Positions 1-64,000 of a DNA stretch of 64,000 nt are shown piece after piece. Location of the stretch: NCBI RefSeq assembly GCF_000337675.1, contig NZ_AOIB01000015.1, forward strand, positions 93,060 to 157,059, written 5' to 3'. The first letter of the stretch is position 1. Each line of letters starts with the position of its first letter. Origin of the DNA: Natronococcus amylolyticus DSM 10524. GTDB lineage: Archaea; Halobacteriota; Halobacteria; Halobacteriales; Natrialbaceae. Under the pieces are notes generated by a model. It did not search any database and had not been told where the DNA came from. It saw only the letters and a list, made by a program, of their open reading frames with translations. Made by a program: the position numbers and the translations under genes.

Positions 1-479
1 GCCTTGGGATGACAGAGTACGCCCGAGTTGGTCGCGACCGCAGCGGTACCGACGGTGCGAACGCCCGCGAGGTCGCCGCGCTCGACGGGGACGTCGAGGA
101 CGTCCTTGACGACCTGGATCGCCTCGCGGGTCAGGTCGGGGTGAACGTACGCGCCGTAATCGTTCGCGAGCACGACGTTACCTGCGGCGTTGACGTTCCC
201 CGGGAGTTCGGCGACCGGGAGGTCGACTGTCTCCTCGAGGCGCTCGCGCTCGTACTCGAGGACGCGGGAGCTGACCAGCAGTCCGTTCTCGTTGCCCGTT
301 GCGAGGGCGCCGACCGTCGAGGAGCCGCCGACGGTCGTCTGGACGGCGGGCACCTCGAGTTCGTCAGTCAGGTCGGCGACGGTGTCGTCGTCGACGTCCG
401 GTCGGACGAGCACGCAGGAGTCGGTCGCGCGGGCGAAGACGCCGACGTAGGCCGACCCGGCGAAGGCGAGACGCTGCAA
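1..479 (-). CDS. Translation initiation factor aIF6 (3' end cut by window)
   Basis: Anti-association factor that binds the large ribosomal subunit, archaeal homolog of eIF6. Read on the minus strand, the protein opens [20 protein letters not shown] and continues with the [34 protein letters not shown] and [15 protein letters not shown] segments typical of the family. The start is a TTG two bases after the L31e stop; no ATG or GTG lies in frame between them, and the family N-terminus begins at this point. It is the last visible gene of an L39e-L31e-aIF6 operon, an arrangement common in archaea. The C-terminus lies outside the window. Confidence 0.93.
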
Positions 480-481
480 GT

Positions 482-760
482 TTAGTCGGCGACCTCAGCC
501 TCGACGACGGCCTCACCCTCCTCGTCGAAGCGAGCCGCGCGAACGCGGAGCTTTCGTGGCGGGTTCGATCGGCCCTGCGACCAGATCGTCTCGTTGATCG
601 AGGGATCCAGGCGAATGGCGTCCTCGTCGACCGCGAAGTGTTTCGCGAGGTGTTCGCGGACCAGTCGCATCGCGAGGTCGGCGGCCTCGTGGTTGGCGCC
701 CTTCTTGACGTCACGCAGCGGAACGGTGACGACCCGCTCCTCGAAATCGCTTGCACTCAT
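482..760 (-). CDS. rpl31e: 50S ribosomal protein L31e
   Basis: Large-subunit ribosomal protein of 92 residues that sits near the peptide exit tunnel. The sequence starts [18 protein letters not shown] and keeps the basic block [16 protein letters not shown] and the [12 protein letters not shown] segment of the L31e family; the acidic C-terminus is usual in haloarchaea. It lies between L39e (two bases upstream) and aIF6 (two bases downstream), so the three are almost certainly co-transcribed. The length is normal and nothing is missing. Confidence 0.97.
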
Positions 761-762
761 TG

Positions 763-915
763 TTACTCGTCAGTGTCGTTGCGCCGCCAGTTGCGTCGCT
801 TCGGGTTCCGGGTGACTTCCATGTCGGTCTTCATCATGACCCAGACCGGCACGCGGCTGTTCTGCTTCTCGAGCTTCGCGAGGCGTTTCTTCTGGCCCTT
901 CGATTTCTTACCCAT
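763..915 (-). CDS. rpl39e: 50S ribosomal protein L39e
   Basis: Small basic ribosomal protein of 50 residues lining the exit tunnel. It begins [18 protein letters not shown] and ends with the Arg/Asn-rich [15 protein letters not shown], matching the family over its full length. An upstream in-frame ATG at 957 would add 14 non-family residues, so I take the inner start at 915. It leads the L39e-L31e-aIF6 operon. An A/T-rich TTTTAA stretch on the minus strand about 30 bases upstream could be the promoter TATA box. Confidence 0.96.
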
Positions 916-991
916 AGTAGCCGGACGTAGCCCGCGGTGGGTTAAAATGTTGTCCATCTCGCGAGGCCCCGCGGGTACGGTTCGCAGTGGC

Positions 992-1549
992 CTACTCGAG
1001 GGGGAACCGCTCGACGGTCGCGTACTCGGGGCCGTCCTCGGTCAGCGTGCTCTCGGTGAGGCGGATCTCGTCGACGCGCATCTCGCCGACGGCCGGCTCG
1101 CGCTCGCGGACGAGCTCCTGGATCAGCTCCTTGCCACCAGCGTGTTCCATCCGCGCGAGGGTGACGTGGGGCGTGAAGTCGTGAGACTCTTCCTCGAACC
1201 CCATCGCGGTCGTTCGCTCCTCGACGGCCTCGTGGAGCCGTGTGAGCTCGGCTCCGCCCGCCTCGGTGCCCAGCCAGACGACGCTGATGTACTCGAGGTC
1301 GGGAAAGACGCCGAGTCCGTCGAACCGAACGGTGAAGGGGGAGACGGCGGCCTCGTCGACCGCGGCCCGTAGCTCCCGCGAGAGCGTGGGGAGGCGGTCC
1401 TCCGCGACCTCGCCGAGGAACTTCAGCGTGAGGTGGGCCTGCTCGGCGTCGGTGAAGTTCAGCCCGCTGGCCTCGGCGAACTCCGTCTGAAGGTCGGCGA
1501 CCGGCTCGGCGAGGTCGTTCGGGAGATCGACGCTGACGAACAGTCGCAT
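992..1549 (-). CDS. thpR: RNA 2',3'-cyclic phosphodiesterase (2'-5' RNA ligase family)
   Basis: A 185-residue member of the 2H phosphoesterase superfamily, which hydrolyses 2',3'-cyclic phosphate RNA ends and was first described as a 2'-5' RNA ligase. Both catalytic HxTL motifs are present, HLTL at residues 39-42 and HVTL at 128-131. The N-terminus [17 protein letters not shown] fits the family; a longer reading from 1717 would add 56 basic residues unlike it. The gene stands alone, divergent from the flavoprotein at 1653 across a 103-base promoter region. Confidence 0.93.
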
Positions 1550-1652
1550 ACGCGTCCCTTGGACGGGATCGTACTCAACGGTGACGGTGCCCGGGACCGA
1601 GGCCGACGGCGAGTGGTTTCCTCTTAAGCGGCTGCAGGCTGAACGGACGGGT

Positions 1653-3068
1653 ATGACGGACACCTTCGTCGTCGTCGGCGGCGACGCCGCCGGGATGTCA
1701 GCGGCGAGCAAAGCCAAACGGGACGACCCCGAGCTCGAGGTCGTCGTCTTCGAGAAAGGTGAGTGGGTCTCTTACGGCGCCTGCGGACTTCCCTACTACG
1801 TCAAGGGGGAGATACAGTCGCTCGAGGATCTGGTCTCCGTAACCCCCGAAGAGTTCCGCGAGGAGCGGGACATCGACCTGCTGACTGGCCACGAGGTCAT
1901 CGGGATCGATCCCGACGAAAAGACGGTGACTGCCGAGAGCGAGAACGGAACCGTCGAGCAGTCGTACGACTCCCTGCTGCTCGCGACCGGTGCCGCCGCG
2001 ACCGAACCCCCGGTCGACGGCACGGATCTCGAGGGCGTCTACACGCTGGGGTCGATGAGCGACGGGAAGGAACTCCGGGAGTACGTCGCCAGGGCACGCG
2101 AGGAAGAGACGTTCCAGCAGCCCGACCGGGGGATAGCCTGCCAGTACCTCGAGGACTGTACGGGTCCCGTCGCGGTCGTCGGGGGCGGGTACGTCGGCAT
2201 CGAGATGGCCGAAGCACTGGCCGCCAACGGGTTCGAGGTCCACCTCTTCCAGCGCGGCGAGCGCCTGCTGCCGACGTTCGGCGAGGCGACCAGCGAGGCC
2301 GTCGCCGACCACCTCCGCGAGCAGGATGTCCGACTCTACCTCGGCAGCGAGGTCGAGGGACTCGAGGGCGACGACGCGGTCGAGGCGGTCGTCGCCGCGG
2401 ACGAGCGGATCGGCGTCGAGATGGCGCTGCTCGGAACGGGCGTTCGCCCGCGGACAGAGCTGGCGGAGGAGGCGGGGATCGAGCTCGGCGAGACGGGTGC
2501 GATCGCGACCGACCCGTATCGGGAGACCAGCGTCGACGACGTCTACGCCGCCGGCGACTGCGCGGAGGCGATCTACACGGTAACCGGCGAGCCGGCGTAC
2601 GTCCCGCTGGCGCTGACCGCGAACCGCCACGGCCGCGCGGTCGGCCAGACCGTCGCCGGGCAGCCGACGACGGGCGGCGCCATCGCTGGAACGGCGGCGA
2701 TCAAGGCCTTCGACGTCGAAGCGGCCCGAGCGGGAATCCTCGACCACGAGGAGGCCCGCGAGGCCGGCTTCGACCCCGTCAGCGAAACGATCGACGCGAA
2801 CTCGAGGGCGGGTTACTACCCCGAGGACGGCACCGTTACCGTCACGCTGACCGCCGACCGCGACACCGGGCGGGTGCTCGGGGCGAGCCTCGTCAGCGAG
2901 TACGGCGAGGGGGCGGTCCACCGCAGCCACGCGATCGTCGCGGCCCTCCACGAAGGGGCCGCCGTCGAGGACCTCGAGAACTACGACCTGGCGTACGCGC
3001 CGCCGTTCAACACGACGTGGGACCCGATCCTCGTCGCGGCGAAGGTGCTCTCAGGGCGTTTGCGGTAA
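1653..3068 (+). CDS. CoA-disulfide reductase / NADH oxidase-family FAD oxidoreductase
   Basis: Pyridine-nucleotide-disulfide oxidoreductase of 471 residues. It has an N-terminal FAD motif (VVVGGDAAGMSA, residues 6-17), a single active-site cysteine at residue 44 in YGACGLPYYV, an NAD(P)H-binding VAVVGGGYVGIEMAE near 173-187, the second FAD motif VYAAGDCAEA, and a C-terminal dimerisation domain with YAPPFNTTWDP. The single Cys (not CxxxxC) points to the CoA-disulfide reductase/NADH oxidase branch; the exact substrate cannot be told from sequence. A CTCTTAAG element 28 bases upstream of the ATG fits a leaderless promoter. Start chosen at the first FAD strand. Confidence 0.88.
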   Translation: MTDTFVVVGGDAAGMSAASKAKRDDPELEVVVFEKGEWVSYGACGLPYYVKGEIQSLEDLVSVTPEEFREERDIDLLTGHEVIGIDPDEKTVTAESENGTVEQSYDSLLLATGAAATEPPVDGTDLEGVYTLGSMSDGKELREYVARAREEETFQQPDRGIACQYLEDCTGPVAVVGGGYVGIEMAEALAANGFEVHLFQRGERLLPTFGEATSEAVADHLREQDVRLYLGSEVEGLEGDDAVEAVVAADERIGVEMALLGTGVRPRTELAEEAGIELGETGAIATDPYRETSVDDVYAAGDCAEAIYTVTGEPAYVPLALTANRHGRAVGQTVAGQPTTGGAIAGTAAIKAFDVEAARAGILDHEEAREAGFDPVSETIDANSRAGYYPEDGTVTVTLTADRDTGRVLGASLVSEYGEGAVHRSHAIVAALHEGAAVEDLENYDLAYAPPFNTTWDPILVAAKVLSGRLR

Positions 3069-3124
3069 GGAATTCCACGGACCGTCCGCACACGTAACCG
3101 GGTCGTGACCGAACTGACCGAGAC

Positions 3125-3296
3125 CACCACGAAAGCCCCCGCCTCGTTCAGTCCCACCCGTGCCGGCTGATCGGTCAGGCCACCGCGGGTGGGACTGAAA
3201 GGGGCTGCGTGCTCGACGAACCCGGACGAAGCGAGCACCGCCGAAGGCGGCGCGCAGCGAGTCCTGGGAGTCGAGCACGCAGGGGCTTTCGTGGTG
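3125..3296. repeat. Nested inverted-repeat element in the 3069-3382 intergenic region
   Basis: The 314-base gap holds no gene but contains three nested or adjacent inverted repeats. Outer arms: 15 bases at 3125-3139 pair perfectly with 3282-3296. Next, 14 bases at 3147-3160 (TTCAGTCCCACCCG) pair perfectly with 3186-3199. Third, 12 bases at 3206-3217 pair with 3270-3281, enclosing a small GCC-GAAG-GGC hairpin. The whole can fold into a branched structure of about 170 nt. No open frame or transposase is inside. It resembles dispersed haloarchaeal intergenic repeats or a MITE, but I cannot count its copies from this window. Confidence 0.7.
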
Positions 3297-3382
3297 TTCG
3301 TTCTGTTGCCAACGCTGGGAGTACGGAACGGGGATATCAGTAGGTCGCAGCCCTTAACAGTCGTCGCGACCACTTTCCACCA

Positions 3383-4240
3383 ATGACTGATCGAGAGGGC
3401 GACTCCGACCATCCCTTCTCCGAAGGGGAAGGGTTCGGAGACGACTACGACGAGTTCGATCTGGATCCGCCGGAGCTGGGCGTCGATCCCGCGAAGGTCG
3501 ACCCCGTCGACTCCCGGGTCGTCACCGACACCCTCGACCGCCAGAACATCGACAGCGACGAGGTCGACGCGAGCGAGTTGCTCGACGTCGGGCTCAACTA
3601 TATACAGATCAACCGGTTCGAGCAGGCCACCGAGGCGTTCGAGCGAACCGCGAACTTCGCCGAGGACGACCTGCTCGCCCAGGAGGCCTGGACGAACAAG
3701 GGCGTCGCCCACGCCGAACTCGAGGAGTACGACGAGGCGATCGGTGCCTACCGCGAGGCGCTCCAGATCGACTCGGAGAGCGAACACGCCGCCACCGCCG
3801 AGACGAACCTCGCCTACGCGCTCTGGGAGTTCGGCGAGACCGCCCAGGCCTTAGAGCACGCCGAACGCGCCGTCGAGATCGACGAACGGTTCGCCGAGGG
3901 CTGGTTCAACCGCGCCTTCTTCCTCTCCGAGCGCGGGCTGGCCGAGGAGGCGCTTCACTGCGTCGACAACGCGATCCGGCTGGGGATGCGTAACTCCCAG
4001 GTGCTCGAGGAGAAGGCGGAAATTCTCGAGGAGCTCGGCGAGTACGACGAGGCCGAGGAGATCGCCGAGGAGGCAAACGAGATGCGCGAGCGAGCCGAAC
4101 AGCGCGTGATGGAAGAACGCGAGGAGATGGCGGGTCAGCAGGCAGGTGGCGGCCGTCCGCCGAACCGGGAGGACGTCGAGATCACGGATCCGGGACGCGT
4201 CCCCGAGCCCGAATCCGACGACGACTGGCAACTCGAGTGA
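3383..4240 (+). CDS. Tetratricopeptide-repeat protein
   Basis: Soluble 285-residue protein with an acidic N-terminal segment (about residues 1-60) followed by three to four TPR-like helix pairs, for example LLDVGLNYIQINRFEQATEA, AWTNKGVAHAELEEYDEAIG, NLAYALWEFGETAQALEHAE and GWFNRAFFLSERGLAEEALH. The C-terminus is a charged helix and a disordered Gly/Pro/Asp tail. TPR arrays are protein-binding scaffolds; the partner is unknown. The DUF424 gene follows after three bases, so the two are probably translated from one message. Start ATG at 3383 is the first in frame. Confidence 0.85.
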   Translation: MTDREGDSDHPFSEGEGFGDDYDEFDLDPPELGVDPAKVDPVDSRVVTDTLDRQNIDSDEVDASELLDVGLNYIQINRFEQATEAFERTANFAEDDLLAQEAWTNKGVAHAELEEYDEAIGAYREALQIDSESEHAATAETNLAYALWEFGETAQALEHAERAVEIDERFAEGWFNRAFFLSERGLAEEALHCVDNAIRLGMRNSQVLEEKAEILEELGEYDEAEEIAEEANEMRERAEQRVMEEREEMAGQQAGGGRPPNREDVEITDPGRVPEPESDDDWQLE

Positions 4241-4243
4241 GGT

Positions 4244-4534
4244 ATGATCGTCAACGAACGCGAGACGCCGGAGGGGTTGCTCGTCGCCGTCTGTGACGCC
4301 GACGTCCTCGGCGAGCGCTTCGAGGGCGACGGCGTCACTCTCGAGGTCACCGAGAAGTTCTACGGCGGCGAAGCCGTCGACGAGGCGGCCGTCGTCGACA
4401 GTCTCGCGCGGGCGACCGTCGCCAACATCGTCGGGACGCGAGCCGTCGACCTCGCGATCGAGGAGGGGTTCGTCGACGAGGCGAACGTCCTCGAGGTCGG
4501 CGACACCAAACACGCCCAGCTGTTGTGGATGTAA
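4244..4534 (+). CDS. DUF424 family protein
   Basis: A 96-residue protein of the archaeal DUF424 family (COG2412), whose biochemical function is unknown. Recognisable segments are VCDADVLGERFEGDGVTLEV at residues 17-36, EKFYGGEAVD, and the C-terminal ARATVANIVGTRAVDLAIEE and LEVGDTKHAQLLWM. It is separated from the TPR gene by three bases and very likely shares its transcript. The family is widespread in Archaea, which argues for a housekeeping, perhaps RNA- or translation-related job, but that is inference. Confidence 0.88.
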   Translation: MIVNERETPEGLLVAVCDADVLGERFEGDGVTLEVTEKFYGGEAVDEAAVVDSLARATVANIVGTRAVDLAIEEGFVDEANVLEVGDTKHAQLLWM

Positions 4535-4812
4535 GAGCGCTCGCCGGCAGCGGGATACGGACGGGCTTCGATTGATGCAAGGTCGGCTCCCGATGATACC
4601 AAACTGTGTTGGAGTCAACGGTATCTACACAGCGGGGCTACGATAGAGTACGACAGGGCCCTACCACCACCCATCACACCAGAGTCGTTCGACACCCCCT
4701 GTCGTGACACACCACCCACCCACCCTTCCCTTTCCGAAAACTCCCCGGTGAGCGGCCGCGCCGTTCGCTGGGACCGAAGGAGTGTTTTGTCTGGGAGCCC
4801 ACTCACTATTCA

Positions 4813-6054
4813 ATGAGTTCCCAGAACCTCGCACTCGACGTCGAGGCCATCCGCGACGAGTTCCCCATCCTCCAGCGGGAGTTCGACGGCCAGCAGGTCG
4901 TCTACCTCGACAACGCGGCGACGACCCAGACCCCGGATCCGGTCGTCGACGCGATGAGCGACTACTACCGCGAGTCCAACGCGAACGTCCACCGCGGGAT
5001 CCACCACCTGAGTCAGGAGGCCTCCGAGGCCTACGAAACGGCCCACGACCGCGTCGCCGAGTTCATCGGCGCCGACGGCCGCGAGGAGGTCATCTTCACG
5101 AAGAACACCACCGAGAGCGAGAACCTGCTCGCGTACTCGTGGGGGCTGAACGAGCTCGGCCCCGGCGACGAGGTCGTCCTCACCGAGATGGAACACCACG
5201 CCTCGCTGGTGACCTGGCAACAGATCGCCAAGCGAACGGGCGCCAGCGTCGAGTACATCCGCGTCGACGAGGACGGCCGTCTCGACATGGACCACGCCCG
5301 CGAACTGATCACCGACGACACCGAGATCGTTTCGGCGGTCCACATCTCGAACACGCTGGGGACGATCAACCCCGTCGGCGAACTGACCGAACTCGCCCAC
5401 GAACACGATGCCCTTTCGTTTATCGACGGCGCCCAGGCAGTCCCGAACCACCCCGTCGACGTAAAGGAGATCGACGCCGACTTCTACGCCTTCTCGGGCC
5501 ACAAGATGGCCGGCCCGACCGGAATCGGCGTCCTCTACGGCAAACAGGAGCTGCTCGAGGCAATGGAACCCTACCTCTACGGCGGCGGGATGATCCGCAA
5601 GGTCACCTTCGAGGAGTCGACCTGGGGCGAACTCCCCTGGAAGTTCGAGCCCGGAACGCCGCCAATCGCCGAGGCCGTCGGCCTCCACGCCGCCGTCGAC
5701 TGGCTCGAGGAGATCGGCATGGAGCAGATCCGGGATCACGAGCAGGAACTCGCGCGCTACGCCTACGAGCAGCTCGAGGACGAGGGCGACGTCGAGATCT
5801 ATGGCCCCGAACCCGGCGAGGATCGCGGCGGGCTCGTCAGCTTCAACCTCGAGGGCGTCCACGCCCACGACCTCACCTCGATCATGAACGACCACACGAT
5901 CGCGGTCCGGGCCGGCGACCACTGTACCCAGCCGCTCCACGACAAGCTGGGCGTTCCGGCATCGACTCGAGCATCCTTCTACGTCTACAACACCCGCGAT
6001 GAGGTCGACAAGCTAGTTGCGGCACTCGACGACGCGCGGCAGCTGTTCGCATAG
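4813..6054 (+). CDS. sufS: Cysteine desulfurase SufS
   Basis: PLP-dependent class V aminotransferase-fold enzyme (413 residues) that takes sulfur from cysteine for Fe-S cluster assembly. Seen: YLDNAATTQTP near residue 31, EHHASLVTWQ near 127, the PLP lysine K231 in FSGHKMAGPTGIG, and the persulfide cysteine C371 in RAGDHCTQPL, a context typical of SufS (type II) and not IscS. SufU, its sulfur-accepting scaffold partner, is encoded 7.7 kb downstream at 13759, so the pair is not in one operon here. The gene appears monocistronic with a 278-base leader region upstream. Confidence 0.96.
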   Translation: MSSQNLALDVEAIRDEFPILQREFDGQQVVYLDNAATTQTPDPVVDAMSDYYRESNANVHRGIHHLSQEASEAYETAHDRVAEFIGADGREEVIFTKNTTESENLLAYSWGLNELGPGDEVVLTEMEHHASLVTWQQIAKRTGASVEYIRVDEDGRLDMDHARELITDDTEIVSAVHISNTLGTINPVGELTELAHEHDALSFIDGAQAVPNHPVDVKEIDADFYAFSGHKMAGPTGIGVLYGKQELLEAMEPYLYGGGMIRKVTFEESTWGELPWKFEPGTPPIAEAVGLHAAVDWLEEIGMEQIRDHEQELARYAYEQLEDEGDVEIYGPEPGEDRGGLVSFNLEGVHAHDLTSIMNDHTIAVRAGDHCTQPLHDKLGVPASTRASFYVYNTRDEVDKLVAALDDARQLFA

Positions 6055-6094
6055 CTGGTCGCCGCCCTCGACGACGTCTTCGCGAGTAAACGGC

Positions 6095-6135
6095 GTGAAC
6101 GAGCGAAGGCCAGCGAGACAGTTCACGTTTCGCTC
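6095..6135. repeat. Hairpins downstream of sufS
   Basis: In the gap between the convergent sufS and hydrolase genes, GTGAAC (6095-6100) pairs with GTTCAC (6121-6126) and GAGCGAA (6101-6107) pairs with TTCGCTC (6129-6135). The two pairings interleave, so they are alternative folds or a pseudoknot. It may act at transcript ends of either gene; no oligo-T tract follows. Confidence 0.4.
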
Positions 6136-6157
6136 GGAACGGCGGCTGCTGGCGTGA

Positions 6158-6979
6158 TCAGTCAGCGTGTCGTCGCAGAAATTCCAGCAGCACCTCGTTG
6201 AACTCGTCGGGGTTATCCTGGTTGGCGTTGTGACCGGCGTTCGAAATCACCGCATAGCGGCAGTTCGGTTCCTTCTCCGCCCACGATGGCGCATCGCGTC
6301 CGATCGTTCCGGTTCGGTCGAACTCGCCGTGGGTGAGCAGGAACGGTCGATCAATCACGTACCCCGGTTCGGCGTGGAGCGTGTTGGCAACGGCTTTCCA
6401 GACGGTAGCGAACTCGGACTTGGAGAGCTGGCTCGTCGCGTTGTACGCGTACCGCTTGGCCACCTCGGTCTCCGCGGTCCGGTCGGCGGTCGTCTTCCGG
6501 AGGTGTTCGTTCGGCCAGACCCGGAACAGATACGGCGAGAGTTTGAGCGCGAGGTGCTCGAGCGTCGGCGGGAGCGTCGTGATGTCGGTCGCTCCGATGA
6601 CGCCGAGTGCGGTCACGCGCTCCGGGTACCGAAACAGGAGTTCTTGCGAGACGTACCCGCCGAACGACTGTCCCACCGGAACGCAGCGGTCAACTGAACA
6701 CCGCTCGAGAATCGCGACCAGGTCCTCGACGACGACCTCGAGGCTGAACTCCCTGCCGAGCGGTTTCGACAGGCCGTGGCCTCGAACGTCCCAGCTGACG
6801 ACTCGATACCCCGCCTCGAGGAGGGGCTCGAGCTGGGCGTCGAACATCCGATGGTCCATGCTAGCGCCATGTGTCAAAACAACTACTGGCGCCTCCGCTG
6901 GGCCGACCTCCCAGTAGTGGAGTATCGACCCGTCTCGGTCCAGCGTTCGTGGGTGTCCCCACCCTCTCGTCTCGTCCAT
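6158..6979 (-). CDS. Alpha/beta hydrolase
   Basis: A 273-residue alpha/beta-hydrolase-fold enzyme. The oxyanion motif is LTHGASMDHRMF (residues 35-46), the nucleophile elbow is GQSFGG with Ser105, and the catalytic histidine is His250 in NAGHNANQD. The WDVRGHGLSKP segment is typical of haloperoxidase/esterase-like members. Substrate cannot be inferred. I start at the ATG at 6979 because the 75 residues of the longer frame (from 7204) are Arg/Ser-rich and have no family match. The region before it, up to 7399, holds no convincing gene. Confidence 0.85.
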   Translation of the reverse strand: MDETRGWGHPRTLDRDGSILHYWEVGPAEAPVVVLTHGASMDHRMFDAQLEPLLEAGYRVVSWDVRGHGLSKPLGREFSLEVVVEDLVAILERCSVDRCVPVGQSFGGYVSQELLFRYPERVTALGVIGATDITTLPPTLEHLALKLSPYLFRVWPNEHLRKTTADRTAETEVAKRYAYNATSQLSKSEFATVWKAVANTLHAEPGYVIDRPFLLTHGEFDRTGTIGRDAPSWAEKEPNCRYAVISNAGHNANQDNPDEFNEVLLEFLRRHAD

Positions 6980-7399
6980 TGCGGCCGTTCGTGACGAGGG
7001 TGCGGAGTACATTACGCTCTTTCGGTTACACGTCGCGTAACTCGGGTTCGAAGCGGTTTTCGACCGAACGGACGCCGGTTCGGTACTTTCGCGACCGCTG
7101 TTCGGAAAGCGAGTGGGGCAAAGACTCAACCCGCAACTCTGGTAACACGACGACGGGAGTCGTCGGAGCCGGGGTGATCGACTCACCACTGGGTCCGGTG
7201 TCACGGAAGGTGCGTCGATTACCCCGGCCGTTCGGAACGTCTCTCGGGACGGTCACGGATCTTCGGCTGCACGTGTGTTTCGTTTAAATAGGGGCGTGTC
7301 GGTCGCCGCTACCGGACGAGTTCCGAGGACTCGAGCGCGCGCCCGCTACCGAGAAACCGCTCTCCGTCGAAATCGCTCGAGCCGACGAGGACGGCGCGG
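6980..7399. other. Intergenic region with an orphan TATA box
   Basis: This 420-base gap lies between two minus-strand genes. Its one clear element is a TTTAAAT box on either strand at 7277-7286. A 76-codon frame on the minus strand (7256 to 7026) begins 25 bases downstream of that box, the ideal leaderless spacing, but its product is Arg/Pro-rich and not acidic, so I do not call it a gene. Confidence 0.4.
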
Positions 7400-8659
7400 T
7401 TACGACGTCTTCGCGACGTCGCCGCGGCTCTCGTCGGGACCGCCGTCGGCCAGCCGATCGGGGTCGACGTCGAACTCGAAGATCTCCTGGGGAACCGACA
7501 CCGTGACGCAGGTGTTTGGCAGGTCGACGATACCCGCGATCCGGCTCTCGACGGGCGCCGTGCTCAGTAGCATGTAGGCCTGCTCGGCGGAGTAGCCGAA
7601 GTTCGTCATGTAGTCGATGGCGTCGAGGCAGGCCCGGCGCATCCCGATGTTCGCGTTCTTGTAGTGCTGGGTGCCGTCCTCGTCGACGGAGTAGCCCTCG
7701 AAGACGACGTAGTTCGAGAAGTCGGGGTCCATGTAGCCGGGCTTGAACATGGCGTAGTCGGTGCCCATCTTCTCCATCCCGTCCTTGATGACGTCGACTT
7801 TGAGGTCGATCCAACCGGGGAACTCGATCGCGCCACAGAAGGAAATTTCGCCGTCGCCCTGCGAGAAGTGCAGGTCGCCAACGATGAAGTTCGCCCCGTC
7901 GACGAACACCGGCAGATACACTCGCGAGCCGCGACCGAGGTTCTTGATGTCACAGTTGCCCGCGTTCTCGCGGGGCGGGATCGTGCGCGCGGCCTCCTCT
8001 GCCGCATCGTCGACCTGGTCGTCGTCCATGTCGCCGAGCAGAACGTCGTTGGGCTCGGGCGGGAGCGCAAGCGGCGGTTCGGCCTCGCCGGTCTCGTGGT
8101 TGACCGCGGTGGGGTCGTCGGGACCGCGCTCGATGAGCGCGCGCTCGCGCTCGTTCCACTCCTCGAGCAGTTCCTGGGAGGGTGCCGTTCCGAGAATTCC
8201 CGGATGGGCACAGCCGGGGAACCGGACGTCCTCGATGTGGCGCGTGCTGGCCATAACGCCGTCGAGTTCCCAGATGCTCTTGCGGGCCTCCGGGAAGTGA
8301 TCGGTCAGGAAGCCGCCGCCGTTCTCCTGGTCGAAGATCGCGTTGAACCCCCACTCGTGGTCGGGAAAGGCGCCCAGGTCGAGGATGTCGACGACGAGCA
8401 TGTCGCCCGGCTCGGCTCCCTCCACCTCGAAGGGGCCGCTCAGGTGGTGGTTCGGGTCCAGCTCCATGTCGCGGATATCGTTCGCGCTGTCGTCGTTGTT
8501 CACCTGCCCCCCGGTCCAGTCGAGACACTCGATCCGTACCTTCTCGCCGGGTTCGATCGACGACACCGGCGGCACGTCGGGGTGCCAGCGGTTGACGATC
8601 GGATCGGGTTGTTCGTCGGGCGGGGACTCGGTATCGACCTCGAAGACGGTTTCCGGCAT
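7400..8659 (-). CDS. fmdA: Acetamidase/formamidase family protein
   Basis: A 419-residue member of the FmdA/AmdA family, which hydrolyses formamide or acetamide to ammonia and the acid. Diagnostic segments are HPDVPPVSSIEPGEKVRIEC, DWTGGQ, DPNHHLSGPFEVEGAEPGD, PHPGILG-like CAHPGILGTAP, ENAGNCDIKNLGRGSRVYLP, DLHFSQGDGEISFCGAIEFP and AYMLLSTAPVE. Length is normal. It is monocistronic and divergent from the chaperonin paralog; a CTATAACTG element about 30 bases upstream on the minus strand is the likely TATA box. Probable role: nitrogen release from small amides. The true substrate is not decided by sequence. Confidence 0.9.
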   Translation of the reverse strand: MPETVFEVDTESPPDEQPDPIVNRWHPDVPPVSSIEPGEKVRIECLDWTGGQVNNDDSANDIRDMELDPNHHLSGPFEVEGAEPGDMLVVDILDLGAFPDHEWGFNAIFDQENGGGFLTDHFPEARKSIWELDGVMASTRHIEDVRFPGCAHPGILGTAPSQELLEEWNERERALIERGPDDPTAVNHETGEAEPPLALPPEPNDVLLGDMDDDQVDDAAEEAARTIPPRENAGNCDIKNLGRGSRVYLPVFVDGANFIVGDLHFSQGDGEISFCGAIEFPGWIDLKVDVIKDGMEKMGTDYAMFKPGYMDPDFSNYVVFEGYSVDEDGTQHYKNANIGMRRACLDAIDYMTNFGYSAEQAYMLLSTAPVESRIAGIVDLPNTCVTVSVPQEIFEFDVDPDRLADGGPDESRGDVAKTS

Positions 8660-8820
8660 GATTCACGTTCACTATTAGCTCGGCCGCAGTTATAGCTGAT
8701 TCAGCGTCGCTGATAGTTTCAGGCCAATGGAGCCGGACTTTGGCGTCGCGATTGCGGCGATCCGGAACGGGTGCGGGTCCATTTATCACGATCCGTTCGG
8801 TATCCTCGAGCGAATACGAT

Positions 8821-10503
8821 ATGTCGGGGAGTAACGCGGTACACGACCGACTCGAGGTGGGTGACACCGACGACGTTCCGAGTCGAGCGAGGAACTTCGA
8901 GGCCGGAAAGCGCCTCGCGGAGACCGTCCGAACGACGCTCGGGCCCAAGGGGCTAGACAAGATGCTCATCACCGACGACGGGAAGGTAGCGATCACGAAC
9001 GACGGTGCGAGCATCCTCGAGCGGATGAAGCTCTCCCACCCGGTTGCGACCCTCGTCCTCGAGGTCGCCGAGGGACAGGACACCACCGTCGGCGACGGAA
9101 CGACGAGCGCGGTGTTGCTCGCAGGCGAGTTGCTCGGCGAGGCCGAAGCGCTGCTCGAGAAGGGAGTCCCGCCGGCGAAGATCACCGAGGGGTACCACCT
9201 CGCCGTCTCGCAGGCGGTCGAGTCCCTCCCGGAGCTGACCGTCCCGGTCGACCTCGCCGACGACGAGCGGCTCCGGGAGATCGCGCGAACGGTCGTGACC
9301 GGCAAGTGGGACGAGTCGGGGACCGACTTTCTCGCCGACCGGGCCGTCGAGGCCGTGCGGGCGATCGAGCGCGACGACTGCGTCGCGTTCGAGCGCCTCA
9401 CCAGGAAGACGATCCCGGGGGGCTCGTTCTACGACTCTGCGGTGATCGAGGGCCTCGTCATCGACATGGGGGAGTCCCCGACGGACGTCGTCTCGCCCGA
9501 CGCGACGCTCCCGAACCGCTACCGGGACGCGACGGTCGCCCTCGTCGACGAGGAGCTATCGATCGACACCGCCCGGGGAGTCGGCAGCGTCGACCTCGAG
9601 ACGGTCGAGGAGCTCGAGGCGCTCAGGGAGTACGAGCGAGACGCATACGAGGCGTACGCCGACACGATCGCCGGGGTCGGGGCCGACGTCGTCTTCTGTC
9701 AGCAGTCGATCGACGACCCCGTTCGCTACCTGCTCGCCGAGCGGGGAATCCTCCCGATCGAACGAACGCAGCGGGACGAACTACACAGGCTGGCCCGCGC
9801 GACCGGGGGCAAACCAGTCCCGGTAGAGAGCCTGACGCGAGCGACGACCGGGACCGCCGCGACCGTCGAACGGCGGTCGGTCGGCCCCACCGACGTGACG
9901 GTCGTCTCGGGGCTCGAAGAGCTCGAGCAGGTGTCGGTCGTGTTCCGGGGCGGAACCCAGCACGTCGCCGACGAGACCAAACGGATGCTCGACACCTGCT
10001 TCTACGCGCTGAAACTCGCGATCGAGGACGAGGCGGTCGTCCCGGGTGGGGGTGCGGCCGAGGTAGCGCTCGCCCGCGAGATCCGATCGATGGCAGCCGG
10101 CCGGTCGGGGTCCGAACAGCTCGCGGTCGAGGCGTTCGCCGACGCTCTCGAGACGATCCCGCGGACGCTGGCCGAAAGCAGCGGGTTCGGGCCGACCGAC
10201 GCCCTACTGGCGCTGCGGAACGCCCACCACGACGGCGACCACACCGCCGGACTGGACCTCGAGACCGGATCGGTCGTCGACGCGGCCGAGGCCGGTGTGC
10301 TCGAGCCGCTGTACGTCAAGCGCCAGGTGATCGCCAGCGCGGGGGAGGCCGCGAGCATGATCGTCCGCATCGACGACAACGTCCCGATGGCCCCGCGAGG
10401 CGAGGAGTCGGGTCACGATCACGACCACGATCACGGTCCCGACGGGCTGATCCGGAGCACCGAGGGATACCCCTGGGCCGTCGGTCACTCGATGGGGCAT
10501 TGA
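8821..10503 (+). CDS. Divergent thermosome (group II chaperonin) paralog with His-rich tail
   Basis: A 560-residue group II chaperonin subunit. ATP-site motifs are kept: GPKGLDKML (41-49), NDGASIL (60-66), GDGTTS (91-96), Asp391 in the position of the hydrolytic aspartate, and VPGGGAAEVALARE (407-420). The apical region (about 200-350) departs from usual haloarchaeal thermosomes, and the Gly/Met-rich C-terminus is replaced by GHDHDHDHGPDG (531-542) and a second His cluster at the very end. This suggests an accessory subunit or a specialised, perhaps metal-binding, chaperonin (inference). The start is placed at 8821 because the sequence before it is not family-like. A hypothetical gene begins one base after its stop. 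Confidence 0.88.
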   Translation: MSGSNAVHDRLEVGDTDDVPSRARNFEAGKRLAETVRTTLGPKGLDKMLITDDGKVAITNDGASILERMKLSHPVATLVLEVAEGQDTTVGDGTTSAVLLAGELLGEAEALLEKGVPPAKITEGYHLAVSQAVESLPELTVPVDLADDERLREIARTVVTGKWDESGTDFLADRAVEAVRAIERDDCVAFERLTRKTIPGGSFYDSAVIEGLVIDMGESPTDVVSPDATLPNRYRDATVALVDEELSIDTARGVGSVDLETVEELEALREYERDAYEAYADTIAGVGADVVFCQQSIDDPVRYLLAERGILPIERTQRDELHRLARATGGKPVPVESLTRATTGTAATVERRSVGPTDVTVVSGLEELEQVSVVFRGGTQHVADETKRMLDTCFYALKLAIEDEAVVPGGGAAEVALAREIRSMAAGRSGSEQLAVEAFADALETIPRTLAESSGFGPTDALLALRNAHHDGDHTAGLDLETGSVVDAAEAGVLEPLYVKRQVIASAGEAASMIVRIDDNVPMAPRGEESGHDHDHDHGPDGLIRSTEGYPWAVGHSMGH

Positions 10504-10504
10504 A

Positions 10505-11110
10505 ATGACCGAAACCGAACTCCCCCGGCTCGAGGACTGTCTCGAACTGTACGCCGCGGCCGTCGAACGGTACGGGTCGAAGCCGTTTACGGCTGCCAGG
10601 GCGAAGCGAGAGCTTGCCGGCACCCCGTCCACAGGACTGCTCGAGCTGGCCGTCGCCTACGGACTGTTCGAGTTCGACGGCGATGCCTACGCGGTTCGAG
10701 TCGAACCCGACGAGCCCGAGCGCGCGTGGCGAGCGAACGCGATCGACCGTGCCGAACGGATCCGAACTGCCGCCGTGGAACGCGCGAGCGAGCGAACAGG
10801 AGGGACCGACGGCGTGCGGGCGCTGACTCACGACTCGAGGCGGTTTGCGAGCGTCGCCGTCGGCGAGCGGGCGGCGCTCGAGGGAATCCTCGACCGCCTC
10901 GAGGGGGTTCCGCTCGAGGAGTACGACGGGATCGTCCTCCGGTCGCCGGGCGAGCACGCCAACGCCGTCCAGCGGCTCGCGGATCGGCTCTGTGAGCCTG
11001 CCGTGGCGAACGAAACGGATCTCTCGAGGCCGTTCCAGAAGGAGTCCACCGACGTCGTCGGCGACGACAAGAACGACCTGGAGTTCCGGCTCTTCCTCGA
11101 GCGGGAGTAA
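10505..11110 (+). CDS. Hypothetical protein, translationally coupled to chaperonin paralog
   Basis: A 201-residue protein I do not recognise. The first 70 residues look like a small alpha/beta or winged-helix-type unit (LYAAAVERYGSKPFTAARAK followed by LLELAVAYGLFEFDGDAYAV); the middle is a charged helix (residues 75-100), and the remainder is mixed alpha/beta with EYDGIVLRSPGEHANAVQRL. No signal peptide, membrane segment or cysteine cluster is seen. It begins one base after the chaperonin stop codon, so the two are almost surely co-expressed; it may be a partner or client-related factor, which is inference only. Confidence 0.72.
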   Translation: MTETELPRLEDCLELYAAAVERYGSKPFTAARAKRELAGTPSTGLLELAVAYGLFEFDGDAYAVRVEPDEPERAWRANAIDRAERIRTAAVERASERTGGTDGVRALTHDSRRFASVAVGERAALEGILDRLEGVPLEEYDGIVLRSPGEHANAVQRLADRLCEPAVANETDLSRPFQKESTDVVGDDKNDLEFRLFLERE

Positions 11111-11374
11111 CTACTCCTCGAGCGACTCGACGTCGTAGACGGGTTCGTTGATCGTCCAGCCGCCGGACTGAAGGTTCTGAGAGATCGTCACCCGATGGCC
11201 GTTCGGAGCCGCTGCGATGACGGAGTAGGCGTCCGTCTCGATCACTTCGTAGGGCAGCTCTCGATCGTTCACTGTCACGGTATCCCCGACGTCCAGCCCG
11301 TCGAGGCGGTCCGTGATCTCGGCCGGGGCGAGCGCGTCGTCGTCGGTCGAACTATCGGACCTCGAGGGTGTCAT
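11111..11374 (-). CDS. Small conserved hypothetical protein
   Basis: An 87-residue acidic protein of unknown function. After a disordered Ser/Asp-rich N-terminus (1-20) it shows LDGLDVGDTVTVNDRELPYE and VIAAAPNGHRVTISQN, which looks like a small beta-barrel of about 60 residues. Its stop codon is immediately adjacent to the stop codon of the convergent gene ending at 11110, with no base between. It diverges from the AhpD-like gene at 11485. Confidence 0.68.
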   Translation of the reverse strand: MTPSRSDSSTDDDALAPAEITDRLDGLDVGDTVTVNDRELPYEVIETDAYSVIAAAPNGHRVTISQNLQSGGWTINEPVYDVESLEE

Positions 11375-11452
11375 GGGTAGACGAAACCGGCGCTACCGTC
11401 TTATCTTTTGTCGGTTGCGACGGGAGCTTCCGTCCGAGCCCGATCACGGTAA

Positions 11453-11460
11453 GATATAAC
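11453..11460 (+). promoter_or_regulatory. TATA box for the AhpD-like gene
   Basis: GATATAAC ends 25 bases before the ATG at 11485, the spacing expected for a leaderless haloarchaeal transcript. It supports the inner start codon over the longer frame opening at 11368. Confidence 0.65.
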
Positions 11461-11484
11461 ATCACACGTGGTAAACGGCGAGCT

Positions 11485-12072
11485 ATGTCACCGCGACCGG
11501 AGCCACGCGATCCCGAGGACGTAGACGATGAGCGGATCCGAGAGCTGCTCGAGGAGGCCGAAACCGGCTGGTACGGCGACAGCGCGTTCTTCGGCGCGAT
11601 GGCCCACTGCCCGGAGCTGTTCGAGCACATCGTGGCGGCGTTCGAGTCGTTCGGCCGGGGAGCGAACGTCGACACCGAGCTGCTGGAGCTGATGCGGATC
11701 AAGGTCGCCGAAACCCACCAGTGTGCCTACTGCGCGACAGTCCGGACCCTCGAGGTGCGCGAGGCGGTCGCGCCGAAGGAGGACGCCGTCTTCGGCGACG
11801 TCGACGAGGGCGATCTCTCACGACGGGAGTATCTCGCCGTCTCGCTGGCCGAGGCGCTCTCGACCGATCCGCACAGGCTCTCAGACGACTTCTTCGTTGA
11901 ACTGGGCGAGGAGTTCACCGAGCAGGAGGTCGTCGAGCTCCTGCTGTTCGCCAGCCTCGAGGTGGGCCTCGATCGGTTCTGTATCGCCCTCGAGCTCCAG
12001 CCGACCGACGAGAGCGCCTACCCCGACGACGTCGACTACCCCCTCGAGAACCCGCGGCCGAAAACGTCGTAG
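11485..12072 (+). CDS. Carboxymuconolactone decarboxylase / AhpD-like protein
   Basis: A 195-residue all-alpha protein of the CMD/AhpD superfamily. The redox motif CAYCATVR (CxxC) sits at about residues 77-84 after ELLELMRIKVAETHQ, as in alkylhydroperoxidase AhpD-type proteins. The following helices (REYLAVSLAEAL, FTEQEVVELLLFASLEVGLD) complete the fold. Family members reduce peroxides or act as decarboxylases; the CxxC favours a thiol-redox role. Start chosen at 11485 from the TATA spacing and family length. Confidence 0.85.
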   Translation: MSPRPEPRDPEDVDDERIRELLEEAETGWYGDSAFFGAMAHCPELFEHIVAAFESFGRGANVDTELLELMRIKVAETHQCAYCATVRTLEVREAVAPKEDAVFGDVDEGDLSRREYLAVSLAEALSTDPHRLSDDFFVELGEEFTEQEVVELLLFASLEVGLDRFCIALELQPTDESAYPDDVDYPLENPRPKTS

Positions 12073-12249
12073 TTCGACCTTCCACGGCCGAGGCCGGAAA
12101 TTCGTAGTTGCGGACCAGGTAGGCCACGGTAGCGGGAACTCCGATCGCAGACAGGGTCGCGGGCTCGTACCTCGAACCATCACAACCCATCGCGGACACT
12201 CCGTTCGGCCGGAACGAGCGGTTATGCTCGCCGCCGACCGAGTAACACG

Positions 12250-12612
12250 ATGAGGGATCTCACAGTGACAGCGACCACGCTCACGCCGCGAATGCGAAAA
12301 CAGCAGGCGGCGCTGGAGGCGATTCCGCCGATCGAACGCTCGATCGAGGACGGCGAACTCCGGCTCGTGCGACGGTTTCGCGGGCTCACGCTCGAGCAGG
12401 CGGCCGGCTATCTCGAAGGGCTCGGCGGCGAACGAATCGGGCAGACCGAAGTCGAGGGAGACGGCTGGTTAGCCCGGCTCTCGGCGGAGAAGGTTCCGGT
12501 GGGTCCGTCGTACCGACTGACCGAAGTGACAGTAGTGTGGACCGGCCGACCCGACGCCGTCGAGCCGATCGTCCTGCAGTTCCGGCGGAAAGCGTTCCGC
12601 GCACCGGGATGA
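12250..12612 (+). CDS. Conserved hypothetical protein
   Basis: A 120-residue protein of unknown function with an N-terminal basic stretch (TPRMRKQQAALEAIPPIERS) and an alternating beta-strand pattern afterwards (ELRLVRRFRGLTLEQAAGYL, YRLTEVTVVWTGR, PIVLQFRRKAFRAPG). It is less acidic than its neighbours. A TTATGC element about 29 bases before the ATG could serve as the TATA box. No partner is evident; the HD-domain gene follows after 40 bases on the same strand and may share the transcript. Confidence 0.65.
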   Translation: MRDLTVTATTLTPRMRKQQAALEAIPPIERSIEDGELRLVRRFRGLTLEQAAGYLEGLGGERIGQTEVEGDGWLARLSAEKVPVGPSYRLTEVTVVWTGRPDAVEPIVLQFRRKAFRAPG

Positions 12613-12652
12613 GTACGGAGTCCTTATCAGCCGGTCGCCGAAACGCGACGGC

Positions 12653-13285
12653 ATGCTCGAGACCGTCCGCGACCGCGCCCGCCCGTACTTCGAGGACGCG
12701 CCACCGGCCCACGACTGGCATCACGTCCGGCGGGTCGCGGCGCTGGCCGACACCCTCGCCGCGGAGCAGGCGGCGCCCGTCGACGAGCGGATCGTCCAGC
12801 TTGCCGTCGCGCTTCACGACATCGGCCGCGAGCGGGAGGACCGCGGCGAGATCGACGACCACGCCGCCTGGGGCGCTCGAGAAGGCAGTCGAATCCTCGC
12901 CGACGTCGGTGCGAGCGAGGAGACGATCGACCGCGTCCGACACTGCATCCGCGCCCACCGCTACTCGAACGACGTCGAGCCCGAGACGCTCGAGGCCGAG
13001 ATCGTCTGCGACGCGGACAACCTCGACGCACTGGGCGCGGTCGGGATCGCTCGCGCGTTCGCTCACGGTTCGGTCATCGGGAGTCCGCTGTACGATCCCG
13101 ACGTTCCGCCCGTTGAGGACGAGACGGCTGCCGGCCGATCGCAGTACAACCACTTCTACAAGAAGATCCTCGAACTGCCCGAGCGGATGTACACCGATGC
13201 CGGCCGGGAGCTCGCGGCGGACCGTGCGACGTTCGTCCGCGAATACCTCGAGCGCTTCGAGGCAGAGGCAGCCGGCGAAGCGTAA
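12653..13285 (+). CDS. HD-domain metal-dependent phosphohydrolase
   Basis: A 210-residue HD-superfamily protein. The metal ligands are visible as His in HDWHHVRRV (20-28), the HD doublet His55-Asp56 in ALHDIGRE, His in CIRAHRYS near 106, and Asp in IVCDADNLDALG near 122. This arrangement is that of the YedJ/uncharacterised HD group rather than dGTPase. C-terminal helices (NHFYKKILELPERMYTDAG) complete the domain. Substrate unknown. A CCTTATCAG element 24-31 bases upstream is a plausible promoter, implying its own leaderless transcript. Confidence 0.87.
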   Translation: MLETVRDRARPYFEDAPPAHDWHHVRRVAALADTLAAEQAAPVDERIVQLAVALHDIGREREDRGEIDDHAAWGAREGSRILADVGASEETIDRVRHCIRAHRYSNDVEPETLEAEIVCDADNLDALGAVGIARAFAHGSVIGSPLYDPDVPPVEDETAAGRSQYNHFYKKILELPERMYTDAGRELAADRATFVREYLERFEAEAAGEA

Positions 13286-13361
13286 CCTCGTAGAGCAACA
13301 ATAAACGCAGAAGAAGTTTTTAGTACGGAGTCCCTACGGTTGCGTGCCGAGGTGAGAACGT

Positions 13362-13640
13362 ATGCATGAGAATACAATCGGACGCCGCGGACAGGACCCG
13401 TTCGATGCCCTGATCGACGTTCTCGCCGCGGTGAACCGGTACGACCTCGCGCTCGGTGTGATTCCGATCGCGTTCGTGATCACGCTGGTTGCTGCGAGCG
13501 TGTTCGGCGTTCCGGCGCCGTACGCGTTCGCGGCTGCGGCAATCGTCGGTATCGGCGTCATCGCCGACGTCTGCTACCTGAACCCGCCGGTCGACCAGGG
13601 GTCGACGGATAGGACCGACGATCGAACGGCTGCAGATTGA
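13362..13640 (+). CDS. Small two-helix membrane protein
   Basis: A 92-residue protein with two predicted membrane helices: about residues 27-50 (RYDLALGVIPIAFVITLVAA) and 52-71 (GVPAPYAFAAAAIVGIGVIA). The N-terminal 25 residues and the last 20 are polar. Function unknown. The gene lies between the HD protein and SufU with its own upstream A/T-rich stretch (GTTTTTAGTA at about 13314), so it is probably transcribed independently. Confidence 0.7.
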   Translation: MHENTIGRRGQDPFDALIDVLAAVNRYDLALGVIPIAFVITLVAASVFGVPAPYAFAAAAIVGIGVIADVCYLNPPVDQGSTDRTDDRTAAD

Positions 13641-13725
13641 TCACGCGATCCGGATGCCCGTGCATCCGATCCGGTTTTCGACGGCGTCGAGTCCCGTCGC
13701 GCCAGCTCCCGACTCCCCGGAACCC

Positions 13726-13732
13726 TTTTACA
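13726..13732 (+). promoter_or_regulatory. TATA box for sufU
   Basis: TTTTACA lies 27-33 bases before the ATG at 13759 and supports that start over the longer in-frame opening at 13654. Confidence 0.6.
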
Positions 13733-13758
13733 ACGCACAGCCGTACGCGTCTCCAACG

Positions 13759-14178
13759 ATGGGACTCGGCTCCGATATGTACCGACAGCAGATCCTCGAC
13801 CACTACAAGAACCCCCGCAACTACGGGGAGCTCGAGGATCCGACCTTCACCCACATCGGCGAGAACCCGATGTGTGGCGACGAGATTAGGATGGACGTCA
13901 GACTCGAGGACGACGATGAGACGATCGAGTTCGTCGCCTTCTCTGGAGACGGCTGTGCGATCAGCCAGGCCTCCGCGAGTATGCTCTCGGGCGAGCTCCA
14001 GGGCAAGTCCGTCGACGAACTGCTGGAGATGGACCGCGACGACGTCATCGACATGCTCGGCGTCGACATCTCGCCGATGCGAGTCAAGTGTGCGGTGCTC
14101 GCCGAGAAGGTCGCCCAGGACGGCGCGGAGATCTACCGGGGCGAACTCGACAAGGAGAGGACTTCGACCGAGGAGTAG
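13759..14178 (+). CDS. sufU: Fe-S cluster assembly sulfur-acceptor/scaffold protein SufU
   Basis: A 139-residue IscU/SufU-fold protein. The three conserved cysteines are present: Cys39 in NPMCGDEI (with Asp41), Cys66 in SGDGCAISQASASM, and Cys111 in RVKCAVLAEK. The insertion between the second and third cysteines (QGKSVDELLEMDRDDVIDML) is the SufU hallmark. It accepts persulfide sulfur from SufS, encoded at 4813. The start MGLGSDMYRQQILDHYKNPRN matches the family and has a well-placed TATA box. Confidence 0.95.
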   Translation: MGLGSDMYRQQILDHYKNPRNYGELEDPTFTHIGENPMCGDEIRMDVRLEDDDETIEFVAFSGDGCAISQASASMLSGELQGKSVDELLEMDRDDVIDMLGVDISPMRVKCAVLAEKVAQDGAEIYRGELDKERTSTEE

Positions 14179-14197
14179 CTGAGCCGATCCGTCTCCC

Positions 14198-14202
14198 TTT
14201 TT
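14198..14202 (+). terminator. Oligo-T terminator after sufU
   Basis: A TTTTT run 20 bases after the sufU stop, in an otherwise GC-rich gap between the convergent sufU and radA genes. Short T-runs end transcripts in haloarchaea. Confidence 0.4.
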
Positions 14203-14343
14203 GCCGTCGTCCGAACCGGAAATCGGTGTACCGTCGGTAGCGAGAGTCGAGAGCGACGCGTACCGCTCGAGCCGAATGCGGCTATCGCCGGACGATCGAA
14301 CGAACGCGAGAACGAAACGCGAAAACCGTGACGTCGAGGCGCG

Positions 14344-15375
14344 TTATTCGGGTTTCAGTCCGCCATCCTCGACGCGCATGACGGCCTCGCCGTCGGCGAG
14401 GTTCGGCGCGTCGACCAGGCGGACGATCCGCTTGTTCCCCTTGGACTTGCGGAGGTAGATCCGGAACGTCGACTTGTGGCCGAGGATGTTCCCGCCGATC
14501 GGCTGGGTCGGGTCGCCGAAGAACGAGTCGGGGTTCGAGGCGACCTGGTTGGTGACGATGACGGCGCAGTTGTAGAGGTTGCCGACCTTGTCGATGTCGT
14601 GGAGGTGCTTGTTGAGCTTCTGCTGGCGCTCGGCGAGCTCGCCACGGCCGACGTACTCGGCGCGGAAGTGAGCGGTCAGCGAGTCGACCGCGAGCAGGCG
14701 AACGGGGTACTCGCCCTCCTCGTGTTCGCCGGCGAGCTCCTTTGCCTTCTCCGCCAGCAGCATCTGGTGGTTGGAGTTGAACGCCTTCGCGACGTGGATC
14801 TTGTCGAGGATATCCTCGATAAGTTCGTCCATCGTCGCCTCGTTACTCGGCGTTCCCTCGATCTCGCGGTCCTCGAGGGTGGCCTCGATAACTTCGTCCG
14901 GAAGTCCCCGGACCATGTCGTCGATCCGCTCGGGACGGAACGTGTCCTCGCTGTCGATGAACATCGCGCGACCGTGGAGGCCGCCGACTTCCTTGGGGAG
15001 CTGGACGTTGACGGCCATCTGGTGGGTGACCTGCGATTTGCCGGAGCCGAACTCGCCGTACACCTCGGTGATCGACTGGGTCTCGATCCCGCCGCCGAGC
15101 AGGTCGTCGACCTCGTCGATGTGCCAGCTCATCTTGCCGATCTCGTTTCGTCGCTCGAGTACCGTGGATCCTGTCTCGAAGCCGCCGACGTCGGCGGCGT
15201 CGCGGGCCGCACGAACGATGTCCGCCGACGTCGATTCGCCGACGTCAGCCGTGTTGGAGAGTTCGGAGGGCGACGCGACGGCCAGGCTCTGGAAGGAATC
15301 GAAGCCGGCCTCGTGGAGTTTGTCTGCGGTTGCCGGTCCGACACCAGGGAGGGATTCTAGGTCTGCGTCTGGCAT
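14344..15375 (-). CDS. radA: DNA repair and recombination protein RadA
   Basis: Archaeal RecA/Rad51-family recombinase of 343 residues. The N-terminal helix-hairpin-helix domain ([19 protein letters not shown], 9-27) is followed by the core ATPase with Walker [10 protein letters not shown] (107-115) and Walker [12 protein letters not shown] (227-237). The L2 region [20 protein letters not shown] precedes the conserved C-terminal [20 protein letters not shown]. No intein interrupts it, although inteins occur in some haloarchaeal RadA genes. It is monocistronic. Confidence 0.97.
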
Positions 15376-15689
15376 TACTCACTCGTAGCAGCGGACGCCC
15401 CATAAAGCCTCGTTAACAGAGGAGTGAAAGTGAAAGTGCAAGGCGGCATCGGGGTAGTCGAAGGACGGGAGCGAAGGTTTAGGAGTTATGGCGCAGCCGA
15501 CACCGTACGGAGTGGAGGTCTGCTAGAGCAGCTCGAGGCGGATTACTGAGAACCGAGGAGAAAGCCCCGTCGTTCAGGGCGGGGATGAATCCGACAATAC
15601 CGTTCACAAACCGCCGTTCGACGGCACGGAAGGATATTCCACGCTGCGTAATCCATCCTTTCAAGTAGATTTCTCTACATAGGTTACGT

Positions 15690-16970
15690 ATGGCGAAACA
15701 GGTCGTCACCCGCACCTACACTGCTTCCATCAGGAACCAGTCACGGGTGCAAGACGACCTTGATTCGCTCGGGTTCGCTGCCTCGAAACTCTGGAACGTC
15801 GGACGGTGGACGTGTGGCCGCGTGTGGTCGGAGATCGGCCACATTCCCAGTCACGCAGAACTCACCGCCCACCTCAAGAGCCACGAACGCTACGATGACC
15901 TCCATTCTCAGTCAAGTCAGCGAGTCCTTCAAGAACTCGCTGAGGCGTTCAACGGTTGGTACGGCAAACGACGCAATGGAGACACGAGAGCGAATCCGCC
16001 CGGCTACCGCAAACACGGCGACGAACATCCACGTTCGACGGTCACATTCAAAGCCGCTGGCTTCAAACTCGATACCGAGTACGACCGCGTTCGACTCTCG
16101 AAAGGCTCGAACCTCAAGGACTACTGGTCGGACTTCATTCTCTGTGAATACCAGACCCGGCCCGACGTCGATCTCTCCACCGTGGAGAACGTCCAACAGG
16201 TTCGGGCCGTTTGGACGGGCGACGAGTGGGAACTGCAGTTCGTGTGCAAAGTCGAGACCGAAGTGGCCGACACACCGGGTGAGAAGACCGTTGGTGTCGA
16301 TCTCGGCATCAACAACTTCGCAGCACTCGCCTATGAAGATGGTCACGCCGAGCTGTACCCGCTCAGCTGCCTGAAGCAAGATGACTACTACTTCAGCAAG
16401 CGGATCGCTCGGTGTGACGACTCCGACTCCGAGCAGGCCACCCGGCTGAACCAAAAAAAGTCTCGGCGGCGCACCCACTACTTCCACACGGTCTCGAAAC
16501 ACATCGTTCAGCGATGCGTCGAGGAAGGTGTTGGAACGATCGTGGTGGGCGACCTCTCCGGTGTCCGCGAGGATGAGGAGAACGATGAGGCGAAGAACTG
16601 GGGCAAGCACGGCAACCTCGACCTCCATTCGTGGGCGTTCGACCGCTTCACCGACCTGCTCGAATACAAGGCTGAGAGAGAGGGTATCACGCTCGAAGAG
16701 GTGTCCGAGCAAGATACCTCGAAGTCGTGTTCGTGTTGTGGTCGCAAGCGTGACTCCAACCGTGTTGAACGCGGGTTGTACGTCTGCGATGAATGCGGGA
16801 TGACGGCGAACGCAGACGTAAACGGTGCCGAGAACATCCGACAGAAAGTATCTCCGAGTCCCGCCACGGATGGCGGCGATAGGAGTACCGGCTGGTTGGC
16901 ACAGCCATCGACGTTCCTGTTTGACAAGGAAACTGGTGCATTCGCACCTCAAGAACGGGTCACGTCGTAA
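15690..16970 (+). CDS. tnpB: RNA-guided TnpB nuclease-family protein (IS1341-type)
   Basis: A 426-residue TnpB. RuvC-I Asp204 is in VGVDLGINNF, the zinc-finger cysteines are C347/C350 and C366/C369, and RuvC-III Asp376 is in NADVNGAENI. At the RuvC-II site, where most TnpBs have E in a VxxEDL/ENL context, this protein reads VVGDLSGVRED, with Gly287 in the Glu position. TnpB proteins are RNA-guided DNA nucleases that use a guide RNA from the element's right end and favour element retention. The same GDL wording is, to my memory, common in haloarchaeal members, so it may be a lineage feature. The start is an ATG 106 bases after the left-end hairpin. Confidence 0.92.
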   Translation: MAKQVVTRTYTASIRNQSRVQDDLDSLGFAASKLWNVGRWTCGRVWSEIGHIPSHAELTAHLKSHERYDDLHSQSSQRVLQELAEAFNGWYGKRRNGDTRANPPGYRKHGDEHPRSTVTFKAAGFKLDTEYDRVRLSKGSNLKDYWSDFILCEYQTRPDVDLSTVENVQQVRAVWTGDEWELQFVCKVETEVADTPGEKTVGVDLGINNFAALAYEDGHAELYPLSCLKQDDYYFSKRIARCDDSDSEQATRLNQKKSRRRTHYFHTVSKHIVQRCVEEGVGTIVVGDLSGVREDEENDEAKNWGKHGNLDLHSWAFDRFTDLLEYKAEREGITLEEVSEQDTSKSCSCCGRKRDSNRVERGLYVCDECGMTANADVNGAENIRQKVSPSPATDGGDRSTGWLAQPSTFLFDKETGAFAPQERVTS

Positions 16971-17024
16971 ACCACAATATCCCAACGCGGGAATCCTCGC
17001 CCTTCGGGGCGGGGAGGATGTCAA
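16850..17024 (+). ncRNA. Probable omega RNA (reRNA) at the tnpB 3' end
   Basis: TnpB guide RNAs overlap the 3' end of tnpB and run through the right end of the element; sense-overlapping transcripts of this kind have been described for IS1341-type genes in Halobacterium salinarum. Here the region ends in the strong hairpin at 16995-17014. The guide would be read from the bases just beyond 17024, which are the antisense of the PQQ gene's 3' end. The boundaries are inferred, not observed. Confidence 0.5.
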
Positions 17025-18106
17025 GGGGTCGGTTCGTCGGTCGCCCACTCGAGCGAGGAGAGTTCGTCGGCGGCGGCAACGTACAGCCGTCCGGGCGCGA
17101 GCGCGGGCGTCCTCGAGACGGGAGCGCCGAGGTCGACGTGCCAGCGCAGGTCGTAGTCGGTCGCGTCGACGCCGTAGAGCGAACCGGTCGAATCCCCGAC
17201 GCAGACGACGTCGCCGGCGACGACGGGGCTCGCGTCGACCTCGCCGTCCAGCGCGATCCCCTTCTTCGAGAACAGCCATCCCCGGACCTTGCGCCGGCCG
17301 AAACGGGTATCCGTGACGTGGAGGTAGCCGTCGTCGGCGCCGACGAAGGTGGTCCCCTCCTCGGGGAGCACCGTCGCCGACGAGGTGAACGCGCCGCGGA
17401 TCTCGTAGCTGAACCAGGTCTGACCGGTCTCGGTGTCGAGGGCGAGCAGCGTGCCGTCGTCGTCGGCGACGTAGACCCGGCCGTCGGCGATCGTGAGCGG
17501 CGCCGCAACGACTCCGTCGGTCGGCGCACTCCATGTTTCCTCGACCCCATCAGATCCGTCCTCGAGACAGCGAACCTGCTCGTCGGCGGTACCGACGTAC
17601 ACTCGAGGCCGATCCGCGGCGACCACCGGGGAGCCGGCTGCCGCGGCGTCGGTCTCGTAGGTCCAGCCGATCTCGCCCGACCCCGCCTCGAGCGCCGACA
17701 GGCCCGCCGTGTGGCCGGCGTACAGTCGGCCGTCCGCGAACGCGAGGTCGGACTCGAGGGGAGCCGGAAGCTTGGTCCGCCACAGGGCGTCCCCGGTTCC
17801 CGGGTCGATCGCGTGGACGGTCCCGGCATCAGTCGCGGCGTAGACGCCGTCGTAGGTGGCAACCGGGGTCGCGTCGATCCCGTCGGTTGACTCGAAGACC
17901 CACCTGCGCCGGCCCGTTTCGCGGTCGAGCGCGTACAGGTTTCCGCGTGTCGTCCCGACGTAGACGGTGTCGCGGTCGAGAACCGGCGATCCCGCCGTAC
18001 CGGCAAGTTCGACCGTCCAGGCCGACTCGGGGCGGTCGGGTCCCTCGAGGTCGCGGCGAACGCCCGAGTGCTGTGGATCCCGTTTGAACTGATTCCAGTC
18101 GGTCAC
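17021..18106 (-). CDS. PQQ-like beta-propeller protein, cytosolic
   Basis: A 361-residue WD/PQQ-like propeller with repeated blades of the form GTVYVGTTRGNLYALDRETG, GVYAATDAGTVHAIDPGTGD, RLYAGHTAGLSALEAGSGEI and RVYVADDDGTLLALDTETGQ, about eight in all. There is no signal peptide or lipobox, so it should stay in the cytosol. Start is GTG at 18106 with a TTATCC TATA-like box at about -28. Such proteins act as binding platforms and most lack PQQ itself. The insertion-sequence right end lies directly on its stop codon. It may share an operon with pspAB and htpX, but a structured 225-base gap separates it. Confidence 0.87.
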   Translation of the reverse strand: MTDWNQFKRDPQHSGVRRDLEGPDRPESAWTVELAGTAGSPVLDRDTVYVGTTRGNLYALDRETGRRRWVFESTDGIDATPVATYDGVYAATDAGTVHAIDPGTGDALWRTKLPAPLESDLAFADGRLYAGHTAGLSALEAGSGEIGWTYETDAAAAGSPVVAADRPRVYVGTADEQVRCLEDGSDGVEETWSAPTDGVVAAPLTIADGRVYVADDDGTLLALDTETGQTWFSYEIRGAFTSSATVLPEEGTTFVGADDGYLHVTDTRFGRRKVRGWLFSKKGIALDGEVDASPVVAGDVVCVGDSTGSLYGVDATDYDLRWHVDLGAPVSRTPALAPGRLYVAAADELSSLEWATDEPTP

Positions 18107-18248
18107 TGTTCTGGCGTACCGATGCCGACCGGATAACTGGTTCGACAGCGGTCACTACGGGGGAGAAGCGAAAACGGAAGCGGAAGAGGGGGTGGGGAAG
18201 GGGATGCGACAGGACAGCTGGTGTATGGCGCAGCTGATGTGGCGTCCT

Positions 18249-18304
18249 GCCGTATCCACTTCTACAGGAGTGGACGCATTACGGCTAACTCCAAACATAT
18301 TTGG
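18249..18304. promoter_or_regulatory. Hairpin and orphan TATA-like palindrome between pspAB and PQQ gene
   Basis: A 12-base arm (18249-18260) pairs with AGTGGA (18269-18274) and TACGGC (18280-18285), interrupted by a 5-base bulge. Next to it CCAAACATATTTGG (18291-18304) is an almost perfect palindrome holding an A/T box. On the minus strand the box would place a transcript start inside the hairpin, about 165 bases before the PQQ start codon. No ATG-initiated frame follows, so this could be a 5' leader, a small RNA or a pspAB terminator. Confidence 0.4.
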
Positions 18305-18331
18305 ATCTCGTCGGTCGGACTGGAGCCTCGC

Positions 18332-18937
18332 TCACTCCCAGGGGTGAGTACCGCCCTCGCTCGGCCACAGCGGGTACCAGTACTCCTTGTCGCGCTCGAT
18401 CTCGAGTTCGCCGTCCAGCGTCGCCTCGAGTTTGAACTCGGCGTTCGAATCCCGTTCCCGACCGGACCGGGGTGCGAACGGGTAGTACCGACCCCGGCGG
18501 AACGAGTAGATCCAGTAGGCCGGGCCCCGATCGTTCCGGTAGGCGAAGAGGGCTGCGAGCAGCCGCGAGCCGTAGCCGTGCTCGATGAACGTGTCCGCGG
18601 CGAAGTGCAGACTGGTAATCAGGTCCTCCGGATCGCTGTCCTCGAGGACGACCCAGTGGTAGCCGTGGTCGTCCTCGGAGACCGAAAACTCGGTGCCGGT
18701 GTCCTCCCGGCCGGCCTCGAGGATCGCCTCGACCTCGTCGACGGCCTCGCGGAAGCTGCTCGAGTCGACGCCCGAAAAGCAGAGCGCACCGACGTCGGCG
18801 GACTCGTAGCCCAGATCGGCCTCCATCGTGAGGTAGGCGGTACTCATCCCGAAGAGGTCGTCGGGATCGGCGTCGCGTTTCGCGTCGGATTCGGCGCGCG
18901 TGCCGAGAATGGAGCGAAGCCCGTCCAGTAGTCCCAT
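18332..18937 (-). CDS. pspAB: PspA-associated protein PspAB
   Basis: A 201-residue cytosolic protein that haloarchaea keep next to htpX. It opens MGLLDGLRSILGTRAESDAK and includes DPDDLFGMSTAYLTMEADLG, FSVSEDDHGYHWVVLED, DLITSLHFAADTFIEHGYGS and WIYSFRRGRYYPFAP. The name follows its family annotation; the link to the phage-shock/membrane-stress system comes from genome context, not from a proven activity. It starts 24 bases after the htpX stop codon, so the two are one operon. Confidence 0.85.
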   Translation of the reverse strand: MGLLDGLRSILGTRAESDAKRDADPDDLFGMSTAYLTMEADLGYESADVGALCFSGVDSSSFREAVDEVEAILEAGREDTGTEFSVSEDDHGYHWVVLEDSDPEDLITSLHFAADTFIEHGYGSRLLAALFAYRNDRGPAYWIYSFRRGRYYPFAPRSGRERDSNAEFKLEATLDGELEIERDKEYWYPLWPSEGGTHPWE

Positions 18938-18961
18938 ACTCTGCGTGAGGGATGGGTCCCC

Positions 18962-19843
18962 TTAGAAGCCCTCCATCTCGCGTTCGAGGTCCCGAAGCTG
19001 TTCGACGCGTCGCTCGGTCGAGGGGTGGGTGCTGAACAGCTTTCCGACAATTCCCGACTTGATCGGGATGATGAAGAAGGCGTTCATCTCGGCCTCCTCG
19101 CGCAAGTCGCTGTCGGGGACCTTGTCGACCTCGCCGGAGATCTTCATCAGCGCGGAGGCGAGCGCCGAGGGTCTGCCGGTGATCGCCGCGGCCCCGCGGT
19201 CGGCGGCGAACTCGCGGTACCGCGAGAGCGCGCGGATCAACAGGTAGCTGATGATCCAGACGACCAGCGAGACGAGGATGGCGACCATGATGCCGCCTTG
19301 GTTCTTGCTTCGTCCGCCGCCGAAGAACGCACCCCAGCGAACGATCATGAAGGCGATCGTCGAGAGGAGCGAGGCGATCGTCATCACCATCATGTCGCGG
19401 TTCTTGACGTGGGCGAGTTCGTGGGCGATGACGCCGTCCAGTTCCTCCTGATTGAGCGTCCGCATCAGCCCCGTCGTTACCGCGACGGCGGCGTTCTTCT
19501 GATTGCGGCCGGTCGCGAAGGCGTTCGGTACCTTCGAGTCGACGACCGCCACCTTCGGTTTCGGCAGATCGGCCTGCTGAGAGAGCCGTTCGACCGACGA
19601 GTGCAGTTGCGGGTACTCCTCGGCCGACACCGTCTTCGCGCCCATGCTCTTGAGCGTGAGGGTGTCGCTGAAGTAGTACTGTCCGAGCGAGAACCCGCCG
19701 AAGATCATGCCGAAAACGAGGAGGTTCGCTCCTCCCGTGAGATACGCCGTGAGCACTCCGGCGAAAACGATGTACAGCGCGAACAGCAGAAACATCGTGA
19801 CGAACATCCGCGCGCGAAGTCCCCAGTCCGGCTGCCAGTCCAT
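18962..19843 (-). CDS. htpX: Zinc metalloprotease HtpX
   Basis: A 293-residue M48-family membrane protease for quality control of membrane proteins. Two N-terminal membrane helices (about residues 13-35 and 38-58) are followed by the catalytic HELAH at 141-145 and, after two more helices (about 157-177 and 187-210), the third zinc ligand region YREFAADRGAAAITG. The C-terminus FSTHPSTERRVEQLRDLERE is standard. It leads the htpX-pspAB operon. Confidence 0.95.
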   Translation of the reverse strand: MDWQPDWGLRARMFVTMFLLFALYIVFAGVLTAYLTGGANLLVFGMIFGGFSLGQYYFSDTLTLKSMGAKTVSAEEYPQLHSSVERLSQQADLPKPKVAVVDSKVPNAFATGRNQKNAAVAVTTGLMRTLNQEELDGVIAHELAHVKNRDMMVMTIASLLSTIAFMIVRWGAFFGGGRSKNQGGIMVAILVSLVVWIISYLLIRALSRYREFAADRGAAAITGRPSALASALMKISGEVDKVPDSDLREEAEMNAFFIIPIKSGIVGKLFSTHPSTERRVEQLRDLEREMEGF

Positions 19844-20174
19844 ACCCGGAACGAGGGACTCCGGCGAGATAAGTATGGCCAGTGACAGACGGGGACAGCC
19901 CTCACGGGTCGCCGTCTCAACCCCCCTGTTTCGCGTGGAAACCCCTGGACCGAGACACCGTCGCTCGAGCGGCGTCTGACGCGCGTCTGCCGGTCGTTCC
20001 TGGCAATCCGCTACGGTCCCGGTTTCGGCGAGACTTGAGGCTCGAGCGAGAGCGCCACGCGACAGCGATCGCCCCGGATTGACGGGAATCGTTTCGGTTT
20101 CGGAACGATCGATCGGACCGTCGGAACGATACTACGAAGTCGATAGGGAAGAGTGATCAGTCCAAGAGCGTGAT
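19844..20174. other. Intergenic region, no gene seen
   Basis: This 331-base gap separates the divergent htpX and exported PQQ-propeller genes and must hold both promoters. I see no convincing small gene, RNA or repeat; the middle is rich in CGATCG-like short palindromes without a longer fold. Confidence 0.5.
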
Positions 20175-21623
20175 ATGACGGGGTACGGCAGACGGCAGGT
20201 GCTGAAACGGACCGGGGTCGTCGCGATCGGTAGCACCCTCGCGGCGAACGCCGTGGTCGCCGACGACCGGGCGATCACGGACAGCGCAAGCGCCGGGTCG
20301 GCGGTCCAGTCCGACACACAGGGTTGGACGTCCCGCCGTGGGAATCCGGGCAACACCGGGTACGCTCCCGAGGCGAGCGGGCCAGACGATCCGGCTGTCG
20401 TCGAGTGGAGACACGACGCGACTGGTCCCGTGGCGGTCGTCGACGGCGTCGTCTATCAGACGGACGACGGCGCGGTCCACGCCTACGACGCCGACGACGG
20501 GGACCGAATCGAAGCGAGCTCCGACGTCGGCGCGGACGGCGCGCCGACGGTCGCCGACGGACGGATCTACGTCGGCGGCGACCGACTGGCGGCCCTCGAC
20601 GCCGACCTCGAGGGGATCGAGTGGACGATCGGGTTCGAGGAGGACGTGCCTGAGCCGATCGTCACGGACGGAAGCGCGTTCGTCGTCGTCGACGGCATCC
20701 TCTACGCGATCGACGCCGCCGAGGGGACCGAGCGGTGGCAGTTCGAGGGCGACGGCCGAAAGCTGCACGAACAGGCCGTCGCCGTCGCCGACGGCGCCGT
20801 CTTCGTGACCGACGGTCGAACTCTGTACGCGCTGGAGGCCGACGACAGGAGCCGCCGGTGGGCGAATCACGACGGTGGGTTCCGCAAGCAGGTCGTCGTC
20901 GCGACCGACGACACCGTCTCGGTGCAGGCCGGCGGTCTCGACGAGATCGCCGTCTACGAGACCGGAAGCGGCGACCTCCGCTGGACCGGCGAGGGGTACG
21001 CCTCGGCGCTCGCGACCGGCGACCGCATCTACGCGCTGACCGAGACCGACGTCGTCGGCTACGACCGCGAGAGCGGCGACGAACAGTGGCGTCCCGGGCT
21101 CGAGGCGGCGACGTACGGCCCGCCGATCGCCGACGGCGAGAAGCTGTACGTCGGCATCGAGAGCTCGAACCAGGGTCCCGGGATCGTCGCCTTCGATCTC
21201 GAAGACGGCACCCTCGAGTGGTCGATCGAAACCGACGCTCAACCCGGCGATCTCGCCATCGCCGACAACACCCTCTACGCCGTCGCCGACGAGTTGCTCG
21301 CGATCCGAGCCGAGTCGGCGTTCGACGACATCGACGCCAACGAGACCGACGGCGACAACGTCACCCAACCGGAGAACGGAAACGACACGTTCGAGGCCGA
21401 GGATCCGGAGAACGTCGGGGACGACTCTGACGACTCCGACAACGGGGACGACAACGAGACCGACGACGGCGACACCGAATCGGCCGACGAGGTCCTCGGA
21501 GACGATGACGGCGAAGACGAGGGAATACCCGGCTTTACCACGGGCGCTGGGCTGCTCGGCAGCGCCGTCGCGCTCGAGTGGCTCCGGCGGAACGCGGGCG
21601 TCGAGCCCGCGGAGACGGAGTGA
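20175..21623 (+). CDS. Exported PQQ-like beta-propeller protein with Tat signal and PGF-CTERM anchor
   Basis: A 482-residue cell-surface protein. The twin-arginine signal is at the N-terminus (GRRQVLKRTG then a hydrophobic stretch to about residue 28). Propeller blades follow (for example VYQTDDGAVHAYDADDGDRI, ILYAIDAAEGTERWQFEGDG, LYVGIESSNQGPGIVAFDLE). A Thr/Asn/Asp-rich linker of about 70 residues (375-445), likely glycosylated, precedes GIPGFTTGAGLLGSAVALEW and a basic tail, the PGF-CTERM signal processed by archaeosortase ArtA. It faces the cytosolic paralog across pspAB-htpX. Confidence 0.9.
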   Translation: MTGYGRRQVLKRTGVVAIGSTLAANAVVADDRAITDSASAGSAVQSDTQGWTSRRGNPGNTGYAPEASGPDDPAVVEWRHDATGPVAVVDGVVYQTDDGAVHAYDADDGDRIEASSDVGADGAPTVADGRIYVGGDRLAALDADLEGIEWTIGFEEDVPEPIVTDGSAFVVVDGILYAIDAAEGTERWQFEGDGRKLHEQAVAVADGAVFVTDGRTLYALEADDRSRRWANHDGGFRKQVVVATDDTVSVQAGGLDEIAVYETGSGDLRWTGEGYASALATGDRIYALTETDVVGYDRESGDEQWRPGLEAATYGPPIADGEKLYVGIESSNQGPGIVAFDLEDGTLEWSIETDAQPGDLAIADNTLYAVADELLAIRAESAFDDIDANETDGDNVTQPENGNDTFEAEDPENVGDDSDDSDNGDDNETDDGDTESADEVLGDDDGEDEGIPGFTTGAGLLGSAVALEWLRRNAGVEPAETE

Positions 21624-21729
21624 ACGCGGTTGGTTCGGACCCGCGTCCGGGTGGCGCGCTCGAGTTCGGGCGTGCAAGCGACGAGCCGAGAGCGGGCCGT
21701 TTAACACCGCCACGGCCCAATCGGGGACA

Positions 21730-22914
21730 ATGAGTGAGTCGCGTGCGTTCTGTCCCCGGTGTGGGGATCCGGTACCCGACCGATCGGCGAGCGACGCGGA
21801 CGCGGCCGCGGATCCGCTCCGACCCGGGACGGAGGTCGAACTCTGTGACAGCTGTTACTTCGACGACTTCGACTTCATCGACGCGCCGGATCGGATCGAC
21901 GTCCAGGTCTGTGCCCGCTGTGGCGCCGTCCACCGCGGCAACCGGTGGGTCGACGTCGGCGCACAGGACTACACCGACATCGCCATCGAGGAGGTAAGCG
22001 AGGCCCTGGCGGTCCACGTCGACGTCGAGGACGTCGCCTGGCAGGTCGAGCCCGAACAGGTCGGCGAGAACACGATCCGGATGCACGCCTACTTCACGGG
22101 CGTCGTCCGCGACACGCCCGTCGAGGAACAGGTGATGGTACCGGTGAAGATCGCCCGTCAGACCTGTACCCGGTGTGGTCGGATCGCCGGCGACTACTAC
22201 GCCAGCATCGTCCAGATCCGCGCGGAGGACCGAACGCCGACGAGCGAGGAGGTCGACCGCGCCAAGGAGATCGCGAACCAGGTCGTCGCCGACATGGAGG
22301 CGACGGGCGACCGCAACGCCTTCGTCACCGAGACGAGCGAAACCGACGACGGACTCGACATCAAGGTCTCGACCAACAAGATCGGCAAGAAGATCTCGAA
22401 CAAGATGGTCGAGGAGTTCGGCGGGACCGTCAACGACGCCGAGACGCTCGTCACGGAGGACCAGGACGGCAACGAAGTGTATCGAGTAACGTTCGCCGTC
22501 CGGCTCCCGCCGTACACCCCCGGCGAAGTCATCGACCTGGCGAACGACGACGGCGGGCCGGTCCTCGTCCGCAGTGCCCGAGGCAACCTCAAGGGAACCC
22601 GCGTGACGACCGGCGATCGCTACGAGGCGAGCTACGAGGAGGGGAACTCGCCGGAGGCCCGCAGGCTCGGCGACCTCGAGGACGCCGTCGAGACGACGGT
22701 CGTCACCGTCGAGGACGAGAACGCCGTCCAGGTGCTCGATCCCGAGACGTTCCAGGCCAAGACGGTCGCTCGGCCGGACTACTTCGATCCCGACGCCCAG
22801 ACGGTACCCGTGCTGAAGAGCCGCGCCGGGGTCCACGTCCTGCCCGATTCCGACCCCGACACCGGCGACGAGGAGGACGACGGCTACTACGACCCCTACG
22901 AGGACGATGCCTGA
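21730..22914 (+). CDS. nmd3: NMD3 family ribosome export/biogenesis protein
   Basis: A 394-residue archaeal homolog of eukaryotic NMD3, the 60S export adaptor; in archaea it is presumed to act in large-subunit maturation. Four zinc-binding CxxC pairs are seen: CPRCGD (8-13), CDSCYF, CARCGA and CTRCGR. The central domain contains TNKIGKKISNKMVEEFGGTV and the C-terminal domain LPPYTPGEVIDLANDDGGPV. Start at 21730 gives the first zinc pair at the N-terminus. It overlaps the next gene by eight bases. Confidence 0.94.
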   Translation: MSESRAFCPRCGDPVPDRSASDADAAADPLRPGTEVELCDSCYFDDFDFIDAPDRIDVQVCARCGAVHRGNRWVDVGAQDYTDIAIEEVSEALAVHVDVEDVAWQVEPEQVGENTIRMHAYFTGVVRDTPVEEQVMVPVKIARQTCTRCGRIAGDYYASIVQIRAEDRTPTSEEVDRAKEIANQVVADMEATGDRNAFVTETSETDDGLDIKVSTNKIGKKISNKMVEEFGGTVNDAETLVTEDQDGNEVYRVTFAVRLPPYTPGEVIDLANDDGGPVLVRSARGNLKGTRVTTGDRYEASYEEGNSPEARRLGDLEDAVETTVVTVEDENAVQVLDPETFQAKTVARPDYFDPDAQTVPVLKSRAGVHVLPDSDPDTGDEEDDGYYDPYEDDA

Positions 22915-24157
22915 GGAGTCCGATCCCGAGCCGAACGCGACGACGACGATGGACTCGCTCGAGCGCGCCGACGCGCCGCTGGCGGCCATAGTCGAGCGGA
23001 CGCGAACGGAAACGGCCATCGAGTCGCTTCGCGCCGAGGGCGTCTACGACGACTCGCGGCGCGTCCAGGCGGTCAGCGACGGGGTCCGCGACCACGGCGG
23101 GCGAGCCGACGACGCGCTCGAGGCGGACCGGGCTGTGAGCGAAACGGCTTCAACCGAGGGTGACGCGACTCGCGAGGACGATCCCGAGCGAATCGCGCTC
23201 CCGATCACCGAGCCCCCGGCCGAAACGCGCGTCCTCGAGGTCGTCCGCCAGCTCGAGCCCGAACTCCGGAGTCAGGACCTTGAGGACCTGCTGACCGAAC
23301 GGGGCTGGAGCGACGACGACCTCGAGCGGGCGCCCGGTTCGTGGGCCGTGATCGGCTCCGTCGTGCTCGTGACGATCCCGACCGAGTGCCCCGACGAGAC
23401 CGACGTCGCCGAGGCCTTGCTCGAGCTCCACGGCGGGGCCGACAGCGTGCTGGCCGACGAGGGGATTGCCAACGAGGGGACGGCGGGCGCCTACCGCGAA
23501 CCCCGCACCCGCCTGCTCGCGGGCGAGACGGACACCGAGACGGTCCACACCGAACACGGGACCCGGTACGGGCTCGACCCCGCGAAGGTAATGTTCTCGC
23601 CGGGAAACCAGGCCGAGCGGGCGCGGATAGGCGAGGTCGTCGAGCCCGGGGAGCGGGTGTTCGATATGTTCGCCGGTATCGGCTACTTCACGCTCCCGGT
23701 GGCCCGCGCGGGCGCGACCGTCACCGCGACCGAGCTGAATCCGACCGCCTTCCGCTACCTGCTCGAGAACGCCGTCCTCAACGACGTCGCAGACCGGGTC
23801 GACGCCTACATGACCGACTGCCGGGACGTCGCGGGCGACCTCGAGGTCGACAGGGTGGTGATGGGCTACTACGGACGTAACGACGACACGGGAGAGGAGA
23901 CGGACGACACACACAGCGCCAGGGTCGGCGAGGCCCACGAGTTCCTCCCCGCCACCCTCGAGGCCCTCGTACCCGATGGGATCGTCCACTACCACGAGGC
24001 GGTTCCCGAGTCACGGCTATGGGATCGCCCGATCGAACGGCTCGAAGCTGCCGCCGCGGACGCGGGCAGAGCGCTCGAGGTCCTCGAAACGCGACGGGTC
24101 AAGAGCCACAGCGCGGGCGTCGCCCACGTCGTCGTCGACGCGCGGTTCGGCGAGTGA
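22907..24157 (+). CDS. taw2: Trm5/TYW2-family tRNA-modifying enzyme, probably Taw2
   Basis: A 416-residue class I SAM-dependent enzyme. An N-terminal acidic region and a middle domain (RVLEVVRQLEPELRSQDLED) precede the SAM fold: KVMFSPGNQAERARIGEVV, motif I VFDMFAGIGYFTLPVA, ATELNPTAFRYLLENAVLND and DRVVMGYYG. Trm5 methyltransferases have an NPPY or NLP motif where this protein has MGYYG, which favours the TYW2/Taw2 branch that transfers the aminocarboxypropyl group during wyosine synthesis on tRNA-Phe. That choice is inference. Its ATG lies within the nmd3 3' end (ATGCCTGA overlap), so translation is coupled. Confidence 0.8.
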   Translation: MPEESDPEPNATTTMDSLERADAPLAAIVERTRTETAIESLRAEGVYDDSRRVQAVSDGVRDHGGRADDALEADRAVSETASTEGDATREDDPERIALPITEPPAETRVLEVVRQLEPELRSQDLEDLLTERGWSDDDLERAPGSWAVIGSVVLVTIPTECPDETDVAEALLELHGGADSVLADEGIANEGTAGAYREPRTRLLAGETDTETVHTEHGTRYGLDPAKVMFSPGNQAERARIGEVVEPGERVFDMFAGIGYFTLPVARAGATVTATELNPTAFRYLLENAVLNDVADRVDAYMTDCRDVAGDLEVDRVVMGYYGRNDDTGEETDDTHSARVGEAHEFLPATLEALVPDGIVHYHEAVPESRLWDRPIERLEAAAADAGRALEVLETRRVKSHSAGVAHVVVDARFGE

Positions 24158-24200
24158 GTCGAGCGTGACATTCTTACTGCCGGGCTGACTGCGCGTACGT

Positions 24201-24287
24201 ATGGACCGAAACCAGATCATCGCGCTCCTGTTTGTCGTGCTCATGGTGACCTCGATGGTCGCCTGGGGCGCGACGGCGGCGTTCTGA
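24201..24287 (+). CDS. Tiny membrane protein, 28 residues
   Basis: An ATG-started frame encoding MDRNQIIALLFVVLMVTSMV followed by AWGATAAF, i.e. a single transmembrane helix with a charged N-terminus. I remember near-identical micro-proteins in other haloarchaea, which is the main reason to believe it; that memory needs a search. It lies 43 bases after the Trm5/TYW2-family gene. A TTCTTACTG stretch about 29 bases upstream could be its TATA box. Function unknown. Confidence 0.6.
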   Translation: MDRNQIIALLFVVLMVTSMVAWGATAAF

Positions 24288-24510
24288 CGTCTCCGGGCGA
24301 CTACCGCCGCGGGTCCCCTTCGGCGGGGCGGGGATCGAACCCGTGCGGGGTGGTTCGCGCCAAACCCGGAACCGGTGCGCGATCGTTTCGTCGTTCAGGT
24401 GAGACTCGCGGCGAGCTCGAGCGAACGGGAGGGGACACTGATCCGACCGACACCTCCCGAAAGCGAAATCCCGATCAAACAGACCGTCGCGTTCCAGGCG
24501 GTTGTAGCTC

Positions 24511-24702
24511 TTACTTCGAAATCGCTTCAAACTCGGAGGCGCCGCAGTCACAGCCCCTCGGCAGGCCGATGGGCTGAACCGTGTTATCGGAAAAGACCCA
24601 CGCCGAGTAGACGCTCCCGCACTCGCTACACCGTGCGGCCGCTTTCGTCCGTCGCTCGGTCCCTTCAGCGTCGTTTTCCTGCGTTTGCGGGGGAGTAGTC
24701 AT
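24511..24702 (-). CDS. Small zinc-ribbon protein
   Basis: A 63-residue protein with an unstructured polar N-terminus (1-22) and a compact zinc-binding unit: CSECGSVYSAW at residue 25 onward and GCDCGASEFEAISK near the end, that is CxxC and CxC. Such mini-ribbons are frequent in haloarchaea and usually bind nucleic acid or protein. It is on the same strand as the HTH regulator upstream but 75 bases away. No precise function can be given. Confidence 0.72.
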   Translation of the reverse strand: MTTPPQTQENDAEGTERRTKAAARCSECGSVYSAWVFSDNTVQPIGLPRGCDCGASEFEAISK

Positions 24703-24777
24703 ACGAGCACAGAGATGCCTCCGACGGAAAATATCGCAGGTTGTATGGACAACGTCGTTCTCGAATCGCAGAACGCA

Positions 24778-25440
24778 CTACTGATCGTCCGGATGGGTGA
24801 ACGTCAACGTACTCGTGATGAGGTTCCTGTGTGCGGCGTGGAAGCGCTTCGAGAGGGCCTGCTGAGAGACGCCCATGTCGTCCGCCAGTTCGCTCATCGA
24901 GATCCCCTGCGGAACCTCGTAGTACCCTTCCTCGAGCGCGGTCACCAGGGTTTCGCGCTGTTTCGTCGTGAGATCGTACTGCGCGCTCGCCATCGGCTGT
25001 TCTTGCTCTTGCAGCTGGTTGAGCTCGAACGAAATGCCGTTCTCCTCGCAGTAGTCTTCGAACTTCGAGAGCGCCTCTCGGTCGTCGAATCGCATTCGCA
25101 GCTCCCAGTACCGATCCCTCCCGACCGCTTCCATTATCGTCGCCCCGAGCTCGACGTACGCGTACACGATCGTTTCGACGTTTTTCGTCCACTCGGCGCG
25201 GTACAGGATGGCGTCGTCCACCCGATCGATACGAGCGACGTCGGTCACCGAACCGTCGTTTTGGAACGCTTCTTCGAACTCAGCGTGATCCCCGCCGCTC
25301 ACCCAGAAGTACGGCATGACTTTGTCCTCCATCGTCGCCACGACCTGCTCGATTTCGACGACCATGTGCGGGGCTTCCGCGAGCGAATGGCACAGCGCAA
25401 AGTCGTCGGATCTCACCGAAAACTCCGCAACGACGCTCAT
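24778..25440 (-). CDS. HTH-10 (bacterio-opsin activator-type) transcription regulator
   Basis: A 220-residue regulator. The C-terminal HTH-10 domain spans about residues 157-215: LTTKQRETLVTALEEGYYEV, then the helix-turn-helix SMSELADDMGVSQQALSKRF. The N-terminal 150 residues form the alpha/beta sensor-like domain seen in Bat-type single-component regulators (MSVVAEFSVRSDDFALCHSL, TVYAYVELGATIMEAV-like). Ligand and targets unknown. It is monocistronic. Most haloarchaeal genomes have dozens of such paralogs. Confidence 0.88.
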   Translation of the reverse strand: MSVVAEFSVRSDDFALCHSLAEAPHMVVEIEQVVATMEDKVMPYFWVSGGDHAEFEEAFQNDGSVTDVARIDRVDDAILYRAEWTKNVETIVYAYVELGATIMEAVGRDRYWELRMRFDDREALSKFEDYCEENGISFELNQLQEQEQPMASAQYDLTTKQRETLVTALEEGYYEVPQGISMSELADDMGVSQQALSKRFHAAHRNLITSTLTFTHPDDQ

Positions 25441-25556
25441 ACTGTTGCTTGTCCTGAGCTACAAAGAAACGTACGCCGGGAAGCGAATGCAGAAGGTCGG
25501 CCGAACGCCGGCTCTCCGCTGTCCCGCTACTTGATCCTGTCCTGACACGGCCACCG

Positions 25557-27392
25557 CTATCCGTCCGTATCCCAGACGTCCGCTAACGGACTCGAGCCGG
25601 AGGAGTTCCTCGAGCGCGACCGGGAACCGGAACTACCGCGGGCGCTGCTCGAGTTCCGCCCCGAACCGCCTCGCGAGCGACCGCCCGAACTCGAGCCCTC
25701 ACTTACCGCCGCCTGCGGCTCGAACGCCGGCAGCTCCGGGCGCTCCATCCGATCGACCTGCGCCGCGAACCAGTCGGGCATATCCGAACGGGCGCGGTCG
25801 AAGACGTCGAGCAGGCTCGAGTCCGCGAGGTAGGTCGCGCCGTAGTCGTCGGGCGCGCGGACGACCCGGCCGCAGGCCTGGATGATCGTCCGCAGGGCAG
25901 TCCGATAGTACCACGCCCACTGGCCCTCCTCGAGGCGGTGGGCGACCCTCGAGTCGCCGGTGTTGAGAAACGGCGCCTTACAGAGCACCTGCCAGCGACA
26001 GAGCTCGCCCTTGAGGTCCAGCGCCTCCTCCATCTTCACCGAGAGGAAGACGTCGGGGTCGTCGCTCGCCTTCCACTCCTCTAAGGCGGCGTCGCGACTG
26101 TCCCGGTCGTGGACGCGGATTCGATCGCCGACACCGAAGTCCCGTAGGAGGTCGGCCAGCCGCTCCTGGATGTCGTAGGAGTGGGCGTGAACCAGCCCCT
26201 TCTCGTCGGGATGTTCCTGCATGACCTGGACGATCGTGCGGGCGAGCTTCGGCGTCGTCTCCGAGCGGTGTTCGTAGGTCATCTTCCCCTGCGTGACGTC
26301 GTACAGCGGGCGGTGTTCGACGGGGAACGTGTGCTCGACGTCGACCAGGGCGACATCGGCGGGGTCGAGTCCGACCTGCCGACAGAACGCCGCCTTGTTC
26401 AGGATGGTCGCCGACAGCAGTGCGAACTTGTTCCCGCGGTCCCAGACCGTGTGGCGCAGGTAGCGCTCGGGATCCATCGGCTTGATCGTCAGCGGGCCGC
26501 CGAGCTTCTCGCCGTCCCCCTCTGAACCACCACCGTCGCCCTCGTTTTCGCTGGAGCGCAGGTCAGATTGGTCGACTAACCACGTCGTCGCGCTCTGTGG
26601 ATCCCGGTAGTCCGAGACGAACCAGTCGAGCTCGCCGATCAGCTCCTGGAGGCGGTCGCGCTGGCGGACCTCGCGGGGCGTGAGCGACTCCTGGGACAGT
26701 AGCTCGTCCTTCCGGCGGGTACAGATCTGGGCGACGTTCTCGGCGTACCGGACCGCTCGATCCAGACCGTCGACCTCCGGAACACGGAGCTCGTCCCAGA
26801 ACGGCACCGTCCGCGGCCCGAGCTGGATCGTCGCGTACATTTCGGCCCACTCCGCCAGTCCGTGGGCCTCGTCGATCACGACGACGTCACGCGTGCGAAA
26901 CACCTCGCTGCCGGCGGTCTGCATGAAGTAGGCCAGCGTCATCGCCGCGATAGACCGGTTCGAGGCGATCGCTCGGTCGGAGAAGTACGGACACCGGTGT
27001 TTGACCGAGCAGTCGTACCCTCGTTCGCGGACGCAGGGGGCCTGGTTGACAGGCGTCTCGCGCTCGTCGGGGAGGATGCAGGTGTAGTTCGATTTCCCAC
27101 GGATGACGTTCAGATCGGCGAGCAGGTCGTCGGCCGCGACGTCGTCGAGCTGGGAGACCTGCGGGGTCGTGTAGTAGGCGCCCGCGGCCTCGCTGGGCTC
27201 GGCCTCCTCGACGGTTCGGGCGCAGCCGGCGACCGCGCGGGCGAGCAGGGACTTCCCGCTGCCCGTCGGCGCGCGCACCAACACGACGTCGTTGCCGGCC
27301 GCGAACGCGTCGCGAACGTCGCGGAGGGCCTGCTCCTGGGCCCCGCGGTAGCTCGGCGCGGGGAAGGCGTCGAAGATCCGCTCGGGGTTCAC
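25557..27392 (-). CDS. XPD/DinG-type Fe-S ATP-dependent DNA helicase
   Basis: A 611-residue superfamily 2 helicase. Walker A is APTGSGKS (41-48), four cysteines at 105, 120, 128 and 134 form the Fe-S cluster domain, and the DEAH box is at 174-177. The C-terminal motor has KVHAHSYD-like GLVHAHSYDIQERLADLLRD, HRLEEGQWAWYY and QACGRVVRAPDDYG. The last 60 residues are an unusual Ser/Gly/Arg-rich tail. Start: GTG at 27392, with CTTTAGG about 26 bases upstream as TATA box; an ATG at 27557 would add 55 residues without family likeness and would nearly reach the tRNA-like sequence. Role: DNA repair or unwinding. Confidence 0.87.
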   Translation of the reverse strand: MNPERIFDAFPAPSYRGAQEQALRDVRDAFAAGNDVVLVRAPTGSGKSLLARAVAGCARTVEEAEPSEAAGAYYTTPQVSQLDDVAADDLLADLNVIRGKSNYTCILPDERETPVNQAPCVRERGYDCSVKHRCPYFSDRAIASNRSIAAMTLAYFMQTAGSEVFRTRDVVVIDEAHGLAEWAEMYATIQLGPRTVPFWDELRVPEVDGLDRAVRYAENVAQICTRRKDELLSQESLTPREVRQRDRLQELIGELDWFVSDYRDPQSATTWLVDQSDLRSSENEGDGGGSEGDGEKLGGPLTIKPMDPERYLRHTVWDRGNKFALLSATILNKAAFCRQVGLDPADVALVDVEHTFPVEHRPLYDVTQGKMTYEHRSETTPKLARTIVQVMQEHPDEKGLVHAHSYDIQERLADLLRDFGVGDRIRVHDRDSRDAALEEWKASDDPDVFLSVKMEEALDLKGELCRWQVLCKAPFLNTGDSRVAHRLEEGQWAWYYRTALRTIIQACGRVVRAPDDYGATYLADSSLLDVFDRARSDMPDWFAAQVDRMERPELPAFEPQAAVSEGSSSGGRSRGGSGRNSSSARGSSGSRSRSRNSSGSSPLADVWDTDG

Positions 27393-27573
27393 CGTTCGAT
27401 CCACGGGGCGGTCGCGTCCTAAAGGCTGCGAACCGTTACGCCGCGTGCAACTCCCGTCGTCCGTTTCGCTCCTCGCAACTCGAGAAATTATCACTTGTCG
27501 GGGCGTAGGCGGTCGATACGACCGGAGTAGCGGGTCGATTACGAATACGGTTCCCACCCTTGGCTGCGAGTAC

Positions 27574-27662
27574 GGAAGGGTCGCTCAGCGGTAGAGCACC
27601 GCGGTGCCGTCAGGCCCGCGGCGGCCATCGTGCCTCGTGGCGTTCAAATCCCACCCCTTCCG
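27574..27662 (+). tRNA. tRNA-like sequence with aberrant anticodon arm (pseudo-tRNA?)
   Basis: A 7-bp acceptor stem (GGAAGGG 27574-27580 with CCCTTCC 27655-27661), a 4-bp D stem with loop AGCGGTA (27583-27597) and a consensus GTTCAAATC T loop (27642-27650) are intact. The T stem has one bulged C (27641). Instead of a seven-base anticodon loop there is a long hairpin, CCGCGG (27599-27604) paired with CCGCGG (27616-27621), capped by GCC-GTCA-GGC, then a 15-base variable region. No anticodon can be read and no standard intron fits. Flanking GCGAG (27566-27570) and CTCGC (27663-27667) extend the acceptor stem across a two-base bulge. It is either a decayed tRNA or a tRNA-like RNA. Confidence 0.55.
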
Positions 27663-27750
27663 CTCGCGGCGCCGGGTCGAACTCGATCGCGACCGTGCTT
27701 TCGGTGGTGTGTCACACGCTCGCTCTCTCGTCCCTCCTTCCGGCGCCGCC

Positions 27751-27996
27751 TCAAACCGACTCGAGTCGCGACGTCTCCCCGTCGACCTGTTCCAGCCGAG
27801 CGACGTCCGCGTCCGTCGGCTCGTCCGGCAGGGCGGCGATACAGGGGTAACACAGCAGGTGGTCCGAGCCGTTCTCGAACTCCAGGGTCATCGCGGAGCC
27901 CTGGCTACCGTCGTCCTCGCCGAACGTCCAGAGGTTGGCGATACCGCCGGCGACCGTTACTGTTCGGCCGCAGCCGTCGCAGGTGTCCCGCGCCAT
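27751..27996 (-). CDS. Small zinc-finger protein
   Basis: An 81-residue protein with two cysteine pairs, CDGCGRTVTVAGG at residues 6-18 and LLCYPCIAALPDE at about 48-60, around a short beta-sheet (NLWTFGEDDGSQGSAMTLEF). This looks like a treble-clef or zinc-ribbon fold. Haloarchaeal homologs exist under DUF names, but I would not assign a function. It diverges from the YkgJ-type gene at 28077 across 80 bases. Confidence 0.75.
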   Translation of the reverse strand: MARDTCDGCGRTVTVAGGIANLWTFGEDDGSQGSAMTLEFENGSDHLLCYPCIAALPDEPTDADVARLEQVDGETSRLESV

Positions 27997-28076
27997 GCGC
28001 GAGTATCCGTCTCGAGCCGTGAAAGTCGTTCCCCCGCGCCACAGCGGTTATCACCGGAGCCGCGGTACCGACGGCC

Positions 28077-29021
28077 ATGGAGGTGAACTGTCGCGGCTGT
28101 GCGGGTTGCTGTCTCGACTGGCGGCCGCTGCTCGAGGCCGACGAGGAGCCGGAGAGACGCCAGCATGCCCGACCCACACTACGCGACGGCGATGCCGAGC
28201 GCGAGCAGCCGTTCTCCGAGCGCGTGCCGCTGGGCGGCAGTTACAACTTCGTCGCGCTGACCCGCGACGAGGTCCGGAGCTTCCTCGAGCGAGGGTCGGC
28301 CGCGGCACTGACACCGCGGTTCTGGACGGTCGAGGACGAGGGCGAGGGCGTCGAAGTCGGCGACCGATACGTGGCCGCCGTCGCTGGCCGTCCGGTCTTC
28401 TTCGTCGGCCTGCGAAAACCGCCGAAACCCGTCGCCCCCTTCCGCCGCGAGGAGGCGACGTGGCTGCCGACCTGCGTCTTCCTCGACCCGACGACGCTGC
28501 AGTGTCGGATCCACGGAAGCGACCGCTTCCCCGACGAGTGCGGAACCTATCCCGAGCAGACCATCGCGCTGGGCGCCGAAACCGAATGCGAGCGCGTCGA
28601 GGATCGGTTCGGCGGGGAACGTCTGCTCGAGCGCGACCACGACGACCCCGACGGGCTGCTGTTCGGTCCGCAGGCGCTGGGCGCGAAGCTGTTCTGTCAC
28701 CCCCGCCCCGACGAACTCGAGGGGATGCTCGACCGACTCGAGCGAGGCGAGCCCTCGTCGGCCGATCGGGCCAAGTGTATCGCCGTCGCCGCGGCCTCGA
28801 GTCCCGGTACTGTCGCCGTCTCGGAGCCCCACTACGAGCAAGCGCTCGAGCGACTCGAGGCCGACGAAACGAACGGGGACGACGGGTGGATCGGTCCCGC
28901 GATCGAGGACTGGTACCGACGTCGGGATCGAACTCGAGCCGGCGGAACGGATCCGGATCCCGAGCTCGCGAGGACGATCGAGGACCGACGCGACGCACCC
29001 GATACGCCAGGCTGGGACTGA
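28077..29021 (+). CDS. YkgJ family cysteine-cluster protein
   Basis: A 314-residue protein with the cysteine cluster CRGCAGCCLDW at residues 5-15, CVFLDPTTLQCRIH near 141-154, CGTYPEQ near 164 and CHPRPDE, the spacing of the YkgJ/UPF0153 family thought to bind zinc or an Fe-S cluster. The C-terminal third is charged and helical. The molecular function of the family is not settled. It is followed after 59 bases by the SDR gene, which has its own promoter-like element. Confidence 0.85.
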   Translation: MEVNCRGCAGCCLDWRPLLEADEEPERRQHARPTLRDGDAEREQPFSERVPLGGSYNFVALTRDEVRSFLERGSAAALTPRFWTVEDEGEGVEVGDRYVAAVAGRPVFFVGLRKPPKPVAPFRREEATWLPTCVFLDPTTLQCRIHGSDRFPDECGTYPEQTIALGAETECERVEDRFGGERLLERDHDDPDGLLFGPQALGAKLFCHPRPDELEGMLDRLERGEPSSADRAKCIAVAAASSPGTVAVSEPHYEQALERLEADETNGDDGWIGPAIEDWYRRRDRTRAGGTDPDPELARTIEDRRDAPDTPGWD

Positions 29022-29080
29022 CTCGAGGATAGAGCCGCTGCAACGCGACTCGTTAAGGACCGATCCTCCGTACTCATCGT

Positions 29081-30040
29081 ATGAACGTACTCGTGACGGG
29101 TGCGACCGGCTTCGTCGGCAGTCGCCTCGTCGCCGCGCTGCGTGCGATGACGGATCACGATGTGACGGTGCTCGTTCGGGACGCCGACGACTACGAGCCG
29201 CCCGACGACGGGATCACCGTCGCGGAGGGCGACGTCCTCGAGGAGGGCAGCTTCGAGGACGCGCTCGAGGGGATCGACGTCGCGTACTACCTAATTCACA
29301 CGATGGGCAGCGGCGAGGAGGACCTGATCGCACAGGACCGACGCGCCGCGCGAAACTTCGAGCGGGCGGCGACCGACGCCGACGTCGGGCGGATCGTCTA
29401 CCTCAGCGGACTCGGCAACGAGGACGAGCAGCTGTCGGAACACCTGGCCTCGCGACGGCTCGCCGAATCCGAGCTGCAGGCCGGTAGCGCCGAGGTAACG
29501 GTGCTCCGGGCAGCGATCATCATCGGCGGCGAGAGCGCGAGCTTTCAGATCGTCCGCCAGCTCTCGAAGCGACTTCCCGTAATGGTGACCCCGAGATGGG
29601 TCCACGTCGACTGCCAGCCGATCGCTATCGACGACGTGATCGCGTACCTGCTCGCGGTCCTCGAGCGGCCCGAGACCGCGGGCGAAACCTACGAGATCGG
29701 GGGACCGGACGTGCTCACCTACGGCGAAATGCTCCGGACGACCGCGAGGATCATGCGAGGGTGGGAGCCGGTTATCGTCCCGGTTCCGGTGCTGACGCCG
29801 ACACTGTCGGCGTACTGGGTCGACCTCGTCACCGACGTCGACTCGCAGGTCGCCCACCGGTTGATCGAGGGGATGGTCAACCCGGTGGTCGTCGAGGACG
29901 ACCGCCTACGGGAGCTCGTCGGCGTCGATCCGACGCCGTTCGAGGACGCCGTCCGCAGCGCACTCGCCGAGGAAGTGACTCTCGACGGAGACACCCTCGA
30001 GAGCGGGCTGCCCGACGAGGGACGCCCGCTCGAGGAATGA
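29081..30040 (+). CDS. NAD(P)-binding SDR/NmrA-like protein
   Basis: An atypical short-chain dehydrogenase of 319 residues. The Rossmann motif is VTGATGFVGSRL at residues 5-16, followed by AEGDVLEEGSFEDALEGIDV, YYLIHTMG and VYLSGLGNEDEQLSEHLASR. The usual YxxxK is missing, as in the NmrA/NDUFA9-like group that acts as assembly factors or sensors rather than enzymes. The C-terminus (WEPVIVPVPVLTPTLSAYWV) resembles the DUF2867-lacking archaeal members. The downstream membrane protein begins inside its stop (ATGA), so they are co-translated and may work together at the membrane. Confidence 0.85.
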   Translation: MNVLVTGATGFVGSRLVAALRAMTDHDVTVLVRDADDYEPPDDGITVAEGDVLEEGSFEDALEGIDVAYYLIHTMGSGEEDLIAQDRRAARNFERAATDADVGRIVYLSGLGNEDEQLSEHLASRRLAESELQAGSAEVTVLRAAIIIGGESASFQIVRQLSKRLPVMVTPRWVHVDCQPIAIDDVIAYLLAVLERPETAGETYEIGGPDVLTYGEMLRTTARIMRGWEPVIVPVPVLTPTLSAYWVDLVTDVDSQVAHRLIEGMVNPVVVEDDRLRELVGVDPTPFEDAVRSALAEEVTLDGDTLESGLPDEGRPLEE

Positions 30041-30762
30041 CTCGGACTCCGGAGTACGGCGAGACGTGGGTCTACGAGAGCATCGTCGGCGCGCTGCCGG
30101 GGTTCGACCTCTCGGATCGCCTCGCGATCGGGATCCAGTTCGCGGTCTTCGAGGCGGCGCTGCTCGTGGTTGCAGCCACCTACGGGCTATGGGGGGCGGT
30201 CGTTCCGGGAACCGTCGCCGTCCTCGTCGCGGCGGTCGGCAGCTGGCTCATGCTCCGGTACAGCCGCTCGGTTCGTGCGCTTCGGTCGCCGGAGGGGTAT
30301 CGACGCGTGCTGTTCGGCTCGAACATCGAGGTCGTCCTCGGGGTGATGGCGTTCGTCCTGCTGGTCACGTACCTGTTCGTCACCGATCCCCGGACTAGCG
30401 ACGTCCCCTTGTTAACAGAGATCCTCGGCCCCGAGCCGCCGGCGCTGGCGGTCGCCCTCTTACTGCTGATCCTCTGGGACGTCGTCTACCGGATCGGCAC
30501 CTGCTGGTGGGCGACCGTCGCCGGGCTCTGGCGGTCGATCGTCTACGAGTTCGAACCGAAAACGACCCGGGAGTACGCCCGGACCGACGGGCTCAACGTG
30601 GCGTTCGCGGGCGTCCAACTGCTGTTCGTTCCGTTCGTGCTCGATCATCCGGTCCTGGTTGGCGCGCTCGTGGGCCACGTGATCGCCGTTATCGCGGTGG
30701 CGACGCTGTCGGTACTGTTACAGCGACGATCCCAGAAAGAGTCCGGAGGGACGACCCCCTAA
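30037..30762 (+). CDS. Integral membrane protein of unknown function
   Basis: A 241-residue protein with about six membrane helices, for example at residues 28-46, 48-68, 93-112, 129-147, 187-206 and 210-227. Between helices it has polar loops such as RYSRSVRALRSPEGYRRVLF and EFEPKTTREYARTDG. Its ATG overlaps the stop of the SDR gene by the ATGA arrangement. Its own stop overlaps the stop of the convergent DUF5786 gene by two bases. No family function is known to me. Confidence 0.78.
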   Translation: MTRTPEYGETWVYESIVGALPGFDLSDRLAIGIQFAVFEAALLVVAATYGLWGAVVPGTVAVLVAAVGSWLMLRYSRSVRALRSPEGYRRVLFGSNIEVVLGVMAFVLLVTYLFVTDPRTSDVPLLTEILGPEPPALAVALLLLILWDVVYRIGTCWWATVAGLWRSIVYEFEPKTTREYARTDGLNVAFAGVQLLFVPFVLDHPVLVGALVGHVIAVIAVATLSVLLQRRSQKESGGTTP

Positions 30763-30932
30763 TCCGACTTCATCTCCTCGAACTGGCTCAGCAACTCTTC
30801 GGCCGACTCGCCGGCGTCGTACTCGACCGTGCCGTGGTAGATCGTCCGCTCGTCGTCGAAATCCGCATCCACCCGCGAGGCCTGGGCCTCGCGCCGCTCG
30901 TGTTCGTCTTCGTCATAGGCACCCATTGACAT
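30759..30932 (-). CDS. DUF5786 family small acidic protein
   Basis: A 57-residue protein, MSMGAYDEDEHERREAQASR then VDADFDDERTIYHGTVEYDA and SAEELLSQFEEMKSD. I recognise it as the haloarchaeal DUF5786 family, of unknown function. The start at 30932 is used because MSMGAYDEDEHERRE is the family N-terminus. It diverges from the DUF5784 gene; TTGATAAGC on the minus strand about 28 bases upstream may be the TATA box. Confidence 0.8.
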   Translation of the reverse strand: MSMGAYDEDEHERREAQASRVDADFDDERTIYHGTVEYDAGESAEELLSQFEEMKSD

Positions 30933-31011
30933 GGTAAGTATACACATTGTAGGGAGCTGATGCTTATCAATGTAACGGTGACCCACACCTCCGTCGTCCC
31001 GTCAGCGAACA

Positions 31012-31019
31012 GTATATAC
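31012..31019 (+). promoter_or_regulatory. TATA box for the DUF5784 gene
   Basis: GTATATAC lies 24-31 bases before the GTG at 31043 but only 18-25 before the alternative GTG at 31037, so it decides in favour of 31043 for a leaderless message. Confidence 0.6.
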
Positions 31020-31042
31020 CCACCCGGACACAATCTGTGGGC

Positions 31043-32056
31043 GTGGCACGGCCGCTTCGCTTTCGTTACTCGCCCGCCAACTGGAGCGAGCAACGAGTCC
31101 GACAGGAGATACTGGGGCCGCTGCGCTCGAACATCGGTGCTCGAGCAGCGACCCCTCGATTCGACATCGGCGCAGACTGGGAGACACACCGCTTCGAGAT
31201 GCAAAACGGCGACCTCGCGCTCTTTGCCCGCAACGGCGAGGAAGCCTACTGGATGGGCAACACCGAGACTCCCTCCTCGCTGTGGAAGACCGACAAGTTC
31301 GGCTGGGAGGAGGTTCCCTACCACGTCGCCCGCTGGAACCAGCGGGAGCTGCTCGCGACGCTCCACGAGACCGACCCCTGGCTCGCGGACTACCCCTACC
31401 TCTCGTGGTTTTTCCTGCCCGTCTTCATGTCCAAGGACGGCCGGAACTCCACGCGAGCTTTCTTCCGCGAGCACGCCGCGGGCTTTCCCGACACTGGTCG
31501 CCGCGAAGCGACCCGCTACTTCGAGGACTTCCTCGAGAGCGGCGTCCTCGACGACTACCGCTCGATTATGGCCGGGAAGCTCGGCACCAGCAACCACGTC
31601 GACCGCGTCCGAATGAGCGCCGCGATGGGCGAGTTCATCGCCGCGAAGATCCTCACCGACGCGGGCTACGAGGTCACCCCGGAGATCGAGGTGACGACCG
31701 GTCACTCGCTCGATTACCGGGCCGAGGACGAGGAGACGAACCGTCTCGTCGAGGTAACCCGACCCCAGCCGCCGGCCAACCGGGCCGCGGCCGGCCCCGT
31801 CGCCGCAGTCCGCGACACCGCCGAGACCAAGACCGACGGCCAGCTCGCCGAACACGGCGGGGGCGCCGTGTTGTTCGTCGACTGCTCGAGCTTCCGGGAC
31901 GACGCCTGGGCCGCAGTTCGAGGCGAACAGCCGGACCTGCGACACCGCCCCGCAGTCGTCTACCGCGCCCGCCCGAACGGCCACGTCGAGGGCTACCGGA
32001 AGGGGTCGGTCCCGCTCGAGTTCGGCGACACGATCGAGTTTTTCGATCCCTCGTGA
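31043..32056 (+). CDS. DUF5784 family protein
   Basis: A 337-residue soluble protein that I recognise as the haloarchaeal DUF5784 family. Conserved pieces are ARPLRFRYSPANWSEQRVRQ, WETHRFEMQNGDLALFARNG, YWMGNTETPSSLWKTDKFGW, PYLSWFFLPVFMSKDGR and, in the C-terminal half, EVTPEIEVTTGHSLDYRAE with LVEVTRPQPP and GGGAVLFVDCSSFRDD. The last part resembles a PD-(D/E)xK nuclease core (D-x(n)-LVEVTRP), but that is only a suggestion. GTG start at 31043 by TATA spacing. Directly downstream lies a transposase remnant. Confidence 0.85.
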   Translation: MARPLRFRYSPANWSEQRVRQEILGPLRSNIGARAATPRFDIGADWETHRFEMQNGDLALFARNGEEAYWMGNTETPSSLWKTDKFGWEEVPYHVARWNQRELLATLHETDPWLADYPYLSWFFLPVFMSKDGRNSTRAFFREHAAGFPDTGRREATRYFEDFLESGVLDDYRSIMAGKLGTSNHVDRVRMSAAMGEFIAAKILTDAGYEVTPEIEVTTGHSLDYRAEDEETNRLVEVTRPQPPANRAAAGPVAAVRDTAETKTDGQLAEHGGGAVLFVDCSSFRDDAWAAVRGEQPDLRHRPAVVYRARPNGHVEGYRKGSVPLEFGDTIEFFDPS

Positions 32057-32068
32057 AGCAGATCGTTG

Positions 32069-32399
32069 ATCGTGGGAGCTGTAGCTGAAGATCGGAGAGG
32101 ACAAGAGACCGCGCCAGCGGTGTCCGATCCGTTCTCGAGCCGCCGCTTCGTGTCGGAGCAGCTGTAGCGGACCTGGTGCAGCAGGAGTCGCTGGCCGTCT
32201 ACGCCGACGGATTTCGGTCGTATGAGCCACGAGATGATGGCGACAAGTTCGGCCGACAATACGTTGTCCCCAGCGACGGTGAAGGCACTGCTGAAGACGT
32301 CATCTCGACATCTGCGAGAGCCACGATCCGCTGGTGTGACCGTAGCTCTCGCCCCATCGAGGTATCTCAAAAGACAAACTTGCACTCTGTTTTTAGACT
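32069..32399 (+). pseudogene. Decayed IS1595-type (ISXO2-like) transposase remnant
   Basis: Three reading frames in succession carry pieces of one transposase: IVGAVAEDRRGQ (from 32069, stopping at 32165), then VYADGFRSYEPRDD and FGRQYVVPSDGE (frame from 32176), then CESHDPLV-stop-P-stop-LSPHRGISKDKL (32307-32381). The last segment keeps the spacing between CESH and LSPHRG seen in intact haloarchaeal copies, with stop codons where Arg and Trp codons stood. No end repeats are recognisable. It fills most of the gap 32057-32462. Confidence 0.75.
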
Positions 32400-32462
32400 G
32401 TTAACCGATACACCCTCCTATTAGCCGACATCATTAACTCGTCCCGTCCGTTGACTTTCCGC

Positions 32463-32951
32463 ATGGAGAAAGTGACCATCGATAACGTGCGAAACGAGGT
32501 CAACCCGATGCAAGTTCACGATGTGCGCCGACCGGTCTCGGACGCACTCGGAACCGACCACTTCGCGATGAACTACTTCGAACTTGCGCCGGGCGATTCC
32601 TTCTCCGGGGGCCTTCACACGCATCACGATCAGGAAGAAGTCTTCTACATCGAGGAGGGAACGGCGGTGTTCGAGGTCGGCAAGGAGCGCGAACAGGTAA
32701 CCGTCGAGGAAGGGGAAGTCATCAGATTCGAACCCGGAGAGTTCCAGATGGGCTACGCGAAAAAGGAGAACGGAAACGAGGTTATCGGCTGGGCGATGGG
32801 CGCACCCGGCTCGACCCACGACTGGGAGGAGCTCGAATCGGTGGTGTCATGCCCGGAGTGTGAGGGGGAAGTTCCACACGCGACGAGGATTAATTCGGAG
32901 GGCCGATTCGAGTTCACCTGCACCGAGTGTGGCAACGAGTTTGCGATGTGA
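32463..32951 (+). CDS. Cupin-domain protein with C-terminal zinc ribbon
   Basis: A 162-residue protein. The cupin barrel carries the metal motif HTHHDQEEVFYIEEG (about residues 52-66) and the second motif EVIRFEPGEFQMGYAKKENG. After WAMGAPGSTHDWEELES the chain ends in a rubredoxin-like zinc ribbon, CPECEGEVPHA and CTECGNEF. The combination suggests a metal-dependent small-molecule binder or enzyme; the substrate is unknown. Start ATG at 32463; a TTG twelve bases upstream would add four residues only. A CATTAACTC box about 33 bases upstream is plausible. Confidence 0.85.
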   Translation: MEKVTIDNVRNEVNPMQVHDVRRPVSDALGTDHFAMNYFELAPGDSFSGGLHTHHDQEEVFYIEEGTAVFEVGKEREQVTVEEGEVIRFEPGEFQMGYAKKENGNEVIGWAMGAPGSTHDWEELESVVSCPECEGEVPHATRINSEGRFEFTCTECGNEFAM

Positions 32952-33303
32952 GCAGAGGTGTTCCGCGACGCGGTCGAGACCGAAGTGTACTGTCGTAAAA
33001 GGTGAACGTATTTGCAGTACGAACCACTGGAGCCAGCCCCCATCCGTCGATCTTCGTTATCACTCGGCACCTATGAGCAAGGATTTCCGTGAATTACTAT
33101 AGTTGGGCTGGCAGCGGAGACTTTCCACGCCCTCCCTGGCCGAGTCGTACGCTACGGGTCGCCGACCGCTCACGTACTCGTCCCTTCCACGGTGCGATCG
33201 ATCGCTTCTCACCGTCGTTCGAACTGACCGACAGCGCGCTCCATCGCACCGTGGATCGGCCGGTCCGTAGCGAAGCATGGTGCAACGAAATCGGATCGAT
33301 CAG
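32952..33303. repeat. Intergenic region with a 13-bp inverted repeat
   Basis: No gene is seen in these 352 bases between the convergent cupin and SpoIIM-like genes. TCCACGGTGCGAT at 33186-33198 is exactly repeated in inverse at 33243-33255, with a 44-base loop. It might be a bidirectional transcript end or part of a dispersed repeat. Confidence 0.5.
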
Positions 33304-34281
33304 TCACGGCTCGGCAAGCCCCGGGAACAGCGCCTCCGCGATGACGATCGTCAGGTAGGCCTCGACGAACGCCGCGAGCGCGAGCAACAGCCAGCCGAAG
33401 ACGACGAGCAGCGTCGTCCGGGAGACGTACGCTTTCGTGAACAGCGATTCGCGCGAGCCGAGGAGTCGCTGGCCGGCCCGATGGAGGAACCGGAAGCCGA
33501 CGCCCGCGGCGATGAACAGCGCCGGAAGCTCGAAGATGCCGTGGGGGGCGAGCAGGGCGACGATCGGACCGAACCCGACCTCGAGCCCGGTGACGACCGC
33601 GATGTTGCCGACGATGATCCCATTAAACACCATGATGATCGTCGTCACCAGCCCGAGCGTGAGCGCGCCGAAGATCGCCGCCAAAAAGGGCGGCGTGTTC
33701 TGGACGAGGAAGAAGGTCGCTGAGAGCTCGATCCCGCCGCCCTCGGCGGGGTCGCCGTCGACGAACTCCTCGTCCCCGAACTCCTCGCTCAGAAGCTCGA
33801 GGAACAGCTCCGTGAGGTCGATTCCCGCGGCGACGAGTGCAGCCCCGAGGACGACCCCGCCGCCGAACAGCGCTGTCGCGAACCAGACGTAGAGGCGGTG
33901 TTCGGCCCAGCCCTCCGCGAGCGACGCGGCCACGCCGGAGCCCTCGGTCAGCGCGAGCGCGCCGAGTGCGGCGAACGCGAGTGCGAGCACGGCAGCGCCC
34001 GCCGCGGCCGTGGTGAGGTCGTGGACCGCGGCCGTCGCCCCTGCCGTCACGAGCGAGACCAGCGCCAGCGCGAACGCGAGGGTCGCCCAGCCGCGGTTCG
34101 GATCCGATCCCGGGCCCGGCTCCGTCCCGCTTCGGTCGGGATCCGGCGGCTGACTCGATGGAGTCTCTCGACCCTCAGAATCAAGCGGTTCGCGTCGCTC
34201 GCTCGCCGACTCGTCGGCCCGCGCCGACCGATCCGCCTCGGTCTGCTCGAGCGATCCCTCGTCGGCCCGTCGGTCGTTCAT
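33304..34281 (-). CDS. Stage II sporulation protein M (SpoIIM)-like membrane protein
   Basis: A 325-residue membrane protein. The first 65 residues are polar and disordered (Glu/Arg/Asp/Pro-rich), followed by about seven membrane helices. The SpoIIM/DUF95 signature is present: IIMVFNGIIVGNIAVVTGLE, then LAPHGIFELPALFIAAGVGF. Archaea do not sporulate; the family is widespread with unknown membrane-remodelling or transport roles. The long acidic extracellular-type loop DLTELFLELLSEEFGDEEFV is notable. It ends beside the inverted repeat in the preceding gap. Confidence 0.85.
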   Translation of the reverse strand: MNDRRADEGSLEQTEADRSARADESASERREPLDSEGRETPSSQPPDPDRSGTEPGPGSDPNRGWATLAFALALVSLVTAGATAAVHDLTTAAAGAAVLALAFAALGALALTEGSGVAASLAEGWAEHRLYVWFATALFGGGVVLGAALVAAGIDLTELFLELLSEEFGDEEFVDGDPAEGGGIELSATFFLVQNTPPFLAAIFGALTLGLVTTIIMVFNGIIVGNIAVVTGLEVGFGPIVALLAPHGIFELPALFIAAGVGFRFLHRAGQRLLGSRESLFTKAYVSRTTLLVVFGWLLLALAAFVEAYLTIVIAEALFPGLAEP

Positions 34282-34323
34282 ACCTTCTCTTGGGTCAAAC
34301 GGCGGATAAATCCGCCGGCAGGA

Positions 34324-35244
34324 CTATCGCTTGAGCAGTCGCCGGCACTGGCGCCATAGCTGTCGGCGACCGCGAGCGTCGCGGGCGATCCGTCCGTAGT
34401 TCGCCGCCGACTGGGCGATCCAGAGCAGTTTGTACGCTCGGAGTCGGCGCGCCGCGTCCGACTCGAGTCGAGCCTCGTTCGCGTACCCGGACCGCAACGT
34501 CGTCCGAAGCCGAGCACGCTCCTGCCAATCGAGTTCCCGCGCGTGGACGTCGACGAACCGGGCCTCGGCGCGGGCCAGCGCGTACTCGGCACGGGTGACG
34601 TGGGCGTTTCCCCAGTCGAGGACGCCCGTGATCGAGCCGGACGCGTCGATCACCAGGTTCGAAGGCTGGTAGTCGCCGTGGGTGAGCACCGGACGGGGGT
34701 TCGGATCGCCGGCCGGCGGTATCGGGAGCGCCTCGAGCGCGGGTCCGAAATCCACTGCATGCCAGCCCCCGGGCTCGCACAGCCGAAGCGTCGATCCTTC
34801 GCGGGCGACCCCGCCGACGCGGTCGAACGCGAGTGAGTCCGTCGCGTGGAGCCGACCGAGCAGCTCGCCGGCCTCCCGAACGAGCCGTTCGCGGACGTCG
34901 GGCTCGAGGACCGAGTACGTAGAACCGGGGTTCCGACCCGACAGGAACTCGTAGAGGGCCCACCGTTGGGGTCCATCGTCGGACGAATTGGCGAGCGAGC
35001 CCGATGCGAGCACCTCGGGAACCGGGAGCTCGGTCGCTGCGCCGACGAGGTCGACGACCAGTGGCTCGGTCACGTCACCAGTCCAGACGCTGGCGCCGCC
35101 GCGCTTGCAGACCGCCGTTTCGGGATCGTCCGCCAGCTCGAGGACGAGCGTGTCGGCGACCGAGCCCGGATCGGGGCGGCGGATCGATCGCAGTTCGGTC
35201 TCGAGGGCGGCCTCGACGATCCGTGCGACCGTCTCGGAGTTCAT
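34324..35244 (-). CDS. Phosphotransferase (APH/choline-kinase-like) family protein
   Basis: A 306-residue kinase-fold protein. The Brenner motif is LTHGDYQPSNLVIDASG near residues 188-204 and the metal-binding DFG-like motif is GVLDWGNAHV soon after. The N-terminal lobe has ETAVCKRGGASVW, where the Lys could bind ATP. Family members phosphorylate small molecules such as aminoglycosides, choline or homoserine; the true substrate is unknown and an antibiotic-resistance role is not implied. It diverges from the PRPP synthetase gene with 112 bases between. Confidence 0.85.
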   Translation of the reverse strand: MNSETVARIVEAALETELRSIRRPDPGSVADTLVLELADDPETAVCKRGGASVWTGDVTEPLVVDLVGAATELPVPEVLASGSLANSSDDGPQRWALYEFLSGRNPGSTYSVLEPDVRERLVREAGELLGRLHATDSLAFDRVGGVAREGSTLRLCEPGGWHAVDFGPALEALPIPPAGDPNPRPVLTHGDYQPSNLVIDASGSITGVLDWGNAHVTRAEYALARAEARFVDVHARELDWQERARLRTTLRSGYANEARLESDAARRLRAYKLLWIAQSAANYGRIARDARGRRQLWRQCRRLLKR

Positions 35245-35328
35245 CCGTTCGCGGGCTACGTTCGGCGGGTTCGTAGCCCTTCCGTCCCGCCCGGCCGTCG
35301 GCGACTTCGGCGCCGAGAACGAAAGCGG

Positions 35329-35335
35329 GTTTACC
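35329..35335 (+). promoter_or_regulatory. TATA box for prs
   Basis: GTTTACC lies 22-28 bases before the ATG at 35357, consistent with leaderless transcription. Confidence 0.5.
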
Positions 35336-35356
35336 CGCGGTGCTGTGGCAACGAGT

Positions 35357-36214
35357 ATGATCGTCAGCGGATCCAGCTCCCAGGCCGTCGCCGCGGCCCT
35401 CGCCCGCGAACTCGAGGAACCGCTCGCCGCCGTCGAGTACGACCGCTTCCCCGACGGCGAACTGCTCGCGGCCGCCCCCGACGTCGCCGACCGCGACGTC
35501 GAGCGGGCGATCGTCGTCGCCTCGACGACCTCGAGCGACGCCCACCTCGAGGTGCTCCAGCTTCAGGACGCCGTCCGGGAAGCCGGCGCCGACGAGGTCG
35601 TGACCGTGTTGCCGTACATGGGCTACGGTCGCCAGGACAAGGCCTTCGAGGCGGGCCACCCCATCTCGGCGCGAGCCGTCGCACGGGCCGTCTCGACCGG
35701 AACGGACCGCGTGCTCACCGTCAACCCCCACGAGGAATCGATCTGCGACTTTTTCGAGCCCTCGGCAACCGCCATCGACGCCGCCGACCGGCTGGCCAAC
35801 CCCCTCCCGGCCGATCTCGAGGATCCCGTCTTCCTCTCGCCCGACGCGGGTGCAGTGGAACTCGCCGAAACGGTTCGGGACGCCTACGGCGCGGGGGCGA
35901 CGGACTACTTCGAGAAGACCCGCCTCTCGGGGACCGAGGTCGAGATCTCGCCCAGCGACGTCGCCGTCGCCGATCGGGACGTGGTCGTCACCGACGACAT
36001 CATCGCGACGGGGTCGACGATGAGCGAGGCCGTCGGCGTCCTCGGTGAGCGGGGAGTCGGCCGGGTGTTCGTCACCTGCGTCCACCCGCTGCTCGCTCGC
36101 GACGCCGTTACGAAGCTCTCCCGGGCCGGTGTCGAGGCGATCTACGGCACCGACACGATCGAGCGCCAGTACAGCGCGGTCTCGGTCGCGCCGTCGATCG
36201 CCGACGAACTGTAA
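35357..36214 (+). CDS. prs: Ribose-phosphate pyrophosphokinase (PRPP synthetase)
   Basis: A 285-residue enzyme making PRPP from ribose 5-phosphate and ATP for nucleotide, histidine and tryptophan synthesis. Seen: FPDGELLAAAPDV, the flexible-loop region MGYGRQDKAFEAGHPISARA, NPHEESICDFF, and the PRPP-binding loop VVTDDIIATGSTM. It is shorter than bacterial Prs (about 310 residues), as is usual for the archaeal class. Start at 35357 fits both the conserved N-terminus MIVSGSSSQ and TATA spacing. Confidence 0.95.
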   Translation: MIVSGSSSQAVAAALARELEEPLAAVEYDRFPDGELLAAAPDVADRDVERAIVVASTTSSDAHLEVLQLQDAVREAGADEVVTVLPYMGYGRQDKAFEAGHPISARAVARAVSTGTDRVLTVNPHEESICDFFEPSATAIDAADRLANPLPADLEDPVFLSPDAGAVELAETVRDAYGAGATDYFEKTRLSGTEVEISPSDVAVADRDVVVTDDIIATGSTMSEAVGVLGERGVGRVFVTCVHPLLARDAVTKLSRAGVEAIYGTDTIERQYSAVSVAPSIADEL

Positions 36215-36636
36215 CGGCAGAACGGAGCACGGTTTCGGTATTCAGCCTCTCGAGTGGGAATTGCGTTCCGTATAGTTGGAACAGTGATCGCTTGCTCCGG
36301 CCGAGAGACGTTGCGGTGGCGCGCACTGGACGACGGCGAGCGACGAGCGAGCCGTGGTCCGACACTGTGCGAGGGATGAGCGAGAGAACGAAGTGACCGA
36401 GCGAATCGGCTGGGGAGCGTGTGGCGATCCCCTGTGTTCGTGCGGGCAGATCCTGCTCTCGGGGAGAGTACGGTGAGAGCACGGCGAGAGCCCCTGACCA
36501 TTTTCAGACCCACCCAGCGGTGGTTTGTCGGAACTGCAGACCCGAGGCCGGCCGATCCACACATACCACTCCGTAACGGACCTCACGGATCAGGCCCGGA
36601 GCCGTCCGAAAGATCGGTGATTCTCGCCGAACGGAA
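36215..36636. repeat. Intergenic region resembling a dispersed haloarchaeal repeat
   Basis: No gene in 422 bases between convergent prs and ileS. The part from about 36275 to 36540 has the low-complexity GAGCGA/GAACGAAGTGA wording and the CGGCTGGGGAG block that I associate with multi-copy intergenic sequence in Natrialbales, and a hairpin CCACC-CAGC-GGTGG at 36510-36523. Copy number cannot be judged here. Confidence 0.4.
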
Positions 36637-39600
36637 CTAGTCCGAGGCCTCCGCCGCCGCAACCGGCTCGAGCGCGATCTCCATCGCGACCCCGTCGACG
36701 TCCCACTCCTTGCGGTGACCGTCCTCGACGGTCCGCAGCTCGTCGGCTCGGACCTCCTCGCGGATCAGGTCCTCGCGGTTCTCGACCAGCGAGGCCACAC
36801 GGTCGTCGTCGATCCCGACCTCGAGGGTGATCCGCTCCTCGACGTCCAGGTCGAGGTCCTTGCGCATCTCCTGGACCCGGCGGATGACCTCGCGGGCGTA
36901 CCCCTCGCTCTCGATGTCGTCGGTGAGCGAGGCGTCGACGTAGGCGACCCCGCGGTCGTCGCCGTCGAGCGAGAAGGCGGTGCCGGCGATGTCGTCTGGG
37001 GTCTCGGTGACGAAGGAGACCATCGACTCCTCGATCGACTCGCCCTCCTCGAGCACGTCGTCGACGGCCGCCTCGAGGGCCTCGAGATCCGGCTCGTCGA
37101 TGCGGGCTTCGTTGAGCGCGTTCATCACCTGCCCGGCGCGGCCGCCGAAGGCCGGGCCGAGTTCGCTCATGTCCGCCTCGGCGCTGTACCGCAGCTCCTC
37201 CCAGCGGTTCTCGGCCGAGACGAGTTCGATCTCGCGGGCGTTGAGCCGATCCTCGAGCAGGTCGGTATGGCGTTCGACCGCTTCGGCGACCCGTTCGTCG
37301 TCGGCCGCGACGACGACCCGTGGGACGGGCCAGCGCAGTTTGCGGCCGGCCTGCTGGCGGGCGTTGGCGCCCGCTTCTTCGATCGCCCGCAGGGAGGCGA
37401 CGTCGTCCTCGAGTTGGTCGTCGACCCAGTACTCCTCGACGTCGGGCCAGTCGCACATGTGGACGGTGTCGTGTTCGGCCCCGCCAGTGAGGGTGCCGTA
37501 GATCTCGTCGCTGACGAACGGCGCGTAGGGGGCGAGCAGGGCGACCGTCTCCCGCAGGACGCGATAGATCGTCGCGTAGGCCGCCTCCTTGGAGGCGCTG
37601 TCCTCCTCCTCCCACATCCGTTCGCGGACCGCCTGGACGTAGAATCGGGAGACGTCCTCGACGACGAACTCGAGCAGCGCATCGAGGGCCTTGTCCTGGC
37701 GGTAGCCCTCGAACGCCTCGGTCATCTCGGCTTTCGTCGACTGCAGCCGGGCGAGGACCCACTCGTCGATCAGCTCGAGGTCGGTATCAACCTCGTCTAG
37801 GGTCGTTTCCTGTGGATCGAAGTCGTCCAGCCGCATGTACGGCAGCGGGAACCGGAAGACGTTCCACAGCGTCCGGAGGGTGTCCTCCATCGTCTGCATG
37901 CCGTCCCAGGAGAAGCGCATGTCGTCGCCCTGTGGGTTGTTCGACAGCAGGAAGAGTCGCATGACGTCCCGGCCGTGGCGGTCGATCGCCTCGTGGGGGT
38001 CGATCAGGATGTCCTTGGACTTGCTCATCGCGCGGCCGTCTGGCATCAGCGCGTGGCCGTGCATCAGCACTTCCTGGTAGGGGCTTTCGCCAAGCGCCGC
38101 AGTTCCCATCCCGAGCTGGGACCAGAACCAGCCCCGGGTCTGGTCGTGAGCCTCGAGGATGAGGTCGGCGGGCCAGAGTTCGTCGAACCGGCTGTCGTCG
38201 GCAGGGTAGTTCAGCGTCCCCCACGACGCCACCGAGGAGTCGAGCCAGACGTCGAAGACGTCGGGAACGCGGGTGTACGTCTTGCCGTCCTCGGTGATCG
38301 TCAGCTCGTCGACGGTGTCCTTGTGGAGGTCGACACTGCCGTGCTCGATCTCCTGGTCGACGCGCTCGACGAGCTCCTCGCGATCGCTGATGACGATCAT
38401 GTCCTCGTCGTCGTCTCGATCCTCGGGCGTCCAGACGGGGAGGGGGATGCCCCAGTAGCGCTGGCGGGAGACGTTCCAGTCGGGCGCCTCCTCGACGAAG
38501 TCACGGAACCGGTTGTCCCGTGCCCACTGCGGGTGCCACTCGCTGTCCTCGATGTTGTCGAGCAGCTCCTCCTTGACGTCGGTGATCGTGATGAACCACT
38601 GGTCGGTAACGATCTGGACGATGCCCGTATCGCAGCGCCAGCAGTGGCCGTAGCTGTGGTGGACCGTTCCCGAGGACAGCATCGCCCCGTTGTCCTCGAG
38701 GTCGGCGATGATCTCCTCGTCGGCCTCCTTGACGAACTGGCCCTCGTACGCGCCGGCCTGGTCGGTGTAGACGCCGTCGCCGGCGACGGGACAGAAGATC
38801 GGCAGGCCGAGTTCGCGACCGCGCTCGAAGTCCTCCTCACCGTGGCCGGGCGCGGAGTGGACCAGCCCGGTGCGGTCGGCCTCGACGTACTCGGCGTCGT
38901 AGATCTGGAGGGCGTCGTCGACGTCGACGTGGTCGGGCACCTCCTCGGCGAGGGGGTGTTCGTACTCCCAGCCGATCATCTCCTCGCCCGTAACCGTCTC
39001 GAGGACCTCGTAGTCGTCGTACCGGCCCTCCTTCAGCACGCCCTCGACGCACTCCTCGGCGACGTAGATGACCTCCTCCTCGCCGTCGCGCTCGGCGCGG
39101 ACGCCCTGGTAGGTCAGGTCGGGATCGACCGCGACGAACGTGTTCGCCGGAATCGTCCACGGCGTCGTCGTCCAGACGACGACCGACCCCTCCCGATCCT
39201 CGAGGTCGAACTTGACGTAGACCGAGGGATCCTCGACGTCCTCGTACTCGACCTCGTTGTTCGCGATGGCGGTCTCACATCGCGGACACTGCGAGATCGA
39301 ACGGTGGCCCTTCTCGACGAGACCGCGCTCTGCGGCCTTCGAGAAGCCCCACCAGGCGGCCTCCATGTACTCTGGTTCGACGGTCCGGTAGGGGTCGTCC
39401 CAGTCCATCCAGACGCCGAAGTCCTGGAAGTCGGACTGGAGCCCCTCGAGCTGTTCGTCGGCGTACTCCTTGCACTCCCGGATGAACTCGTCCTCGCCGA
39501 ACTCCTCGATATCCTTCTTGTTCTCGAAACCGAGCCGTTCCTCGACCCGGGTCTCGATCGGCAGCCCGTGCATGTCGTAGCCCGGACGGTCGGTGACGTC

Positions 39601-39837
39601 GTACCCCTGCATCCGCAGGAAGCGGATGTAGACGTCCTTCAGGGACTTGTTCCAGGTCGTTCCCATGTGTGCCGACCCCGACGTGTACGGCGGGCCGTCG
39701 ACGAAGAAGAAGGAGTCGCCGTCGGATCGGTGCTCGACCGTCTGTTCGTAGGCGTCGACGTCGTCCCAGTAGTCGAAGACCCGCTGCTCGAGCGCGTGGG
39801 GGTCGTACTGGTCGTCAACCTCGCCGAACCTGCTCAT
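36637..39837 (-). CDS. ileS: Isoleucyl-tRNA synthetase
   Basis: A 1066-residue class I aminoacyl-tRNA synthetase charging tRNA-Ile. The HIGH-type motif is GSAHMGTTWNK near residues 54-64, the KMSKS motif is RAMSKSKD, and the editing domain (CP1) is complete between them (about 200-410, with TTPWTIPANTFVAV and HSAPGHGEEDFERG). Zinc-ligand CxxC in SQCPRCETAIANNEVEYED and CWRCDTGIV are visible. The C-terminal anticodon-binding region is the long archaeal/eukaryal type. No intein. It is monocistronic. Confidence 0.97.
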   Translation of the reverse strand: MSRFGEVDDQYDPHALEQRVFDYWDDVDAYEQTVEHRSDGDSFFFVDGPPYTSGSAHMGTTWNKSLKDVYIRFLRMQGYDVTDRPGYDMHGLPIETRVEERLGFENKKDIEEFGEDEFIRECKEYADEQLEGLQSDFQDFGVWMDWDDPYRTVEPEYMEAAWWGFSKAAERGLVEKGHRSISQCPRCETAIANNEVEYEDVEDPSVYVKFDLEDREGSVVVWTTTPWTIPANTFVAVDPDLTYQGVRAERDGEEEVIYVAEECVEGVLKEGRYDDYEVLETVTGEEMIGWEYEHPLAEEVPDHVDVDDALQIYDAEYVEADRTGLVHSAPGHGEEDFERGRELGLPIFCPVAGDGVYTDQAGAYEGQFVKEADEEIIADLEDNGAMLSSGTVHHSYGHCWRCDTGIVQIVTDQWFITITDVKEELLDNIEDSEWHPQWARDNRFRDFVEEAPDWNVSRQRYWGIPLPVWTPEDRDDDEDMIVISDREELVERVDQEIEHGSVDLHKDTVDELTITEDGKTYTRVPDVFDVWLDSSVASWGTLNYPADDSRFDELWPADLILEAHDQTRGWFWSQLGMGTAALGESPYQEVLMHGHALMPDGRAMSKSKDILIDPHEAIDRHGRDVMRLFLLSNNPQGDDMRFSWDGMQTMEDTLRTLWNVFRFPLPYMRLDDFDPQETTLDEVDTDLELIDEWVLARLQSTKAEMTEAFEGYRQDKALDALLEFVVEDVSRFYVQAVRERMWEEEDSASKEAAYATIYRVLRETVALLAPYAPFVSDEIYGTLTGGAEHDTVHMCDWPDVEEYWVDDQLEDDVASLRAIEEAGANARQQAGRKLRWPVPRVVVAADDERVAEAVERHTDLLEDRLNAREIELVSAENRWEELRYSAEADMSELGPAFGGRAGQVMNALNEARIDEPDLEALEAAVDDVLEEGESIEESMVSFVTETPDDIAGTAFSLDGDDRGVAYVDASLTDDIESEGYAREVIRRVQEMRKDLDLDVEERITLEVGIDDDRVASLVENREDLIREEVRADELRTVEDGHRKEWDVDGVAMEIALEPVAAAEASD

Positions 39838-39993
39838 ACCAGACGTAATTGCACGGGACGGTAAAGAGGAATCGATATTGCAGGTTCGGCTCGACGGCGA
39901 TCAGGGGACCTCGCAGCCACCGCCGTACGACACGGAAGTAGGCTCTCAGGACGCCCGCTTGGTTCGTGTTGACTATCCGAACGTAGAACAAAC

Positions 39994-40001
39994 ACTATAT
40001 G
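39994..40001 (+). promoter_or_regulatory. TATA box for the small membrane-protein pair
   Basis: ACTATATG lies 23-30 bases before the ATG at 40024, one of the clearest TATA boxes in the window, and is the main support for the 49-codon gene. Confidence 0.65.
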
Positions 40002-40023
40002 TTTGATCCCTGTTGTACCCCGT

Positions 40024-40173
40024 ATGGCGATCAGCAGTCTGGTCGGGCTCACGTTCGTCTTCGCGTTTCTGACGGCGGCGTCGTACGTTGGCACTCGGTT
40101 GGCGATGCGGGACGTCACACCGCGAGGACCGAACCGCGAGTACGCGCCCGAGGAGCGACCGGATGAGGGGTGA
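40024..40173 (+). CDS. Small single-helix membrane protein
   Basis: A 49-residue product, MAISSLVGLTFVFAFLTAAS then YVGTRLAMRDVTPRGPNREY and a charged tail. One membrane helix (about residues 5-24) is predicted with a cytoplasmic basic/acidic C-terminus. It has a well-placed TATA box and its 3' end overlaps the following membrane-protein gene by 11 bases, so the two form a unit. Function unknown. Confidence 0.65.
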   Translation: MAISSLVGLTFVFAFLTAASYVGTRLAMRDVTPRGPNREYAPEERPDEG

Positions 40174-40465
40174 GCGATCCGAAACCGACACTCGAGGACC
40201 GAGTGACGGGCGTTCTCTCGAGGCCCGCGATACAGTCGCAGTCCTGTTCGACCGGGAGGTACTGAAACTCCTCGCGGTCGTTGTCGCCGGCTGGTGGATG
40301 CTCGAGGCGGGAGGGGCGGGGACCGCGAGTTCGCCGGGGTTCCCGCACCTGCTGTACGAGGGGATCGGTGCGTTCACGACGCTCGTTGGCGCCGCCCTCC
40401 TCGTCGTCGGATCGCTCGCGTTGCTGGTCAAGCTGGTCTACGAGGCGACGAAACTGACAGAGTAG
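40163..40465 (+). CDS. Two-helix membrane protein
   Basis: A 100-residue protein with a polar N-terminus (1-30) and hydrophobic segments at about 33-51 (REVLKLLAVVVAGWWMLEAG) and 68-92 (GIGAFTTLVGAALLVVGSLA). Start taken at ATG 40163 because it lies inside the end of the preceding small gene, a common coupling. The 303-base gene ends one base before the stop of the convergent membrane-protein gene. Function unknown. Confidence 0.68.
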   Translation: MRGERSETDTRGPSDGRSLEARDTVAVLFDREVLKLLAVVVAGWWMLEAGGAGTASSPGFPHLLYEGIGAFTTLVGAALLVVGSLALLVKLVYEATKLTE

Positions 40466-40466
40466 G

Positions 40467-40694
40467 TTAGCTCGAGCGAATCGACGCGAAGACTTTCTGG
40501 TAGCCGATGCCGTAGACGCCGGCGTAGAGCATGATCGCACCGATCGCGGCGAGCCAGAGAGCGACCATCGCCTCGCCGGAGCCGAAGTGCTGGAGGCTCG
40601 CGTACTCCGCAGCGAGCCCGCCGGCTGTCAGGACGGCCGCGGCGAGGACGTAGAGTAACAGTGCAAGCGATTCGGCGATGAGTTCGGAACCCAT
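40467..40694 (-). CDS. Small membrane protein
   Basis: A 75-residue protein with two membrane helices (about 5-27 and 43-65): ESLALLLYVLAAAVLTAGGL and VALWLAAIGAIMLYAGVYGI. It ends GYQKVFASIRSS. Conserved across haloarchaea as an unnamed family to my knowledge. It diverges from the uracil-DNA glycosylase gene and is convergent with the pair at 40024-40465, one base apart. Confidence 0.72.
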   Translation of the reverse strand: MGSELIAESLALLLYVLAAAVLTAGGLAAEYASLQHFGSGEAMVALWLAAIGAIMLYAGVYGIGYQKVFASIRSS

Positions 40695-40756
40695 TGTCGT
40701 CCGAGAGTCCCCCGGTGAAGGTAAACCTGTCCCTCGCTCTACCGCGATCCGACCGG

Positions 40757-40764
40757 CCTATACG
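40757..40764 (+). promoter_or_regulatory. TATA box deciding the UDG start
   Basis: CCTATACG lies 22-29 bases before the GTG at 40786. It therefore sits inside the longer frame that opens at 40678 and argues that the gene really starts at the GTG. Confidence 0.6.
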
Positions 40765-40785
40765 CCTCGAGCCCCGAACGAGCCC

Positions 40786-41469
40786 GTGCCAGCTTCGAAC
40801 GACGCGACCGACTCCGGCACCGCCCCCGAGCCGCCGTTTCCCGACTCGAGAAACGTCATCGAGCCCGACTGCCGGCGCTGTCCCGTCCTCGCCGAGAACC
40901 GCAACTGCATCTCGTGGGGAACTGGCCCGCTCGACGCCGGCGTACTCGTCGTCGGCGAGGCACCCGGATACGGAAACCCCGACGCCAACCGCTGGAAGGG
41001 GGGCAACTGGACGGGGAAGGCCTACACCTCCCGCCACTCCGGTCGACGGATCCGGCGGATGCTCGAGCGGGTCGGCCACGACGAGCGGTCGTACTACACG
41101 AACGCCGTGAAGTGTTTTCCCGCGAGCGAGGAGGATCCGACCAGCAACCGCGAGCCGACCGACGAGGAGCGAGCGAACTGCCGAGCCCACCTGGTGACGG
41201 AGGTCGAGACCCTCGAGCCCGACGTCGTTCTCGCGACGGGGAAACACGCGACGAAATCGGTGCTGGCGGCCGAGGAGCGGAGGCTCGACGGGTTCATCGA
41301 TTCGGTCCTCGAGCCCGTCCGCTGTGAGACCCTCGACACCTGGCTCGTGCCGATTCTCCACCCGTCCTACCAGGACGTCTGGATCGTCCGCATGGGGTAC
41401 GAACCCGAGGAGTACCTCGCCGAGATCGGCTCGACGCTCGACGAACTCGTCGGTGGCTCCGACGCCTGA
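40786..41469 (+). CDS. Fe-S uracil-DNA glycosylase (family 4/5-like)
   Basis: A 227-residue member of the UDG superfamily that removes uracil from DNA in base-excision repair. The cluster cysteines begin with CRRC (29-32); later cysteines at 110 (NAVKCFPAS) and 132 complete a likely 4Fe-4S site. The catalytic-water motif region is VVGEAPGYGNPDANR (56-70) and the C-terminal DNA-intercalating motif is LHPSYQDVW. GTG start chosen from TATA spacing. Whether it is family 4 (UDGa) or 5 (UDGb) is not certain. Its last codons lie in a direct repeat that continues into the Rieske promoter. Confidence 0.87.
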   Translation: MPASNDATDSGTAPEPPFPDSRNVIEPDCRRCPVLAENRNCISWGTGPLDAGVLVVGEAPGYGNPDANRWKGGNWTGKAYTSRHSGRRIRRMLERVGHDERSYYTNAVKCFPASEEDPTSNREPTDEERANCRAHLVTEVETLEPDVVLATGKHATKSVLAAEERRLDGFIDSVLEPVRCETLDTWLVPILHPSYQDVWIVRMGYEPEEYLAEIGSTLDELVGGSDA

Positions 41470-41505
41470 GCTCTTCGCCAGCCCCGACGCCTAAGCCCTT
41501 CGCCA
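41459..41505 (+). repeat. Tandem 22-bp direct repeat spanning the UDG stop and Rieske promoter
   Basis: CCGACGCCTGAGCTCTTCGC at 41459 onward recurs 25 bases later (41484-41505) with two changes (G to A, T to C). The first copy contains the UDG stop codon. The second copy changes CTGAGC to CTAAGC, giving a TATA-like element 22-29 bases before the Rieske start codon at 41519. Confidence 0.75.
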
Positions 41506-41518
41506 CTCAACTCGAGGT

Positions 41519-41953
41519 ATGGCGGTTCGACACCGACTGACGAGCGTCGAAACGGTTCTCGAGGACGGCTCCTGGCTGTTTACGGTTCGGGACAGTCGCG
41601 GCGACGAGGAGGAGGTGATCCTCGTCCCCTGCGACGACGACGATCGCGGCCCCGTCGAGGCGTGGGTCAACCGGTGTACCCACGAGGAACAGCGGCTCCA
41701 CCGTGAGGGCGTCGGTGCCGTGATCCGCGACGGCGGGATCGTCTGTCCGAAACACGGCTCGGTGTTCGAGAGCTGCTCGGGCTACTGTGACAACGGCGAG
41801 GCCGCGAATACGACGCTGGTCGATGTCGGGATCGATGTCGAGGACGGAGAGGTGTACCTTACCGACGACGACGCCAGCTTCCTTCGGGAGGGCGGGACGA
41901 GCGACGACGACGGTGATGGGGGACCGAGTTCGACCTCTCACGTCCAGTTCTAG
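41519..41953 (+). CDS. Rieske 2Fe-2S protein
   Basis: A 144-residue soluble Rieske-type protein. The cluster ligands are Cys53-x-His55 in NRCTHEEQR and Cys76-x2-His79 in GIVCPKHGSVFES. There is no signal or membrane segment, so it is a ferredoxin-like electron carrier and not the membrane-bound bc1 subunit. After a short beta domain the chain ends in an acidic, disordered tail. No oxygenase gene is adjacent, so its partner is not evident. It is convergent with the histidine kinase, 10 bases apart. Confidence 0.87.
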   Translation: MAVRHRLTSVETVLEDGSWLFTVRDSRGDEEEVILVPCDDDDRGPVEAWVNRCTHEEQRLHREGVGAVIRDGGIVCPKHGSVFESCSGYCDNGEAANTTLVDVGIDVEDGEVYLTDDDASFLREGGTSDDDGDGGPSSTSHVQF

Positions 41954-41963
41954 TCGGCGCCGA

Positions 41964-44381
41964 TCAGCGCGACGGCGGTGTCGATTCGCCGACTGCGGGC
42001 AGCGCGAGCGAGAACGTCGCCCCCTCGCCGGGCGCCGAGTCCACCCAGATCTCGCCGCCGTGGCGTTCGGCGATCCGCTCACAGAGCGCGAGCCCGATCC
42101 CCGTTCCCTCGTACTGCTCGTGGCTGTGCAGGCGGTCGAAGACGGAGAACACGCGCTCGCTGTTCTCGGACTCGATCCCGATCCCCTCGTCGTGGACCGA
42201 GACGACCCACCGCTCTCCCCGTCGTCTCGCGTCGACGTGGATCCGCGGGGAATCGTCGCCGCTGTAGGTGATCGCGTTGTCCAGCAGGTTCTGAAACACC
42301 TGGCGCAGCTGGCTCGGATCGCCATCGACGCGGGGCAGCTCCCCGACCGTGATCTCGGCGTCGCTCTCTCGGATCGCGAGCTGGAGGTCCTCGCGAACAT
42401 CGTCGAGCACCACGTTCAGATCCGTCGGCTCCAAGGGGTCTCCCTGGGCTTCGACCCGGGAGTACGCGAGCAGTCCCTCGATCATGTCACGCATTCGGTC
42501 GGCGCCGTCGACCGCGTACGCGAGAAACTCCTTGGCGTCCTCGTCGAGGTCGTCGCCGTAGCGGCGATCGAGGAGCTGCAGATAGCTCGTGATCATTCGC
42601 AGGGGTTCTTGCAGGTCGTGAGAGGCCGCGTAGGCGAACTGCTCGAGCCGCTCGTTCGACGCCTGGAGCGCCCGCTCGCGCTCCTCGTACTCGAGTTCGT
42701 AAGCGACCCACTGGGCCATCAGGTGGTGGAACGTTCGCTCCGCGTCCGAGAACGGACGGTCTCGCGACTCCGACGAGACGAAAAAGAACGTCCGATCGGG
42801 TCCGTTCTCGAGCTCGATCCGCGTTCCGAGATAGCTCTCGAAGCCGAGTTCCCGGTAGGCGAGGCTGTCCTCGAACCCAGCGCGCTCGGGGTCGGTAACC
42901 TCGGCCGTCCGCTCACCGTTGGCTGCCAGTCGGCAGTACGTCTCCGACAGCGGGGTCTGCGTGCCGGGATCGAGGCGTTCGTGGTCGCCGCTTGCGGCCT
43001 CGACCTCGAACGTGTCGGTCGACAGATCGATTCGGGCTACTCCCCCGAGCTCGAGATCGAACCGCTCGCAGCCGAGGTCGAACACCCGCTGGAGCTTCTC
43101 GTCGAACGGCTCGTCCGGATCCGCCGCGATCTCGTACAGTGCGCGCTCGTACTCCTCGCGCTGGAGCTGCTCGAGCTGACCTTCCACCCACTGTCCCATC
43201 AGTCGGGTGAACGCCTCCTCCTCGTCGGTAAACCCGTCCGCCCGTCGGTCCGACGAGACGAAAAAGAACGTGCGGTCGGCGCCGGCGTCGGTTTCGACAT
43301 AGGTGCCAAGATACGACTGCAGCCCGAACTCCTCGTAGACGAGCGCGTCGCCGTACCCGTCCGACTCCGGATCATCGACACACTCCGATGGCTCGAGGCC
43401 GACGGTGCCGGCACAGAACGTCTCCGAGAGCGGGAGCTCGACGCCGGGCTCGAGATACTCGTGGTCGTCGCTGGTGTACTCGACTTCGAACCGGTCGCGC
43501 TCGGCATCGACGCGAGCCATCGCGCCGAGTTCGAGGTCGAACCACTCGCAGCCGAGGTCGAACAGTCGCTGGAGCTGCTCGCCGAACGACGCGTCGGGAT
43601 CGGCCGTGATCTCGTTTTGGCGCTCGAGGAATCGACGGCGCTTCCGGAGTTCGGCCCTGGCTTCGGTGCGGTCGACCAGCGTCCCCATCATTCGATCGAG
43701 CTCGCGCTCCGGCTCGTCGGGGCCGAAAACCTCCGCGGGCGGCGTGTAGTAGAAGTTCTGACAGACCGTCCCGTCGTAGATCAGGTGGGGGTGGGTCTCG
43801 ATGACCTCGCGAAGGACCGACGGCGGAAACCGCTCGCGGTCGTACTGACAGAGCGCGATCCCGTTGTCATCGAGCAGGAGACGGTTGAGTTTGCTCTCGT
43901 ACTCGACGAGCGCCTCGACGGAGGCGTCGCGCAGTGCCCAGCTCATCTCGCTGACGATTCGGAACCCGTCGTACTCCTCGGTGGCGTTCGCGATGGCGTC
44001 CTCGAGGACGGCGATCGCGTCGTCGGGATCGAACGACCCGTTTCGGAGAAACGAGTCCGCTGCGGTGTGGACCGCGAGCGCACCCGAGTCCAGCGCGGCG
44101 TCGACGTCGACGCCCGCGTTCCGGAGTCCGTCGAGGACCGTCGTGGGCTCGGTTTCGTCCGCGACGTACACACACCGCTCCCCGCGCTCGAGGCCGCGTT
44201 CGACGAACGGGATCACCGTCGAGAGCTGTTCGGTGCTGGACTCGTGGACGAGCGCGAGGTGGTCGTACGAGTCGTGCTCGTCTGCCGGGTCGATCGGGCC
44301 CGAGAACTCCGAACCCGCTCGGAGCGCCTCGAGGCCGTCCTCGAGTCCCAGATCATCCGCGTGGTTAGGTGAGTGGATCAT
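41964..44381 (-). CDS. Sensor histidine kinase: MEDS - GAF - GAF - HisKA - HATPase
   Basis: An 805-residue soluble kinase without membrane helices. Residues 35-215 form a MEDS (DcmR-like) sensory domain (HLALVHESSTEQLSTVIPFV, GERCVYVADE). Two GAF domains, about 252-400 and 412-560, are obvious duplicates of each other with cysteines at matching places (278/438 and 323/483). The H-box is AASHDLQEPLRM with His588; the ATPase has N702 in LLDNAITYSG and GTGIGLALCERIAERHGG. No response regulator gene is adjacent. Start ATG at 44381; longer readings add basic, unrelated residues. Confidence 0.9.
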   Translation of the reverse strand: MIHSPNHADDLGLEDGLEALRAGSEFSGPIDPADEHDSYDHLALVHESSTEQLSTVIPFVERGLERGERCVYVADETEPTTVLDGLRNAGVDVDAALDSGALAVHTAADSFLRNGSFDPDDAIAVLEDAIANATEEYDGFRIVSEMSWALRDASVEALVEYESKLNRLLLDDNGIALCQYDRERFPPSVLREVIETHPHLIYDGTVCQNFYYTPPAEVFGPDEPERELDRMMGTLVDRTEARAELRKRRRFLERQNEITADPDASFGEQLQRLFDLGCEWFDLELGAMARVDAERDRFEVEYTSDDHEYLEPGVELPLSETFCAGTVGLEPSECVDDPESDGYGDALVYEEFGLQSYLGTYVETDAGADRTFFFVSSDRRADGFTDEEEAFTRLMGQWVEGQLEQLQREEYERALYEIAADPDEPFDEKLQRVFDLGCERFDLELGGVARIDLSTDTFEVEAASGDHERLDPGTQTPLSETYCRLAANGERTAEVTDPERAGFEDSLAYRELGFESYLGTRIELENGPDRTFFFVSSESRDRPFSDAERTFHHLMAQWVAYELEYEERERALQASNERLEQFAYAASHDLQEPLRMITSYLQLLDRRYGDDLDEDAKEFLAYAVDGADRMRDMIEGLLAYSRVEAQGDPLEPTDLNVVLDDVREDLQLAIRESDAEITVGELPRVDGDPSQLRQVFQNLLDNAITYSGDDSPRIHVDARRRGERWVVSVHDEGIGIESENSERVFSVFDRLHSHEQYEGTGIGLALCERIAERHGGEIWVDSAPGEGATFSLALPAVGESTPPSR

Positions 44382-44681
44382 GATACGTACGACGGCGGTG
44401 TCTATCGGCGGTTCGACGGGCCTGCGCTGCGAGAGGGCGATCGAGATCCCGGAGGGGACACGTTTTCGGCGGTCGCGATCGGTGTCGGGAAGGAACAAAC
44501 ACAGGAGGATAAGATTCGGGGTTGAATACGCTCCGTGCCGAACGACGGGTCGTGACGCCGTCGGGACCTCGGCACGGAACGCACAGACAGTGATTCGGCG
44601 ACCGGAACTCACGGCTGCGTCTCGACGGTGCCCGCGTATCCACAGGTAACCTTCTTACGGCGAGCCGACACACACTGGCGT
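44382..44681. other. Intergenic region between divergent kinase and HIT genes
   Basis: Three hundred bases without a supported gene. Apart from the TTCTTAC box at 44652-44658 that serves the HIT gene, I see no repeat, RNA or palindrome worth naming. Confidence 0.4.
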
Positions 44682-45101
44682 ATGGGTACGATCTTCACGC
44701 AGATCGTCGAGGGAGAGATCCCGGCACGCATCGTGTACGAGGACGAGACGACGGTCGCCTTCCTCGACGCCAACCCGCTGGCGCCGGGCCACACGCTGGT
44801 GATCCCGAAAGACGAGTACGAGCGACTGAACGACGTTCCCGACGACGTCGCGACGGAGCTCTACGCGACGATCCACCGACTGGTTCCCGCCGTCGAGGAA
44901 GCCGTCGACGCCGACGCCTCGACGGTCGCGTTCAACAACGGCGAGGAAGCCGGTCAGGAAGTTCCCCACGTCCACTGCCACATCGTTCCCCGGTTCGAGG
45001 GCGACGGTGGCGGTCCGATCCACGGCATCGCGGGCGAGGCGCCCGACCTCGCCGACGACGAACTCGACGACATCGCCGACGAGATCGAGTCCCGAAGCTG
45101 A
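44682..45101 (+). CDS. HIT family nucleotide hydrolase
   Basis: A 139-residue histidine-triad protein. The catalytic HxHxH is at 96-100 in PHVHCHIVPRFEGDGGG. The N-terminus MGTIFTQIVEGEIPARIVYE and PGHTLVIPKDEYE match the Hint/HinT branch, which cleaves adenosine phosphoramidates and similar nucleotidyl conjugates. Start at 44682 is set by the family N-terminus and by TTCTTAC at about -27. A small membrane-protein gene follows on the same strand. Confidence 0.93.
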   Translation: MGTIFTQIVEGEIPARIVYEDETTVAFLDANPLAPGHTLVIPKDEYERLNDVPDDVATELYATIHRLVPAVEEAVDADASTVAFNNGEEAGQEVPHVHCHIVPRFEGDGGGPIHGIAGEAPDLADDELDDIADEIESRS

Positions 45102-45143
45102 GCCGGCCGTGACAGTTTTGATCCCCTCGCTCGAGGGTCGCGT

Positions 45144-45374
45144 ATGGGTGTTCCCGACGTCGGCGCTCGGCTGCGAGCCAACCCCGTCGCAGCGACGATC
45201 GAACTCGCGAGCGTCTGCATCGCCGCGCTGTTGCTCGTCGGCACCGTCTCGCTGTTGCTGGGTGGGCTGCCGATCGTCGCCGAGTGGCCCTGGCTGCTGA
45301 TTATCGGCGTCGGCGCCGCGTTCGTCCTTTTCTGGACGGTCCTCGTCCCGACATACGAGCGGACCCTACAGTAG
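45144..45374 (+). CDS. Small two-helix membrane protein
   Basis: A 76-residue protein with membrane helices at about 19-41 (IELASVCIAALLLVGTVSLL) and 49-68 (WPWLLIIGVGAAFVLFWTVL). Function unknown. It follows the HIT gene by 42 bases. Its last nine bases overlap the end of the convergent prepilin-peptidase gene. Confidence 0.7.
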   Translation: MGVPDVGARLRANPVAATIELASVCIAALLLVGTVSLLLGGLPIVAEWPWLLIIGVGAAFVLFWTVLVPTYERTLQ

Positions 45375-46367
45375 GGGTCCCAGTAGTACGTCGCCGTAGG
45401 TGAGCGCGGCGACGAGTCCGAGAAACAGCGGGACGAGGAAGGGCATCCCCGGCGAGATCCAGATCCGATCCCGGGTCACCAGCGTCTCGAGCCCCGCCCG
45501 AAGCTCCGCTGGCGACGTTCCGTACGCCGTCCCCTCGATATCCTCGAGGAACGCCTCGGCGCCCCAGGGATCGTCGTACTCGCTCGATCGGTCGCCCCCG
45601 TCTCGGACCAGGTCCTCGAGAGCGGGACCCGCGTCGCCGACCGGTCCGTCGGCGACGGCGCCGTCGGTCGGCGGGTTCGGCTCGTCGGGAAGCGTCGCGG
45701 GATCCCGGAACCGATCGGGCTGTTCCCGAAGTCGTGCGAGCGTCAGGCCGCGCCACCGGAGGTACATCCGAAGGGCGTCGAGGTCGAGTCCGCCACCGCC
45801 GTCCTCGCTGGGCGCCGAGAGCAGTTTGCCGTGGGCCATCGGCACCCGCTCCCAGGGAACGGGTCGGCCGACGAAGGCGAGCCGTGTGAGGCGACCGGCG
45901 GCGACGTTTCGGACCGCCAGGGCGATCGGAATCGCAAGCGCGACGACGACGGCGTTGGTCAGGATGACGAACGAGAACGCTCCGACCGGCGACGCCGCGA
46001 CGGGGATCGTCCAGGAACCGAGTACGTACTGCGGCGTCGTCGGGAACAGCAGGGCGAGTACCAGCAGCGCCTTCCCGTCCGCGCCACCGAAGGCACCGAA
46101 CCACCAGCACAGGTACGCGAAGGGGACGACGAAGCCGAGGCTGATCGCCGCCGGGACGAGAAACTCGGACTGCCAGACGGCGGGACCGGCTGCCCGGGCC
46201 ACGAGGGCGTCCCACAGCAGGAGGACGCCACCGAGCAGCGCGAGCGGAATCCAGAGCGAACTCGAGATCCGCCTGGTTCTGACGTCGCGAACGGCCGCCA
46301 AGCCGAAGACCGGAACGGCGAGGAGCCTGAGCAGATCCGGAACCGTCGCGACGTCGAGGGGTGTCAC
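45366..46367 (-). CDS. pibD: Prepilin peptidase PibD (A24 family)
   Basis: A 333-residue polytopic aspartic protease that cleaves type III signal peptides of archaellins and pilins. The two catalytic aspartates are Asp28 in AAVRDVRTRRI and Asp97 in FGGADGKALL (GxGD-type). Six or so membrane helices flank a long soluble insertion (about 165-290) typical of haloarchaeal PibD. It stands alone between the small membrane gene and the ABC operon; no archaellum or pilin genes are in the window. Confidence 0.9.
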   Translation of the reverse strand: MTPLDVATVPDLLRLLAVPVFGLAAVRDVRTRRISSSLWIPLALLGGVLLLWDALVARAAGPAVWQSEFLVPAAISLGFVVPFAYLCWWFGAFGGADGKALLVLALLFPTTPQYVLGSWTIPVAASPVGAFSFVILTNAVVVALAIPIALAVRNVAAGRLTRLAFVGRPVPWERVPMAHGKLLSAPSEDGGGGLDLDALRMYLRWRGLTLARLREQPDRFRDPATLPDEPNPPTDGAVADGPVGDAGPALEDLVRDGGDRSSEYDDPWGAEAFLEDIEGTAYGTSPAELRAGLETLVTRDRIWISPGMPFLVPLFLGLVAALTYGDVLLGPLL

Positions 46368-46519
46368 AACCGGGTACTCTCGAGTGCTACGGCGTTATCT
46401 TTTCGGCCCCAGTTTCAGTTGCTTCCTCGCGAACTCGAGCAGATAAGAAGAGGACAGAACCGATCGCTCCTACCGGACGGATCGACACGGGTCGCCACCG
46501 GACAGCGCTGCTGTGGAAC

Positions 46520-47632
46520 TCATCCCCTCGTTTCGTTTGCAGCGGCGAGGTGCTCCCGTTCGTATTCAGCGGGGTCGAACACCGCGATCCGATCCCGCGG
46601 GAGTTCGACCGCCACTCGATCGCCTGCCGTCGGCGGATCGTCGGTGACCTCGGCGACGAGTTCGTCACCGGTTTCGGTTCGAACGGTCACGTCGTACCGG
46701 CGACCGACGTCCGTGACGGCCGCGACCTCACCCGGAATCGAAGGTGCCGTCCCATCGGCTCCGGCGTCTGTAGAGGGGGTGAGCGACAGATCCTCCGGAC
46801 GGACGTGACACGTGACCGACGCTCCCACCGGCGGGGAGCGGGCGCTGCTTCGCAGCGTGATCTCCCGTCCGCCCAGCGTGACGGTCGGCGGCTCTCGAGC
46901 GACGACGGTCGCCGGGAGCGCGTTCGATCGGCCGAGAAAGGACGCCACGAACGGGGTCGGCGGCGATTCGTACAGCGTCCGGGGAGTCCCGTCGCCGGAG
47001 ATCCGACCGTCGTCCATCACGATGAGTCGATCGGCGAGCGCCATCGCCTCCGCCTGATCGTGGGTGACGAACAGGGTCGTGACCCCGGTCTCGTCCTGAA
47101 TGCGGGCGATCTCCTCGCGAAGCCGTTCGCGGAGCGCTCGATCGAGCGCCGACAGCGGCTCGTCGAGCAGCAGTACGTCCGGCTGCGGGGCCAGCGCACG
47201 AGCCAGTTCGACCCGGCGCTGTTGTCCCCCGCTCAGTTCGGCGGGGTACGCGTCCCGTTGATCGCGGAGGTCGACCAGCTCGAGGTACTCCGTCACCAGT
47301 TCCGCCCGTTCTTGAGCGTCGGTATCACGGGACGCGAGGCCGTAGGCGACGTTCTCGCGGACGGTCATGTGGGGGTATAACGTCGACTCCTGAAAGACGA
47401 GGCCGACGCGACGCGCTTCGGGCGGCTGGTCGGTGACGTCCCGGTCGCGAAGGCGGACTCGGCCTGCCGTCGGGCGAACGTGGCCGGCGATCGCCTGTAC
47501 GATCGTCGTCTTCCCGCAGCCCGAGGGGCCGAGCAGCGCGACGAGTTCGCCCTCCTCGAGTCCGAACGAGACGTCGTCGACCGCGAGTTCGTCGCCGTAC
47601 CGGTGGGTCAGCGCCTCGAGTTCGAGGATCAT
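46520..47632 (-). CDS. wtpC: ABC transporter ATP-binding protein, tungstate/molybdate type
   Basis: A 370-residue ATPase with Walker A GPSGCGKTT (35-43), signature LSGGQQRRVELARA (133-146), Walker B VLLLDEPLSALD (153-164) and a C-terminal TOBE-like domain (about 290-355) that binds oxyanion or serves regulation in ModC/CysA proteins. Its ATG overlaps the permease stop by four bases (ATGA). With the ModA/WtpA-like binding protein it forms a complete importer; the choice of tungstate over molybdate rests only on family similarity. Confidence 0.87.
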   Translation of the reverse strand: MILELEALTHRYGDELAVDDVSFGLEEGELVALLGPSGCGKTTIVQAIAGHVRPTAGRVRLRDRDVTDQPPEARRVGLVFQESTLYPHMTVRENVAYGLASRDTDAQERAELVTEYLELVDLRDQRDAYPAELSGGQQRRVELARALAPQPDVLLLDEPLSALDRALRERLREEIARIQDETGVTTLFVTHDQAEAMALADRLIVMDDGRISGDGTPRTLYESPPTPFVASFLGRSNALPATVVAREPPTVTLGGREITLRSSARSPPVGASVTCHVRPEDLSLTPSTDAGADGTAPSIPGEVAAVTDVGRRYDVTVRTETGDELVAEVTDDPPTAGDRVAVELPRDRIAVFDPAEYEREHLAAANETRG

Positions 47633-48447
47633 CGGTCGATCACCGTCGGCACGCGGCCGAACCGCTGGACCGCCGCGAGGACGACCAGGGTAATGGCGAG
47701 CAGCGCCAGCGCGAGCGGAACGATCGCGTCGATACCGCCGGCGATGAACTCCACCCAGATCCGCGTCGGCATCGTCCGCGGGTTGTACGCGACCATCATC
47801 GTCGCGCCGAACTCGCCGATCGCCCGCGCGAACGTCAGGACGATCCCCGCGACGATCGCGCCGCGAGCCAGCGGCAGCGAGACGTTCCAGAACGTCGAGA
47901 GCGGCCCATATCCGAGCGATCGGGAGGCCTGCTCGAGCCGTTCGTCGACCGCGCCGAACCCGGCTCGAGCGGTGATGATGACGAACGGTGCGGCGACGAA
48001 CGTCTGTGCAAGGATCACGCCGAGCAGGCTGTCGGTGAGCGGGATGCCGACCGCCGCGGCGGCGGCGCCGATAGGGGTGAACCGGCCGACAGCGGTGAGC
48101 AGCATCGCGCCGCCGACGACTGGCGGGACGATGAGCGGCAAGATTACCAGCGCCTCGACGAGTCGCTTGCCGACGAACGACCTGCGGGCGAGCACGTAGG
48201 CGAGCGGAACCCCGAGAACGGTCGAAATCGCCGTCGAGATCGGGGCCGTGAGCAGCGAGTTGCGGATCGCCACCCGGGCCTCCGGCGTCGACAGCTCCCC
48301 GACGACGTCGACCGCCCCGGTCCGGGCCAGGAACGCGACGAACGGGATTGCGAAGTAGACGAGGACGAGCGCACCGAGCAGTGCGGGAACGAGCAGTTCC
48401 GGCAGCCGGCTCGAGCGCCGGGTCGGGAAGCGCCTGGCGAGGCTCAT
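47629..48447 (-). CDS. wtpB: ABC transporter permease, tungstate/molybdate type
   Basis: A 272-residue inner-membrane permease with six helices and the EAA-type cytoplasmic loop LEQASRSLGYGPLSTFWNVS followed by PLARGAIVAGIVLTFARAIG, typical of ModB/WtpB/CysT. The start ATG at 48447 overlaps the end of the binding-protein gene by four bases; a longer reading up to 49401 is out of family and antisense-like. Middle gene of the wtpA-wtpB-wtpC operon. Confidence 0.88.
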   Translation of the reverse strand: MSLARRFPTRRSSRLPELLVPALLGALVLVYFAIPFVAFLARTGAVDVVGELSTPEARVAIRNSLLTAPISTAISTVLGVPLAYVLARRSFVGKRLVEALVILPLIVPPVVGGAMLLTAVGRFTPIGAAAAAVGIPLTDSLLGVILAQTFVAAPFVIITARAGFGAVDERLEQASRSLGYGPLSTFWNVSLPLARGAIVAGIVLTFARAIGEFGATMMVAYNPRTMPTRIWVEFIAGGIDAIVPLALALLAITLVVLAAVQRFGRVPTVIDR

Positions 48448-49394
48448 ACGTTGATCGCCTCCGGGAGGTCGCCCTCGGGGCGCGGGAGGCTGTCGCCGAC
48501 GGTCAGCCCTGCCTCGACGAGCAGGTCGGATTCGTCGGCGAGAAACTGAACGAGGTCGTGACCCGCATCGGGGTCGTCGGCCTCGTCGTTCACCGTGGCG
48601 TTGTACAACACTGGCCGCCCCTCCGCAGTGTACCCCTCCTCGTCGGTCGTGAACTCGACCGTCGCGTAGTGATCGGCCAGTTCGGGCTCCGCGAAGTTGT
48701 ACGCGTCCGGAAACTCGAGAAAGGGCATGTCGTGATCGACGGCCATGTTGTGATAGACGACGGCGGCGGCTCGAGAGCCGCTCTCGACGCCGGCCATCAT
48801 CTGGGGCTCCTCGGGTTCCTGGTAGACGAGTTCCAGCAGCTCGTCGCGGAGGCCCTCGATCTCGTACTCGTTTTCGGCCAGCCCGAACGCCTGGACGGCG
48901 CGATAGCCGAGCGGATCGAGATCGGGGTCGCCGATCGAGACGTCGCCCGCCTCGGTCGCGAGCATCAGTTCGTGCCAGGGCTCGCCATTCTCGAGGCCCC
49001 GTCCGAACGTCGTCTCCTCGTTGTAGCCGATGCCGACGCTGTTGGTCGCGAACTCGACGTCCCAGTCGGTGAACTCGCCGTACAGCCGATCTCGAAGGAG
49101 GGTCGAGTCGGCGCTGACGATGACGTCGGGGTGTTTGGTCCGATCCTCGACCATCCGCATCACCGCGTTCGCCCCGTAGTACTCGCCGTGTATCTCGACC
49201 CCGGTTTCGTCCTCGAACGCCGGCCCGACGTGGTCTTCGAAGGTGTGAGCGAGGCTGCCGGCCGCCAGGACATTCACCGACGTCCCGTCGCTTCCGAGAC
49301 AGCCCGCCGCGGTCGTGCCGACGAGACCGCCCGTTGCGGCGAGAACCGAGCGGCGGCTCCGGAGACCGCTGCCGTTCCCCTCGTCTCGAATCAT
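48444..49394 (-). CDS. wtpA: Tungstate/molybdate-type ABC substrate-binding lipoprotein
   Basis: A 316-residue binding protein. A twin-arginine signal (SRRSVLAATGGLVGTTAAGC) ends in the lipobox AAGC, so it is exported folded and lipid-anchored. The mature part starts VNVLAAGSLAHTFEDHVGPA and contains EYYGANAVMRMVEDRTKHPD and VIVSADSTLLRDRL, the WtpA/ModA pattern. It heads the operon. A TCATAC box at about -27 and a 9-bp palindrome farther upstream (49433-49460) form a likely regulated promoter. Start at 49394; an upstream ATG would disrupt the Tat signal spacing only slightly. Confidence 0.87.
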   Translation of the reverse strand: MIRDEGNGSGLRSRRSVLAATGGLVGTTAAGCLGSDGTSVNVLAAGSLAHTFEDHVGPAFEDETGVEIHGEYYGANAVMRMVEDRTKHPDVIVSADSTLLRDRLYGEFTDWDVEFATNSVGIGYNEETTFGRGLENGEPWHELMLATEAGDVSIGDPDLDPLGYRAVQAFGLAENEYEIEGLRDELLELVYQEPEEPQMMAGVESGSRAAAVVYHNMAVDHDMPFLEFPDAYNFAEPELADHYATVEFTTDEEGYTAEGRPVLYNATVNDEADDPDAGHDLVQFLADESDLLVEAGLTVGDSLPRPEGDLPEAINV

Positions 49395-49432
49395 ATTCCA
49401 TACTCTATGTACAACCAGTATGAAATCACCCA

Positions 49433-49460
49433 CAGTTTCTTACTGGCTAAGAAGAAACTG
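49433..49460. promoter_or_regulatory. Palindromic operator candidate upstream of wtpA
   Basis: CAGTTTCTT (49433-49441) and AAGAAACTG (49452-49460) are a perfect 9-bp inverted repeat with a 10-base spacer, lying 39-66 bases before the wtpA start codon and just upstream of its TATA box. The A/T richness stands out from the GC-rich surroundings. Confidence 0.55.
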
Positions 49461-49729
49461 AAAGTGGTTACTGCTCTGCCGATGCTAGGACTCGAACAAG
49501 GAGAAGTGGCCACACCGATCCTCGAGCTCTAGGATCGCTGTTAGGAAGTGTTACCGTCGATTCCCGCTCGGCGCAACCGGACGGACTCGCGCTGCGAGCT
49601 TCGGAGCGGCTGCTGGGTCCCGGAGCGACCAGTGGGAGGAACGACCGATCGGTACGCGGATAGATCCGTCACAGAGCTTCGCCTGTCGGACCTGTGAATA
49701 AAAGCGAAATCCGGGGTCCTCGTGGGCGA
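49461..49729. other. Intergenic remainder between wtpA and ferredoxin genes
   Basis: Together with the operator region this is a 335-base gap. I see no gene. Near its right end an oligo-T stretch on the minus strand (complement of 49697-49703) follows the ferredoxin gene and may be its terminator. Confidence 0.4.
49697..49703 (-). terminator. Oligo-T terminator after the ferredoxin gene
   Basis: On the minus strand the sequence reads CTTTTATTC 27-33 bases after the ferredoxin stop, a typical haloarchaeal transcript end. Confidence 0.4.
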
Positions 49730-50119
49730 TTAAATGACGCGGTTCTGCAGGTAGTCGAGGTGTTTCGCGTTGTAGACGATCTGAACCTCGTCGGTCTCGG
49801 CGGAGCCGATACAGGTCAGACGGACGTTCTTGTCCTCGACCTCCTCGTCCGAGAGGATCTGCTGCATGTCCATGTCGATCTCGCCCTCGTAGACGATCGC
49901 TGCGCAGTTCGCGCAGGCGCCCGCACGGCAGGAGAAGGGCCAGTCGTAGCCCTGCGCCTCGGCGGCCTCGAGGATGTACTCGCCCTCGGCGACGTCGAGG
50001 GTTCCGTAGTCCTCCTCGTCGAGGCCGGCGTCGGCGGCTTCGTCGAAGAGGTCGTCGTCGTCCATTTCCCAGCCCTGGTCGTCCAGCACTTCGTAGTTGA
50101 GGTATTCTACCGTGGGCAT
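49730..50119 (-). CDS. Halophilic [2Fe-2S] ferredoxin
   Basis: A 129-residue plant-type ferredoxin with the halophile-specific acidic insertion near the N-terminus ([20 protein letters not shown], about 17-36). The cluster ligands are Cys64, Cys69 and Cys72 in [10 protein letters not shown] and Cys103 in VRLTCIGS. It is the main low-potential electron carrier for 2-oxoacid oxidoreductases in haloarchaea. Start at 50119 ([17 protein letters not shown]) matches characterised ferredoxins. Monocistronic. Confidence 0.96.
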
Positions 50120-50309
50120 CACACGGCGATTCGGGTCCCGCATTGGTATAGCTTGCTGTTCCGTCTGCAAGCAAGGGGTGCCGATCCGACCGAAACGGAT
50201 AGTGGGCGGCCGCCAATCGGTCGGCGTGCTACCGCCGTCTCCCGACAGGGTTCAGAGAGTGCCGTAGCGAGTAGCATCACTTATCCCGAATCATCACCTC
50301 GTACCGTCC

Positions 50310-51521
50310 GTGATTGAGCCGCTCTTACTGATCGGCGTACTGGTCGCGGTCTTCGTGGGGTACAACATCGGTGGAGCCACGACCGGCGTCTCGTTTGGCC
50401 CGGCCGTGGGTGCCCAGGTCCTCTCGAAGCTCGGCGCCGCGGCGCTGATGTCGATCTTCTTCTTCATCGGTGGGTGGTTCATCGGGCCGGCCGTCGTCGA
50501 GACGCTCGGCGAGGGGATCATCGAGGAGGAGGGTCTTCTGACCCTCGAGACGGGGATCGCCGTCCTCTTTTTCATCGGACTGGCGCTGTTCCTCGGGAAC
50601 CTCTTCGGTGTGCCGGCATCGACGTCGATGACCGCCGTCGGGGCGATCGCCGGCCTCGGCCTCGCGACCGGGACGCTCAACTGGGCGACGATGGGCGAGA
50701 TCGTCTCCTGGTGGATCGTCGCGCCGATCATCGCGTTCTGGATCAGCGGCGTCATCGGTCGATACTTCTACACGCGGATAAACGAGTGGGTCGCGATCTC
50801 CCGGCGGGATACCTCCCTCTGGACCGTCGATCGATCCTCGACGATCCCGAAGGTCGGCGTCGCCGAGGGGACCGACAGACGCGAGATCACGGGCTCGCTG
50901 ATCGTCGTCGCGATCGGCTGTTACATGGCGTTCAGTTCCGGTGCCTCGAACGTGGCGAACGCCGTCGCGCCGCTGGTCGGCGCCGGGGCACTCGAGTTCG
51001 ACGAGGGGTTCCTCGCCACCTTCTCGAACATGGAGTGGGGTGTGATCATCGCGGGCGTCGCCGTCACCATCGGCGCGTTCACCATCGCTCGGCGAACGCT
51101 CGAGACGATGGGCAACGACATCACGAATCTGCCGCTTACAGCCGCGGTCGTCGTGATGACGGTGTCGGCGACGATCGTCAGCTTGCTGTCGGCGATCGGC
51201 ATCCCCGTTCAGCTGGTGATCGTCGCGACGATGAGTATCGTCGGTCTGGGCTGGGGTCGGGCGACCCGAACGACGACCGTCTCTGACGCCGTTCGAGGCG
51301 AGGGCGACGCCACCGTCTCGGTCGGCGCGTTGACCGCCGAGGAAGAGGGCGAAGCGGCGCCGGCGATCGGCGAGGAACGCCGTGAGGACATCCCGAAGGC
51401 GTCGGATCTGTTCGATCCGTCGACGACGGCACGGGTGATCCTCATCCAGAACTTCGTCCCGGTGCTCGCGACGATCGGGGCCTTCCTCACCTTCCGGTTC
51501 GTTCCGATCTTCGGGTTCTGA
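50310..51521 (+). CDS. PiT-family inorganic phosphate transporter-like protein (1)
   Basis: A 403-residue carrier with about ten to eleven membrane helices in two inverted halves and a cytoplasmic loop (about 300-375). The family signatures are altered: GYNIGGATTG at 17-26 in place of GxNDGANA, and SGASNVANAVAPL at 210-222 in place of HGANDVANAIGPL, so both signature aspartates are missing. It starts at a GTG with TTATCCC about 28 bases upstream. A second, closely related carrier is encoded at 52683-53864 on the other strand. Phosphate as substrate is therefore only a family-based guess. Confidence 0.85.
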   Translation: MIEPLLLIGVLVAVFVGYNIGGATTGVSFGPAVGAQVLSKLGAAALMSIFFFIGGWFIGPAVVETLGEGIIEEEGLLTLETGIAVLFFIGLALFLGNLFGVPASTSMTAVGAIAGLGLATGTLNWATMGEIVSWWIVAPIIAFWISGVIGRYFYTRINEWVAISRRDTSLWTVDRSSTIPKVGVAEGTDRREITGSLIVVAIGCYMAFSSGASNVANAVAPLVGAGALEFDEGFLATFSNMEWGVIIAGVAVTIGAFTIARRTLETMGNDITNLPLTAAVVVMTVSATIVSLLSAIGIPVQLVIVATMSIVGLGWGRATRTTTVSDAVRGEGDATVSVGALTAEEEGEAAPAIGEERREDIPKASDLFDPSTTARVILIQNFVPVLATIGAFLTFRFVPIFGF

Positions 51522-51626
51522 CGGCGAGACTTCCCAACAAACTTGGCCGTCCTCGTCGTTGAACGGACTGATGTACTCGTCTGGAACGACACAGCGGAAC
51601 GCAGTCGAACGGAGGTCGGCGCGCTC

Positions 51627-52118
51627 GTGGCGCTGAGCCCAGTCCGCGTCGACGCCGCCGTCGATCTCGCGTACGGCGCGTTGATTATTCTCTCGATCAT
51701 CCTGATCGCAACGCTCGAGTTCGGCATCGGGATCGCGTTCGGAGTCGGCGTCTTCTCCGCGTACGTCCTCCACGTCGTCTGGAAGATGGCCCGGTTCGAT
51801 CCCGAGTGGATGACCCAGGCCGTCGAGGAGACGGTCGAAGAGGCAGTCGAGGAGTCGGTCGGCGAAACCGTCGGCAAACAGGTCGAAGAAACCGTCGAGG
51901 GCTCGGTCGGCGAAACCGTCGAAGAGGCCGTCGAACGACAGGTCGAGGAGACTGTCGGCGAAACCGTCGAGCGGACGGTCGGCGAAACCGTCGGCAAGCA
52001 GGTCGAGGAGGTACAGGCTCAGGTCAAGGCCGTCGACGAACGCATCGATCGGCGGCCGCGAGCCGAGGAGGTCGAGGAGATCGTCGAGGAGTCCGTCGAG
52101 GACGACGCGAGCGAGTAG
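51627..52118 (+). CDS. Membrane protein with a 16-fold tetrad (Val-every-fourth) repeat
   Basis: A protein of about 163 residues. Two membrane helices (about residues 10-28 and 30-50) are followed by a long charged segment made of sixteen uninterrupted four-residue units such as VEET, VGET, VGKQ, VEEA and VERQ (codons 51822-52013), then a charged C-terminal helix ending in DDASE. It looks like a membrane-anchored rod or coiled coil. The start is uncertain: GTG at 51627 puts the first helix near the N-terminus, while a TTG at 51543 would add 28 unlikely residues. It follows the PiT-like gene on the same strand. Function unknown. Confidence 0.72.
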   Translation: MALSPVRVDAAVDLAYGALIILSIILIATLEFGIGIAFGVGVFSAYVLHVVWKMARFDPEWMTQAVEETVEEAVEESVGETVGKQVEETVEGSVGETVEEAVERQVEETVGETVERTVGETVGKQVEEVQAQVKAVDERIDRRPRAEEVEEIVEESVEDDASE

Positions 52119-52216
52119 CCGGGGGCGTCCGCCTCATACGGATTGCTGTAACGATTTCCCGGCACAACCGCCGCACGGGTCACGGTTACGCCGGTACTGA
52201 CGTACAGTAACCCGTA

Positions 52217-52645
52217 TCAGCGAACGATCGTCACCGGGACGGGGGAGCGCTTCGAGACCGTTTCGGCGACGTTTCCCACAAGGAAGCGGCGGGACGCCCG
52301 ACCTCGGTCCGCCCCGTGGCTCCCGACGACGATCGTATCGTACTCCTCCGCGCGATCGAGGATGTTCCGTGCGGGATGGCCGACGCCGACAACGGTGTCG
52401 ATTGCTCGGTCCCGTTCGGCCGCGATCTCGCGGGCGCGTTCGAACACCGGCTCGGCGCGTCCGGCAGCCGCTTCGTCGAGATCGTCCTCGAGCGTGAGGC
52501 TGACAGCGTCGCCCATCATCATCGACGGAACGCCGACGACGTGCAAAACGGAGACGTCTGCGTCCGGAAAGTTCTCGAGGGCGTAGGCGAGGGCGTGTCC
52601 AGCCTGATCGGAGTCGTCCATCGGGACCAGGATTCGCGAGAGCAT
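52217..52645 (-). CDS. Universal stress protein (UspA family)
   Basis: A 142-residue ATP-binding-type UspA. The N-terminus RILVPMDDSDQAGHALAYAL and the C-terminal nucleotide loop VVGSHGADRGRASRRFLVGN then VAETVSKRSPVPVTIVR match the family (G-x2-G-x9-G-S/T pattern, here G-x2-G-x9). Start ATG at 52645. It lies 37 bases downstream of the second PiT-like gene on the same strand and is probably co-transcribed with it; UspA proteins often regulate neighbouring transporters. Confidence 0.9.
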   Translation of the reverse strand: MLSRILVPMDDSDQAGHALAYALENFPDADVSVLHVVGVPSMMMGDAVSLTLEDDLDEAAAGRAEPVFERAREIAAERDRAIDTVVGVGHPARNILDRAEEYDTIVVGSHGADRGRASRRFLVGNVAETVSKRSPVPVTIVR

Positions 52646-52682
52646 GCGCCGACGTACGCGACCCAGCACCGTAACATCACGG

Positions 52683-53864
52683 TCAGACGACCCCCGGGAC
52701 GAGCGTGAAGAAGCCGTACGCCAGGAGCGTCGACATCGACGGTCCGATGATCCACATCGAGACGTACTTGATGACGGCGCGTGGATTGAATAGATCGCTC
52801 CCGTGGAGCACTTCTTCGGTCTCCGCTTCGCCGATGGCAGGCGCCGGTTTCCCCTCCTTTTCCTCGGCGACGATCACGCCCAGTTCGATATCGCGCTCTC
52901 GGGCCTCATTGTCGCGGGTGACCGCCTCGCGGAAGGTGATCGGTCGGGTCGCTCGGCCCCAGCCGATTCCGACGATCGTCATCACCGTCGCCATCACGAG
53001 GCTGATCGGGATGCCGATGTACGAGAGTGCGGTCGTGATCGTCGACGCCGTTACCATGACAAACAGCGCCGCGAGCAGCGGAATATCGCTCAGCTCGCCG
53101 CCGACCGAGTCCATCGTCCGGCGGGCGATGGTGAACCCGCCGAGGCCGATCGCGAGGGTCGCGATAATGACTGCGGTGTTTACCTCCAGTCCCGCCTCGC
53201 CGACCAGCGGCGCGGCGGCGTTCGGAACGTTGCTCGCGCCGGCGCTGAACGCCATATAACAGCCGATGGCGAGGACGACAGCGGTGGTGCCGACCTCCGA
53301 CCGGGTCGTGTTCGGGCCGAGTGCCGGTTTCGGAACCGTCCCGCCACGATCGAAGGTTAGCAACGGTCCATCGGTCTTTTCGATCTCTACCCGCCGATTT
53401 ACTTCCGGGTAGACGTACCGACCGATGATGCCGCCGATCCAGAAGCCGATGATCGGCGTCACGACCCACCACGAGATGATCTCGGCGATCGTTACGTAGT
53501 TGAGCGTCCCGGTCGCGAGCCCGAGGCCGGCGATCGCGCCGACCGTCGTCATCGACGTCGGCACGGGGACGCCGAAGAGGTTGGCGACAAGGATTCCCAA
53601 CCCGATAAAGAAGAGGACGGCGACCCCCGCCGATAGCGTGAGATCGATCGTAATGATCCCCTCACTGAGCGTCTCCATTACGTTCTGACCGACGGTGATC
53701 CCGCCGAGGAAGACGAAGACGGTCATGATCCCCGCAGCGGTCGTCTTCGTTACGATCCCGGCGCCGACCGACGGCCCCCACGTGATTCCCGTCGAGGAGC
53801 CGCCAATGTTAAAGCCGACAAAAATCGAGGCAATCACCCCGATCAGCAGAAGAGTTTCGACCAT
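52683..53864 (-). CDS. PiT-family inorganic phosphate transporter-like protein (2)
   Basis: A 393-residue paralog of the carrier at 50310. It shares the altered signatures GFNIGGSSTG (17-26) and GASNVPNAAAPLVG (209-222), again without the two aspartates of the canonical ND motifs. The membrane topology and the cytoplasmic loop ending in GKPAPAIGEAETEEVLHGSD parallel the first copy (GEAAPAIGEERREDIPKASD). TATA box CTATTTTAC on the minus strand at 53888-53896. It is followed by the uspA gene. Confidence 0.86.
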   Translation of the reverse strand: MVETLLLIGVIASIFVGFNIGGSSTGITWGPSVGAGIVTKTTAAGIMTVFVFLGGITVGQNVMETLSEGIITIDLTLSAGVAVLFFIGLGILVANLFGVPVPTSMTTVGAIAGLGLATGTLNYVTIAEIISWWVVTPIIGFWIGGIIGRYVYPEVNRRVEIEKTDGPLLTFDRGGTVPKPALGPNTTRSEVGTTAVVLAIGCYMAFSAGASNVPNAAAPLVGEAGLEVNTAVIIATLAIGLGGFTIARRTMDSVGGELSDIPLLAALFVMVTASTITTALSYIGIPISLVMATVMTIVGIGWGRATRPITFREAVTRDNEARERDIELGVIVAEEKEGKPAPAIGEAETEEVLHGSDLFNPRAVIKYVSMWIIGPSMSTLLAYGFFTLVPGVV

Positions 53865-53887
53865 TAGCGAACGGTGTTCGTGTCGTA

Positions 53888-53896
53888 GTAAAATAG
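53888..53896 (-). promoter_or_regulatory. TATA box for the second PiT-like gene
   Basis: CTATTTTAC on the minus strand, 24-32 bases before the ATG at 53864. It is flanked by GTAG and CTAC, giving a small dyad around the box. Confidence 0.6.
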
Positions 53897-53990
53897 CTAC
53901 TGAACTTCTTCTCGTCGGGTGTGGACCGACGTTCGTATCAAACTCCACCCGTCACACCCGATCCCCGGGCCATTGGACGCGCCCAGAGTA

Positions 53991-55847
53991 TCAGACGCCC
54001 CAGAAGAACGCGATCCCCAGCACGGTGACGACCGACAGGAGCAACTGCAGCGGCGCGCCGACCCGGAAGTAGTCGGTGAATCGGTACCCCCCTGGGCCGT
54101 AGACGAACAGGTTCGTCTGGTAGCCGATCGGCCCGAGGAAGGAGGTGCTGGCGGCGAAGGTCACCGCGAAGACGAACGCGAGCGGGTTCGCGCCGATCCC
54201 CGCGGCCGCGGCCGCTCCGACGGGAACCATCAGGACGACGCTCGCGTTGTTGCTGACGACCTCAGTTATCAGCCCCGTGGCGATGTAGAACAGCCAGAGG
54301 ACGACGATCGTGGGCAGGAACCCCGCCGTCGAGACGACCAGCCACGCGAGGTAGGTCGCGGCGCCCGATCCCTCGAGGGCGATCCCCAGCGGGATCACGC
54401 CCGCCAGCAGGAAGATGACGTCCCACTCGACGGCGTCGTACAGTTCGTTGGGCTTGAGGACGCCAGTGACGACCATCGCGACGACGCCCGCGAGCGACGA
54501 TAGGAGGATGGGGTACAGCTCGAGGGCGGCGACGGCGACGACGCCGATCATGATCGCGACGGCGATGGGCGCCTTGTCGGCGCGGTAGTCGGGACGAGGG
54601 GGTTCGCGGGCGACGATCACGTCCTCCCGGCGCGAGAGCCGATCGAGCGTCTCCGGCGGAGCCTGGACGAGCAGCGTGTCGCCGACGCCAAGTCGGCGGC
54701 CGACGATCCGTTCGTTGACGAGTTCGCCGCGGCGCCGAAGCCCGAGGACGGCCGCGCCGAACTCCTCGCGGAACGACTCCGGGTCGAGGCGCTCGCCGAC
54801 GAGCCGGGAGTCGAGCGAGACGACCAGCTCCGTGACGATCCCCGTCTCGTCGTCCGTCGAGAGGTCGACCACCGAGTCGGGCTTGCCGACGTGCTCGACG
54901 CCGTCGAGGTCTTCGAGGGCAGTGATCGCCTCCCGTTCGGTGCGGACGACGAGGACGTCACCCTCCCGCAGCCGGACGTCCTGCCGGGGAGCGACCGAGC
55001 GGTTTCGATTCCGGACGACCTGAACGACGTCGACGGCCGATCCGAAGCGATCGGTCGCGTCGCCGACGGTCTCGCCGGCGAGCGGGGAGCCGGGAACCAC
55101 CGCGACTTCGGCGACGTAGTCGCCGACCGCGTACTCCTCTAAGTAGTCCGCCCGCGGCGGCACCCGCTCGGGGATGAGGTAGTGGCCGACGACGATCAGG
55201 TACAGCGCCCCGGTGACGACGACGATCGCGCCGAGCTGTGTGAACTCGAACATCGAGAACGCGTGGAGTTCGGGGTACTCCTCGCCCAGTCGACCGCTGA
55301 TGTCGCTCGCGAGCAGGTTCGTCGACGTGCCGATCAGCGTGAGCATTCCGCCGACCTGGGAGGCGTACGACAGCGGGATCAGCAGTTTGGAGGGCGAGGT
55401 TCCGCCCCGGTTCGCGACGTCGGTGACGACCGGGACGAGCAGGGCGACGATCGGCGTGTTGTTCAGAAAGCCCGAGGCGGGGCTCGTCGCGAGCACGGTC
55501 GCGAACAGCTGTTTGTGGACGCTGTCGCCCGCGTAGGCGGCCATCCGTCGGCCGAGTTCCTGGACGAGTCCCGTGCGGGCGACCCCGCCGCTCAGGATCA
55601 ACATCGCGAGCACCGTGATCGTCGCGTCGTTCGAAAAGCCCGAGACGCCGGTGCTCGGATCGACCCCGGTCCAGGGCTCGAGCACGACCAGCACGACGAT
55701 GAGCAAGATTGCGGTGACGTCGATCGGCAGCCGTTCGGTGAGAAAGAGAACGAGCGCGAGGGCGACGACGCCGAGGACGACGAAGATGTCCGTCGTCAGC
55801 TCCGGCTGGGTCGTCACGTCCTGGGCGAGCACCAGGGGCTCCGGCAT
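53991..55847 (-). CDS. SLC13 (DASS) family permease with two RCK_C domains
   Basis: A 618-residue sodium-coupled anion carrier. Two sets of membrane helices flank a cytoplasmic portion (about 215-395) with two TrkA-C/RCK_C regulatory domains (VAVVPGSPLAGETVGDATDR and LVVSLDSRLVGERLDPESFR). Carrier motifs include SGFLNNTPIVALLVPVV, LIGTSTNLLASD and, in the second half, TEVVSNNASVVLMVPVG and FLGPIGYQTNLFVYGPGGY. Sulfate, citrate or dicarboxylates are the known substrates of the family. It sits among other ion transporters. Confidence 0.9.
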   Translation of the reverse strand: MPEPLVLAQDVTTQPELTTDIFVVLGVVALALVLFLTERLPIDVTAILLIVVLVVLEPWTGVDPSTGVSGFSNDATITVLAMLILSGGVARTGLVQELGRRMAAYAGDSVHKQLFATVLATSPASGFLNNTPIVALLVPVVTDVANRGGTSPSKLLIPLSYASQVGGMLTLIGTSTNLLASDISGRLGEEYPELHAFSMFEFTQLGAIVVVTGALYLIVVGHYLIPERVPPRADYLEEYAVGDYVAEVAVVPGSPLAGETVGDATDRFGSAVDVVQVVRNRNRSVAPRQDVRLREGDVLVVRTEREAITALEDLDGVEHVGKPDSVVDLSTDDETGIVTELVVSLDSRLVGERLDPESFREEFGAAVLGLRRRGELVNERIVGRRLGVGDTLLVQAPPETLDRLSRREDVIVAREPPRPDYRADKAPIAVAIMIGVVAVAALELYPILLSSLAGVVAMVVTGVLKPNELYDAVEWDVIFLLAGVIPLGIALEGSGAATYLAWLVVSTAGFLPTIVVLWLFYIATGLITEVVSNNASVVLMVPVGAAAAAGIGANPLAFVFAVTFAASTSFLGPIGYQTNLFVYGPGGYRFTDYFRVGAPLQLLLSVVTVLGIAFFWGV

Positions 55848-55933
55848 ACTGCGTTTTCACTCACACCCGATAGGTAACAGTTCCGACGGACGCCGGACGG
55901 TCGGCGTTCGATGGCGGTCGCCGAAACCGTCGC

Positions 55934-55940
55934 CTTTACT
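55934..55940 (+). promoter_or_regulatory. TATA box for hisA
   Basis: CTTTACT lies 27-33 bases before the hisA ATG at 55967. Confidence 0.5.
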
Positions 55941-55966
55941 CGCCTCGGCCGCCGATCTCGGGTAGC

Positions 55967-56710
55967 ATGACAGCCGACGCGAGCGACGACGAGTTCGAGG
56001 TGATCCCCGCGGTAGACGTCCAGAACGGCGAGGTCGTCCAGCTGGTCCAGGGCGAGCGCGGCACCGAGAAGACGTACGGTGACCCCATCGAGGCCGCCGA
56101 GCGCTGGATCGACACCGGCGCCGAGACGCTCCACCTCGTCGACCTCGACGGCGCCTTCGAGGGCGAGCGGGCCAACGCCGACGCGATCGACGCGGTGATC
56201 GACGCCGTCGACGTCCCCACGCAGCTAGGCGGGGGCATTCGGACTGCCGACGACGCCGTCGACCTGCTCGAGCGCGGCGTCGATCGGGTCATCCTCGGAA
56301 CGGCGGCCGTCGAGAACCCGGATATCGTCGCCGAGATCAGCGAGGAGCATCCCGACAGCGTGGTCGTCAGCCTCGACGCGAAAGACGGCGAGGTCGTCGT
56401 CGAGGGCTGGACCCAGGGTGCCGGCGTGACACCCGTCGAGGCCGCCGAACGGTACGCGGAGCTTGGCGCGGCCGCGATCCTCTTTACGAACGTCGACGTA
56501 GAGGGCCAGCTGGAGGGCGTCGCCACCGATCCCGTCGAGGAGCTGGTCGAGGCGACCGAGATTCCGGTGATCGCCAGCGGCGGGGTCGCGACCCTCGAGG
56601 ACGTACAGGCGCTCGAGAAGACCGGCGCGGCCGCGGTCGTGGTCGGCAGCGCGCTGTACGAGGGCAACTTCACGCTCGAGGAGGCGCAGGCGGTAGTCGC
56701 CGAGGACTAA
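55967..56710 (+). CDS. hisA: 1-(5-phosphoribosyl)-5-[(5-phosphoribosylamino)methylideneamino]imidazole-4-carboxamide isomerase HisA
   Basis: A 247-residue (beta/alpha)8 barrel of histidine biosynthesis. The first catalytic aspartate is in VIPAVDVQNGEVVQLVQGE, the second in VEGQLEGVATD-type strand 5 (LFTNVDVEGQLEGVATDPVE). Phosphate-binding motifs are QLGGGIRTADD and PVIASGGVATLEDV with VVVGSALYEGNFT. It stands alone; hisB, the other his gene here, is 2.2 kb downstream beyond trkH, so the pathway genes are scattered as is usual in haloarchaea. Confidence 0.97.
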   Translation: MTADASDDEFEVIPAVDVQNGEVVQLVQGERGTEKTYGDPIEAAERWIDTGAETLHLVDLDGAFEGERANADAIDAVIDAVDVPTQLGGGIRTADDAVDLLERGVDRVILGTAAVENPDIVAEISEEHPDSVVVSLDAKDGEVVVEGWTQGAGVTPVEAAERYAELGAAAILFTNVDVEGQLEGVATDPVEELVEATEIPVIASGGVATLEDVQALEKTGAAAVVVGSALYEGNFTLEEAQAVVAED

Positions 56711-56723
56711 CCGCGCCCGTCGG

Positions 56724-58253
56724 CTACGACTTCCAGAACGCCGGCGTGAGAAGAACGAGCACCGGGATGATCTCGATGCGGCCGATCCACATCATGATCA
56801 CCATCACGGCTCGAGAGGTGACCGAGAAGCCGGCGTAGTTATCGAGCGGGCCGGCCCGCTCGAAGGCGGGGCCGATGTTGAGGAAGATCGACGCCGAGGC
56901 ACCCATCGCCTCGAACTCGCCGACGGGGTCGGCAGTCCGGGCCGCGTCGACGACCACGAAGATCGTCAGCAGGAAGAAGAGCACGAGCGTGAGCAGGATG
57001 TAGGCGTAGATGTCCCGCACCGTCTCCTCGTCGACGACCTCGTTGCCGAGCCGAAGCGGGCGGATCGCCTCCGGGTGGACCGACGTGAAGAGGCTCCGTC
57101 GGAACGCCTTCAGCGTCACCAGCCAGCGCAGCGACTTGATCGAGCAGGTCGTCGAGCCGGCCATCCCGCCGATAAACATACAGAGAAACAGCAGGTGCTT
57201 CGCGCCGGGGCCCCAGAGATCGAAGTCCGTCGACGCGTAGCCGGTCGTCGTCACCAGCGAGGCAACGTTGAACACCCCGTGGCGGATCGTCGGCTCGAGA
57301 CCCGTGTTGACGTCGGGATCCAGCAGGAGGATCGCCACGACCAGCGCGGCGAAAAACGCCAGCACGCCGACGTAGAAGCGAAACTCCTGGGACTCGAGCG
57401 GGCGGCGGTAGTCGCCCTGCGTGACGTAGTACAGGAGGACGAAGTTCGTCGATCCGAGCACCATGAAGGGGATGATCGCCCACTGGACGGCCGGCGAGAA
57501 GGCGCTGGCGCTGCCGGGCTCCGGCGAGAAGCCCGCGGTGGCGACGCTCGTCATCGCGTGGGAGACGGCGTTGAACGGGCCCATGTTAGGACCGAGCCCC
57601 GCGAGGTGAAGCGCGTAGAACGTCGCGGCCGCGAGCAGCGTGAGGCCGACGTACAGCCCCCAGATGAGCCGGGCGGTGTCGCTGATGTGGGGACGCAGTT
57701 TGCGGACGTTTCGGGTCTGAGACTCGGTCTCCATCAGCTGAGCGCCACCGACCATCAGGTTCGAGAGCAGTCCGATCGCGACGATCAGGATACCGAGGCC
57801 GCCGAGCCACTGGATCAGCTGGCGCCAGAGCATGATCGCACGCGACTGGTTCTCGAAGTCCCAGCCGCTCATCACGGTCGCACCCGTCGTCGTGAGCCCG
57901 CTCGTGCTCTCGAACAGGGCGTTGACCGGGCCGCCAACCCCGCCGTAGAACGCCGATTGCGGACCGGCCGCGAGCCCGGCCAACAGGAAGGGGACGGCGC
58001 CGACCGCCGCGACGCCGAGCCAGGTGATCGCGACCATCAGAAACGCCTCCCGCTGGCCGAGCGAGCGCTCCTCGGAGAGGGACTCGAGTGCGAGTCCGAT
58101 CGCCGCCGTGAGGACGATTGCGACCAGAAACGGGATTGGGTCGTCGCCGTCGAACACGGCGAGCGCCAGCGGAGCCGCTAACGGAACGGCGAGCCACTTG
58201 AGCACCGTCCCCGTGAGGCTACAGCTCGAGCGCCAGTCGACGCGGATCGTCAC
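56724..58253 (-). CDS. trkH: TrkH family potassium uptake protein
   Basis: A 509-residue channel-like K+ transporter of the Trk/Ktr superfamily with four pseudo-repeated M1-P-M2 units. Pore-loop glycines are seen in FESTSGLTTTGATVMSGWDF, SHAMTSVATAGFSPE, ASLVTTTGYASTDFDLWG and NIGPAF near the end. The start is GTG at 58253; GATTATC about 30 bases upstream is the TATA candidate. No trkA regulatory gene is adjacent, so the partner is encoded elsewhere. Haloarchaea use such systems to keep molar cytoplasmic potassium. Confidence 0.95.
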   Translation of the reverse strand: MTIRVDWRSSCSLTGTVLKWLAVPLAAPLALAVFDGDDPIPFLVAIVLTAAIGLALESLSEERSLGQREAFLMVAITWLGVAAVGAVPFLLAGLAAGPQSAFYGGVGGPVNALFESTSGLTTTGATVMSGWDFENQSRAIMLWRQLIQWLGGLGILIVAIGLLSNLMVGGAQLMETESQTRNVRKLRPHISDTARLIWGLYVGLTLLAAATFYALHLAGLGPNMGPFNAVSHAMTSVATAGFSPEPGSASAFSPAVQWAIIPFMVLGSTNFVLLYYVTQGDYRRPLESQEFRFYVGVLAFFAALVVAILLLDPDVNTGLEPTIRHGVFNVASLVTTTGYASTDFDLWGPGAKHLLFLCMFIGGMAGSTTCSIKSLRWLVTLKAFRRSLFTSVHPEAIRPLRLGNEVVDEETVRDIYAYILLTLVLFFLLTIFVVVDAARTADPVGEFEAMGASASIFLNIGPAFERAGPLDNYAGFSVTSRAVMVIMMWIGRIEIIPVLVLLTPAFWKS

Positions 58254-58353
58254 GTGTACCCGACGGTGTGAGAGGAGGGAAGATAATCGGTTCGGAACGG
58301 AAGCAGGGCGATGAAATCCCTCTCACGCGGGCGCGTTCGAGCGGAGGGAGGAT

Positions 58354-58623
58354 TCAGTCCTGGTTGTGTTCGTGCCCGACGTAGAGTGCGAGGACGTTGA
58401 CCCCGAGCAACACGGAGAACGCGAGCAGGACGGTCGGATCACCGAGGCCACGCGCGAGCAGCGGGAGGTGGACGAACGGGAGGGTGATCGCGGTCCAGAA
58501 CGCGACGAACTGGGCGGGGCCTTTGACCGAGCGAACGAATCGACGACGGTATCGCTCGGGCGTGGACGCGTCCGGGTCGGCGGGCGTAATCGATTCGTTC
58601 GGAAGCGGGGAGTGGTTCGACAT
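58354..58623 (-). CDS. Small membrane protein
   Basis: An 89-residue protein: polar N-terminus (1-30, with PERYRRRFVRSVKGP), then two membrane helices at about 37-55 (QFVAFWTAITLPFVHLPLLA) and 62-82 (PTVLLAFSVLLGVNVLALYV), ending GHEHNQD. The gene is preceded by an unusually A/T-rich stretch (58624-58790) that must contain its promoter. Function unknown. Confidence 0.7.
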   Translation of the reverse strand: MSNHSPLPNESITPADPDASTPERYRRRFVRSVKGPAQFVAFWTAITLPFVHLPLLARGLGDPTVLLAFSVLLGVNVLALYVGHEHNQD

Positions 58624-58885
58624 GGCCAGGAACTACCTCTTTGTATCTCTTACATTCATCATAACTATCATATAAGCCATCGAATATTAGATTAGGTTAG
58701 TTCTATTTTATCGCCGATCCATGCTGGAAGAGACGTTTCGAAACCGTTCCACAACTAGTTAGAAATTTTATAGCCACTTCTGAGAGCCTCGGTCGTGTGA
58801 ACTACACTCATTCGCTGGGAACGACCGCCGCCGCGACCCCGAGCCGAGCGGAACCACCTTGTACCGGCGGCGGCATCGATCCACC

Positions 58886-59473
58886 ATGAGCGAGCGAACG
58901 GCGACGGTAACCCGTGAGACGAGCGAGACGACCATCGACTGCACCCTCGCGATCGACGGCAGCGGCGACGCAGAGGTCGAAACGGGTGTCGGCTTCTTCG
59001 ATCACATGCTGAGCGCGCTCGCCAAACACGGGCTGTTCGACCTCGAGGTCGACTGTGACGGCGACCTCGAGATCGACGACCATCACACGGTCGAGGACGT
59101 CGCGATCGTCGTCGGAACGGCGCTCGACGAGGCACTCGGAGACCGAACGGGGATCGTCCGATACGCCGATCGTCGCGTCCCCCTGGACGAAGCCGTCGCG
59201 GGCGCCGTCGTCGACGTCAGCGGCCGACCCCGGTTTTACTTCGACGGGGCGTTCTCTCAGGACGCGATCGGCGACTTCACGAGCGACATGGCCCGCCACT
59301 TCGGGGAGTCGCTCGCGATGAACGCCGGGCTGACGCTCCACCTCGAGGTCGACGGCGAGAACGCCCACCACGAGGTCGAGGCGCTGTTCAAGGCCCTCGC
59401 CCGCACGCTCGACGACGCGACCCGGGTCGACGACCGTCGGGAGGGGACCCCGAGTACGAAGGGCGCCCTGTAG
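58886..59473 (+). CDS. hisB: Imidazoleglycerol-phosphate dehydratase
   Basis: A 195-residue enzyme of histidine biosynthesis that dehydrates imidazole glycerol phosphate. The metal-binding motifs are [45 protein letters not shown] and the GLD-type ends, forming the 24-mer manganese sites of the family. Monofunctional, without the phosphatase domain of enterobacterial HisB. Start at 58886; nine codons upstream would be basic and atypical. Confidence 0.97.
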
Positions 59474-59522
59474 CGCAGCCTCGGACATCCACCGAGCCAC
59501 CGGCGCGCACCGATCACCGATC

Positions 59523-59530
59523 CTTATACT
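59523..59530 (+). promoter_or_regulatory. TATA box for the ACT-domain gene
   Basis: CTTATACT lies 27-34 bases before the ATG at 59557. Confidence 0.6.
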
Positions 59531-59556
59531 CCGGCCCGCGTACGCCAGGTACGGAC

Positions 59557-60060
59557 ATGTTCGACGAGATTATGGAGAAGTTCGAGGGATCGCCCAGCCA
59601 GCAGGCGGTGATCCGTCTGCTGCTCGAGCGCGGGTTCTCCGTCAACGACGACGGCCGGGTCGTCTCCGGCGGCATCGAGATACCGAACACGGGGATCGCC
59701 CGCGAGATCGGCGTCGATCGACGGGTCGTCGACTCGACGACCGACGTCATCCTCGAGGATCCCGAGCTGCGCCGGATCTTTCAGAACATCTCGCAGGTGC
59801 CGAGTCTGATGGATCTCGCGCCGGTTCTCGATCTGACGGTGCTGTCGATCGCGGTCGACGACGCCGACCAGGAGGGAATCGTCGCGACGATCACCGGGAC
59901 GCTGGCCGAGCACGAGATCTCGATCCGGCAGACGATCAGCGAGGACCCCGAGTTCACCGACGAACCCCGGCTCTATCTCGTCACCGATCAGGACCTGCCG
60001 GGCGAAGTGATCACCGAGATCCGCGACCTCGAGTTCGTTCGCAAGATCGAGCTCCAGTGA
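59557..60060 (+). CDS. ACT-domain regulator of amino-acid metabolism (COG2150)
   Basis: A 167-residue protein with an N-terminal winged helix-turn-helix (about 1-75: SPSQQAVIRLLLERGFSVND, IPNTGIAREIGVDRRVVDST) and a C-terminal ACT domain (about 90-165: LTVLSIAVDDADQEGIVATI, EHEISIRQTISEDPEFTDEP). The family is annotated as a predicted regulator of amino-acid metabolism, binding an amino acid through ACT. Its place next to hisB may be meaningful. Stop codon directly abuts the stop of the convergent gene. Confidence 0.92.
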   Translation: MFDEIMEKFEGSPSQQAVIRLLLERGFSVNDDGRVVSGGIEIPNTGIAREIGVDRRVVDSTTDVILEDPELRRIFQNISQVPSLMDLAPVLDLTVLSIAVDDADQEGIVATITGTLAEHEISIRQTISEDPEFTDEPRLYLVTDQDLPGEVITEIRDLEFVRKIELQ

Positions 60061-60453
60061 TCAGCCGTCGGCCGGCTCGTGGTCCTCGAGGACGGCGCTG
60101 AGCGCGCTCGTCAGCTCCTCGAAACGCTCCATCGACATGTTGTCGGTCGTCACCCAGACGCCGTGTGAGCCACGGATCACGCGACTCAGGTACCCGTTTT
60201 CGAACATTCGGATCGTCGCCTCGTACTCGCCGAGCTGGGTGTTTCGGTAGGCCGACTGGGAGTGAAAGCCGCGGCGTTCGTGTTCGGCGAACCCGATGAG
60301 GTCGGCGGTTCGGTCGAGATCAGACCGCAGATACACCTGCTCGACGTCCTCCTCAGTGAGGTAGGTGATGCTGCGGAGTTCGTCGCCGACGGTGGTTCGA
60401 CAGGCGCTGCGGAGCTCGTCGGCGAACGTCTCGTCGATGATGGTATCGTCCAT
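60061..60453 (-). CDS. Conserved haloarchaeal hypothetical protein
   Basis: A 130-residue acidic protein. The N-terminal half resembles a sensor-type alpha/beta fold (SACRTTVGDELRSITYLTEE, DVEQVYLRSDLDRTADLIGF, EHERRGFHSQSAYRNTQLGE) and the second half is a beta-meander (YEATIRMFENGYLSRVIRGS, GVWVTTDNMSMERFEELTSA). I recall many haloarchaeal paralogs with this layout but no function. Start ATG at 60453; everything upstream in frame is Arg-rich and artificial. Its stop abuts the ACT gene stop with no gap. Confidence 0.75.
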   Translation of the reverse strand: MDDTIIDETFADELRSACRTTVGDELRSITYLTEEDVEQVYLRSDLDRTADLIGFAEHERRGFHSQSAYRNTQLGEYEATIRMFENGYLSRVIRGSHGVWVTTDNMSMERFEELTSALSAVLEDHEPADG

Positions 60454-60587
60454 GCGACGACAGACCGTACCGAGGACCAATAACGTAGCGGATCCGGCAC
60501 CGACCGGCACGACGACCGACGGGCTCTTTTCACTCGCGTGTGTACGCCCCGCATGATCGATCCGGAGCGGGGACAGAGTGGTCCCGC

Positions 60588-61196
60588 GTGACCGAGACGT
60601 ACCAAACCGTCGCCGACGCTGCGACGGCGACGTTCGTCGTCCAGGGGTCCGAGTTCCTCGGCCACGTTCGGCCCATCGACTCCGTCGACGCCGCCGAGGC
60701 GTTCGTCGAGGACGTCGCCTCGGAGTACGACGACGCGACCCACAACGTTCCCGCCTACAGGGTGCGGGCCGACTCCGGCGGGGAGTTCCTCCGGGAGTAC
60801 TCGAGCGACGACGGCGAACCCTCCGGCTCGGCCGGCAAGCCGGCACTGAACGTCCTCGCCCAGCAAGAACTCGAGAACTGCGCGGTCGTCGTCACCCGCT
60901 ACTACGGCGGGACGAACCTCGGCGTCGGCGGGCTCGTCCGGGCGTACTCCCGGGCGGTCAAGGAGGCCGTCGAGAAGGCGGGGATCGTCGAACAACGGCC
61001 ACACGAGCAGGTAACCGTCACCGTCGAGTACGACGACTCCGGGACCGTCCGTAGCATCTTGGAGAGCGAGGGCGTCGAGTTCGACGCCGACTACGAGGCC
61101 ACCGTCACCTTCGAAGTGCGGGTTCCGAGCGCGGAGGCCGAGGCGCTCCGGGACCGACTCCGGAGCGCGACGAGCGGGCGGGCCGATCCGACGTAG
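60588..61196 (+). CDS. YigZ/IMPACT family protein
   Basis: A 202-residue protein of the UPF0029 (IMPACT/YigZ) family. The N-terminal domain carries the family core: SEFLGHVRPIDSVDAAEAFV, PAYRVRADSGGEFLREYSSD, DDGEPSGSAGKPALNVL and VVVTRYYGGTNLGVGGLVRA. A C-terminal ferredoxin-like DUF1949 domain follows (about 135-195). Eukaryotic IMPACT regulates Gcn2; prokaryotic roles are unclear. Start is GTG at 60588, fitting the family length; the longer frame from 60540 adds unrelated residues. Confidence 0.9.
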   Translation: MTETYQTVADAATATFVVQGSEFLGHVRPIDSVDAAEAFVEDVASEYDDATHNVPAYRVRADSGGEFLREYSSDDGEPSGSAGKPALNVLAQQELENCAVVVTRYYGGTNLGVGGLVRAYSRAVKEAVEKAGIVEQRPHEQVTVTVEYDDSGTVRSILESEGVEFDADYEATVTFEVRVPSAEAEALRDRLRSATSGRADPT

Positions 61197-61208
61197 CCGA
61201 ACGACGGG

Positions 61209-62066
61209 CTACGGTACGGATCGGGCGTCCGAGCCCGCAGTCTCGAGGGTTCGTTCGATCGTCTCCCGGACGGCCTCGAGTTCGTCGAGTTCCGATCGCT
61301 CGAGGCGGACGTCGAACAGCCCGCGATCGAGAACGAGTTCGTCCTCGTAGAGCCGGACGTGGGAGACCTCGTCCCAGGGAACGAACGCCTTCGTGAACGG
61401 ACGGCGCTTGACGAGTCCAGCCTCGTGGACCCGGATTTCGGGGTCGGCACCCCACGACGTTTGCCAGCGGCCCTCGAGGGCGCCACCGACGATCCAGCCG
61501 ACCGCGATCAGGAGCCAGACGACGGCGGCCGACCAGTTGCCCCCGGCGGCGTTGACGAGCGCGATGGACAGCCAGCCGAGGGCGACGAACGTATCGACCT
61601 TCCCACCGCCGGGCGGCGTCCACCCCCAGGTTGCCGTCGGCTCGTCCGCGGTGACCGCTTCCACGTACTCGGTCTGGGCAATACCGCCGAGAACGAAGCC
61701 GAGGACGAGAACGGCAAGCGACGACCCGGTCGCGACGAGCGTCGAGGCGATCGGGGACCAGGCCATGGTAGCGGCCGCCGCGCCAAACAGGCCCGGAATC
61801 CCGGGCAGGTACAGCAGCGCGCGACGGCGTCGGCTCCGTCCGAGACGGATCGCGAGATCGCCGTCGAGTCGCGCGGCGAGGACGCCGAGGATTCCCCCGG
61901 TCGCGAGGCCGCCGACGAAGACCGCGGCGAGGACGGCGTCCGAGACCTGCTGCGTCGCCGCGACCGAGGCGGTTATTCCGGCGACGAGAACGCCGAGGTA
62001 GAGGCCGAGAGCGGTCCGAAACCCGCCACTCGGAGAGCTGGCGGACTGCTCGCTGGCATCAGACAT
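61209..62066 (-). CDS. Membrane protein with C-terminal PH-like domain
   Basis: A 285-residue protein. Around six membrane helices are predicted between about residues 17 and 205 (FRTALGLYLGVLVAGITASV, VLAAVFVGGLATGGILGVLA, ALLYLPGIPGLFGAAAATMA, SLAVLVLGFVLGGIAQT, DTFVALGWLSIALVNAA, AAVVWLLIAVGWIVGGALEG). The last 75 residues (IRVHEAGLVKRRPFTKAFVP, WDEVSHVRLYEDELVLDRG) look like a bacterial-type PH domain. Function unknown. TATA box TTATTTTAAC on the minus strand at 62088-62097 supports the ATG at 62066. Confidence 0.78.
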   Translation of the reverse strand: MSDASEQSASSPSGGFRTALGLYLGVLVAGITASVAATQQVSDAVLAAVFVGGLATGGILGVLAARLDGDLAIRLGRSRRRRALLYLPGIPGLFGAAAATMAWSPIASTLVATGSSLAVLVLGFVLGGIAQTEYVEAVTADEPTATWGWTPPGGGKVDTFVALGWLSIALVNAAGGNWSAAVVWLLIAVGWIVGGALEGRWQTSWGADPEIRVHEAGLVKRRPFTKAFVPWDEVSHVRLYEDELVLDRGLFDVRLERSELDELEAVRETIERTLETAGSDARSVP

Positions 62067-62087
62067 ATCGCCCACTATGTCGGACTG

Positions 62088-62097
62088 GTTAAAATAA
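62088..62097 (-). promoter_or_regulatory. TATA box for the PH-domain membrane protein
   Basis: TTATTTTAAC on the minus strand, 22-31 bases before the ATG at 62066. Confidence 0.6.
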
Positions 62098-62193
62098 TGA
62101 CGGGTCGGAGTCAGACGGATCGTCGTACGTCGGTGACGGCACAACCGCAGAACGGCTCGCGGTTGTGCCGGGAACTCGGTACGGCAGACCGTC

Positions 62194-64000
62194 TCAGGCG
62201 TCGCCGGCCGCCGGCGTGGAGGCGGCCGCGTCGGCGTCGGCCTCCTCGAGGTCGGCCCGCGAGCGGTTACGGTAGGTCAGTACCACGAGCATCGCCAGGC
62301 CGATGCCCCGCAGCGAGGCGGTGATCTCGAAGATCGTCAGCGCCGAGGGGACGCCTGCGAGCGTGAGGATTCCCTCGACGATCAGCAGCGGAATCTCCGG
62401 CACCATCAGCAGGATCGACGAGATCGAGTACAGCGCGCGGTTCACCTGGGAGACCGAGGCGTACTGGTAGCCGATGATCGTCACGCCGAGTGCGTAGACC
62501 CCGATGAACATTCCGAGTACGGGGATCACGACCTCGGGAACGACGAAGCCGACATCGGCGACGTCGCTCCAGCCCATGATCTCGCCGTCGCGCAGGAACA
62601 GGATGCCCGGCGAGAAGACGAACGCGAACGGGACGAGGACCTTGTTCAGCGAGAGCAGGAACGCGATCGTCGCCGTCTTCATCTCCTCGGCTTTCGCGAC
62701 ACCGGCCCCGGCGAACGCGGCGACCGCCACCGGCGGGGTGACGTCGGCCATCAGTCCCCAGTAAAGGACGAACAGGTGTGCAGCCAGGACGATGACGCCG
62801 GCCTCGACCAGCGGCGCCTCGAGCATCGCGACGAGGATGATGTACATCGCGGTCGTCGGCATCCCCATCCCGAAGATGATCGCCGCGACGCCGGTCAGAC
62901 CGAGCAGGATCAGCATCGAGTCGCCGCTGACCTGGCTGATGAGCGCGGCCAGGTTCGGCCCGAGTCCGGAGACGCTGATGACGCCGGGGACGACACCGGC
63001 GGCGGCGACGGCGACGACGACCGTCGTCGCTGTTCGCGCACCGGAGTCCATCGACTTCAGGATGAACGTCCCGAAGCGGTAGGCGCGGTTGCCCGACAGC
63101 GACGGGCGGTTGAACGCCTTCGCGCTCCGATCGGCCGCCGCGTCGACCTCGGGGTCGAAGTCGAGCAGCGGCGCGTCGGCCCGCGGTCGCAGGAGAATGA
63201 AGACCGCACTGACGAGGATCGCGATCACCCCGAAGTCGCCGATCGCGGCCACCGCCGCGTCGCCGACCGCCAGCGGTTCGCCGGTGGTCTCGAGACCGGC
63301 TGCCGCCTGTGCCGCGTCGAAGAGGCCGACACCGGCGGTCGCGTACGCGGCCGCTTGGGCGACGTACGCCGCCGCGAGCGTTCCCATCAGCGGAATCCGC
63401 GTGCGTTCGTCGTAGGCGGCGACGATCGCCAACAGCGCAACGACGGCGACGATGGTCAGCCAGCCGGCGCGGTTGATCGAGTACCGGGCGATCACCAGGA
63501 AGTACAGCAGCAGGATCAGCGGAATGAGGTAGAACCAGCCGCTGCGCAGCGCCGAGCGGACGTCCGGCAGCTCCGAGCGGGGGAGCCCGCCGATGCCGCC
63601 GCGGACCGCCTCGAAGTGGACCATCACCCACATCCCGAAGAAGAAGGCGAGGGCGGGCAACGTTGCGGCGATGATGACGTCGGCGTACGGCGTGCCGGTA
63701 AACTCGACGATGAGGAACGCCGCGGCGCCCATCACGGGCGGGAGCATCTGTCCGCCCGACGAGGAGGAGGACTCGACCGCACCGGAGAACTCCGGCGAGT
63801 AACCCGAGCGCTTCATCAGCGGGATCGTGAACGCCCCGGTCGTCACCGTGTTGGCGATCGACGAGCCGCTGAGCATTCCCATGAACCCGCTCGAGACGAC
63901 GCTGGCCTTCGCGGGACCACCCTCGCGAGTCCCCGTCGCGGAGTAGGCCATGTCGATGAACCAGCGGCCGGCCCCGCTCATCTCGAGGAAGGCGCCGAAC
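62194..64000 (-). CDS. TAXI-type TRAP transporter fused permease (5' end cut by window)
   Basis: At least 602 residues of a TRAP permease in which the 4-TM and 12-TM subunits are fused, the arrangement found with TAXI binding proteins. Visible family segments are GFMGMLSGSSIANTVTTGAF, PLMKRSGYSPEFSGAVESSS, SSGGQMLPPVMGAAAFLIVE and, later, GMGMPTTAMYIILVAMLEAP and PPVAVAAFAGAGVAKAEE. The reading frame stays open to the window edge, so the N-terminus lies outside. TRAP systems import organic acids using an ion gradient; the specific solute is unknown. A TAXI binding-protein gene may lie upstream, beyond the window. Confidence 0.92.
   Translation of the reverse strand, partial: FGAFLEMSGAGRWFIDMAYSATGTREGGPAKASVVSSGFMGMLSGSSIANTVTTGAFTIPLMKRSGYSPEFSGAVESSSSSGGQMLPPVMGAAAFLIVEFTGTPYADVIIAATLPALAFFFGMWVMVHFEAVRGGIGGLPRSELPDVRSALRSGWFYLIPLILLLYFLVIARYSINRAGWLTIVAVVALLAIVAAYDERTRIPLMGTLAAAYVAQAAAYATAGVGLFDAAQAAAGLETTGEPLAVGDAAVAAIGDFGVIAILVSAVFILLRPRADAPLLDFDPEVDAAADRSAKAFNRPSLSGNRAYRFGTFILKSMDSGARTATTVVVAVAAAGVVPGVISVSGLGPNLAALISQVSGDSMLILLGLTGVAAIIFGMGMPTTAMYIILVAMLEAPLVEAGVIVLAAHLFVLYWGLMADVTPPVAVAAFAGAGVAKAEEMKTATIAFLLSLNKVLVPFAFVFSPGILFLRDGEIMGWSDVADVGFVVPEVVIPVLGMFIGVYALGVTIIGYQYASVSQVNRALYSISSILLMVPEIPLLIVEGILTLAGVPSALTIFEITASLRGIGLAMLVVLTYRNRSRADLEEADADAAASTPAAGDA

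Follow-up and report, generated by a model that had tools for sequence, protein, structure and literature searches.

The element at positions 27574-27662 of the window (the whole 64,000-nucleotide stretch of Natronococcus amylolyticus DNA analysed here) probably encodes a conserved, stand-alone tRNA-like RNA that would act in trans and would not decode. Whether this RNA furthermore constitutes a new, apparently undescribed cellular RNA class that is widespread in Halobacteria, namely an archaeal tRNA paralogue with a closed hairpin for an anticodon arm and a dedicated non-decoding job (as amino-acid carrier or tRNA-shaped regulator), appears to us an evenly balanced question. The original prediction of a tRNA mimic unable to decode gains support, in particular from a family-wide conserved locus, covariation within the hairpin, and a promoter-like motif at a fixed distance.

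Architecture of the RNA and its locus

The features of the locus are as follows (window coordinates, strand, description, and basis):

25557..27557, minus strand: Rad3/DinG-type helicase (PF13307, PF06733), a divergent neighbour separate from the RNA that marks the orthologous locus; conserved neighbour in Natrialbaceae
27537..27549, plus strand: promoter-like AT-rich element GATTACGAATACG, 37 to 25 nt 5' of the predicted mature 5' end; motif conservation
27574..27662, plus strand: tRNA-like RNA gene, predicted mature RNA of 89 nt including the discriminator G; Rfam RF00005, covariance model R1, strict pattern
27574..27580, plus strand: 5' strand of the acceptor stem, GGAAGGG, pairing with 27655-27661; pairs invariant in 37 of 37 diverse members
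27583..27597, plus strand: D arm GCUC-AGCGGUA-GAGC; Rfam alignment, wide alignment
27599..27621, plus strand: closed hairpin at the position of the anticodon arm (CCGCGG, bulged U, GCC, loop GUCA, GGC, CCGCGG); covariation
27623..27634, plus strand: short variable arm GGC-CAUCGU-GCC of 3 bp, within a 15-nt variable region; covariation
27637..27654, plus strand: T arm GUGG-C-G-UUCAAAU-C-CCAC, the C at 27641 being bulged; bulge present in every member read
27655..27662, plus strand: 3' strand of the acceptor stem, CCCUUCC, and discriminator G73; Rfam alignment, wide alignment
28077..29021, plus strand: DUF7531/CxxCxxCC protein, a downstream neighbour separate from the RNA; often conserved at the locus

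The general tRNA family of Rfam (RF00005) matched the element with 33.9 bits (gathering score 29, E 2.5e-5) when a segment of 601 nt was searched, and it is the only family of Rfam 15 whose gathering score was reached. Model R1, built from 23 Natrialbaceae members, assigned 110.5 bits to 27574-27662, and the minimum free energy of the element lies at z = -3.4 relative to dinucleotide shuffles. The predicted fold agrees with the original prediction, bearing out the intact acceptor stem, D arm, and T loop, the 9-bp closed hairpin without readable anticodon (all nine pairs of which covary, see below), the T-stem bulge, and the 15-base variable region. Measured against a canonical tRNA, the acceptor, D, and T arms with a tRNA T loop (UUCAAAU) are present, whereas a 7-nt anticodon loop with U33 and a readable anticodon as well as an uninterrupted 5-bp T stem are missing. 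ARAGORN, which also seeks tmRNA, reported neither a tRNA nor a tmRNA in the window, 27574-27662 included. Flanking bases had also been proposed to lengthen the acceptor stem past a two-base bulge; GCGAG and CUCGC do pair in this way here, but several relatives, L015, L028, and L030 among them, do not form this pairing, which is therefore probably fortuitous.

Of 78 distinct Natrialbaceae-type upstream regions, 67 have the motif GATTACNA (at most one mismatch) at -37/-36, as compared to 24 of 696 control windows located further upstream. It is promoter-like, resembling a TATA-type element, and may drive transcription of the RNA. The true start of the divergent helicase gene probably lies downstream of its annotated GTG. 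A gene for a TRM5/TYW2-type tRNA methyltransferase is located about 3.4 kb 5' of the tRNA-like gene (window 22907-24157, plus strand).

Conservation in Natrialbaceae and distribution across Halobacteria

A BLAST-level search of 125 Natrialbaceae genomes returned matches in 119, some of them weak or to ordinary tRNAs; the full-length element at E<1e-20 is present in about 105 of the 125 (counted from the match table). In nearly all loci examined, the divergent helicase gene adjoins the element and the DUF7531 gene usually flanks it on the opposite side, so that the search for the sequence at the same locus in relatives, as originally suggested, had a clear positive outcome across the family. 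Several Natrialbaceae genomes have lost the element, and in one (G107) it is reduced to a decayed remnant (L142) that is still preceded by the upstream motif. Two further variations were observed: L041 (G036:C4, 2057-2225, minus strand) has about 80 additional nt inserted in the variable arm, which form a strong hairpin themselves and leave the acceptor and T arm intact, and genus g24 holds second, divergent copies away from the helicase locus (L056, L061, and L063 in genomes G112, G111, and G114).

Searches with R1 also revealed relatives in other haloarchaeal families. With a further covariance model, R2, members scored 71-101 bits (one divergent member 58) and canonical tRNAs of the same genomes at most 50. 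A strict exact pattern, composed of both acceptor strands together with the T loop and a portion of the D arm, matched 181 of 391 Halobacteria genomes and 43 of 86 genera, while the reversed pattern, which served as control, matched none. Carriers include Haloferax, Haloarcula, Halorussus, Haladaptatus, Halorientalis, Halobellus, Natrinema, and Natrialba; the strict pattern gave no match in genus g33 or family f2 (presumably Halorubrum and Halobacteriaceae, respectively) nor in about half of the class. Copy number varies as well, with two in some genomes and none in others. Taken together, the absence from about half of the class, the losses within Natrialbaceae, and the decay at L142 indicate that the RNA is dispensable. 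Matches of about 50-60 bits at the phylum level were considered as possible members outside Halobacteria, and the five examined turned out to be ordinary tRNA-Ser.

Outside Natrialbaceae, the neighbours (named by reading their sequences) are an Orc1/Cdc6 gene, glycosyltransferase and epimerase genes, or succinate dehydrogenase. Since the neighbours change between families while the RNA stays, it is not a cis element, and a cis-regulatory leader was ruled out on these grounds.

Some copies depart from the common form or setting. A shorter, 90-nt type resides on the 120-kb plasmid of Halorientalis sp. IM1011 (NZ_CP019069.1, 58771-58860; H21), the main contig of the same genome carrying the long type, and the related L109 lies near an Orc1/Cdc6 gene. 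A second tRNA-like type with a GAANGGG acceptor, a CCACC-NUCGC-GGUGG arm, and no T bulge was seen in 2 of 194 genomes (L131 in G146 and L139 in G262); at L131, it is situated 2 nt upstream of tRNA-Gly(UCC).

Covariation and constraint

The compensatory hairpin changes expected of a functional RNA were found at both levels of comparison. In the MAFFT alignment of Natrialbaceae, which was made without structural information, 12 two-sided pair changes were counted versus 2.7+/-1.3 in shuffles, and five of the nine hairpin pairs show such changes. A wide alignment of 37 members yielded 111 versus 30.3+/-6.5 in shuffles and at most 15 with partners slid, a covariation signal that is favoured because this alignment was fitted to the structure; here, all nine hairpin pairs and all three variable-arm pairs exhibit two-sided changes. 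On this basis, the hairpin at the anticodon position is a real, selected structure.

Constraint is distributed unevenly along the molecule. Hardly any variation is seen in the acceptor stem, the D arm, or the bulged T arm, and the hairpin is free in both sequence and length, yet paired. The acceptor stem is identical in 37 of 37 members of the wide alignment; in L135, a more distant member, A3-U70 is exchanged for U3-A70 and the T-stem bulge is kept. Among 156 distinct cores, this bulge is of C type in 78 and of U type in 77, at neighbouring stem positions, with a C elsewhere in the remaining core. Of 160 distinct cores, 123 have G as the discriminator, 36 have A, and 1 has C. Haloferax-type members possess a reduced variable arm or none at all.

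Intron, decay, and integration as alternative explanations

A missing anticodon could in principle be restored by splicing. Introns are known in the Trp, Met, and Gln tRNAs of haloarchaea (PMC7714728), and the host genome, which has an ordinary tRNA set, does include an intron-containing tRNA-Gln. However, some copies have an arm of 14 nt; that of L112 (CCACC-UUCG-GGUGG) is thus shorter than the 17 nt of an anticodon arm, which excludes an intron for this member. Moreover, the hairpin loops mostly measure 3-5 nt without conserved sequence, and 7-nt loops occur in merely 5 of 160 distinct members. An intron model that restores a normal anticodon, originally named as an observation that would overturn the prediction, is accordingly rejected, and we regard it as highly improbable. 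Likewise rejected, and even less credible, is a decaying tRNA pseudogene, as would be suggested by the lack of an anticodon and the bulged T stem: the element is shared by 43 genera, its paired positions covary while its acceptor stays the same, and genuine decay, as seen at L142, looks different. The host tRNA list, which is incomplete because the search does not detect intron-bearing Trp and Met tRNAs, contains no tRNA with a GGAAGGG/CCCUUCC acceptor.

The tRNA-like sequence might instead persist as an integrase attB at its 3' end, that is, as an integration site or mobile-element relic. Several genomes indeed hold extra 3'-end copies 100-300 nt downstream, as also seen behind ordinary tRNA-Thr and tRNA-Ser, one copy is carried by the 120-kb Halorientalis plasmid, and a tRNA-like attP has been described in a halovirus (PMC8707807). 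An att site, however, would leave unexplained the compensatory changes in the hairpin, the promoter-like motif at fixed distance, and the retention at a single locus across Natrialbaceae, and the exact pattern had no match in IMG/VR. The integration scar considered originally is therefore disfavoured and, in our estimate, improbable. A viral origin was likewise dropped after the search of IMG/VR with the exact pattern and that of a phage collection, the latter giving one chance match.

The downstream copies deserve a description of their own. They correspond to GTTCRANTCCCRCCCCTTCC or the equivalent tRNA end, follow at about 100-300 nt, sometimes up to four in series, and were recorded at L040, L111, L112, L113, L116, L117, L042, L043, L054, L123, L137, and L140 as well as at L145 (tRNA-Thr of the host genome, G000:C21) and L136 (tRNA-Ser). 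In the spacers, GGGATTYGA recurs in inverted orientation, and additional hairpins are present. Judging from this arrangement, the 3' ends of haloarchaeal tRNAs seem to host a family of very small elements or att scars.

Comparison with known tRNA-like RNAs

In the cases examined, the top-scoring ordinary tRNA against the models is the canonical type II tRNA-Ser of archaea. The Natrialbaceae RNA resembles tRNA-Ser(UGA) in its variable arm (GGC-N-GCC-UC) and G73, but differs in lacking an anticodon loop, in its T-stem bulge, and in its acceptor and D arm; members in other families moreover have A73 and no clear variable arm, so that a serine identity is not general.

In the tRNA-like domain of tmRNA, the acceptor and T arm are kept and the anticodon stem is replaced; the closed hairpin described here, in contrast, leaves no space for a tag reading frame, and ARAGORN reported no tmRNA. 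YrlA, a bacterial Y RNA (RF02553), is a cellular RNA whose body imitates that of a tRNA although it does not decode. An archaeal counterpart of such Y RNAs with a Ro60-like TROVE partner would fit this tRNA mimicry, and a match to RF02553 does exist, though at 14.4 bits it stays far below the gathering score of 69. Since TROVE is encoded in 12 of 125 Natrialbaceae genomes and is absent from the host genome (G000), leaving the RNA without a Ro partner there, we give this possibility very little credence.

The non-proteogenic tRNA-Gly of Staphylococcus aureus keep their anticodon arm, and haloarchaea are devoid of murein. In these cell-wall tRNAs, changes in the T stem keep EF-Tu off (PMC9976931); the haloarchaeal RNA has a conserved T-stem bulge that might affect binding of aEF1A. 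Charging and use are known for the Staphylococcus tRNAs and hypothetical for the haloarchaeal RNA. Viral tRNA-like structures and the tRNA-like attP of halovirus HF2 have imperfect anticodon arms (PMC9976931, PMC8707807), whereas the element described here stands alone as a gene on the chromosome, shows covariation, and is preceded by a promoter-like motif. Nor does it adopt the 8/4 or 9/4 fold of tRNA-Sec and allo-tRNAs, which is defined by a longer acceptor and a shorter T stem (PMC7609411), as the acceptor has 7 bp and the T stem 5 bp plus the bulge. The review of non-canonical tRNAs by Krahn and Soll does not mention haloarchaea and, in the sections consulted, contains no such fold (PMC7609411), and a literature search for an anticodon-less tRNA-like RNA of haloarchaea retrieved no description in open-licence papers. 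As Rfam 15 provides the general tRNA family only and no description was found, we group the RNA with the tRNA-like RNAs, with a fair chance that it represents a separate functional class. To our knowledge, tRNA mimics that are encoded alone on a chromosome and conserved over much of a class are rare, and we know of none in archaea.

Proposed role

We propose that the RNA would be transcribed independently, have its ends trimmed by RNase P and tRNase Z, and receive CCA. The missing anticodon together with the bulged T stem would bar it from translation, and a protein sensitive to the acceptor sequence would recognise the half formed by the acceptor, T arm, and D loop. A dedicated aminoacyl carrier for a non-ribosomal reaction is our tentative first choice among possible jobs, preferred because the acceptor sequence is invariant. 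The mixture of G and A discriminators and the weak variable arm of Haloferax-type members, on the other hand, constitute evidence against a single fixed synthetase identity. Nor did candidate users follow the distribution of the RNA: LPG synthase occurred in 0 of 33 and FemAB-like proteins in 32 of 33 irrespective of its presence, so that these co-occurrence comparisons were uninformative.

A somewhat doubtful alternative, whether taken by itself or as one part of the non-decoding role, is an uncharged decoy or regulator that binds, and thereby titrates or regulates, a stress factor or a tRNA-handling enzyme (RNase P, tRNase Z, the CCA-adding enzyme, or one that modifies the T loop). The acceptor/D/T half of a tRNA is what RNase P, tRNase Z, and the CCA enzyme recognise, and the constraint resides precisely in the regions contacted by such proteins, the hairpin merely having to stay closed; dispensability in some lineages would also be compatible with this role. 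Yet we know of no need of RNase P or tRNase Z for an invariant acceptor sequence, and GGAAGGG/CCCUUCC is fixed in nearly all members. Furthermore, the co-occurrence tests run (TROVE, LPG synthase, and FemAB-like proteins) uncovered no partner gene.

Implications

Automatic annotation conceals the gene of this tRNA-like RNA. At copies of the element, ARAGORN calls either no tRNA or a spurious one for Arg, Gly, Lys, or Cys, and haloarchaeal tRNA inventories may therefore hold phantom genes. Given that the carriers include the genetically tractable Haloferax, Haloarcula, and Natrinema, it would be directly testable whether haloarchaea make and charge an anticodon-less tRNA and use it outside translation.
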